A stretch of 38,031 nucleotides of DNA from Candidatus Zixiibacteriota bacterium (lineage in GTDB: Bacteria; Zixibacteria; MSB-5A5; GN15; FEB-12), in the NCBI GenBank assembly GCA_024278515.1, contig JAJRTA010000189.1, positions 1 to 38,031 on the forward strand, given 5' to 3'. Positions 1 to 38,031 of the stretch are shown one piece after another. Within the stretch, counting starts at the first letter, position 1. Every line of letters starts with the position of its first letter. The position numbers and the translations under genes are program-made. The notes below the pieces were generated by a model. It saw nothing but the letters and a program-made list of their open reading frames with translations. It searched no databases and was not told the DNA's origin.

Positions 1-144
1 ATGTCAGGATGCAGGATTATGACGGAACTGTTCAATGGTTCCATCATCCATATATTCACTTCACTGACGATACCGCTGAGAAGGATCTGCCCTGCGCATT
101 TATATGACAGGCGGCGAAATGATGATATATCTGCGGAAGCTGTA

Positions 145-903
145 TTACTGTTCGACTAAGTTGATGATTTCCTTTGACTTTTGTGCTGTCAGGCGGTGCA
201 TCATAAGATGCATTATGATCACGGCGTCCTGTTCTGAAAGCTCGGTGATCTTGTAACCGGATTCATACCAGCCTTTGTTAGCATTCTTTTTGCACCATCG
301 GCACTCCGCCTTGAAAAAGAGAAAGTCACGCTGGAATATACGGTCGGGCAGTTCTACCCGACATTTAAGAATAATACCTTCCTCAACGGGTTTGGAAGTG
401 GTCAGCATTGCGCCTTGCGGGGTGAGATTGGCAAGTCCGCCGATATGTTCAAGTGTTTCCTGATTTTTGACCGGGAAGAATTCGTCGGTTTCAAACCGTA
501 CATTGTTTCGTCGGTTGGCGACCTGGACCGTTTTTAATTTGCCGGTTCCGGGAACCTCCCATTCACCCAGGGCAAATCTCATAACCAGATAGCTGAGTGT
601 TTCCCTGTCTTCCGGGGAATACGCATCGATGGTATGTCCTGACTCCCACCATCCGGACTGTAGATTTTTACGGCACCATCGAACTTTGGAGCGGATACGT
701 ATCTCCGGACGTTCCATTATAGGTTTGTCCAGAATAATCCGGCAGGCCATCTCAAGCCCCACCGATAGCGGCTCCTCGCTGACAAACAAAGCGCCGTTTT
801 CCGAAAGATTGCCGAGTCCGCCGACATGATTGTCTTTGCCCAGATCATGAACTTTCAGAAATTCACGACTTGCAATTCTCTTTTCGATTCTTCGTTCACG
901 CAT
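145..903 (-). CDS. Tandem PilZ-domain protein
   Basis: A 252-residue cytoplasmic protein with two PilZ-like halves. The first has an RxxxR motif at R5-R9 and NLSENG at 32-37. The second has R132-R136 and NLTPQG at 159-164. These match the two cyclic-di-GMP-binding motifs of PilZ (RxxxR and [DN]xSxxG), except that the second copy carries Thr for the usual Ser. Each half also ends in a matching WC.K..GW.ESG block (76-89 and 203-216), which shows internal duplication. The family senses c-di-GMP and acts on motility, exopolysaccharide or transcription, but no target is evident here. A GGAGG 8 nt before the ATG supports the start. It follows the GlpX-like gene by about 145 nt on the same strand. 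No membrane segment or output domain is visible. Confidence 0.85.
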   Translation of the reverse strand: MRERRIEKRIASREFLKVHDLGKDNHVGGLGNLSENGALFVSEEPLSVGLEMACRIILDKPIMERPEIRIRSKVRWCRKNLQSGWWESGHTIDAYSPEDRETLSYLVMRFALGEWEVPGTGKLKTVQVANRRNNVRFETDEFFPVKNQETLEHIGGLANLTPQGAMLTTSKPVEEGIILKCRVELPDRIFQRDFLFFKAECRWCKKNANKGWYESGYKITELSEQDAVIIMHLMMHRLTAQKSKEIINLVEQ

Positions 904-1047
904 GATTGTACCCTCCAGCTACTTTTGGTTCACAGAGCAGCGTGTATTAATGTTTAATCGGCAGGGGAGAAGTAGTTATTAGAGACCGTAAAGGTCGGCT
1001 TTAGCCTCTATGGCTGTTAGGGAGTATAGTAGAAATAACAGGGTTGA

Positions 1048-2727
1048 CTAATCGCCGGGTTCCACGAACCATTCGGCGGCCAGTTTTTCCGTGAAGGTCA
1101 CGATTTCACGGTCTACTTCAGCCAGAGCGCCTCGATCTATCAGGTCGTCGATTACCTTGTGAAGCATGACAATCCGATCGCTCATCGGGATCATGGCCGG
1201 GTAATATTCGTTATTGAAAAAGATCCGATACTTACGGCGACTTTCATCGTCGGCCAACAGTTCTTTGATTGCGGCTTCCAGCTTATTGCCGCTTAACTTA
1301 GCCAGGGCCGATTTCGGTGAGCTTAATAATTCCCTGCTTCTCTCCAGTGTCCGGAGTGCCTTGAGTGTCATTTCCCAGCACTCCATAAGCCCCATCGAAT
1401 TAACGACCAGCACATTTACCGTCACTGTTCCGTTCTCGGAATCCGCCTGCACGCCTTTCATGAAAGGAAGGTAGTAATTGTCGGTGATTGCTCCGAAGGC
1501 GCTGATCCCCCCGGCAAAAGGATCTTCGAGAATATCATGAATAGTAAAATACGGTTTATGTTCAAACCGGGCATCCTGAATCATGATAAACTCTTCCTCA
1601 GTGAAATTGAATCGTTCGTTCCACTGTTTCTCAGGATCGCGATCCTTGCGTGATAACGCCGATTGGCTCGTAAGCATTCCGATAGCCTGTCCGCCCCGCC
1701 ATATCAACGGCAGAACACCTACCGCCCACTCCGCCGAACCGCCGATCTCTCCGATCATAGCGCTCAACGGCCGGCCGTTGGGGAAGTTCAACCCTTCATG
1801 TCCGAGCAGAATGCCGGGGAAGAGGTCGCCGTCTTTGTCGTACGGAGTGGCGATTTTTGCTTTATTCAACTGGTCCATGGCAGGATAGTGCCGTTTGCGG
1901 TCGAGGAAAAAGGCCGACATCTCCTCAAGCGATGACACACCGTACGGCCCCGCCACGGCGGCCGCGCTTTCCACCAGGCTCATCTCACGCGGATTGAAAC
2001 TGTGAAACCAGGCCCCGCCCATCCAGCGTTGCACATAGATATCGGGCAGATGTCTCTTGACGTTGGATTCAGTGAGAAATAATGCTGTCAGCGACGAGTG
2101 TAGTCCTTTTACCGACTTGGTCGTACCGTCGATGACATCGTTACCCATCGACAGCATCGTCACACTGGCTGGCAGAGTAGTTCCGTAACGCTCCCGGTGC
2201 TGAGGTTTGCCGAACAAAGCTCCTACCGCAATAGTCGGATTGCCGCCCGCCTCATAGCCGGGTTTGACACGAACGCCTTCGGTGATAGTGCTTTCAATCA
2301 GCACTTCTTCACCTACCGGCAGGTGTTCCGTTGTTGTCTGAAGTACCTGGGCCATTACCTGAGCGGCAGTGCGGTCATTGTCGCGTTTAAGGCTGTTGGT
2401 AAGTTCTTTGGTTATATGTTCTTTGGGTACACTGTTGAGACTTCCCCGTCCGTTGAGACCGACTGCGACAGCCGAAAGAGCGGCGGCCACGATAGCCGAT
2501 TCTCTGAGTTGACGATTACGCAAAGCGCCGAGATTCGAGTGGAGATTCATGTGATCGCCGATTACCGACACAACAGCCTTTTCGAGTTGCAGGTCATACA
2601 AACGCAACACCGAGGCATGACGATGGTTAAACTCTATCACCCGGTCCGGATTAAAAAGGTGGTCTTCTTTCTTGCCGGTATAGGAAATTCGCTGATCGGC
2701 TACATCAAAACGCAGATTGCTGTTCAT
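1048..2727 (-). CDS. Divergent class II fructose-1,6-bisphosphatase (GlpX)-like protein
   Basis: A 559-residue soluble protein that I align by eye to GlpX. Shared blocks, in GlpX order, are an ESA..AA...GLNGRGS block (76-96), the metal-site motif DVIDGTT (197-203; GlpX has DPxEGTx), IGGSAEWAVGVLPL (328-341; GlpX has GGAPEGVxxAA), and FGAITDNYYLPFMKGV near residue 420 (GlpX has FxATGITxGxLLxGI). It is much longer than the usual 320-340 residues, with an insert in the middle and about 100 extra residues at the C-terminus. GlpX hydrolyses fructose-1,6-bisphosphate in gluconeogenesis. Substrate here is uncertain because the match is remote and the GEGExDE metal motif is not preserved. The annotated ATG has no Shine-Dalgarno; a 21-codon in-frame leader with a strong one ends 6 nt upstream. 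Confidence 0.6.
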   Translation of the reverse strand: MNSNLRFDVADQRISYTGKKEDHLFNPDRVIEFNHRHASVLRLYDLQLEKAVVSVIGDHMNLHSNLGALRNRQLRESAIVAAALSAVAVGLNGRGSLNSVPKEHITKELTNSLKRDNDRTAAQVMAQVLQTTTEHLPVGEEVLIESTITEGVRVKPGYEAGGNPTIAVGALFGKPQHRERYGTTLPASVTMLSMGNDVIDGTTKSVKGLHSSLTALFLTESNVKRHLPDIYVQRWMGGAWFHSFNPREMSLVESAAAVAGPYGVSSLEEMSAFFLDRKRHYPAMDQLNKAKIATPYDKDGDLFPGILLGHEGLNFPNGRPLSAMIGEIGGSAEWAVGVLPLIWRGGQAIGMLTSQSALSRKDRDPEKQWNERFNFTEEEFIMIQDARFEHKPYFTIHDILEDPFAGGISAFGAITDNYYLPFMKGVQADSENGTVTVNVLVVNSMGLMECWEMTLKALRTLERSRELLSSPKSALAKLSGNKLEAAIKELLADDESRRKYRIFFNNEYYPAMIPMSDRIVMLHKVIDDLIDRGALAEVDREIVTFTEKLAAEWFVEPGD

Positions 2728-2733
2728 GGGTAT

Positions 2734-2799
2734 TTAGTCTGTCCTCAAATACTGTTGCTGCCGGCCCACCATAATAAGGACGGGTCGCTTGACATACAT
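2734..2799 (-). CDS. Short in-frame leader ORF ahead of the GlpX-like gene
   Basis: A 21-codon frame (MYVKRPVLIM then VGRQQQYLRTD) starts at an ATG preceded by GAGGAGA at 7 nt, the best ribosome-binding site in this stretch. It stops at TAA, 6 nt before the ATG of the GlpX-like gene and in the same reading phase. It may be a leader peptide that delivers ribosomes by re-initiation, or the original N-terminus of the gene cut by a TAA mutation or sequencing error. The sequence alone does not decide between these. Confidence 0.4.
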   Translation of the reverse strand: MYVKRPVLIMVGRQQQYLRTD

Positions 2800-2851
2800 T
2801 GTTTTATCTCCTCGATACAGGTAATAAACTACCGAGCTTCTGGCAAGCACT

Positions 2852-2880
2852 ATTATATTGCAGAAATGTGAATTAATAAA
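2852..2880 (-). promoter_or_regulatory. Probable sigma-70-type promoter of the GlpX-like gene
   Basis: On the minus strand a perfect TATAAT lies at 2857-2852, with a weak TTTATT 17 nt upstream at 2880-2875. The predicted transcript start would be about 45 nt before the leader ORF. The -35 overlaps the T-run of the preceding terminator. Confidence 0.5.
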
Positions 2881-2909
2881 AAAGACCGCTTCCTCTAAAG
2901 GAAGCGGTC
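2878..2909 (-). terminator. Rho-independent terminator of the thioredoxin-like/dockerin gene
   Basis: A 10-bp perfect stem (GACCGCTTCC, 2893-2884, with GGAAGCGGTC, 2909-2900) around a 6-nt loop is followed on the minus strand by TTTTTT (2883-2878). It lies 30 nt after the stop of the secreted selenoprotein candidate. Confidence 0.9.
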
Positions 2910-2939
2910 CTGTAATTATTCCGGTGGTTCGGTAGTCAG

Positions 2940-4406
2940 TTAGTTGCCACAAGTCGCAGGCGCAACTCCGCCGGTGAACATGTAGTCAACCAGATAAACC
3001 ATGTCCGAAATATCGATATCATCAGCCGTGTCCGGCTCAAGATCGGCGCCCGGATTCGAACCGTCGATATTGGCCTCGGCGAAGCAGGGCGGCGCGGCTC
3101 CACCAGTGAACATATAGTCAACCAGGTAAACCATATCCGAAATATCGATACCGGTCTCGATGAGGTCTATGTCGGTGCCGATGCCGTCAACGTTGCCGCG
3201 AATCTCACCGACACAACAGCCGGGTATGACAACGTCGATCGTATGACCGGCCGACCAGGCTGTTTCCACATCGAAAGCATCTTTGGCCTGGACTTTGACC
3301 AGGTATGTGCCTTCAGTGTTATATGTGTATGCCGCCGAGCAGGTGACTCCGGACGCATACGGTCCCATCCAGTCGCTTATGCCTCGGCCGTCACCCCAGT
3401 CCCAACGATAGTAGATATTATCAGTGTCGGGGTCGGTGGTGGCGGATTCAAAAGTAACCTCCACACCGGTCTCACTTTCAACCGGACCAGCATCAACCGC
3501 CGGATCCGAGGGGACCGTGTTGGCCGGGACTCCGTTGCCAATACGCACTTCGATATCGAATACATCCGTATTGACATGTTCGATTCTTACAATAAGATCA
3601 AGCCCGGCTGCTACGACGTGGTTGCTGCAGTTCCCTATCATATTTCGGATAGCTGTTTCGCTGGTTCCGATATACAGGCCGTAACCACCGTCACCATAGA
3701 TAGACGGCGTCCAGGCGGTGTTAAGTTCATTTCCTCGTACGTTGGCATAGGGGTTGCCGGTAGGAGCATTGCCGAAAACTATTGCTGAGTATATGAAGTT
3801 GTAAGTACCGGCGGTATAAAGATTGTCCAGCGCGACCCGCGCTGCAGGACAGGAACTTCAGTACTTCTGAGTGCCTTCCTCTACAAACACCGTGTGGGTG
3901 CCGTTGCCGGCGACATTTTGTCCGGCCTGCCCGGGAATCGCCTGAGCGGCGGCGTCGACATAATACGCAAAGAAAGGATTGCCGGAGGGCGGATCGGAAT
4001 AGGCCGTATGGGGGGTGGGGTCGGAAAGGACAGCCTGAGCGCATATATTCCCTTCCGTAACTGCTGTGAACCCGCCATCAGCGGACGCATCCCAGGTAGT
4101 TGTCCAGGTGTAAACTTCACCGTCATTGATAGTCACACCGACATCTCCGGCCCAGTTGAGAAAACCGAAGGCGTAAGGAGCGTTGTAAAGATCCTTGTAC
4201 CGTGAAACCGGTTCACTCATCCAGATCCTCAAATTGCCCTGATAAGTGGCTCTGTTACCATCAATGGATTCAGGAAACACCGGGCCCGCAACCTCACCTA
4301 TGGCGAGTTCGGGTATCGGTGTTGGACCGGCGGCCAGAACCGCCGAACAGATCAGCATCGCCGCAAGCAGGGCAGTGCCGACCAATAACCTAATACCGTT
4401 TTTCAT
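2940..4406 (-). CDS. Secreted thioredoxin-like protein with PKD and dockerin repeats; probable selenoprotein (in-frame UGA = Sec183)
   Basis: Two open frames, 4406-3858 and 3857-2940, are in the same phase and separated by a single TGA at 3860-3858; together they make 488 residues. The order is: signal peptide (1-25, ends VLAA); an unknown domain (about 30-165); a thioredoxin-like domain starting VFVEEGTQKY, then U183-S-S-C186-P, with a cis-Pro region WTPSIYGDGGY (P234); a PKD-like domain (about 295-395, with DWGDG); and two dockerin-type repeats containing DISDMVYLVDYMFTGG (about 400-488). In related secreted thioredoxin-like domains the TGA position is the first Cys of CxxC, so UxxC is the natural reading. 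A SECIS-like hairpin follows. The start has GAGG 7 nt upstream, and a good promoter and terminator bracket the gene, which argues against decay. Likely role: extracytoplasmic thiol/disulfide chemistry. The alternative is a pseudogene with one nonsense change. Confidence 0.72.
2971..3150 (-). repeat. 48-bp direct repeat encoding the two dockerin-type motifs
   Basis: Bases 2971-3018 and 3103-3150 are near-identical, with only a few differences over 48 bp. Both encode the segment around DISDMVYLVDYMFTGG. The copies are within the coding sequence and reflect duplication of the calcium-binding-like dockerin unit. Confidence 0.85.
3824..3851 (-). promoter_or_regulatory. SECIS-like hairpin just downstream of the in-frame UGA
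   Basis: Counting from the base after UGA, nucleotides 7-10 (UGUC) pair with 31-34 (GACA). A 3-nt bulge CUG follows at 11-13. Then a perfect 7-bp helix CAGCGCG/CGCGCUG (14-20 with 24-30) is capped by the loop GGU (21-23). Bacterial SECIS elements lie directly after UGA, have a short apical loop with an early G (GGU in E. coli fdhF) and place the loop roughly 16-37 nt from UGA; here it is 20 nt. The bulged U also has a counterpart in E. coli. The element sits inside the coding sequence. Confidence 0.6.
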
Positions 4407-4495
4407 TCTGTAACCTCTGCACGTTTAATGTATATGTGAAGTCGATTATGTTGGACCAATCGTTCTGCGTTCATTTACAACGACTTACGTCGGTA

Positions 4496-4523
4496 AATAT
4501 ACTTTTTTTATATTAAATGTCAA
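4496..4523 (-). promoter_or_regulatory. Strong sigma-70-type promoter for the thioredoxin-like/dockerin gene
   Basis: On the minus strand TTGACA (4523-4518) and TATATT (4501-4496) are separated by 16 nt of A/T-rich DNA. This gives a leader of about 80 nt. The promoter lies just after the stop of the upstream beta-barrel gene, so the selenoprotein candidate has its own transcription start. Confidence 0.65.
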
Positions 4524-4540
4524 GGGCAATTTATACGCCT

Positions 4541-5863
4541 TCAACGCCTGATAGCCACACCCAGGGAGATAACCCAGCGAAAATAGTCATAACGGTCAAT
4601 AGTCGATGAGTTGTCGCTGTATTCTATACTGAAAACAGGCTCGATAGTAAGATTACCCCAGGATTTGGGCATCGGCATCTGGAAACCGAGATAGATCGAT
4701 TTCTTTATATCGTTACGGTCCACGGGAGTGGGTACGTAGTTACCGAATCCTGTCTGTCTTAACTCTTCATGCTGTAGATATTTTTTGTCCCAGTAGCCGA
4801 CAGAGAGATTGGTAATGAGCCGGGGAATCAGATAGCTTTTTACGTTGATTGTTGCGCCGTGTCCTTCCCAGGCAACAGCAAAAGGATCCAGCAGGACGGC
4901 TGTCTCACCAGCCACAATTATATCCGATCCGGATACGAAATGCCTGTAAGTTCCGGTAACGTTGATACCGGTACGAGAATTAAGTTGAAGGGAAAATCTG
5001 GGTGACAGATAAACAGTTCCAACCCGAAGATCCGACACACCGTCGTCATAAACATCATAAATCAATAAATTGACCGTGTCCACAATTGTAATTGTATCAA
5101 CATAAGTTCTTTCAATAGTCTGGACTGAAAATCCTGATTCCATATCCATCACGAAACTGCCTATGATCGACCAGTTTCCTCCAAGGACAGCATCAACAAT
5201 CCGATTGCTGTGACCCACGTTTTTCAGGAAAAAAGCGTTGGTGTATTCATGGTGATTGACCGCTATCTGACTTCGCAGGTGAATCCCGGGGCTGTACTGG
5301 TAGCCGAAAGCGGCGGTGAAATTATAGTCGGTAGTATTGTATATTTTGAAATCACGTTTATGTACCGTAGTATCTCCGAGATACTGAACCGTGTCGAAAG
5401 CGAAAGTATTTCTGTCATCATACGCGTTGCGGCCAATTCCGCCAGTAATATAAACCGAGAACCGACTGTTGGCTGCGGTTGGAATCCATGTCAGATTGAC
5501 ACTGCTGTTGACGGCAGAAAGGCTGTTCAGGACCTCGTCAAGGTCTTCCTTGAGCACGAAGGTAGTATCGGGATTGAAGTTTCCCGTAATTATAGTATCG
5601 TATCCCGGCTCGGTGTTTTCCTTGATCCTAATCAGGTTGCGGTCGATCGATCCGCTCAGCTCGAGTTTGGGGAAAGGATACGCTTTAACCGCGAAGTGTC
5701 CTGTGCTGGTAAAATCCGATATCTGCGTCCAGTCACTCAGCAGGTTGTTTTCATACTTTTGACCAATACTGGCCTCGAATGAAAAGCTGGACAATGACAT
5801 GGAATATACCGCGACCGCCGGCGTCAACAGCAGGGGAATCAGAGCGATGGTGGTTTTAATCAT
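4541..5863 (-). CDS. Predicted outer-membrane beta-barrel protein
   Basis: A 440-residue exported protein of unknown family. It opens with a signal peptide (MIKTTIALIPLLL, Ala-rich end). The rest consists of alternating polar/hydrophobic strands, rich in Tyr, Thr and Asn, that close with an aromatic-flanked strand ending in VAIRR. This pattern is typical of a beta-barrel of 16 or more strands in the outer membrane, but I see no family-specific motif. I chose the ATG at 5863 over an upstream alternative because it overlaps the TGA of the preceding gene as ATGA, which implies translational coupling with that small protein. The pair may work together at the cell surface. Substrate or function cannot be stated. 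Confidence 0.7.
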   Translation of the reverse strand: MIKTTIALIPLLLTPAVAVYSMSLSSFSFEASIGQKYENNLLSDWTQISDFTSTGHFAVKAYPFPKLELSGSIDRNLIRIKENTEPGYDTIITGNFNPDTTFVLKEDLDEVLNSLSAVNSSVNLTWIPTAANSRFSVYITGGIGRNAYDDRNTFAFDTVQYLGDTTVHKRDFKIYNTTDYNFTAAFGYQYSPGIHLRSQIAVNHHEYTNAFFLKNVGHSNRIVDAVLGGNWSIIGSFVMDMESGFSVQTIERTYVDTITIVDTVNLLIYDVYDDGVSDLRVGTVYLSPRFSLQLNSRTGINVTGTYRHFVSGSDIIVAGETAVLLDPFAVAWEGHGATINVKSYLIPRLITNLSVGYWDKKYLQHEELRQTGFGNYVPTPVDRNDIKKSIYLGFQMPMPKSWGNLTIEPVFSIEYSDNSSTIDRYDYFRWVISLGVAIRR

Positions 5864-6276
5864 ATTCCGCAGTTTCCGCCCGGACAAGCCTCGGCGCCAA
5901 GCGCGGCATTTGAACCGATTTCATTAAATCCGGTGGTTGCGCTCGCCCGGTTAATCATCAACGCGCGTACCGCGAAACAGCGTAGCCCGAACCTTTGGGC
6001 GTTGGTCTTTTTGGTCTCAACAGCAGGATTTTGCAGCTCTCCTGAGAAAATGTCGGCTGTCGAGGCTACGATTTTGGGAGCTTCGACGGGACAAACCAAA
6101 TCCGAAATACCATCTTTGTTGACATCGGATTCGTTATCATCGAACCCGTCACCATCAAGGTCAATAAACACCTCGACATCTCCACAACTATTATCGGCCA
6201 TCAATGGACTGGCCGACTGCAAAATCATCAAGCCTCCAACGATAATGACACTAATCCTCAGGATACGTAACATCAT
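5860..6276 (-). CDS. Small exported protein with EF-hand/TSP3-like acidic loops
   Basis: A 138-residue protein with a signal peptide (MMLRILRISVIIVGGLMI to about SPLMA). Next comes an acidic stretch with DLDGDGFDD and DVNKDGISD, matching the DxDxDG calcium-loop pattern of thrombospondin type 3 and dockerin repeats. The remaining 80 residues carry KIVASTADIFSGELQ and a Gly/Cys-rich end (ACPGGNCGI). The ATG at 6276 has GGAGG 10 nt upstream; a longer reading to 6351 lacks such support and would place 25 residues before the signal peptide. It overlaps the beta-barrel gene by 4 nt. No known family is recognised; a periplasmic or surface partner of the barrel is a guess from the coupling. Confidence 0.6.
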   Translation of the reverse strand: MMLRILRISVIIVGGLMILQSASPLMADNSCGDVEVFIDLDGDGFDDNESDVNKDGISDLVCPVEAPKIVASTADIFSGELQNPAVETKKTNAQRFGLRCFAVRALMINRASATTGFNEIGSNAALGAEACPGGNCGI

Positions 6277-6461
6277 GTAAAAACTGCCTCCGCACGTCAT
6301 AATATACTCTGCCTGCGCTGACCGGCAGGACAGCCATCTTCCAATCTGCACGCGTAAAATACAAAAGTATCGGAGCTTAACAAGGATTTTCTGTTTTGTC
6401 GCCCGGCAGACAAACGCTATACTTTACTTTGTGGTAATGATTTACGTCGGGCTCTTTTATT

Positions 6462-6497
6462 AAAAACCCGCCAACGGGGAGGGGGGCCGCAGGCGGG
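6462..6497 (-). terminator. Probable rho-independent terminator of the mechanosensitive channel gene
   Basis: On the minus strand a G+C-only stem CCCGCC (6497-6492) / GGCGGG (6472-6467) with a C/G-rich 19-nt loop is followed by TTTTT (6466-6462). It lies about 70 nt after the stop of the MscS-family gene. The large loop lowers confidence. Confidence 0.55.
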
Positions 6498-6566
6498 CCT
6501 GTCAAGAATAGAAGATTCTTGATATCATCTGATATAACAGATCACATCAGGTGGAAGTTCCGTGAG

Positions 6567-7817
6567 CTAACTGCTTATTGTCCGTCCGGCCAGAGCCTGA
6601 AAGTCTGCGCCGCTGGGACGCTGGAAAATACGCAACCCGAACTGCGGTGCGATAGCCAGCAGATGATCGAAAATATCCGACTGTATCCCTTCATAATTAA
6701 CCCAGTCCTGGTCATTTGAAAACACGTATATCTCGATCGGCAGCCCATGCTCGCTCGGTGGAAGTTGCCGCACCAGGAAGGTCATTCCCTTGTGGATTTT
6801 GGGATGGTTCTTCAGGTACTCGACCATGTAGGCGCGGTACGTGCCGACATTAGTCAGATGCCGTGCGTTGATAAGATCGTCCGGATCATCGGTGTGCCTG
6901 GCGTTATGTTCGGCCAGTTCCTTCCGTTTTTTCTCAAGATATCCCTTCAGCAGTTTGATTTTTTCGAATCTTGCCAGCATCGGCTGATCGGCGAAACGGA
7001 TACTGTTGATGTCGATGTTGATCGCCCGCTTGATTCTTCGTCCTCCCGACTCGCTCATACCCCGCCAGTTCTTGAACGAATCCGAAATCAGCGCGTAAGA
7101 GGGAATAGTGGAGATCGTCTTGTCCCAGTTCTGCACTTTCACCGTGTGCAGCGATACATCGATCACGTCACCGTCGGCTCCGTATTTTGGCATCTCGATC
7201 CAGTCACCGATTCGCACCATGTCATTCATGGAAAGTTGCAGACTGGCCACAAACCCGAGTATGGAATCTTTGAACACCAGTATCAACACGGCCGTCATAG
7301 CGCCCAGTCCGGTCAACAGGCCGGTCGGGTCGCGATCCATTATCATGGCTACGGCGTAGATACCGAGAAAAACGGCGAGAATGATCTTGGCTACCTGTAC
7401 GTATCCTTTGATCGGCCGGTCGCGGGTGCTGTCCAATGATTGATAGATATGTACTGCGGTGTTCAGGAAGGCGTTGATGACCAGCAGGCCGGCGACCACC
7501 ATGTAGGCGGTCGAGAAACGCTGGAGCACGCCCTTGATTTCGGGGAACATGAACGCGGCATAGTAAATAACAATGGCTGGCGACAGGTGGGAAAGACGAG
7601 AGAAGAACTTGTGTTCCAGCAGAGCATCATCCCAACTGGTGCGACTCTTCCTGATTACAGCAGTCACCGCAACCAGCACTACCCTGCTGGTTATAAGGTG
7701 CGCCAGCCAGGCCGCGATAACCATTGCCACGATCAAACTCAGCCAGCTCAGCGGCCCGGCGATACTCTCGGCGACGCCCATATTGTTAACAAACCATTCG
7801 ATCATTTTATCGAGCAT
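6567..7817 (-). CDS. ybdG: MscS-family mechanosensitive channel, YbdG (MscM) type
   Basis: A 416-residue inner-membrane channel that opens under membrane tension and releases solutes on hypo-osmotic shock. Helices are visible at about 20-45, 75-95, 100-120 and 140-160. The pore-lining helix and MscS beta-domain follow: GLGAMTAVLILVFKDSILGF, then NDMVRIGDWIEMP, then HTVKVQNWDKTISTIP. The QNWDKT and NWRGMSESGGRRIKR segments, and the C-terminal domain with GMTFLVRQLPPSEHGLPIEIY, are typical of the YbdG subgroup and not of short MscS. Length agrees with YbdG (about 415). A GAGG 9 nt before the ATG supports the start. It stands alone between a terminator and the EamA gene, both on the same strand. 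Confidence 0.93.
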   Translation of the reverse strand: MLDKMIEWFVNNMGVAESIAGPLSWLSLIVAMVIAAWLAHLITSRVVLVAVTAVIRKSRTSWDDALLEHKFFSRLSHLSPAIVIYYAAFMFPEIKGVLQRFSTAYMVVAGLLVINAFLNTAVHIYQSLDSTRDRPIKGYVQVAKIILAVFLGIYAVAMIMDRDPTGLLTGLGAMTAVLILVFKDSILGFVASLQLSMNDMVRIGDWIEMPKYGADGDVIDVSLHTVKVQNWDKTISTIPSYALISDSFKNWRGMSESGGRRIKRAINIDINSIRFADQPMLARFEKIKLLKGYLEKKRKELAEHNARHTDDPDDLINARHLTNVGTYRAYMVEYLKNHPKIHKGMTFLVRQLPPSEHGLPIEIYVFSNDQDWVNYEGIQSDIFDHLLAIAPQFGLRIFQRPSGADFQALAGRTISS

Positions 7818-7927
7818 ATCCGTTTTCCTCGGCTTGTATCATAACCAACTCATATAAAAAAAGTACAGTAACTATAGTCTTGTTCGCAACTCTCAATTTT
7901 TCAGTTTTGTTTTCTGTCTTTGATTGG

Positions 7928-8824
7928 TCAGATAAGTGTCACCATCATAACCCCGATCATCCCCAGAACGATACCGATCAACCGATACCTGGTCACTTTT
8001 TCTTTCAGGAAGATATACGAGAAAATGAAAATAAAAATCGACGCCGTCTGATTCAGGGCCGCCGCGATTGATGCCTGCGTGTATTTCATCCCGGCCAGCC
8101 AGGTAACCATTGCCAGATACCCTCCCATGACAGAACCTGAGAGTGTGTAAATCCAGCGTTCGTTCAGGCGCACCGTGCGGATTATTTCCCACCGTCGCTT
8201 ATGCAACGCCAGCGCTATCACCAAAACAATAACCCCGCCGATCAATCGGAACTCCGTCACCCAGAGCAGGGGAGAGCGGTCAAGCAACGGCTTGATCATG
8301 ACAATTCCGACTCCATTGGCCAGTTGTGCCAATACGCCCCAGGTCATGCCTTCGGCAATCTGCCGCCGGGTCAGGCCGTTGGGTTGTCGATCGAGAGAAG
8401 CGGCCAATACAGCCGAGACAATGAGCCCGGAGCCGATCAGTTGCCACAATGTCAGATTTTCCGAAAGGTATAACATTGACAGAACGATGATAATCGGACT
8501 GTAGAGGCACACTACCACCGACATAATCCCGGCCCCTAACCGATTGAGACTCTTGAAATAAAGCGTATCAGCCAAACCAATGCCTAAAGCCCCCGAGACC
8601 AACAGAAGAATATAATCGGAACCCGGCACAGGCCTGAAAACAGTCTCGCCAAGAAACATCATCGTCGGCAGGAACAGGATGATGGCCAGCAGATCTTTGA
8701 ACAGATTAAGCCCGATAGGATGAACCGTTTCCCCGCTTTTTTTGAATAGAATTACCGCCCCGGCCCAGATGACCGCGCAAAGCAACGCGAGAATCTCTCC
8801 CAGATGCGACCCGATAAAGTTCAA
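7928..8824 (-). CDS. EamA/DMT-family membrane transporter
   Basis: A 298-residue polytopic protein with ten predicted helices in two EamA repeats (about 8-145 and 155-298). The first repeat begins with ALLCAVIWAGAVILFKKSG, the second with MTWGVLAQLANGVGIVMIKP. The pattern A.....QTASIFIFIFSYIFLKEKVT near the end is characteristic of drug/metabolite exporters of the DMT superfamily. The substrate cannot be read from the sequence. The start codon appears to be TTG; no in-frame ATG is found nearby, and AAGGA lies about 11 nt upstream. It lies 110 nt upstream of the channel gene on the same strand, possibly co-transcribed. Confidence 0.88.
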   Translation of the reverse strand: MNFIGSHLGEILALLCAVIWAGAVILFKKSGETVHPIGLNLFKDLLAIILFLPTMMFLGETVFRPVPGSDYILLLVSGALGIGLADTLYFKSLNRLGAGIMSVVVCLYSPIIIVLSMLYLSENLTLWQLIGSGLIVSAVLAASLDRQPNGLTRRQIAEGMTWGVLAQLANGVGIVMIKPLLDRSPLLWVTEFRLIGGVIVLVIALALHKRRWEIIRTVRLNERWIYTLSGSVMGGYLAMVTWLAGMKYTQASIAAALNQTASIFIFIFSYIFLKEKVTRYRLIGIVLGMIGVMMVTLI

Positions 8825-9308
8825 CGGTATATCATTCCTTACCTGTTATTTCTATCATTCCAAGGCCGGAAGGTAACCATATTCCCCGAATCCTCCAAGC
8901 ATGATGTCACAGCCTTCCCTGTAATCTCAGGACCTTCACAATTATGTCTGAAGATTTCAGTAGGTGCAAATTGAATCATAAAGATTGACATTTTCAACAA
9001 GTGGTAATGGTTGTTTATGAAATTGAAAACTTTCCATTGTTCGCCGCACGGGAGAAACGACGAACACGGAATAGGTCATAAAACATCATGCCGGACTTGA
9101 TCCGGCAGCCAATTCTATTTTGTGTCATGCTGAACTCGATTCAGCATCCGGAAAACAAATGTACGTGGATTCCGGGTCAGGCCCGGAATGACGTAATGAT
9201 GACTGGGTGGCTCACCCTTCAGAGTGAGGGCTTTTCGAATTCGCAGTCATCTCGATTGCCATTAATCGAAGTATGATGTACAATGAACAGCCGGATATAG
9301 GATTTATT
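8825..9308. other. Intergenic region between divergent genes, with a hairpin cluster
   Basis: About 480 bases without a supported gene separate the EamA gene (minus) from the reductive-dehalogenase-like gene (plus). The right half carries three palindromes (listed separately) and a further imperfect hairpin, CTCAC with GTGAG near 9212-9230, followed by CTTTT. A short frame across the palindromes is an artefact of the repeats. No convincing promoter was found for the plus-strand gene. Confidence 0.7.
9089..9189. repeat. Array of three perfect hairpins with 5-nt loops (dispersed-repeat type)
   Basis: TGCCGGA/TCCGGCA (9089-9107), ATGCTGAA/TTCAGCAT (9127-9147) and ATTCCGGG/CCCGGAAT (9169-9189) are each perfect inverted repeats with 5-base centres (CTTGA, CTCGA, TCAGG), spaced about 20 nt apart. 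The style (GTCATGC..., ...CCGGAATGACG) resembles the widespread intergenic repeats of many Gram-negative genomes. It is probably non-coding and mobile in trans or transcribed as structured RNA. Confidence 0.75.
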
Positions 9309-10640
9309 ATGGCCTTATCAATAATGATTTACATTTTCAGTGGTCTTCTGATTTCAGCATCCCTTATCGCTTTTGCAATAGTGTCAGTAAAAGAGCGCAG
9401 GATCACGGCGACCCTGCGCTCCATTATTCTTGTGATCGCGGTTATTGTGGGCTGGACGGGCTGGTATTTCCTGGTCGGATCGGAGACTTTCTGGTTATTC
9501 TTACCACCGGTTGTTGTCATGTCCGGGTTGGTTCTGTTTTTCATTCCACTGGGACAAATTAAACCTCTGGCAATAGGGAAGATTACCGAACGGGTCGATG
9601 AACGTGACACTGTTTTCGCCCGTGAGGAATATCTGCCGGGATCAGAAAAATACGACCGGTACTACTCAACACATCCCGAGTTGAGAGAGGTAGATGATCG
9701 CATACGCCGCCTTCCGGAATTACTTGAACCGGGCGGCCGATATTATGACGAGGCACCGGCCGGTTCGGCCAGGGCGGATTTTCGTGAGATCGAGGATATG
9801 ACTTCCCGGGTTGACGGAAAAGTTACATCTCCGCCCGCCCCTGCCGATCCTGACTGGATGACAGCCTGGGTGAAGGAAGAATTGCTAAGTGCGCGAGCTG
9901 ACGAGGTCGGTATCGCGAAGCTCAACCCGATGTATGTTTACTCCCATGTCGGTCGTGGTCCGGAGCCATGGGGGCAGCCGATCGAAAACAGACACAAGTA
10001 TGCCATTGTATTTACTCTCGAAATGAACTATCACGAGGTCGAAACTGCGCCGCACTTGTCGATCACTCGTGAAACAGCACGTAAATACAAGCAGGCGGCC
10101 GTGGTGTCTATCAATCTTGCGAAACAGATACGCGAGCTGGGTTACCCGGCTCGCGCTCATATTGCCGGAAGCAATTATCATTTAATGCTCCCGCCTGTTG
10201 CCTGTGACGCCGGTCTCGGCGAACTGGGACGAATGGGATACCTGATTTCCCCGAGGCTGGGCGCGCGGGTTCGTCTTGGAGCTATCACCACCGATTTACA
10301 ACTTCAGACAGACAGGCCTGTAACATTTGGCGTACAAGACTTTTGCGATAAATGTCTGAAGTGTGCGATTAACTGCCCGTCCGGCGCCATCCCATCCGGT
10401 CCCAAAACCGATATCCGGGGTGTGGAAAAATGGGCGCTTCATGTTGAGCGATGTATCCACTACTGGCGCGTTATCGGGACCGACTGCGGTCTTTGTATGA
10501 AAGTGTGCCCCTACAGCCATCCGCCAACCTTTTTCCATAATCTGGTCCGGGCGGGCTGTCGGCGATCGAGCTTTGCCCGCAGGGTTGCTGTCTGGGGGGA
10601 TGATTTTTTCTATGGTCGAAAGCTCCGCCTGCCCGGATGA
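9309..10640 (+). CDS. Membrane-anchored reductive-dehalogenase-like Fe-S protein
   Basis: A 443-residue protein. Three N-terminal membrane helices lie at about 2-25, 39-54 and 60-80. A soluble region follows, with the RdhA/QueG-type cobalamin-fold block AGLGELGRMGYLISPRLGAR near 300-320 and a two-cluster ferredoxin tail: C346-x2-C349-x2-C352-x3-C356-P, then C382 and C393-x2-C396-x3-C400-P. Reductive dehalogenases use corrinoid and two 4Fe-4S clusters to remove halogens, or are relatives such as epoxyqueuosine reductase. Here there is no Tat signal, and the anchor is fused to the catalytic chain instead of being a separate RdhB. The ATG at 9309 (AGGA 6 nt upstream) is preferred; 9273 is an alternative that adds 12 residues. 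No regulator or corrinoid genes are adjacent, so the substrate is unknown. Confidence 0.75.
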   Translation: MALSIMIYIFSGLLISASLIAFAIVSVKERRITATLRSIILVIAVIVGWTGWYFLVGSETFWLFLPPVVVMSGLVLFFIPLGQIKPLAIGKITERVDERDTVFAREEYLPGSEKYDRYYSTHPELREVDDRIRRLPELLEPGGRYYDEAPAGSARADFREIEDMTSRVDGKVTSPPAPADPDWMTAWVKEELLSARADEVGIAKLNPMYVYSHVGRGPEPWGQPIENRHKYAIVFTLEMNYHEVETAPHLSITRETARKYKQAAVVSINLAKQIRELGYPARAHIAGSNYHLMLPPVACDAGLGELGRMGYLISPRLGARVRLGAITTDLQLQTDRPVTFGVQDFCDKCLKCAINCPSGAIPSGPKTDIRGVEKWALHVERCIHYWRVIGTDCGLCMKVCPYSHPPTFFHNLVRAGCRRSSFARRVAVWGDDFFYGRKLRLPG

Positions 10641-10720
10641 TTCACAACCAGGTCAACCATTAAGACAGCGTCGCCGATATACATTAATGAACCCGGATCA
10701 AGGCCGAACTGAAATATCTG

Positions 10721-11308
10721 GTGAGAAATACGGTGCCGATTTCAAGAAAAACAAGGGAAGCCGTCAAAGAAGAGCTCCTCAAAAATCAGCCGCTGATGGA
10801 TCTTGAAATTGTCAGGCGTGACCTCTTCAGATGGCTTGAACAGTTACCATGTCCTGACGGCTTGAGTAACGGCTGGGAAGACTCCGTTCGGGTGTTTCCG
10901 GTTGCACCTGAAGAAGTCAATTTAACGCAGGGAATATGCGTGCGTCTGACTCTGCGTCTTAATACAAGCCATAATCGGTATATTATCGCTCTGATGGAAT
11001 CACTCACACCCACCAGCCGCGGCGTGTACTTTGCCACTGTTCATGTCAATTGGCGGGAGGAGGAGTTTCGGGTTCAGGAGCTTTTGGAAAAAACATACGT
11101 CGGTCATTTTGATGATGCCCTGAAGGCCAAACATAACATCTGGACACAAACCTTCCGGATCCACGAGTTATTCAACTGTCTCAACAGTTGCGCGCTCGCC
11201 ATTCTTGGTCATGAACTCAGGAAGCGCCCGGAGAAAAAAGAAATCGGTACTTCCTTGTCGCATCCGATAATCACGTCAACCGATTTTCCTGTGAACAAGG
11301 AAGATTAA
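10721..11308 (+). CDS. Hypothetical protein
   Basis: A 195-residue soluble protein that I do not recognise. It opens with a basic, helical stretch, then WLEQLPCPDGLSNGWEDSV, a beta-rich core (GICVRLTLRLNTSHNRYIIALME, then GVYFATVHVNWREEEFRV) and a helical tail around NIWTQTFRIHELFNCLNSCA. There is no signal peptide or membrane segment. The start is a GTG at 10721 without a clear ribosome-binding site; an ATG at 10796 is an alternative. It lies 80 nt after the Fe-S protein on the same strand and could be co-transcribed, but the sequence does not tie it to dehalogenation. It converges with the beta-barrel gene 50 nt downstream. Confidence 0.55.
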   Translation: MRNTVPISRKTREAVKEELLKNQPLMDLEIVRRDLFRWLEQLPCPDGLSNGWEDSVRVFPVAPEEVNLTQGICVRLTLRLNTSHNRYIIALMESLTPTSRGVYFATVHVNWREEEFRVQELLEKTYVGHFDDALKAKHNIWTQTFRIHELFNCLNSCALAILGHELRKRPEKKEIGTSLSHPIITSTDFPVNKED

Positions 11309-11357
11309 TACGACTGCATCACCAGGTGCTTATCTGCCCGGTTTCGGTTTTATATCA

Positions 11358-12005
11358 CTACAAAACTCGTATTCCGCCGGTGACCGCCCAGAAACGTAAC
11401 GGTGTTTCAAACACGGTGTTGGCTCCGTCGATCTTGATGTTAATATATCGAGCTTCAAAAAATAAACCGATCTTGGGTATCAGTGAATAGTTGACCCCGG
11501 CTCCGATGCTATAATACAGCTTTGTCTGATCTTCAAGGCTGAGCTTGTCTTCCCAATATGCAGCAGTGCCGATTTTTACTTCGCCTTTCCAAACAAAGTC
11601 GGATTGCTTGACCATAGCCATTCCGACACCTGCCAGACCGTAAGGTTTGATGGGGACCATCGGCAAGCTCGGTACGAACCTGGCCTGGAGGCCGAAGAGT
11701 GTGGTATTGATTTTCGCTCCCTCGAGTGTTCCACCGATAGCATCGTCGATCTTGTTGGAAAAACCATGATGCTCAGCTGTCCCGACGAGTTCGACCATCG
11801 GCATCAGGCTGTATCCAATTCCACCAGTCACATGCCGGCCGGACTTATACCAGTCACTGAAAACCGGCGGCTTGTGTTGTATCCCCGGACCACCTCCCAG
11901 ATACAATTTGACCGGGCTGGAAAGCTGGGCGTAACTGGAAGATACCGCCAGCAACAGGATGACAACAAGCAATACAATACCCTTAACAGACATCTTTGGA
12001 CTCAT
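11358..12005 (-). CDS. Outer-membrane beta-barrel protein (OmpA/OmpW-like fold), paralog 1
   Basis: A 215-residue exported protein. The signal peptide (MSPKMSVKGIVLLVVILLLA to SSYA) is followed by amphipathic strands beginning VKLYLGGGPGIQ and ending RFWAVTGGIRVL, a terminal strand typical of small 8-stranded barrels. I chose the ATG at 12005 because GGAAGG lies 6 nt upstream. A promoter-like TTGACC-N18-TACTTT at 12070-12041 lies between this ATG and an earlier possible start at 12074, so the longer form is unlikely. The segment GYSLMPMVELVG matches GFSLIPRVELVG of the next gene upstream, which marks the two as tandem paralogs. Function is unknown. Confidence 0.75.
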   Translation of the reverse strand: MSPKMSVKGIVLLVVILLLAVSSSYAQLSSPVKLYLGGGPGIQHKPPVFSDWYKSGRHVTGGIGYSLMPMVELVGTAEHHGFSNKIDDAIGGTLEGAKINTTLFGLQARFVPSLPMVPIKPYGLAGVGMAMVKQSDFVWKGEVKIGTAAYWEDKLSLEDQTKLYYSIGAGVNYSLIPKIGLFFEARYINIKIDGANTVFETPLRFWAVTGGIRVL

Positions 12006-12152
12006 AAATACCTTCCCTTGTTTTTGTGCATGCGCAGATAAAAGTATTGTCAATTTGTCCCGGCGGTCAAGCAATAGTATGCGAAAAAGTTCCTGTCTGA
12101 AACATTGTTGAATCAGAGGGGATCCCGACCGGATTTACTCCACTGATTATAT

Positions 12153-12740
12153 TTATATTTTAAGACCTAATGAAACGGTAATCAACCTGGTGTTGGTTTT
12201 TTCAACAATATCTTCCATGAACGTATAATAACGACCCTCGATAAAGGTACGGGTGAATTCAAGTCCGCCGCCGATGACCATGTAATTTTCCGTGTGCGAC
12301 TGGATAATGTATGTTTCCTCTATCCCGAATATGTTTGTAGTTACATCTTCAAAATCGAACTTCGCCCACCCGTAGCCGCCGAGTACATAAGGATTAGTGG
12401 TCAATACACCGAGATTCAACTTCAATTCCGCTCCGTACATAATCATGGTCAGGTCGCCACCGGAAACGGATATAGATCCCTGATTCTCAACTACCCTTTC
12501 CAGCGATTCGAGCGAAAACTTGTGGTAACTGCCACGTCCCACCAGCTCAACTCGAGGAATCAGGGAGAAACCGAGTCCTCCTCCGAGATGGTAACCATAA
12601 TTGTACATATCCTTGAAATCATCCTGCGGAACCGAAGCGCCGCCCTGTAAATACAGATTGAACGGTTTGGGTGATCCTTGTCCCAGGACCGTACCTGACG
12701 ACAACAGCAGAATAATCAAACAAAGCGAGTATTTTTTCAT
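12153..12740 (-). CDS. Outer-membrane beta-barrel protein, paralog 2
   Basis: A 195-residue exported protein with a clear signal peptide (MKKYSLCLIILLLSSGTVLG). Barrel strands start FNLYLQGGASVP and end RLITVSLGLKI. It shares the Y-LGGGLGFSLIPRVELVG block and the NLYLxGG opening with its downstream neighbour at 11358. GGAG 6 nt before the ATG supports the start. It lies 147 nt before paralog 1 on the same strand, and divergently from the thiolase operon across 215 nt. It is likely an 8-stranded barrel of the outer membrane; no substrate or partner is known. The gene is intact. Confidence 0.78.
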   Translation of the reverse strand: MKKYSLCLIILLLSSGTVLGQGSPKPFNLYLQGGASVPQDDFKDMYNYGYHLGGGLGFSLIPRVELVGRGSYHKFSLESLERVVENQGSISVSGGDLTMIMYGAELKLNLGVLTTNPYVLGGYGWAKFDFEDVTTNIFGIEETYIIQSHTENYMVIGGGLEFTRTFIEGRYYTFMEDIVEKTNTRLITVSLGLKI

Positions 12741-12863
12741 AACATCTCCATTACAATAATACCTGACTTTACTTTACCAATAAATCATTCAATTACACGG
12801 TAAATCAACAAAAACAGGCGGGAGTTTATGATCTGTATGATAAAATTGTTCGCCCCGGGGCAT

Positions 12864-12879
12864 TGTGAAAGAGTTCACT
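12864..12879 (+). promoter_or_regulatory. CRP/FNR-like operator upstream of the fatty-acid operon
   Basis: TGTGA-N6-TCACT matches the CRP/FNR-family consensus TGTGA-N6-TCACA with one difference. Its centre (12871.5) is about 42 nt before the transcript start predicted from the -10 at 12902. That is the class II activator position, which would compensate for the poor -35. The gdhA upstream region has a matching site. Confidence 0.5.
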
Positions 12880-12907
12880 TGCGCTTACGCGGTCATTTAT
12901 TTATATA
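12879..12907 (+). promoter_or_regulatory. Probable promoter of the thiolase operon
   Basis: TTGCGC (12879-12884) and TATATA (12902-12907) are separated by 17 nt. The -10 is good and the -35 poor, as expected for an activated promoter. The leader to the ATG at 12956 would be about 42 nt, with AGGAG ahead of the start. Confidence 0.55.
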
Positions 12908-12955
12908 AGCCACAGTATACAGTAACGAGTACTTAGAAATAACAGGAGTCTGGAT

Positions 12956-14143
12956 ATGGCACGGAACGAAGCCTTTATAGTATCAGCCTGTCGTACGGCT
13001 ATCGGAACTCTCCATGGCGGCCTGGGGTCATTCACGGCGCCGCAGCTTGGCGCGCTGGCGGTCAAAGAAGCGGTCAAGCGAGCCGGTATCGACGGTAACG
13101 ATGTAGATGAAGTGATAATGGGTCAGGTGGTGCAGGGCGGTTCCGGTCAGGCGCCCGCCCGTCAGGCGGCGATCAACGCCGGGCTGCCGCCCGGTTCAGC
13201 GGCCCTGACGATCAACAAAGTATGCGGCTCCGGACTTAAAGCTGTCATGCTGGCCGCTCAGTCGATCAGGGCTGGTGACGGGAATGTCTTTATCGCCGGC
13301 GGCATGGAATCGATGTCCAACACTCCCTATGTTCTGAAAGGGGCCAAAACCGGCCTGCGTTGGGGACACAAGACGCTCGATGATATCATGGTCTCCGACG
13401 GTCTCTGGGATTCATTCAACGATTTCCACATGGGATGTGCCGCAGAGATTATCGCCCGTCAGGAGAAAATCTCACGTGAAGAACAGGATGAGTACGCCCT
13501 GAAATCTCATCAGAAAGCTGTCGCGGCCGCTTCAGCAGGCAAATTCGACCAGGAGATTTTCGATGTCGAAGTGCCCCAGCGCAAGAAAGACCCGATTATT
13601 TTCAACAGGGATGAATGTCCTCGCGCTGATATTTCTGCTGAAAAACTGGCCAAACTGCGTCCTGCCTTCGAAAAGGATGGGACCGTGACGGCCGGCAATG
13701 CGCCCGGCCTCAACGATGGAGCCTCAGCTACGGTGGTTGTCTCCGAACAATACCTGAAGGATAAAAATCTGGCACCGCTGGCTCGTGTCGTTGACTACGC
13801 GGTTGCCGGAACCGAGCCTCAGCTTCTGTTTTATGCTCCGATTTACGCGGTTCAGAACCTGATGAAGAAAATGAACGTCGATATCAACCATTGGGACCTG
13901 ATTGAAGCCAACGAAGCATTTTCCGTTCAGGCTCTTGCCGACGGCAACGCTCTTGGCTGGGACTGGGACCGGGTCAATGTTCACGGCGGCGCGGTTGCGC
14001 TCGGTCATCCGATCGGAGCGTCCGGCACTCGTGTTCTGACCACCCTGATTTACGCGCTCAAAGACCGTGGATTGAAAACCGGTATGGCCACGCTTTGTCT
14101 TGGCGGCGGCAACGCTGTTGCACTGGCTATCGAAATATGCTAA
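12956..14143 (+). CDS. atoB: Acetyl-CoA C-acyltransferase (thiolase)
   Basis: A 395-residue cytoplasmic enzyme of the biosynthetic/acetoacetyl-CoA thiolase family. It joins two acetyl-CoA units or cleaves 3-ketoacyl-CoA. All three catalytic signatures are present: the nucleophile C90 in [16 protein letters not shown] near residue 318 with H351 in GHPIGASG, and C381 in [10 protein letters not shown]. Length is typical (about 393). GGAG stands upstream of the ATG. It is the first gene of an operon with a 3-hydroxyacyl-CoA dehydrogenase and two acyl-CoA dehydrogenases, so it belongs to beta-oxidation or butyrate-type metabolism. The direction (synthesis or degradation) cannot be settled from the sequence. 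Confidence 0.95.
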
Positions 14144-14168
14144 GATAGAAACTGATGGAAATATATTT

Positions 14169-15032
14169 ATGAATGTTGATGATATTAAAAAAGTAACGGT
14201 AGTCGGTACCGGCACGATGGGCAACGGCATTGCTCAGGTTTTCGCCCAGTGCGGCTACGATGTCAACATGGTTGACATCAGGCAGGACTTTCTCGACCGC
14301 GCCCTTGCGGTTATTACGAAAAGCCTGGATCGTTTGCTAAAGAAAGAAAAGATCTCGGAGGATGACAAATCCGCCGCCCTGGGAAGGCTGAATATGTCAA
14401 CCGACCTCTCCGTTGCCGCCGATTCTCAACTGGTGGTGGAAGCGGTCACCGAAAATCTTGATATCAAACTTGATGTTTTCAAAAAACTTGAAGAAATCTG
14501 CCCGCCTGAGACGATCCTTGCCTCGAATACATCATCGTTGCCGATAACGCAACTGGCCGCCGCCACCAAACGACCGGCTCAGTTTATCGGGATGCACTTC
14601 ATGAACCCGGTGCCGATGATGAAACTGATCGAACTGATCCGTGGGATTGCTACCTCTGATGAAACTTTCGGCCTGATTAAGGAATTATCGGTCAGGCTCG
14701 GCAAGACACCGGTTGAAGTAAACGACTTCCCCGGATTTATCGCCAACCGTATCCTGATGCCGATGATCAACGAAGCGATATACGCGCACATGGAAGGGGT
14801 GGGCACGGTGGAGGCTATTGACGAAGTTATGAAGCTGGGTATGGCGCATCCGATGGGTCCGCTGACCCTGGCTGATTTTATCGGGCTGGATGTATGTCTG
14901 GCAATTCTTGAAGTGATGCATGAAGGTCTTGGTGATCCCAAGTATCGCCCCTGTCCGTTATTGAAAAAAATGGTCCAGGCCGGTTATCTCGGTCGCAAGA
15001 GCGGGCGCGGCTTCTATGACTATAGCACCTGA
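14169..15032 (+). CDS. hbd: 3-hydroxybutyryl-CoA dehydrogenase
   Basis: A 287-residue NAD(P)-dependent enzyme that interconverts 3-hydroxyacyl-CoA and 3-ketoacyl-CoA, using the thiolase substrate as partner. The Rossmann motif [10 protein letters not shown] lies at 11-20 (G13-x-G15-x2-G18). The catalytic pair is H143 in MHFMNPVP and E155 in [14 protein letters not shown] (120-127) and the C-terminal domain block [12 protein letters not shown] complete the family pattern. Length matches single-domain Hbd/PaaH proteins (about 282). The ATG at 14169 lies 25 nt after the thiolase stop; an upstream frame running into the thiolase gene is not the start because the Rossmann strand begins right after residue 7. 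It is 11 nt from the next gene. Confidence 0.95.
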
Positions 15033-15043
15033 GGAGACTGTTG

Positions 15044-16189
15044 ATGGATTTCAGACTCACCGATGATGATCTTGAACTGAAACAGATGGCGCGCGAGTTT
15101 GCCGAGAAACGGCTTTACCCGTATGCCGAGGAGTACGACGAAAAAGAAACCACCCCTCGTGAATTGATAGACGAAGCGGGCGAGCTGGGTTATCTCGGCT
15201 TTACCGCTTCTGAAGATTACGGTGGTATGGGACTCAGCGCCGTTGCTTTCGGCGGTGTGCTGGAAGAAATCTGCGCCGGGTGCGCCGGGTTCGGGATTTT
15301 AGTCTCTGTTCACAACTCGCTTTGCTGTGAGATAGTGGATAAATTCGGCTGTGACGATCTCAAGAAGAAATATCTGACTAAGATGGTCACCGGCGAATAT
15401 GTCGGCGCCTACTGTCTGACGGAACCTGATGCCGGCACTGATGTGGCTTCCATCAGGACATCGGCTGAAGACAAGGGCGACCACTACCTGATTAACGGCA
15501 CCAAAGCCTTTGTCACCTCCGGCGGCCTGGCCGGTGTTTTGATCGTATTTGCCCGTACCGATGCGTCCGAGGACGGCCACAAGGGAATCAGTTGCTTTGT
15601 AGTTGAGCCGGGTTGGAACGGGATCAATCCGGGCAAGCCGGAAAAGAAATGCGGCATGAAAGCGTCCGATACGCGTGAAATCAATTTCACCGATGTCAAA
15701 GTTCCGAAGGAAAATATAATCGGCAAACCGGGGGAGGGTTTCAAGATGGCCGTTTCTATCCTCAATGCCGGTCGTCTTGGTGTTGCTTTCCAGGCTATCG
15801 GTATCGCGCAGGCCGCTCTGAACGAAGCGGTAAAATATTCGAAGGAACGCAAACAGTTCAACCAGCCGATCGCCAATTTTCAGGCCATTCAATTCAAGAT
15901 CGCCGACATGGCCACTCGTATCGATGCCGGTCGTCTGTTGGCATATCGGGCCGCTGAGATGAAAGACCGGGGTGAGATGTGCGCCCGTGAGTGCTCGATG
16001 GCCAAACTGTTCTGCTCCCAGACAGCCAACTATGTCGTAAACGAGGCGGTGCAGATTCATGGTGGTTATGGCTATATGAAGGAGTACGCAGTCGAGCGTT
16101 ATTTCCGTGACGCCCGGCTTACTGAAATCTATGAAGGCACTACCGAAGCACAACGGATGGTAATTTCCAGAGACATACTGAAGGACTAA
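15044..16189 (+). CDS. Acyl-CoA dehydrogenase (short-chain/butyryl type)
   Basis: A 381-residue FAD enzyme that oxidises acyl-CoA to enoyl-CoA and passes electrons to electron-transfer flavoprotein. It shows the family order: N-terminal helical domain, the beta-domain signature YCLTEPDAGTDVASIRT, then ARRLG/GRLGVAFQAIGIAQAAL, and QIHGGYGYMKEYAVERY close to the end. The catalytic base is E364 in IYEGTTEAQR, in the position typical of short-chain enzymes. The ATG at 15044 has GAGGAG 7 nt upstream; a TTG three bases earlier is not needed. It is the third gene of the operon. Electron-transfer flavoprotein genes are not in the window. Confidence 0.93.
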   Translation: MDFRLTDDDLELKQMAREFAEKRLYPYAEEYDEKETTPRELIDEAGELGYLGFTASEDYGGMGLSAVAFGGVLEEICAGCAGFGILVSVHNSLCCEIVDKFGCDDLKKKYLTKMVTGEYVGAYCLTEPDAGTDVASIRTSAEDKGDHYLINGTKAFVTSGGLAGVLIVFARTDASEDGHKGISCFVVEPGWNGINPGKPEKKCGMKASDTREINFTDVKVPKENIIGKPGEGFKMAVSILNAGRLGVAFQAIGIAQAALNEAVKYSKERKQFNQPIANFQAIQFKIADMATRIDAGRLLAYRAAEMKDRGEMCARECSMAKLFCSQTANYVVNEAVQIHGGYGYMKEYAVERYFRDARLTEIYEGTTEAQRMVISRDILKD

Positions 16190-16192
16190 AAC

Positions 16193-17338
16193 TTGCTTGA
16201 GAAAAAACATCACGAATTCAGAGAAAAAGTCCGGGCTTTTGTAAATGAACAGATAGCTCCCAACGCTGTCGCTATTGATCTTGAACAACGTTTTCCTGTC
16301 GAGTACCTGAAACCTATGGCCGATTTCGGTCTGATGAGTATGCTTATCCCGGAAGAATACGGTGGCCGGCCGATCGACACTGTTTGCTATTCGATCGCAG
16401 TGGAAGAAGCGTCACGTGTTTGCGGTTCGACCGGTATCACTCTTGCCGCGCATAATTCGCTCGGCTGTTTTCCTATTGTTGCTTTCGGCACTGATACTCA
16501 GAAGGAGCGGTACCTGCCGCGCGCCGCCAAAGGGGAGTTGCTTGCTTTTGGCCTGACTGAACCGGAAGCCGGTTCCGATGCCGGCGGCACTAAGACCTAT
16601 GCTGAACGCAAAGGCGACCATTGGATCGTCAACGGCTCAAAGTGTTTTATCACCAACGCCAGTTATGCCATCGCCACTGTCGCTACGGCTAAGACTTCGG
16701 ATGACCCTAAAGATCCGTCTATTACCGGTTTCATTCTCGATAGAGAGATGAAAGGTTATTCGGTTGGGAAAAAAGAGAACAAGATGGGACTGCGCGGTTC
16801 CGATACCGCGTCGTTACATTTTGACGATGTCAGGCTCAGTGATGATTACCTGCTTGGAAAAGTGGGTGACGGATTCAAGCAGATGCTGATCACTCTCGAT
16901 GGCGGTCGTATTTCCATCGGCGCTATGGCTCTCGGTTTGGCCCAGGGGGCCCTCGACTGTGCCCTGAATTACGCGGCTGTTACCAAACAAAACGGCAAAC
17001 CGATCGGTTATCGGCAGGGGATAGGGTTCGAACTGGCCACGATGGCTACCGAGATCGAAGCGGCCCGTTTGCTCATTTATGAAGCTTCTATGATGAAAGA
17101 CGCTAAGATGAAGTTCGGCCGCAACTCGGCTATGGCCAAGCTGTACGCTTCCGAAGTTGCCACCCGCGCCGCCGCCAAAGCGATTGAGATACTGGCCGAG
17201 GTCGGCTACTATACCGGTCCATATCCGGCAGAGCGAATCTGGCGCGATGTCAAGCTATGCGAGATCGGCGAGGGGACATCGGAGATACAGCGCCTGGTTA
17301 TCTCACGTGACCTGCTTAAGAGCGTCAGCGGGGCGTAG
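16193..17338 (+). CDS. Second acyl-CoA dehydrogenase
   Basis: A 381-residue paralog of the preceding gene. Signatures are LTEPEAGSDAGGTKT, GLRGSDTASLHFDDV and the catalytic E360 in EIGEGTSEIQR, which keeps the active-site glutamate. The flavin and CoA contacts look intact. The start is a TTG at 16193, supported by GAAGGA 7 nt upstream and by a 3-nt gap from the previous stop; no ATG is available near the expected N-terminus. The sequence differs clearly from its neighbour, so a different chain length or branched substrate is likely. It ends the operon, followed by a bidirectional terminator. Confidence 0.92.
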   Translation: MLEKKHHEFREKVRAFVNEQIAPNAVAIDLEQRFPVEYLKPMADFGLMSMLIPEEYGGRPIDTVCYSIAVEEASRVCGSTGITLAAHNSLGCFPIVAFGTDTQKERYLPRAAKGELLAFGLTEPEAGSDAGGTKTYAERKGDHWIVNGSKCFITNASYAIATVATAKTSDDPKDPSITGFILDREMKGYSVGKKENKMGLRGSDTASLHFDDVRLSDDYLLGKVGDGFKQMLITLDGGRISIGAMALGLAQGALDCALNYAAVTKQNGKPIGYRQGIGFELATMATEIEAARLLIYEASMMKDAKMKFGRNSAMAKLYASEVATRAAAKAIEILAEVGYYTGPYPAERIWRDVKLCEIGEGTSEIQRLVISRDLLKSVSGA

Positions 17339-17392
17339 GCTCTTTTCTCAAATCAGTCAGCTCAAATAACATTCTGCCGAGATCAATTTGAT

Positions 17393-17431
17393 AAAAAAAG
17401 GTGACCCCTCACGCTGAAGGGTCACCTTTTT
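17393..17431. terminator. Bidirectional rho-independent terminator
   Basis: An 8-bp stem, GGTGACCC (17400-17407) with GGGTCACC (17419-17426), has an 11-nt loop and is flanked by seven A on the left and five T on the right. It serves both the acyl-CoA dehydrogenase operon (plus) and the converging cyclophilin gene (minus). Confidence 0.92.
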
Positions 17432-17446
17432 GATGTATAAGTGAAA

Positions 17447-18112
17447 CTACTTCTTGTTTGCCTCGAGGATCTTGTTCCACTCGGCAATGCGGTCGGCCAT
17501 TTTTTCAAAAAGCGGACCGGTGTCGCCGGTGACGGTCATTTTAACGATTTTGTCACCTTTTACGATCGAGTTAACGACTTTCTGATCTTCCTCCGAGACC
17601 ACCTTACCGAACACGGTGTGTTTGCCGTTCAGGTGCGGAGTGGGTACGTGAGTGATAAAGAACTGACTGCCGTTCGTACCCGGTCCGGCATTGGCCATCG
17701 ACAGTATGCCCGGGCTGTCGTGTTTCAGGTCCGGTCGGCATTCGTCTTCGAATTTGTATCCGGGACCGCCGGTGCCGGTGCCGTAGGGACAGCCGCCCTG
17801 GATCATGAAGTTGGGGATTACGCGGTGAAAGGTCAGCCCGTCATAGTAACCGTGCTGGATAAGATTCACAAAACTGGCCACCGTCACCGGTGTCTTGTCG
17901 GCATACAGATCAAGATGAATGTCGCCTTTTTCGGTCGTAATAGTTACCTGCAACTTGTCGCTCGCTTCCATTTTATCCTGTGTTGATTCTTTTTTGGGGG
18001 CTGTTTTTTCATTGTTCTTTTCGGTCTTTCCGGTCTTGTCTGTTGCCGTGCAACTGGCCACGGCAAAGATAAGGATACCGATCAGCGCGAACAGTTTCAG
18101 GCTCGGTTTCAT
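17447..18112 (-). CDS. Cyclophilin-type peptidyl-prolyl isomerase, lipoprotein
   Basis: A 221-residue enzyme that speeds proline isomerisation during folding of exported proteins. The signal peptide ends in a lipobox (VASC21), so it should be lipid-anchored in the envelope. A charged Lys/Glu linker (about 25-52) precedes the cyclophilin domain. Signature [19 protein letters not shown] spans about 88-106, with the catalytic Arg in [22 protein letters not shown] and [11 protein letters not shown] follow, all in the expected order. AGGAG 8 nt before the ATG supports the start. A short helical tail follows the domain. Confidence 0.95.
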
Positions 18113-18264
18113 TTGGTCAACTCCTGTTAATTCTGGTTTGTCATATTCGATGCTACTGGTTGCCCAAAAAGCGGAACGGTCATTGTGATGTCAAGGGAAA
18201 ATGGATTGCGGCGCTTGGCATAAATACGGCAAGAGTGTAACTGAAGTACTGTAGTTGATGATTG

Positions 18265-19665
18265 TTATCGCGGCAGTGATGCCTGCACCAGTCCCCAGCC
18301 TTTATCTTTAACCTCGAAGTTTTCTCTGACCATACGGTATAATTCGCGGCCGTCTCCTGCTAAGAACCGGACGACAACATTGTAAACACCCGGTTTCACG
18401 TCGAAATCAGCCACCATCACCTGCCCCGGCAGGAACTGAGTTGACCGCAGGTCGGCGTTTTCCGTCAGGTCGGTACCGACATCGATAGCCGCCTTCTTGA
18501 GCCAACCGGCAAGGCCGCCGGTGTCGGCTTTCTTCTTGAGTTTGTGCGCGGCCAGACCCTTGACAATGGCCCGCGCCACCGATCGGATGAACACCAGTGT
18601 TTTTTTAGTTTCATACGTTTGCTCTGCGATAACTCCGACATCTTCGAGTTTATCCAAACGGCCGATCACTGTTCCATCAAGCAGGACCTCGACCGATGAC
18701 ACCTCGGACTGTCGCGGCACAATCAGGGGCAGGGCAAACTTGAAATAGTAATCGGCTTTGACATCGACCGGCAGGTGGGTGTACTCCGCTCCCTCCCTGG
18801 ATGGGTCATCATAGAGCACCTGGACCAGTCCGAGATCTTTGTCGGTGCGAATTCTCAATGACAGAGCTTCTTTGATGGGAGAAGGGCCGACCAGCGCCAC
18901 CACACTCAGAATGGCTCCGTTTTCGGACCTGTATTTTACATCAGGCATTTCGAACGGGTAGATGTGCGGCTGAGCGGCAAAAGCGGCGGTGAGGAAATCA
19001 TGATCGATACGTGCATCATCATATTTACCGACAGCGGCGTACATGTGCATACTAAGGTAACGGGCGAAAGCGTCGTTATGAAAACGCAGCCTGGGCATAT
19101 CGAAATCTATTTCAACCTGTCCGGTATCCCGGGTCATGCCGCGCCGGTATTCACGAGCAGCCTTGCCGTATTTTTGTTCGAGCTGTTCCAGTTTCAGGTT
19201 GGCTCGACGAATCTCGACAAACGCCCCCTCGAAATCTTTCATGGCGGCATAATTCAGAGCCATGATCAGGTTGGTGTAGAGGACTTCGTAATCCTCACCG
19301 GCATATTCAAGAACATTGTCGTTGAGCAACAGCGAGGCCGCCGCACGTGAGACCGACCGGGTGAAAAGTTCTTCTGCCGCCTGTTCGGCGATTGCAAGTT
19401 TCTCGTTGCTGGTTTGATAGTCGCCGGCATAATGAGCCAGCATCCCGGCATCGACAAAATACAAGAACCGGTCTTTGTGCGCGAACCTGCCCTTATCGCG
19501 CGCTTCTTCAAGTAGTTTGCGAGCTTTATCCGGATTGCCGGAACGCAGCTCGGCGTCGATCGGCGTATAGAAATCCCGCCGGGTGGCCAATTGACTGCAT
19601 CCGATAACGGCGGCAATCAAGAGGACAAACGGTAGTTTACGTATTACGGACGCATTTCGCGCCAT
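18265..19665 (-). CDS. COG3014-like lipoprotein with TPR-like repeats
   Basis: A 466-residue lipoprotein; the lipobox is VIGC23 after a hydrophobic segment. The N-terminal half (about 35-180) is helical with TPR-like pairs, for example DKARKLLEEARDKG and LAHYAGDYQTSNEKLAIAE. The middle and C-terminal parts are beta-rich with PYxxxMPDVKY- and GPSPIKEAL-type motifs. This matches the uncharacterised COG3014 group by overall pattern. It lies 6 nt after the LpoB-like gene on the same strand, so the two form an operon and probably act together at the outer membrane in regulating peptidoglycan synthesis or another envelope task. The start ATG has no strong ribosome-binding site, and translation may be coupled. 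Confidence 0.7.
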   Translation of the reverse strand: MARNASVIRKLPFVLLIAAVIGCSQLATRRDFYTPIDAELRSGNPDKARKLLEEARDKGRFAHKDRFLYFVDAGMLAHYAGDYQTSNEKLAIAEQAAEELFTRSVSRAAASLLLNDNVLEYAGEDYEVLYTNLIMALNYAAMKDFEGAFVEIRRANLKLEQLEQKYGKAAREYRRGMTRDTGQVEIDFDMPRLRFHNDAFARYLSMHMYAAVGKYDDARIDHDFLTAAFAAQPHIYPFEMPDVKYRSENGAILSVVALVGPSPIKEALSLRIRTDKDLGLVQVLYDDPSREGAEYTHLPVDVKADYYFKFALPLIVPRQSEVSSVEVLLDGTVIGRLDKLEDVGVIAEQTYETKKTLVFIRSVARAIVKGLAAHKLKKKADTGGLAGWLKKAAIDVGTDLTENADLRSTQFLPGQVMVADFDVKPGVYNVVVRFLAGDGRELYRMVRENFEVKDKGWGLVQASLPR

Positions 19666-19671
19666 CGTATG

Positions 19672-20271
19672 CTACCACTTCCGACTGCCCTGGGAGATGC
19701 CTTTCTTGATCTTGTGTGTGCCGATCCAGACTTTCTCCATGGTCTCGATATTGATCATTTCAAGATCGGTCTGATAGAACATCACCGTATTCTTGCCTTC
19801 CCGGTCGGTGATAGTCTTGATCGCGCCCTGAAGCATGAAATCGGCGCCGAGTTCGTTGCGCAGTTTCTTGGCGGTTTCACGCGAGGCATACTCCTGCTGT
19901 TCCCAGCGTTCTTCGCGAATCTCGGCCCGCTGTTCTTTTGAAGCTACAAATCTGATTTTGGCTGAATTGATCAGCTCCCGTTCAAAATCAGTTATGAATG
20001 TCTCCATCGGGATATGTTCCGAAGTCAGGTTACGAATTATACCGACAGTGACTTTCGGTCGTTCGCCGTTATGAGTGGCGGCGAAATTATCATGCCAGCT
20101 CCGGCTCAGGCAGTCCGAGATCATGGCCTCGGCGGTCATGCGGGAGTCGGCGTCATTCCATTTGCCGCTCAGGTCGATAGTGGTGTCGGTGTCGAGCCGA
20201 GTCACTGTTTTGCCGCCGCCGCATCCTGCGACCAAAGCCGCCAATGCCAATAATGTAATCAGGTAACGCAT
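19672..20271 (-). CDS. LpoB-like penicillin-binding-protein activator lipoprotein
   Basis: A 199-residue lipoprotein (lipobox VAGC17). The rest fits the LpoB/CsgG-like alpha/beta fold: RPKVTVGIIRNLTSEHI, then DFERELINSAKIRFVAS, then ELGADFMLQGAIKTI, ending in VWIGTHKIKKG. In E. coli LpoB reaches from the outer membrane to activate PBP1b; this role is inferred from the family only. GGAGG 6 nt before the ATG supports the start. It is the first gene of a pair with the COG3014-like lipoprotein. GATAA-N4-TTATC at 20285-20298 in its leader is an inverted repeat of unknown meaning. Confidence 0.82.
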   Translation of the reverse strand: MRYLITLLALAALVAGCGGGKTVTRLDTDTTIDLSGKWNDADSRMTAEAMISDCLSRSWHDNFAATHNGERPKVTVGIIRNLTSEHIPMETFITDFERELINSAKIRFVASKEQRAEIREERWEQQEYASRETAKKLRNELGADFMLQGAIKTITDREGKNTVMFYQTDLEMINIETMEKVWIGTHKIKKGISQGSRKW

Positions 20272-20431
20272 CGCAATCCTCCGTGATAATTTGTTATCTT
20301 TCCCTTTGTTGACCTAATTCGTTTTTGTCAATAGTTGAAGCTACCAAAACAGGAGTTGGTCGGCAACACAAAAAAGTACACAGCCCCCTGCATTAAGGAT
20401 GAAATATTAATAATCTGAGCCGGGGCCTGAT

Positions 20432-22573
20432 TCAGCGGTTGGAACTTTCCCGCAAACTCAATCCGATTCTATTTCTTTCAGTATCGATGGACAGAACGGT
20501 TACTCGTACTTTCTGATGAACCCTTACAATCTCTGAGGGATCCTTAATAAAATGATCGGCCAGCTCACTGATATGCACTAATCCGTCCTGATGTACCCCG
20601 ATATCGACGAATGCTCCGAAATTGGTAACGTTAGTCACGATGCCCGGCAGTTTCATGCCGACTTTCAGGTCGTCTATAGTGTGCACCGATTCATCGAAAG
20701 CGAATGCTTCGAACTCTCCGCGCGGATCACGTCCCGGCCTGGCCAGTTCGTCCATGATATCGGTCAGGGTAGGCATTCCGACTTTGTCGGTAACATAGTT
20801 CTCAAGTATAACCTGTTTACGCAGGTCTTCATTCTGCATCAGTTGCGAAACCGTGCAACCGAGGTCATCGGCCATTTTTTCGACTATATGATAACTCTCA
20901 GGATGCACAGCCGAGGCATCCAGCGGATTCCTGCTTTCGGGAATACGCATAAACCCGGCTGCCTGCTCGAACGCTTTCGGCCCCAGTCTCGGTACTTTGG
21001 TTAGTGCCTTGCGACTTTTGAAGGGGCCTTTTTGCGTCCGGTAGTCAACGACCGCCTGAGCCAGCGACGGCCCCAGCCCGGACACATAAGTCAGAAGCTG
21101 TTTGCTGGCCGTATTGACATCGACTCCGACTAAGTTTACACAGCTCATTACGGTGTCATCAAGTGACCGTCTGAGCGCCGACTGGTCGACATCATGCTGA
21201 TACTGCCCGACCCCGATCGATTTGGGGTCGATTTTGACCAGTTCCGCAAGAGGGTCCAGCAGCCGGCGGCCGATCGACACCGACCCGCGCACGGTGACAT
21301 CATGCTCCGGGAACTCCTCACGAGCGACCTCACTGGCCGAGTAAACCGACGCGCCGGCCTCGTTGACCATCACGATCTGAATATGGCCGGGAAGTCCTGT
21401 CTCGCGTACGAACATTTCCGTTTCACGTCCGGCCGTACCGTTTCCGATAGCAATGACATTGACTTTGAAACGTTGACAGAACGCTTTTATGTCTGCGGAT
21501 GCGTCGTTGCGCTGTTTCTCCGAACCGTGCGGATAGATAGTGCTGTGGTGCAAAAGTGATCCGTGACGGTCGAGTACGACAACTTTGCAGCCGGTGCGAA
21601 AACCGGGATCGATAGCCAGAATGGTGCGACGGGGGAGAGGCGAGGTCATGAGAAGCTCACGCAGGTTCTCTGTGAACACACGAATAGCCTCGGCATCGGC
21701 GCGTTCTTTGGTTTCGTTACGGAGTTCCGTCTCCATGGCCGGACCGAGCAGACGTTTGTAGCTGTCTCGTACAGCTAAAGCTACCTGCCGTGAGGCCGCA
21801 TTGTCACTAACCAGAAAGATTGAATCCAAAATGGCTAAGGCCTCTTCTTCCGGCGGGGCGATACCGACTCGCAGCACCCCTTCGCATTCGCCGCGTCGTA
21901 TTGCCAGAAGACGGTGCGATGGAATAGACGCTACCGGCTCTTCCCACTCGAAATAATCGGAAAATTTGGTTCCCTCGTTTTCCATCCCCTTGATCACCCT
22001 GGAAGAGATAATGCCTTTTTCGGCATACAGTTTTCGCATGGCTGCTCTTGCGCCGCTGTCTTCGTTGATCCATTCCGCGATGATATCACGCGCTCCGGCA
22101 AGTGCGTCATCGACAGTTGCTACATCTTTTTCAGAATCGAGGTACTTTTCCGCTTCCACGTTGATATCAATCGCGTCCTGGGTGAAGATCAACTCGGCCA
22201 GCGGCTCCAGCCCGCGTTCACGGGCGACCGTAGCCCGGGTGCGACGTTTCGGTTTGAACGGAAGATAAATGTCTTCAAGAACGGTTATCGTTTCGGCAGC
22301 TTCAATCTGTGTCTGCAATTCATCAGTAAGCAGGTTACGCTCAATAAGCGATTTAAGAATTGCATTCCGCCGTTTGTCCAGTTCGCGTAATTGTGTAATC
22401 CGGTCGCGGATCGTTGTGATTGCCACTTCGTCGAGACTCCCGGTGGCTTCCTTGCGATACCGGGCGATAAACGGTACGGTAGCGTCGTCATCGAGCAGGT
22501 CCGCGGTTGCCTTTACCTGCTTCGGCGAAAGCGCCAGCTCCTGAGCGATTATCTTATAGTGGTCGGTGGCCAT
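20432..22573 (-). CDS. tex: Tex-family S1 RNA-binding protein (transcription accessory protein)
   Basis: A 713-residue nucleic-acid-binding protein. In order: the N-terminal helical Tex domain beginning HYKIIAQELALSPKQVKATADLLDD; the YqgF/RNase H-like core with ILAIDPGFRTGCKVVVLD and AIGNGTAGRETE; the helix-hairpin-helix block with VGVDVNTASKQLLTYVSGLG; and a C-terminal S1 domain with GIVTNVTNFGAFVDIGVHQDGLVHIS (about 625-700). Length and order agree with Tex (about 720-770). Tex affects transcription and stress responses; its precise role is unresolved. The ATG at 22573 starts at the canonical N-terminus; a TTG 17 codons upstream is possible but adds an unrelated sequence. Confidence 0.95.
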   Translation of the reverse strand: MATDHYKIIAQELALSPKQVKATADLLDDDATVPFIARYRKEATGSLDEVAITTIRDRITQLRELDKRRNAILKSLIERNLLTDELQTQIEAAETITVLEDIYLPFKPKRRTRATVARERGLEPLAELIFTQDAIDINVEAEKYLDSEKDVATVDDALAGARDIIAEWINEDSGARAAMRKLYAEKGIISSRVIKGMENEGTKFSDYFEWEEPVASIPSHRLLAIRRGECEGVLRVGIAPPEEEALAILDSIFLVSDNAASRQVALAVRDSYKRLLGPAMETELRNETKERADAEAIRVFTENLRELLMTSPLPRRTILAIDPGFRTGCKVVVLDRHGSLLHHSTIYPHGSEKQRNDASADIKAFCQRFKVNVIAIGNGTAGRETEMFVRETGLPGHIQIVMVNEAGASVYSASEVAREEFPEHDVTVRGSVSIGRRLLDPLAELVKIDPKSIGVGQYQHDVDQSALRRSLDDTVMSCVNLVGVDVNTASKQLLTYVSGLGPSLAQAVVDYRTQKGPFKSRKALTKVPRLGPKAFEQAAGFMRIPESRNPLDASAVHPESYHIVEKMADDLGCTVSQLMQNEDLRKQVILENYVTDKVGMPTLTDIMDELARPGRDPRGEFEAFAFDESVHTIDDLKVGMKLPGIVTNVTNFGAFVDIGVHQDGLVHISELADHFIKDPSEIVRVHQKVRVTVLSIDTERNRIGLSLRESSNR

Positions 22574-22703
22574 ACGGGCGAAAGATAACCGATTTTTATC
22601 AAATCCCAAACGAAAAGCCGGCAAGTTGAAAAGTTACTTCAGTTACAGGCAGTTTTACGTTATTAATATGTCGACAAAACGAGTTTTATGAAGGAGAGAA
22701 GTT

Positions 22704-23471
22704 GTGGCTCGCAAGAAACCGATTTCCGTGTTTGAAAAATATGCCCATGAATATGACCTGATCACCAACGCGGCGCAGCGTGAAAGCTACCACGCCAAAG
22801 AAGTCGAGGCGTTGATAAGCAGATTCAAACCGACAAAAGTTCTCGATGCCGGATGCGCCAGCGGCCTGACGGCGATGCTGTTCGCCAGACGCGGGGTTAC
22901 AGCGGTCGGGCTGGATTGTTCCAAACGTATGATCGAGGTGGCGAGAGACAAGTTCAAATCAGAGAAATTGCCGCTTGAGTTTCGTGTCGGATATTTCGAA
23001 CGTATTCCACGCCAGATGCGCTCACAGTTCGATCTGGTTGTCTGTCTGGCCAACTCGATATCAGGTGTGGCCAGTCTTGCCGATGTTCGCCTCGCTCTTA
23101 AGAATTTCCATTCCGTTCTCAGGCCGGGCGGCCGGCTGGTGCTGCAAATGCTCAACTACAGCTCGATCAAAGAAGGGGAACTGTTTCCGATCAGAGCTAC
23201 TGAGAATAACGGTATTGTTTATGAGCGTTTTTCAGAGCGGCGGGGGAGGAAACTGTGCGTTTATGTGTCTCGACTGGATCTTAACAGCCGCCCGCAACAA
23301 TTTGAAGTCTTCCGCCACGAGTTCGACAACTACGAGGTGGACAAAATAAGCAGCCTTGTTGCTCGAACCGGATTCAATAATATCAAACGGTATGGTGATC
23401 TCTATCTGAAAGAACGGTTCTCAAAATCGGCCCGCGACCTGGTGCTGGTCGGTCAGCGTCCCAATACTTGA
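22704..23471 (+). CDS. Class I SAM-dependent methyltransferase
   Basis: A 255-residue soluble enzyme with the Rossmann methyltransferase fold. Motif I is VLDAGCASG (46-54), followed by the acidic end of strand 2 (VGLDCSKRMIEVAR), motif IV FDLVVCLANSISGV and the RPGGRLVLQMLNYSS strand. The substrate is unknown. The start is a GTG with AAGGAGAG 5-6 nt upstream, a strong site. It is followed after 56 nt by the MTA/SAH nucleosidase gene, whose product clears the S-adenosylhomocysteine that methyltransferases make; that is a sensible pairing. It is divergent from tex. Confidence 0.88.
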   Translation: MARKKPISVFEKYAHEYDLITNAAQRESYHAKEVEALISRFKPTKVLDAGCASGLTAMLFARRGVTAVGLDCSKRMIEVARDKFKSEKLPLEFRVGYFERIPRQMRSQFDLVVCLANSISGVASLADVRLALKNFHSVLRPGGRLVLQMLNYSSIKEGELFPIRATENNGIVYERFSERRGRKLCVYVSRLDLNSRPQQFEVFRHEFDNYEVDKISSLVARTGFNNIKRYGDLYLKERFSKSARDLVLVGQRPNT

Positions 23472-23474
23472 GTT

Positions 23475-23520
23475 TTCCGGTTGAGTTCCGATAATACCGT
23501 AAACGGAATAATAACCGGAA
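23475..23520 (+). promoter_or_regulatory. Hairpin in the mtnN leader that covers part of its ribosome-binding site
   Basis: TTCCGGTT (23475-23482) pairs with AACCGGAA (23513-23520). Inside it TTCCG (23486-23490) pairs with CGGAA (23504-23508), leaving a 13-nt loop. The 3' arm runs into the GGAAGGGGAA Shine-Dalgarno region 8-16 nt before the mtnN ATG, so folding could limit translation. No known riboswitch class is recognised. Confidence 0.5.
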
Positions 23521-23527
23521 GGGGAAT

Positions 23528-24247
23528 ATGCTCGGCTTAATCAGCGCTCTGGAAGAAGAGCTGGCACTGTTCAAAAAACACTGTGAGGTCGATCAGGTAG
23601 TGACGCAGGCCGGTGTTGATTTTCATCTGGGAAGTCTGGCGGACGAAAAAGTAATTATCCTCAAGTGCGGAGTCGGTAAAGTAAACGCGGCGATTGCCAC
23701 GCAACTGCTTATCGACCGGTTCGGTGTCGATTCTGTTGTATTTACCGGTTTGGCCGGCAGTCTTGTCCCACATCTCAAGCGAGGTGATGTGGTGGTCTCC
23801 AACTTCGTGGTACAACATGATATTGACCTGACAGCGTTCGGCAGGCGCCCCGGTGAGATCCCGGAACTGACAAGACTGATCGAGGCGGACCCCGGACTTG
23901 TCAAAAGGGTAACCGGCGCGTATGACCGCATTCGCGAAACGGAACAGATCAACGGACAGCTTTATGTCGGTACGATAGCCACGGGTGATTCGTTTATTTC
24001 CGATCCTGATAAAATTCGCTGGTTGCAAAGGGAATTTGGCGCGGTTGCCACGGAAATGGAAGGGGGGGCAGTCGGGCAGGTTTGCCAGATGAATAAAGTA
24101 CCGTTCGTGGTGATAAGAGTGATTTCCGACGGCGCCGGTGACGGGGCGGCCGCAGAGTTCATCTTTTTTCTCGAAGAAGCCTCGCAGCTTACTTTCAGAA
24201 TGACCTGTGAAATGTTGAAAGCCCAATGTCCGGTTGAAGTCAAATAG
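23528..24247 (+). CDS. mtnN: 5'-methylthioadenosine/S-adenosylhomocysteine nucleosidase
   Basis: A 239-residue enzyme that hydrolyses MTA and SAH to adenine and the thioribose or homocysteine part, recycling SAM by-products. Family marks are the N-terminal GLISALEEEL with the acidic residue of the active site, FTGLAGSL, the ATGDSFI loop (151-157), the ribose-binding E176/E178 in ATEMEGGAV and the catalytic D201 in RVISDGAGDGAA. Length is typical (about 230). AGGGGAAT precedes the ATG closely. It is the second gene after a SAM methyltransferase. The spacing contains a hairpin that may set its translation. Confidence 0.93.
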   Translation: MLGLISALEEELALFKKHCEVDQVVTQAGVDFHLGSLADEKVIILKCGVGKVNAAIATQLLIDRFGVDSVVFTGLAGSLVPHLKRGDVVVSNFVVQHDIDLTAFGRRPGEIPELTRLIEADPGLVKRVTGAYDRIRETEQINGQLYVGTIATGDSFISDPDKIRWLQREFGAVATEMEGGAVGQVCQMNKVPFVVIRVISDGAGDGAAAEFIFFLEEASQLTFRMTCEMLKAQCPVEVK

Positions 24248-24312
24248 CGGAATTGACGTACCTTCTGTTTTGTGTTGACACAGTTTCCCTGTCTCATATT
24301 TTCGCTTCTACC

Positions 24313-25800
24313 ATGAGAACGATTTTTCTTGCGCTAACAGCAATTTTCATAACCGGAACCACCAGTACTGCCCAGCGATCAATCAGGGGGGACTCGTTGT
24401 TCAGTGAGTTTCGTCCCGACGGTGAACTGCGGATGTGGACCTTTGTGGTGAAGGACTCCACTATCGGGCGGCTTTTTTCTACGGTGCGGGGCGATGAAAC
24501 CGTTGACGGAGAAGAAGGACGCATCCTCGAACAACGCTACAGCCTCGACTTTGCCCGTATCGGCGCCGGGGTCAGTATCGACGTCGAGGGCCGCCATTTT
24601 ATTGCTGAGCAGAGAGGCTACCTCGGCAGTGAGCTAACCATCAAAACTGCGGACGAACCGTCCCGACTCGAAATCAAACGTGACGGCAATTTTATTCGTG
24701 GCTCCGTAACTCAGAATAATCGTCGCCGCGACCTTGAGGCATCGTTCAGCCCGGGCAGTTTTGCCGCAGATGTCTATATGCTCGACCTGCATGAGATTTT
24801 TCTGGCCATGCGTGATATTGCCGTCGGGGACACTATCCGTGACAGCATCTTTGTGCCGCAACTGATGTCGACACAGTACGTAGAAGCGTCGGTTGATATG
24901 TTTGTCAATAAACAGCTTTACAAAGGGGTCTTCGATTCGACATTCGTAATCCGGTATCGCTATCCGCAGGAACAGACCTTTTACTTCACTCCTGACAAAC
25001 GCCTGGTCAAAGTGGAAATACCGGGGCAGGAACTCAAGGCTTACCTCGATGTGGTCAGGAAAATGGATTCGGCGCCGGAAGGAACCGGTTCCATCACGAA
25101 AGGCAGGTCGGGAGTCAATATTGTAAAAAAATGGCCTTTGTTTGTCGCTTATTGTCTGCTGGGACTGGCGGTTATGGTGTTGTTCGCCGGTCGTCGCTGG
25201 CGCTGGGGGACATCATGGCTCGGCCTGATAGCAGGGGGAGTAGTATTTATTGTGGCGATCTTCACCCAGATGCCATTGCAGATGTATCTCGTTGAAAAAT
25301 TACTTATTCCCAATGTAACCGAGGGAGGTTCACCCTACTTCTGGGGAGTCTTTCCGTCTCTGACCGCCGGTTTGATTCAGGAGTTGCTGAAAGCGTCCCT
25401 GATATTTGTGTTTGCATTTTTGATCAGAGTCAGAGCAGATCGCCTTACCCTGGTCGGCGCTGTTACAGGAGCCGGGTTCGGAGTTATGGAAGGTTGCTAT
25501 CTGGCCACGCTGGCTGTCACGGCTGATTTCTTTTCGTGGCATTTGCTGGAACGTGGGTTCTGGATAATGTATCACGCCGCGGCCGGTGGGTTACTCGGGC
25601 ATTCGTTGTCTCACAATGAAAACAGTCGCCGTTTCAGTTTTATGCTGGTTTCGATGATACTTTTCAATTCCGCCCTCAGATACCTGCCGGTATTTGTCCA
25701 GCAGAATGTCATTAATGTTCAGATGATGTACTTTGTGCTCGCCTTGACGGTTATCGCCCTGACCGGTTTTGCTTTCCGGCGCTTCCAACAGGACAGATAA
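24313..25800 (+). CDS. Membrane protein with periplasmic domain and PrsW/YhfC-like intramembrane protease region
   Basis: A 495-residue protein from the ATG at 24313; the signal peptide is MRTIFLALTAIFITGTTSTAQ. Residues about 22-270 form an exported beta-rich domain of unknown family (FRPDGELRMWTFVVKDSTIGRL). Eight or so membrane helices follow. The helices carry LIQELLKASLIF, then GAVTGAGFGVMEG, then MYHAAAGGLLGHS, in the order and spacing of the conserved acidic/His motifs of PrsW and YhfC glutamic/metallo membrane proteases (ExxK, GxxxxxxE, H). The first motif is QE and not EE. An earlier TTG at 24253 would place 20 residues before the signal peptide and is less likely. It is 65 nt after mtnN. 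Protease activity is inferred. Confidence 0.65.
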   Translation: MRTIFLALTAIFITGTTSTAQRSIRGDSLFSEFRPDGELRMWTFVVKDSTIGRLFSTVRGDETVDGEEGRILEQRYSLDFARIGAGVSIDVEGRHFIAEQRGYLGSELTIKTADEPSRLEIKRDGNFIRGSVTQNNRRRDLEASFSPGSFAADVYMLDLHEIFLAMRDIAVGDTIRDSIFVPQLMSTQYVEASVDMFVNKQLYKGVFDSTFVIRYRYPQEQTFYFTPDKRLVKVEIPGQELKAYLDVVRKMDSAPEGTGSITKGRSGVNIVKKWPLFVAYCLLGLAVMVLFAGRRWRWGTSWLGLIAGGVVFIVAIFTQMPLQMYLVEKLLIPNVTEGGSPYFWGVFPSLTAGLIQELLKASLIFVFAFLIRVRADRLTLVGAVTGAGFGVMEGCYLATLAVTADFFSWHLLERGFWIMYHAAAGGLLGHSLSHNENSRRFSFMLVSMILFNSALRYLPVFVQQNVINVQMMYFVLALTVIALTGFAFRRFQQDR

Positions 25801-25808
25801 AGGGGGAC

Positions 25809-25828
25809 ATCTTTCGTTACGGAAAGAT
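25809..25828. terminator. Possible terminator hairpin between convergent genes
   Basis: ATCTTTC (25809-25815) pairs with GAAAGAT (25822-25828) around a 6-nt loop, in the 33 nt between two converging stops. It lacks a clear T-run on either strand, so termination is uncertain. Confidence 0.3.
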
Positions 25829-25833
25829 AATTC

Positions 25834-28791
25834 TCAGTCTCTGAGTATAAGTCCCGCCCCGGTGCGGCCGTCGATGCGAATCTCCAGCGGGGAGTCAAGC
25901 TCGATATGACGGACGAATTCGGTGGTTTCAGTCGGAGGAAGATTCAGGAACCAGTCCCATTCGATAAACCCGTTTCCGATGGCGGCGTTGACTGTCATGT
26001 AACCGACCTGAAAAGTAGTCAGGTTATGGAAAAAGTGGGTGCCGAAAGAAGGGTCGGGGGCAAAGTCACCATAAGCGGCCTCGACTATCACACCTGCTGA
26101 TGAAATCTGGTTCCACACTACCGGCACCCCGAGCCATCGTTCCGATGACCCCCACCGGCCCGGGCCGATCAACAGGTATTTGCGGCCGGCCGATTTCAGC
26201 CGGACGTTCATTTCGCCGACCTGCCCGGCGATTTCAACAGTCTTACTGCGGTCGAAACTGTCAGGTGATACGAACACAATATCGCGTATGTCGTTGAGGT
26301 TCAAATTACCCAGCGCATTTTCACTTTTGGCTACGATTCTTGAGCTTGCGATATCATCAAGAGAAACGGTTTCGAATACGGCATCCTTAATCATCGGACG
26401 AATCTGCAGGAAATAAAACTCGCCCGGCCGCTTCTCGTCCGGGTACAAATTCACCGCAAACTCGATCTCTACCGGACAGTTCAGACCGCGCGAACCAAGA
26501 CTCAATAAGTACTGAGTGATATCACAAAGCGGAAACCGGTTGTGTTTCAGTATCGGTGCGAAGCTGACAATCCGCGCACCGTCGCGTCCGGCGCCATCGT
26601 ACACCCGATCATTCTCCGCTGAATAAGTACTGCAGATAGGGTAGAGGCTGCCGTCCTTTTCTGCCTGATCCAGCTCCAGCTTGATCAACCCTTTATCCCC
26701 GCCCGGTTCCGGCAACACCGAAGGGTCTCTCATGTCGATGGCGAAAAAGTCATGTTGCGAATTTTTCAGCATATCTTTAGTTGTAGAAAACTGCGGCAGC
26801 TTCTCAGGATAGCCGGGTGAAAAGCGCAGGCAGTTATGACCATCGACAATCGTCTTACCCAGGCCCAGAGCAACATACACTACACCGTCCTCCGGTCGAA
26901 CACCGTCCATCGAGTAATAATTGTACGAAAGAGCGACGCCTGAAAAGCTTGGGTAATAGTAATCATCGTACCGTTGACCAATCGCCTGCTGAATTATCAC
27001 AGCCATCTTTTCTTCTTCCACCCGATTTCCGACAAACTCATGATATACACGGGCATTTTTGAAATAGATGGAAGCATAGGTTAGTTTTATCGCTGTTATC
27101 AACTGATGCATACGTACTTCCATGCGCGGATGACTGTTGGTCAGCATGTGAGTATCATAGACACCGGCGGCCGGTTCCAGTTGCGAGTCTTCCAGCATTG
27201 ATGATGACCGAACGGCCAGCGGACTTTTCACAACACTCAGAATAGCGCGCAGATCAGCCTGAGTCCGGCGGGGGAACCTGGCCTTGAGAAACAGCCTCGT
27301 GATTTCATCATCAGAGGAAGCCCGCAGGGCTGTGTGAAGCAGGTTGTTGGCGTCCATAAAGGCGTCGAAAACATCGGTGCCGATAATAACCGAGTGAGGC
27401 ACGGAGATCCCTACTCCCCCGAATTCGTCTTTGATATCCTGACGGCTGAGCAAAGCATTGATAAAGGCCAGCCCGCGTCCTTTCCCACCCAGCGAACCGC
27501 CCCCGATACGAACGAAATCGGATTGCAGGTCGAACTGACGCCGGGAAAAATCCGATACTACGCCCAGTTGCCGTTCATGGCGAAAATCTTTGAATGTTTT
27601 AATCAGATAGTGACGCAAAGCGGCGGCATCTTTGAACTCCGAAACCTTGCGTGGTCGCAGGCGGTCGGCCAGGTCGAACTCGGTACGGGCCATCAGCCAG
27701 TTCGAGAAATGGTTCCGTTGTGCGTGATAAAGCAGGGATTCCTCATCAACAACCGTCAGAATTTTTTCCATCGAACGGAAATCGCTTGCTCTTGCCACCT
27801 CGGTTCCATCGGGCAGAGTAAATACGAAATCGCCGAAGCCGAAATTAGTCTTGATGAAGCGACGAATATCCTCGTGCAAAGTCTGGGATCGTTTGTGGAT
27901 GAATCCGGCGTTGTGGGCATAGGCTGTCGCCGCGTTAGCCACATCGGATGACTGCATCAAAACCGGCAGATCCGGCATCTGCTCTCGAATCAATCGTACC
28001 AGTCGCACGCCTGCGTCATCACGTTTTTTGTCCCCGATTTTGAATCGTACATCGGTTACCACGGCCAGAACGTATTTTTTATATCGCTCAAACAATTTCA
28101 CCGCATCTTCATATTTGCTGGCCAGCAGAATCTTGGGGCGCGCCCTCATGCGAAGCAGTTTATCGGTTACATTCAGTCCCTCGGACATCAAAGCCCGGGT
28201 CTGCTGCATAATCTCAGTATAAAACAGAGGCAAAAAAGAGGAGTAGAACTTGATATTATCCTCGACCATGATAATAACCCGCACTCCGACCAGTTTGGTG
28301 TCGAAATCGACATTGATCCTATCCTCCACCAGCTTGATGATGGAAAGCAGGATACGTACATCACCGGTCCAGATAAACCCCCAGTCGATAGCTCGTTCCG
28401 GGCTGTCGATGTCGATCACAGAAAGCTCCCTGGCGTGGTAGGCAAGAAAAACAACCGGCAGATTCGGTTTGATCGTTTTGACATCGCGTCCGAACTTTAC
28501 CACATCGAGATCGGCTACACGCTTGAAGATGATCACGAGGTCGATATCCTGGCTCATCAATATATCCAGCGCTTCCTCCGCCGAGGAAGCTCTCTTGACG
28601 TATGGAGTGACACTTAAGTTAAGTTCGAGAAATTCATTATAAATAAGGTCGGTTAACTGACCATCCTCTTCCATGACGAATGAATCATAGGGGCTCGCCA
28701 CCAGAAGCACGTGTTTCAGACGCGTCTGCATCAACGAGTCGAATTTGAGGAACTTTGATTTGAAATCAGTAACGTGAGGGGTAGGTCTCAT
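25834..28791 (-). CDS. Double-receiver protein fused to PEP/pyruvate-binding (PPDK N-terminal) domain
   Basis: A 985-residue protein from the ATG at 28791. Residues about 25-145 resemble a receiver domain but the phospho-acceptor position is LVIIFK without Asp. Residues about 172-315 make a second receiver with IMVEDN, the acceptor D247 in AVVTDVRF, SS near 281 and K300 in FIHKRS, so it looks active. The rest is a pyruvate/PEP-binding domain with GGGSLGGKGRGLAF, LAVRSSSMLED, VALGLGKTIVDG and FYFLQIRPM. The phospho-histidine and TIM-barrel domains of PEP synthase are not apparent, so it is not a complete PEP synthase or PPDK. It is likely a signalling or regulatory phosphotransferase. A TTG at 28857 is rejected because it lies directly after the gdhA terminator T-run. 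Confidence 0.85.
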   Translation of the reverse strand: MRPTPHVTDFKSKFLKFDSLMQTRLKHVLLVASPYDSFVMEEDGQLTDLIYNEFLELNLSVTPYVKRASSAEEALDILMSQDIDLVIIFKRVADLDVVKFGRDVKTIKPNLPVVFLAYHARELSVIDIDSPERAIDWGFIWTGDVRILLSIIKLVEDRINVDFDTKLVGVRVIIMVEDNIKFYSSFLPLFYTEIMQQTRALMSEGLNVTDKLLRMRARPKILLASKYEDAVKLFERYKKYVLAVVTDVRFKIGDKKRDDAGVRLVRLIREQMPDLPVLMQSSDVANAATAYAHNAGFIHKRSQTLHEDIRRFIKTNFGFGDFVFTLPDGTEVARASDFRSMEKILTVVDEESLLYHAQRNHFSNWLMARTEFDLADRLRPRKVSEFKDAAALRHYLIKTFKDFRHERQLGVVSDFSRRQFDLQSDFVRIGGGSLGGKGRGLAFINALLSRQDIKDEFGGVGISVPHSVIIGTDVFDAFMDANNLLHTALRASSDDEITRLFLKARFPRRTQADLRAILSVVKSPLAVRSSSMLEDSQLEPAAGVYDTHMLTNSHPRMEVRMHQLITAIKLTYASIYFKNARVYHEFVGNRVEEEKMAVIIQQAIGQRYDDYYYPSFSGVALSYNYYSMDGVRPEDGVVYVALGLGKTIVDGHNCLRFSPGYPEKLPQFSTTKDMLKNSQHDFFAIDMRDPSVLPEPGGDKGLIKLELDQAEKDGSLYPICSTYSAENDRVYDGAGRDGARIVSFAPILKHNRFPLCDITQYLLSLGSRGLNCPVEIEFAVNLYPDEKRPGEFYFLQIRPMIKDAVFETVSLDDIASSRIVAKSENALGNLNLNDIRDIVFVSPDSFDRSKTVEIAGQVGEMNVRLKSAGRKYLLIGPGRWGSSERWLGVPVVWNQISSAGVIVEAAYGDFAPDPSFGTHFFHNLTTFQVGYMTVNAAIGNGFIEWDWFLNLPPTETTEFVRHIELDSPLEIRIDGRTGAGLILRD

Positions 28792-28859
28792 GCTGTCTCG
28801 GCCATTCAATAATTCATACTTCTTTTTCAAATATATCCGGGGACAGGGGATGATCAAAC

Positions 28860-28893
28860 AAAAAAGGTGAAGCCGAGGTCAACGGCTTCACCT
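28860..28893 (-). terminator. Rho-independent terminator of gdhA
   Basis: On the minus strand AGGTGAAGCCG (28893-28883) pairs over 11 bp with CGGCTTCACCT (28875-28865) around a 7-nt loop, followed by a T-run. It lies 26 nt after the gdhA stop. Confidence 0.92.
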
Positions 28894-28918
28894 GAAATGA
28901 AAGAGTTGATCGAAAAAA

Positions 28919-30271
<1,353 letters not shown>

Positions 30272-30322
30272 TCATGACGTTTATGGTCAAAAGTTAAAGT
30301 TTTAAGCCTCTCTTCAGGGCTA

Positions 30323-30338
30323 AGTGAAACATTTCACA
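30323..30338 (-). promoter_or_regulatory. CRP/FNR-like operator upstream of gdhA
   Basis: Read on the minus strand the site is TGTGA-N6-TCACT, the same half-sites as before the thiolase operon. Its inner bases extend the match to a perfect GTGAAA-N2-TTTCAC on the plus strand. Its centre lies 71 nt before the gdhA ATG. A TTTAAC at 30298-30293 could be the -10, placing the operator near -44. Confidence 0.5.
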
Positions 30339-30530
30339 TAGCCTCAGTTGCCGTATATACAGCCCCTGAAATCGAAAGTCAAGACGTTTTGACCCGGTTT
30401 TGGAAAAATCTTTTTTTCAGCTAAAAAGGGTACAGGAAGCGGAAACGGGAGGATAGGACCGCGCCGTAATGTCTGCACTTTCCTGTGAACGGAGGATTTG
30501 TTTCAACAGAGAAAGACTGACCATGCCGCC

Positions 30531-33269
30531 CTAAATATTTACTACGAAATAACAGGGCGCGGGGCCGGAGTTGAACATCCAGTCGATAAGCAAAACCAGA
30601 TCGGCTATGTCCAGAACGCCCCCGGAGCAGTTGACGTCGCCGGATTCGTAAGGTATCGGTTCCGGACCGGAGTTGAACATGTAATCGACCAGCCATACCA
30701 GGTCCGAAATATCGATTTCTCCAAGCCCGTCGACATTTCCCGACTGAATAATCTCCCGCCCCGAATAAAAGAACCGCACGGCCAGGCCGTTTGAGACAAC
30801 GTTGGTATCGGGGGTGCCGTTGCTGACATAGCTCAGTCCGCGGCAATCAACCTCGGCCAGTCCGGTCAGGGCGGACTGCTCCAGGCCGCTGATGCCGACA
30901 TCGAGATATTGTATAATTATCTCTCCCCAGCGGGTCAGGATCAACTCGAAATCGATTGTCGTGTCTGAAGCGAGGTTGAAATTGGACGGCCGGTACCATT
31001 CGATAACCAGTGTATCGTAGCCGGGAGTGTTATAGAAGTAGATTCCCGATTGCGGCACAGCGACGGTATCGAAAATCAGATCGCTCCAGAAAGCCCCGAT
31101 GAAAGTCTCGAACGGCGAACCGGGAATGTCAATCCCTCCAAAATATCCGTTGATGTTGACATTGGTGTCGGTGAACGACACGCCGCCGTTCACACCAATG
31201 AATAAACGGTTGAAACTGGTGTCGTAAAACGGGAACTGAAAGCCGATATTTTTCGGGCCGGTGGACCCGTCATCAAGCGGATCACCGGAACCCTGATGAT
31301 AAAAAAGTTCGTAGGGCAGCTTCGTCCCTAAGGTTCTGGCCGATATCCAGTCAAAAACAGGACCGCCCGGATCGGTCGATTTGGTGGCGATATAAGTTGT
31401 GTCGTTACAGGGTACTGTCATGTAAACCGGAACGACCGTGGAGGAATCCAGACTGCCGCCTGAAAGGCCCCATTCAAAAGTCAGCAGGCCGATATAGGGA
31501 CCTACCTGATCCGGCACCACCGAGGCATCAAGGGTTACCGTTATCATAAACGAACCGGCCGGTGGGATTGTCCCGGATGAGGGAGAGGCGGCCATCCAGT
31601 TACCGATCATTTTCCCCAGGCTGTCGTTCTCAATTACAGAGAAATCGATCGCCTCGCTGATTGATCGATTATACAACCAGATTTCGGTAGTGGCAAAACT
31701 GCCGGCATCAAGCGTCGTGTCGATCAGAATGGGCAGCGCGTAGATCGACGGCGGTGGCGACAGCGCATTGATCGCCGCCTGTAAATCAGGACGCGGCCCG
31801 ATATGTTCGGTAGTGTCTCCAGTCTGGGGCGTACCGGTCGCGACCAGAATGTCGCGAATCATATCTGAGGTCATTACTGCCCCATAGTTGTTCATATAGT
31901 AACCCTGTAAACAGGCTCCGGCTCCGGTCACAATCGGCGAGGCCGACGAAGTGCCGCTGAAGGTCCCGGTATAGTACTGGTTCCAGTCACCGCCGCCGGT
32001 GAAGATACTGCCGTACCCACAACTGTATACGCCGGAACCATACCCCTGCAGGTTGACTCGCTCGCCATAGTTGGAAAAGCCGTGTTTTTGCAGATTGATC
32101 CCGCTTGACCAGGGATAACCGGCGCCGATAATAATCGCATGCGAGTTTCGCCAGGTAGTGTCAAAAAGCTGTCCATACATCGCGACATCATCGAAGTCCT
32201 CAGCTCCATTGCCGGCTGCTTCCATGACGATGATCCCGTTCGCCCAGGCGTACTGAATGGCGTCAAAATTGGCCTGCCAGTACTCCATGCAGACATACCC
32301 TTTCTGATCGGTGCGCGGCTGGAAATCATAGCGCGGCCCCGGCGCGTGCAACTCGATCAGAATCATATCGCCAGGGTTTAGATTGTCAATGGCCGTATAC
32401 AAAGCCTGAGCGGTCGACATGGTCGACACCGAAACCATGCCGACATCAGCGCCGTAACAGATTCCCGTGACTCCATATCCGTTGTTACCGGCCACCATCT
32501 CCCCCAGCACGGCTGTTCCATGGTTGGTGCTCGACTGGTTCTCTCCGGGATACGGTCCGATAACCGCGCCGACAGCTTTGTCCAGATCCTCGTGAGTTGT
32601 CTGCCAGTTTATTTCAATATCAATAATTTTCACACCGGTCCCGTCGCCGCCCGGCAGACTGTTGGCATAGTCGGCATCTATCCCGACCGGCGCAGCTTCC
32701 CGGTAATCCTGGTCCGGCTGGTAATCCGGGGTCGGTGGGTCGATATCGCCGGCCACTTCAGGCATTGGTTGGATATACGCAATCTCGACCTCTTCCAGAG
32801 CATTAAGTCGTTCCACAAGTTGCCTTGCGGTTGACGGATCGGTAACATCTATCTGAAAGTAGCTGTTCAAATCAGCCATTTCATGACCGGTTCGCGTCTG
32901 TGCAGTCAGGCGGTCACGATCCAGTTTTTCTTCGGAGAAGTTGGCGAACAGACGTTTGACATGATTATCAATATAAGGCCTGAGGACAGCCTCAGACTTT
33001 TGCATCGGACGGCCTGTTTTTGCAACCAGACGGTTGCCGCGGAGCCGCGCACCGGATGACTGAGAAAACTTGACGACAACATGAGAGATATTGGCCTCAG
33101 GGCTTACCGACACTCGCGATGACTTGTAAGACGGCTGTCGCGGGATCAGCCCTGATTCATTGGCAGTTATGTTCAGGTCCTGAACGGTTCGTGAATTCGA
33201 CGAAGTAATCAGAAAAAGAAGGCTTAGAGCTGCAACTAACATATTGCTTAACGATGACTTGGATGTCAT
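30531..33269 (-). CDS. Secreted S8 subtilisin-like serine protease with dockerin-type repeats
   Basis: A 912-residue exported protease. Signal peptide (to about 27), pro-region, then the S8 domain with the triad D217 (VKIIDIE), H250 (TNHGTAVLGEM) and S441 (GTSSASP), plus the oxyanion N354 in EAAGNG. Beta-rich domains with a SPSSGTIPPAGS strand and a GVNGGVSFTD block follow. Two dockerin-type repeats end it (DISDLVWLVDYMFNSG and LDIADLVLLIDWMFNSG), the same style as in the thioredoxin-like protein. The repeats may bind calcium or tether it; no cohesin is seen. The ATG at 33269 has AGGAG 5 nt upstream; 12 extra upstream residues are unlikely. The catalytic triad is complete, so activity is expected. 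Confidence 0.93.
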   Translation of the reverse strand: MTSKSSLSNMLVAALSLLFLITSSNSRTVQDLNITANESGLIPRQPSYKSSRVSVSPEANISHVVVKFSQSSGARLRGNRLVAKTGRPMQKSEAVLRPYIDNHVKRLFANFSEEKLDRDRLTAQTRTGHEMADLNSYFQIDVTDPSTARQLVERLNALEEVEIAYIQPMPEVAGDIDPPTPDYQPDQDYREAAPVGIDADYANSLPGGDGTGVKIIDIEINWQTTHEDLDKAVGAVIGPYPGENQSSTNHGTAVLGEMVAGNNGYGVTGICYGADVGMVSVSTMSTAQALYTAIDNLNPGDMILIELHAPGPRYDFQPRTDQKGYVCMEYWQANFDAIQYAWANGIIVMEAAGNGAEDFDDVAMYGQLFDTTWRNSHAIIIGAGYPWSSGINLQKHGFSNYGERVNLQGYGSGVYSCGYGSIFTGGGDWNQYYTGTFSGTSSASPIVTGAGACLQGYYMNNYGAVMTSDMIRDILVATGTPQTGDTTEHIGPRPDLQAAINALSPPPSIYALPILIDTTLDAGSFATTEIWLYNRSISEAIDFSVIENDSLGKMIGNWMAASPSSGTIPPAGSFMITVTLDASVVPDQVGPYIGLLTFEWGLSGGSLDSSTVVPVYMTVPCNDTTYIATKSTDPGGPVFDWISARTLGTKLPYELFYHQGSGDPLDDGSTGPKNIGFQFPFYDTSFNRLFIGVNGGVSFTDTNVNINGYFGGIDIPGSPFETFIGAFWSDLIFDTVAVPQSGIYFYNTPGYDTLVIEWYRPSNFNLASDTTIDFELILTRWGEIIIQYLDVGISGLEQSALTGLAEVDCRGLSYVSNGTPDTNVVSNGLAVRFFYSGREIIQSGNVDGLGEIDISDLVWLVDYMFNSGPEPIPYESGDVNCSGGVLDIADLVLLIDWMFNSGPAPCYFVVNI

Positions 33270-33350
33270 AACATCTCCTAATGCTTTAATCAGGCAGGTC
33301 CGCATGGGCGGCCGGCAGATCGGGCAGGAACCGTTTTCAGAACCATTAAC

Positions 33351-33378
33351 AATATACGACCATTCCCGGTTTCTTCAA
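33351..33378 (-). promoter_or_regulatory. Possible promoter of the S8 protease gene
   Basis: On the minus strand TTGAAG (33378-33373) and TATATT (33356-33351) lie 16 nt apart, about 75 nt before the predicted transcript reaches the ATG at 33269. The -10 is good and the -35 fair. Confidence 0.4.
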
Positions 33379-33456
33379 AATGCTTATCATAAATACGATA
33401 TCGGCAGATTGTTGCGGAAGTCCGGTATCGAGACGATGCCGGGTTTTCTATTTGGT

Positions 33457-34851
33457 CTATAGTCGACGGCTTTTGCCGTTTATGGTGGGTGGTTTGATCG
33501 GGTATTTGCCTGAAAAACAGCTGTCGCAGAACCGGGTGTCCGGCAGAGCTTTTATGGCCAGCATCCCCTCAAGAGAAAGATACCGCAGTGAATCGACATT
33601 GAGATACTTTTCGATCTGTGCAACCGTTTTACGATTGGCAATCAGTTCCTTACGGGTCGGCATATCGATCCCATAGAAGCAGGGGGAGATGATCGGCGGC
33701 GAGGATACCCGGAAGTGGATCTCTTTGGCTCCGGCGTCTCTGATCAGCTTCACCAATTTCAAAGAGGTCGTCCCGCGAACAATGGAGTCATCAACCACCA
33801 CCACGCGACGGTTGTTGAGCACTCCCTTGACGGTGTTGAATTTCAATTTAACATCGAGATCCCGGATCGTCTGTTGCGGACTTATGAACGTACGGCCGAC
33901 ATAATGGTTGCGAATAAGACCGATCTCGAAACGTATACCCGACTCTTCCGAGAAGCCTAAAGTGGCCGTGTTGGCGGAATCGGGAATGCCGATGACAATA
34001 TCTGCGTCAACCGGATGTTCCCGGGCCAGTTGCCGTCCGAGGCGGCGGCGTATTTTATCTACATTCTCTCCAAAAATCGCTGAATCCGGCCGGGAGAAAT
34101 AGATGTACTCGAAAATGCAGCAGGCCTGACGTGTCTTTTTCATCGGAAAACGGGACCGGAGACCTTTCTTCGAGATCTCCAGCACTTCGCCCGGCTCGAT
34201 ATCACGCACATATCTGGCTCCTATAATGTCAAAGGCGCAGGTCTCGCTGGCCACGATCCACGACCGTCCCAGCTTGCCGAGGCAGAGGGGGCGAAAACCG
34301 TAGGAATCCCGGGCGGCGATAATACTATCGTCGGTCAGGAACAACAGCGAGAAAGCCCCCTTGATATTATTGAGAGCTTCACAGATACGGTCCATTTTAC
34401 GTTTTTTGCTGGAGCGCGCGGCCAGATGCAGGATTACTTCCGTGTCGGACGTGGTCTGGAATATCGATCCGCGGGCATCGAGGCGGGTGCGCAGTTGTTG
34501 TGAATTGGTCAGGTTTCCGTTGTGGGCGATAGCCAGACTGCTTCGTCGGTTCGTAATCAGAAACGGCTGGATGTTGATCAATGACGACGCGCCCGTGGTG
34601 CTGTAGCGGGTGTGACCGATGGCGATTCTGCCGGTCAGCTTTTTGATCGTTTCATTGTTACCGAAAACCTCGGATACTTCACCCATTCCCTTGTGCATTC
34701 TGATCTGACCGTCATCGGAGGTGACGATTCCGGCCGATTCCTGACCGCGGTGCTGGAGAGCATAGAGACCGAAATAGGTCAACTCGGCCGCGCGTGTGTG
34801 CCCGAATATCCCGAACACGCCGCAATTGTCATGAATCATCTCTAAAGCCAT
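33457..34851 (-). CDS. purF: Amidophosphoribosyltransferase (Fe-S type)
   Basis: A 464-residue enzyme for the first step of purine synthesis: PRPP plus glutamine to phosphoribosylamine. The ATG at 34851 has GGAGG 9 nt upstream. It leaves a 9-residue propeptide (MALEMIHDN) before the catalytic Cys10 (CGVFGIFGH), as in B. subtilis. Glutaminase and PRTase motifs follow: GHTRYSTTG, AHNGNLTN and the PRPP loop VVVVDDSIVRGTTS. Cysteines in ACCIFEYIYFSRPDS, SPCFYGIDMP and the final FCDSCFSGKYP match the B. subtilis 4Fe-4S ligands. A longer reading to 34941 would start upstream of the promoter and is rejected. Confidence 0.96.
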   Translation of the reverse strand: MALEMIHDNCGVFGIFGHTRAAELTYFGLYALQHRGQESAGIVTSDDGQIRMHKGMGEVSEVFGNNETIKKLTGRIAIGHTRYSTTGASSLINIQPFLITNRRSSLAIAHNGNLTNSQQLRTRLDARGSIFQTTSDTEVILHLAARSSKKRKMDRICEALNNIKGAFSLLFLTDDSIIAARDSYGFRPLCLGKLGRSWIVASETCAFDIIGARYVRDIEPGEVLEISKKGLRSRFPMKKTRQACCIFEYIYFSRPDSAIFGENVDKIRRRLGRQLAREHPVDADIVIGIPDSANTATLGFSEESGIRFEIGLIRNHYVGRTFISPQQTIRDLDVKLKFNTVKGVLNNRRVVVVDDSIVRGTTSLKLVKLIRDAGAKEIHFRVSSPPIISPCFYGIDMPTRKELIANRKTVAQIEKYLNVDSLRYLSLEGMLAIKALPDTRFCDSCFSGKYPIKPPTINGKSRRL

Positions 34852-34885
34852 TGAAATCCACCTCCGGGCAGCCCGGAAAGGGCCT

Positions 34886-34914
34886 AATGTATCGACCTCG
34901 ATTTGGTTTGTCAA
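34886..34914 (-). promoter_or_regulatory. purF: Strong sigma-70-type promoter of purF
   Basis: On the minus strand TTGACA (34914-34909) and TACATT (34891-34886) are separated by 17 nt, giving a leader of about 28 nt to the ATG. This is the clearest promoter in the window. Confidence 0.75.
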
Positions 34915-34927
34915 TCGGTTTAACCGA
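34915..34927. promoter_or_regulatory. Palindromic candidate operator abutting the purF -35
   Basis: TCGGTT-T-AACCGA is a perfect 13-bp palindrome starting at the base next to the purF -35, centred near -42. It is the right size and place for a regulator of purine synthesis, but no known consensus is matched. Confidence 0.4.
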
Positions 34928-35142
34928 CGGTCAAAAATCACTTTTCATGTATCTGCCTGCATACAGAAGAGTGAATCGAGGGAGCCTGTGCAGCCTTTGA
35001 ACAAGAAACTACTGGTGGAAAACCGGCTCCTGACTTACCTTTACAGATACTGCGCGATTCGCCTTTCCGAAGCGGTGATTTTTCGGAAGGGCACTGTTCT
35101 TGCTTTTGGAATCGGGTGAATAGTCCTGACCGGTACTTATAA

Positions 35143-35904
35143 ATGAGTGAAGACGAAAACAAGTACGAGATTCTGAGGCAACTGGCGGTATCCGGCGCCG
35201 CCGGAGCCGATGCCGTATCATGGGCTAAACCCGCGCTTGAGCAGGCCTCGCGCATGGTCGGGCTGTCGGCGGCCGCTTTTTATCTCTGGGACAAGAAGGG
35301 AGATACCATCCTGAATGTGGTTTATTCCGATTCCGAGGAAGGGCAAACCCAACTACAGGATCTCGAGGATAATCTGTTTTCCAGCCTGAGAAGCGAACGG
35401 CAACTGGAAGCGGCCTACATGTCGTTCGCGGGTGATCCCCCCCGACACTCTTTCACTTTGCCTCTCCGATTTCGGGGTAAAGTACATGGAGCTGTAATCG
35501 GCCTGCAGACAGGAAAGCGGACGATTATTTCAGAAGAAGTTTTCCTCGAGGCGTTAAGCGCTGTGGTGTCGCTCAATGTCGCCGCCGCCGGGTTGATCGA
35601 GAAGCCGTCCGGCAAACAGGCTCTTGACGCGGCCAAGATCGAAGGCATCCACCAGACAGCGGTGACCGCCAATCATGAGATCAACAACGCTCTGACACCG
35701 ATTCTCGGCATCGCCAATCTGTTGCGCACCGCTCCCGATGTCGCTCCGGATGTAAAGGAAAAACTTGAGAAGATTGAAAGCGCCGCCGAACGAATCCGCA
35801 GCGTTCTTCAAAGGCTGATGCAGGTGAAGTCTCCGGATTCCGTTCTTTACTACGACAATATCCGGATGATACCGCTTCCTCCCGAGGAAGATGAGTCCGA
35901 ATAG
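35143..35904 (+). CDS. GAF-like domain protein with histidine-kinase dimerisation (DHp) motif and no ATPase domain
   Basis: A 253-residue soluble protein. Residues about 10-150 look like a GAF-type sensor domain (ALEQASRMVGLSAAAFYLWD, then FTLPLRFRGKVHGAVIGLQ). Residues 165-228 carry an H-box, AVTANHEINNALTPI with H178, as in HisKA dimerisation domains, followed by a second helix (VKEKLEKIESAAERIRSVLQRL). The chain then ends in a short acidic tail without the N, G1, F or G2 boxes of the ATPase domain. It is not an obvious truncation: the stop is followed by 77 nt and a gene on the other strand. It may receive phosphate from another kinase, or dimerise with one. No good ribosome-binding site; an in-frame TAA precedes the ATG. 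Confidence 0.7.
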   Translation: MSEDENKYEILRQLAVSGAAGADAVSWAKPALEQASRMVGLSAAAFYLWDKKGDTILNVVYSDSEEGQTQLQDLEDNLFSSLRSERQLEAAYMSFAGDPPRHSFTLPLRFRGKVHGAVIGLQTGKRTIISEEVFLEALSAVVSLNVAAAGLIEKPSGKQALDAAKIEGIHQTAVTANHEINNALTPILGIANLLRTAPDVAPDVKEKLEKIESAAERIRSVLQRLMQVKSPDSVLYYDNIRMIPLPPEEDESE

Positions 35905-35981
35905 ACCGGATCATGTGATAATAGCACAGGCGTGTTATCCCTCCCCCAAAAGAATATTAGCAACCGATTTCCCGATCGTCT

Positions 35982-37130
35982 TCAGATAACATTAGTTTCT
36001 TCGACCATCACACCTTTACCGAAGCGGGTCGGGTCAAGGGCTGAAATATCCAGTGACGGTTTTTTCCCGCAGATTATCTCGGAACTGATACGCCCTGCCG
36101 CGGGCGCGTGCATGAACCCGTGGCCGGAGAAACCGGCGATATGAAACAATCCCCTGACTTCCGGCTCCCAACCGATGACGGCATGATGATCCGGTGTGAC
36201 TTCATAAAGGCCGGTCCATTCGTTGCCGATCTCGGCCTGCTCCAGTTGGGGGATCCGTTCAAGGGCTATTTCCAGAATATGGTCGGTGTAATTCGGATCC
36301 AGTGAAACATCAAAACTCGGCTCGACGGACTTGTCGGCCCAGCCCAGCAGCATTCCCTGCGACTCTTTGTGACAGTAGAGGCCGGTTTTGACATCGACCA
36401 CCATCGGGAAATACGGTTCGACAAAATCCAGCTTGCCGGTCGTGACAATCTGACGTCTGATCGGCGCAACGGGAAGTTTTGCTCCGGCCATTTCAGCAAT
36501 CAGGCCCGCCTGGGGACCGGTGCAGTTGATAACCAGCGGGGTGCTGATACTGCCACGAGAGGTCAGCACCTTGCTGATCGCGCCCTGATGCCGCTCAATA
36601 CCTGTGACTGTCGTATCCAGCTCCAGATCGACGCCCATGTCGCGGGCCGCTTTTTCGTAACCGGTCAGAAACTCGTGCGGGTCTCCCAGCCCGTCCTGTT
36701 CACAGAAAGTAGCCGTCCGGATACCCTCAAGTGAAATATGCGGCGCAACCTTGCTGATTTCATCCGGGGTCAGCATTTTCACATCAAGCCCCAGTGAACG
36801 TTGCAGTTCGCAGCTTTTCTGAAACCGGGTCACCTCTTCATCAGACTGAAGCAGGAACATATAACCAACCTGATCAAAAAGCGCGTCGAATCCCGTTTCC
36901 TCTTTGAAATTAACGAATATCTCTTCAGAAAGCATCGACATCTCGATATTCACCCTGGTCGAGAACTGCGCCCTGATACCGCCCGCCGCTTTCGACGTGG
37001 CTCCGGCGCCCAGGAGCGGCTCCTGTTCCACCAGCACAATCTGCCCGTACTTTGCCCGGGCGAGGTAGAACGCCGTGGCGACACCGATTATCCCGCCGCC
37101 GACTATCACTGCATCAGCCTTATTTCGCAT
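35982..37130 (-). CDS. FAD-dependent amine/amino-acid oxidoreductase (DAO family)
   Basis: A 382-residue flavoprotein of the DAO family, close in pattern to sarcosine oxidase beta subunit and glycine oxidase. The FAD-binding motif AVIVGGGIIGVATAFYLA is at the N-terminus, followed by VLVEQEPLLGAGATSKAAGG and, at the C-terminus, the DAO signature with FHIAGFSGHGFMHAPAAGR. The substrate is likely a secondary or primary amine such as sarcosine, proline or glycine, not determined here. The ATG at 37130 has GAGG 10 nt upstream; a TTG three bases earlier is an alternative. A promoter-like TTGACT-N17-TAACGT lies at 37209-37181. It is divergent from the ClC gene. Confidence 0.88.
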   Translation of the reverse strand: MRNKADAVIVGGGIIGVATAFYLARAKYGQIVLVEQEPLLGAGATSKAAGGIRAQFSTRVNIEMSMLSEEIFVNFKEETGFDALFDQVGYMFLLQSDEEVTRFQKSCELQRSLGLDVKMLTPDEISKVAPHISLEGIRTATFCEQDGLGDPHEFLTGYEKAARDMGVDLELDTTVTGIERHQGAISKVLTSRGSISTPLVINCTGPQAGLIAEMAGAKLPVAPIRRQIVTTGKLDFVEPYFPMVVDVKTGLYCHKESQGMLLGWADKSVEPSFDVSLDPNYTDHILEIALERIPQLEQAEIGNEWTGLYEVTPDHHAVIGWEPEVRGLFHIAGFSGHGFMHAPAAGRISSEIICGKKPSLDISALDPTRFGKGVMVEETNVI

Positions 37131-37296
37131 CAAATATCATCCTCAACACCGGTATTCTCAGGTCGATCAACTCCGGCCCAACGTTAAACATCACCTATGA
37201 TTAAGTCAAGGCAATTCAATCGCAGGCTGTTGTTACTGTCAAAAACGATGAATAAAGGCTTGGCTAATCATTAGAAAAACAATAGATTCCAAAACC

Positions 37297-38031
37297 ATGT
37301 TGTCAGGAATGCTCGACAGATTCTCCGAACGATTCCAGTTTCACGGTACCCACGTTCTTATTCTGGTCGCTGTATTTGTTGGCCTCGCCACCGGTTTTGG
37401 GGCGATTGGCTTCACATGGCTGATCAGATACTTTAACGATCTGTTCTTCGGGCTTACCGATCAAATACTTACCGAAACGGTTGGTGAGCGGGGATACAAG
37501 TTCTGGCTGCCTTTGATTCCGATGGTGGGAGGCCTTCTGGTGGGGCCGATTGTTTTTTTTGTGTCCCGGGAAGCGAAAGGGCACGGTGTCCCCGAGGTTA
37601 TGAACGCGGTAGCGCGGCTTGGAGGAATCATCAGGCCGCGGGTAGCCTTTGCCAAAACGGTTGCTTCCGCAATCTGTATCGGGTCGGGCGGCTCGGCCGG
37701 ACGTGAGGGGCCGATTGTGCAGATCGGGTCGGCAATCGGTTCGACAATCGGTCAGATGTTCCGGATGTCAGGCGACCGGGTACGGGTGCTGGTCGGCTGT
37801 GGTGCGGCGGCCGGTATTTCGGCGGTGTTCAACGCCCCGATTGCCGGAGTCATCTTTTCACTTGAAATCATTCTTGGAGATTTTGCCGCCAAGACTTTCG
37901 CGCCGGTGATTCTTTCATCGGTCGTGGCCTCAGTTGTAACCCGTGGTTTTATGGGTGACCATCCGGCCTTCCACGTACCGTCTTACTCGCTCGTTTCCGC
38001 CTGGGAAATACCTTTGTATGTTATTATGGGG
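37297..38031 (+). CDS. ClC-family chloride channel/antiporter (partial, runs off the window)
   Basis: The first 245 codons of a ClC membrane protein; the frame is open to the last base. Helices are seen at about 18-42, 70-92, 115-133 and beyond. Filter motifs are GHGVPEV (95-101) and GSGGSAGREGPIVQIGS (129-145), with the gating glutamate E137 in GREGP kept; this residue marks H+/Cl- antiporters and gated channels. AAAGISAVFNAPIAGVIFSLE follows as expected. The start ATG at 37297 has no clear ribosome-binding site; another at 37309 is possible. The C-terminal part, and any CBS domains, lie beyond the window. Confidence 0.9.
   Translation, partial: MLSGMLDRFSERFQFHGTHVLILVAVFVGLATGFGAIGFTWLIRYFNDLFFGLTDQILTETVGERGYKFWLPLIPMVGGLLVGPIVFFVSREAKGHGVPEVMNAVARLGGIIRPRVAFAKTVASAICIGSGGSAGREGPIVQIGSAIGSTIGQMFRMSGDRVRVLVGCGAAAGISAVFNAPIAGVIFSLEIILGDFAAKTFAPVILSSVVASVVTRGFMGDHPAFHVPSYSLVSAWEIPLYVIMG

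Follow-up and report, generated by a model that had tools for sequence, protein, structure and literature searches.

A predicted secreted UxxC thioredoxin-like selenoprotein of a Candidatus Zixiibacteriota bacterium and its conserved barrel and CxGGxC neighbours

GOS_C, an Omp28-related family (NF045500; PMC2398784, PMC13188914), appears to be the nearest catalogued relative of the selenoprotein candidate described here. In GOS_C the UxxC thioredoxin is N-terminal and an Omp28-type domain comes after it. The thioredoxin-like UxxC core, the occurrence of both selenocysteine (Sec) and Cys homologs and a bacterial SECIS are common to GOS_C and the candidate. The candidate also shares its fold, a Sec-first CxxC motif and a putative cis-Pro with Sec thioredoxins and thiol:disulfide interchange proteins (PF00085, PF13098; UxxC). 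For most uncharacterised thioredoxin-like selenoproteins, a general role in thiol redox chemistry is assumed (PMC13188914).

The window analysed was a stretch of 38,031 nucleotides from a Candidatus Zixiibacteriota bacterium. A sequence-only reading of this window had proposed a probable new secreted selenoprotein from one TGA in an otherwise open frame, without giving the strand. We located the gene on the minus strand at 2940..4406. The frame opened with an ATG at 4406, closed with a stop at 2940 and, when TGA was translated as U, gave 488 residues. Its single TGA was codon 183, and both sides lay in one frame, as had been proposed. The plus strand reads TCA at 3858-3860, which corresponds to TGA on the minus strand. 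The surrounding residues were VFVEEGTQKY-U-SSCPAA, with WTPSIYGDGGY further on, and the TGA opened a U-x-x-C motif (U183-S-S-C186), the place of the first Cys of CxxC in the proposal. The domain order was signal peptide, N-terminal beta domain, thioredoxin fold, PKD domain and dockerin-like repeats. The signal peptide was visible in the translation as MKNGIRLLVGTALLAAMLICSAVLA, and Pfam placed the PKD domain at residues 311-381. The two DISDMVYLVDYMF repeats were dockerin-like as judged by eye, and Pfam gave no dockerin match in this protein. The expression signals named by the sequence-only reading were recovered as pattern matches: a consensus promoter on the minus strand at 4496..4523 (TTGACA-16-TATATT, 11/12 matches), and a terminator-like hairpin of 13 pairs followed by a T run, 3' of the gene at 2882..2911 on the same strand. 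TGA kept its ordinary stop role in the window, where it ends 9 of 28 genes, and a reassignment of the code was ruled out on this ground.

The genome of the window was 98.9% complete in 257 contigs and was searched for the selenocysteine machinery. A canonical tRNA-Sec with anticodon UCA was found at 67.9 bits, and SelA (507 bits) and SelB (310 bits) were encoded by adjacent genes. Three of the four genes that the sequence-only reading had named for a search, selA, selB and selC (tRNA-Sec), were thus present, and selD was not found in the fragmented assembly. The SelD candidates in this genome were rejected, since their sequences read as HypE-like and PurM-like. Across 133 genomes of the phylum, hits over the cut-off were obtained for SelD in 118, usually with a single in-frame TGA of its own, for SelB in 114 and for tRNA-Sec in 107. 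Because SelD was over the cut-off in most relatives and the local matches were HypE- and PurM-like, the simplest reading was that the missing SelD probably sits in an assembly gap.

The 270-residue core was used as a query against the same 133 genomes, and 52 of them had matches. Sixty-eight homologs, all from this phylum, were extracted and aligned. Column 183 held Sec (TGA) in 44 and Cys in 24, with no other residue, in a count that includes one copy whose alignment was shifted by one residue. Every homolog without TGA had Cys at this column. The argument that such a placement is beyond chance was borne out, as this codon was TGA or Cys only in all 68 homologs. The second Cys (C186) was kept in 68/68, and the invariant residues were H171, U/C183, C186, P234 and G241. 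At least 14 switches between Sec and Cys were counted on a quick tree, which was built without the Sec/Cys columns and has many weak branches. After the TGA, dN/dS was 0.169 and 0.183 in two genus pairs and 0.116 in a paralog pair; these ratios are rough because synonymous changes were near saturation. Both halves of the gene were under purifying selection. A scan of the genome contigs with the full-length protein matched only relatives of the C-terminal tail. The contig of the family member G057 was identical to that of G134.

Several copies showed variations of this pattern. A second Sec paralog was present in the same genome (G000 C234:7687-8553; L057, L139) with the context SGSGG-U-TTCPQA. 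It had no barrel or small-protein neighbours, and close copies occurred in G044 and G046. Tandem paralogs, one Sec and one Cys per genome, were seen in four pairs (L023/L056, L026/L071, L044/L072 and L048/L083). In L026 (G013a), three residues rather than two separated Sec and Cys (U-GSS-C). A second in-frame TGA was observed upstream in L080 (G095c), in the context TDTLT-U-ELEWDG, and may stand for a further Sec or stem from an assembly error.

Folding and a scan with the bSECIS model were performed on the region after the TGA. The model takes a loop 16-37 nt after the UGA, a G in the first two loop positions and an energy of at most -7.5 (PMC13188914). A SECIS-like apical stem-loop, CAGCGCG-GGU-CGCGCUG, was found at 3828..3844 on the minus strand. 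Its GGU loop started 20 nt after the UGA and its energy was -14.1 kcal/mol, which fits the model. Taken alone, the hairpin of the window gene was modestly better than shuffles (z -1.3; p 0.04). Across the family, 64% of the Sec copies fitted the model versus 8% of the Cys copies, and about one third of the Sec copies fell below its threshold. The mean model hairpin energy was -9.2 kcal/mol in Sec copies and -3.1 kcal/mol in Cys copies (p 1.4e-4). Synonymous-codon shuffles gave a mean z of -1.08 for Sec copies (p 2e-9) and -0.04 for Cys copies, showing that synonymous codons that strengthen folding were chosen in Sec copies and not in Cys copies. Pairing in the same register was seen in 70% of Sec copies and 40% of Cys copies; these Sec-versus-Cys hairpin statistics ignore shared ancestry.

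Two other readings of the codon were weighed against these data. Were the TGA a genuine stop or the result of a nonsense mutation, we would be dealing with a pseudogene or with a 182-residue product. This agrees with the use of TGA as a stop by other genes of the window. It does not agree with the recurrence of this TGA in 44 homologs at a single column that is otherwise always Cys, nor with purifying selection that continues past the TGA. In addition, the partner Cys of the CxxC, the putative cis-Pro and the PKD and dockerin-like parts all lie beyond the TGA. We regard a stop here as extremely improbable. A pseudogene was rejected by the conserved TGA column, and sequencing error was excluded by the same TGA in 43 other genes. 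Cys can be inserted at UGA in certain conditions, which speaks for decoding as Cys or Trp, whether through a suppressor tRNA or through near-cognate read-through. Such a reading was judged very unlikely, given the complete selA-selB pair and the canonical tRNA-Sec, a hairpin specific to TGA copies, Cys as the sole replacement at the column, and the SelD of relatives, which likewise has one in-frame TGA. The machinery, the Sec/Cys column, the hairpin and the selection after the TGA together indicated that UGA 183 is almost certainly read as selenocysteine, as far as sequence data can tell. The window gene very probably encodes a selenocysteine-containing secreted thioredoxin.

The fold was modelled with AlphaFold2 from 40 homologs, with a pLDDT of 85.7. 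The model showed the beta domain and then a thioredoxin fold, with a beta/alpha core, UxxC in its usual place where the first helix begins and P234 at the cis-Pro position. In the PDB the whole model matched thioredoxins best, at Foldseek E-values slightly higher than 0.001. Pfam matches of thioredoxin type were weak, the best being Glutaredoxin with an E-value of 0.0042, in 3 of 40 members.

We also considered whether the protein is no more than a diverged member of the Omp28-related GOS_C/NF045500 family. A profile-profile comparison with hhalign gave a probability of 97 over the thioredoxin core at 18% identity, and weak matches were found with a best E-value of 0.0018, which speaks for membership. 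However, the window protein scored 13.6 bits against a cut-off of 200 bits, and the cut-off was reached in 0 of 133 genomes. NF045500-like Omp28-related proteins with an in-frame TGA did occur in the phylum (G112, G115, G117, G122 and G123; L110-L116), themselves below the family cut-off and at loci other than those of the window family. The architecture also differs, with the thioredoxin N-terminal in that family and after a beta domain here. Filing under NF045500 was rejected for the score far below the cut-off, and simple membership was considered unlikely. Judged from these profiles, the kinship to GOS_C appears real but remote.

Two conserved genes lay beside the selenoprotein gene on the minus strand. 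The first, at 4544..5890, was examined with AlphaFold2 and Foldseek and is found beside the thioredoxin gene in most relatives. Its model pointed to a clear outer-membrane beta-barrel of no specific family. The MtrB/PioB and PEP-CTERM-associated barrels (TIGR03509, TIGR03016) gave weak matches in a few barrel members, with no member shown at the family cut-off. The second gene, at 5863..6279, encodes a small, apparently secreted protein with a signal-like N-terminus, a calcium-binding-like DxDGDG motif and C-x-G-G-x-C at the very C-terminus (here CPGGNCGI). In an alignment of 16 small proteins, C132, G134, G135 and C137 were invariant. No selenocysteine was seen in the small-protein tail, and every clear tail had Cys. 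Of 21 long neighbourhoods, 17 had the barrel and small gene next to the thioredoxin gene, in the orders small-barrel-thioredoxin, thioredoxin-small-barrel and divergent, across several families. Among the 133 genomes, 47 had the thioredoxin family and the barrel together, 4 the thioredoxin alone and 13 the barrel alone (Fisher 4e-19, from counts uncorrected for phylogeny). Some of the barrel-only genomes reflected contig edges and most held second-class cassettes. In this second class (n = 15; L140-L154), barrel and small protein occurred without the CxGGxC tail and without a thioredoxin gene. The small proteins of L140-L154 mostly ended in CDGTG-type repeats. The tail and the thioredoxin gene were present in 17/17 first-class cassettes versus 0/15 of the second class (Fisher 2e-9), a contrast to be read with the caveats that each class may be a single lineage and that first-class members supplied the profile. 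The promoter-like site of the selenoprotein gene itself counts against assuming co-transcription with the barrel and small-protein pair.

Elsewhere in the window, a plus-strand gene at 9273-10640 encodes an iron-sulfur protein that resembles reductive dehalogenases; its score of 159.3 bits lies just under the cut-off of 160.35. A GlpX-like fructose-bisphosphatase homolog lies at 1048-2727 on the minus strand, with 559 aa compared to a family model of 334 positions. In G044 and G083, too, a GlpX-like gene lay close to the cassette.

The barrel and small-protein neighbours may be accidental or serve an unrelated function, and the thioredoxin-like protein would then act as a reductase of general scope outside the cytoplasm or as a peroxide scavenger. 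This would accord with the general thiol redox role assumed for most uncharacterised thioredoxin-like selenoproteins (PMC13188914). Copies without a barrel or small-protein neighbour, namely the C234 paralog (G000b), G040 and G044b, are consistent with it. On the other side, the linkage was kept in at least three gene orders and several families, and the tail and the thioredoxin gene were jointly absent in the second class. We consider accidental neighbourhood possible but doubtful. Based on the cassette linkage and this joint absence, the CxGGxC tail is somewhat favoured as the redox partner of the UxxC protein. With similarly guarded confidence, a phylum-wide extracellular redox system is suggested, in which a barrel and a CxGGxC protein would have a thioredoxin of their own, often a Sec-using one, to service them.

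The preferred reading of a selenocysteine-containing secreted thioredoxin suggests the following course. SelB with tRNA-Sec would insert Sec at the UGA, guided by the hairpin loop 20 nt downstream. We infer that this incorporation actually takes place. The product would be a thioredoxin-fold oxidoreductase with selenocysteine as the attacking residue, or Cys in some species. Sec183 and Cys186 might form a selenenylsulfide/selenolthiol pair, adjoined by the putative cis-Pro234. Secretion would proceed via the signal peptide, and the protein is probably held outside by the PKD and dockerin-like parts. A redox reaction would follow, in which the UxxC protein most likely forms, cleaves or exchanges the disulfide in its target, the neighbour's C-terminal CxGGxC tail. 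This may occur at the outer-membrane barrel of the same cassette, either in the periplasm or on the cell surface. The computed support consisted of the Sec/Cys column, the machinery, the hairpin, the selection, the fold and the gene linkage.

The 119-family selenoprotein inventory of 2026 (PMC13188914), compared by name, held no further candidate for this family. The deep-Sep text (PMC12013277) made no mention of it, and a literature search found no papers on the UxxC family of the window. The proposal of a probable new secreted selenoprotein was supported by the machinery and the Sec/Cys column. Absent from that proposal were the SECIS hairpin, the existence of a phylum-wide family, its remote GOS_C/Omp28-related kinship and the conserved gene neighbours. 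The family would add to the latest inventory a selenoprotein of about 50 species in one phylum. Gene finders that take UGA as a stop would truncate its UxxC members. The many Sec/Cys swaps, some between tandem copies in one genome, offer a direct comparison of Sec with Cys. The linked small protein is a testable candidate substrate, which is rare among predicted selenoproteins. If the proposed reaction is true, this would be a selenoprotein with a defined substrate, unlike most predicted selenoproteins. The window protein has an N-terminal beta domain and a tail of PKD and dockerin-like parts that the PF00085 and PF13098 proteins lack. Compared to GOS_C, the window protein has a beta domain before the thioredoxin core, and the PKD and dockerin-like parts after it.
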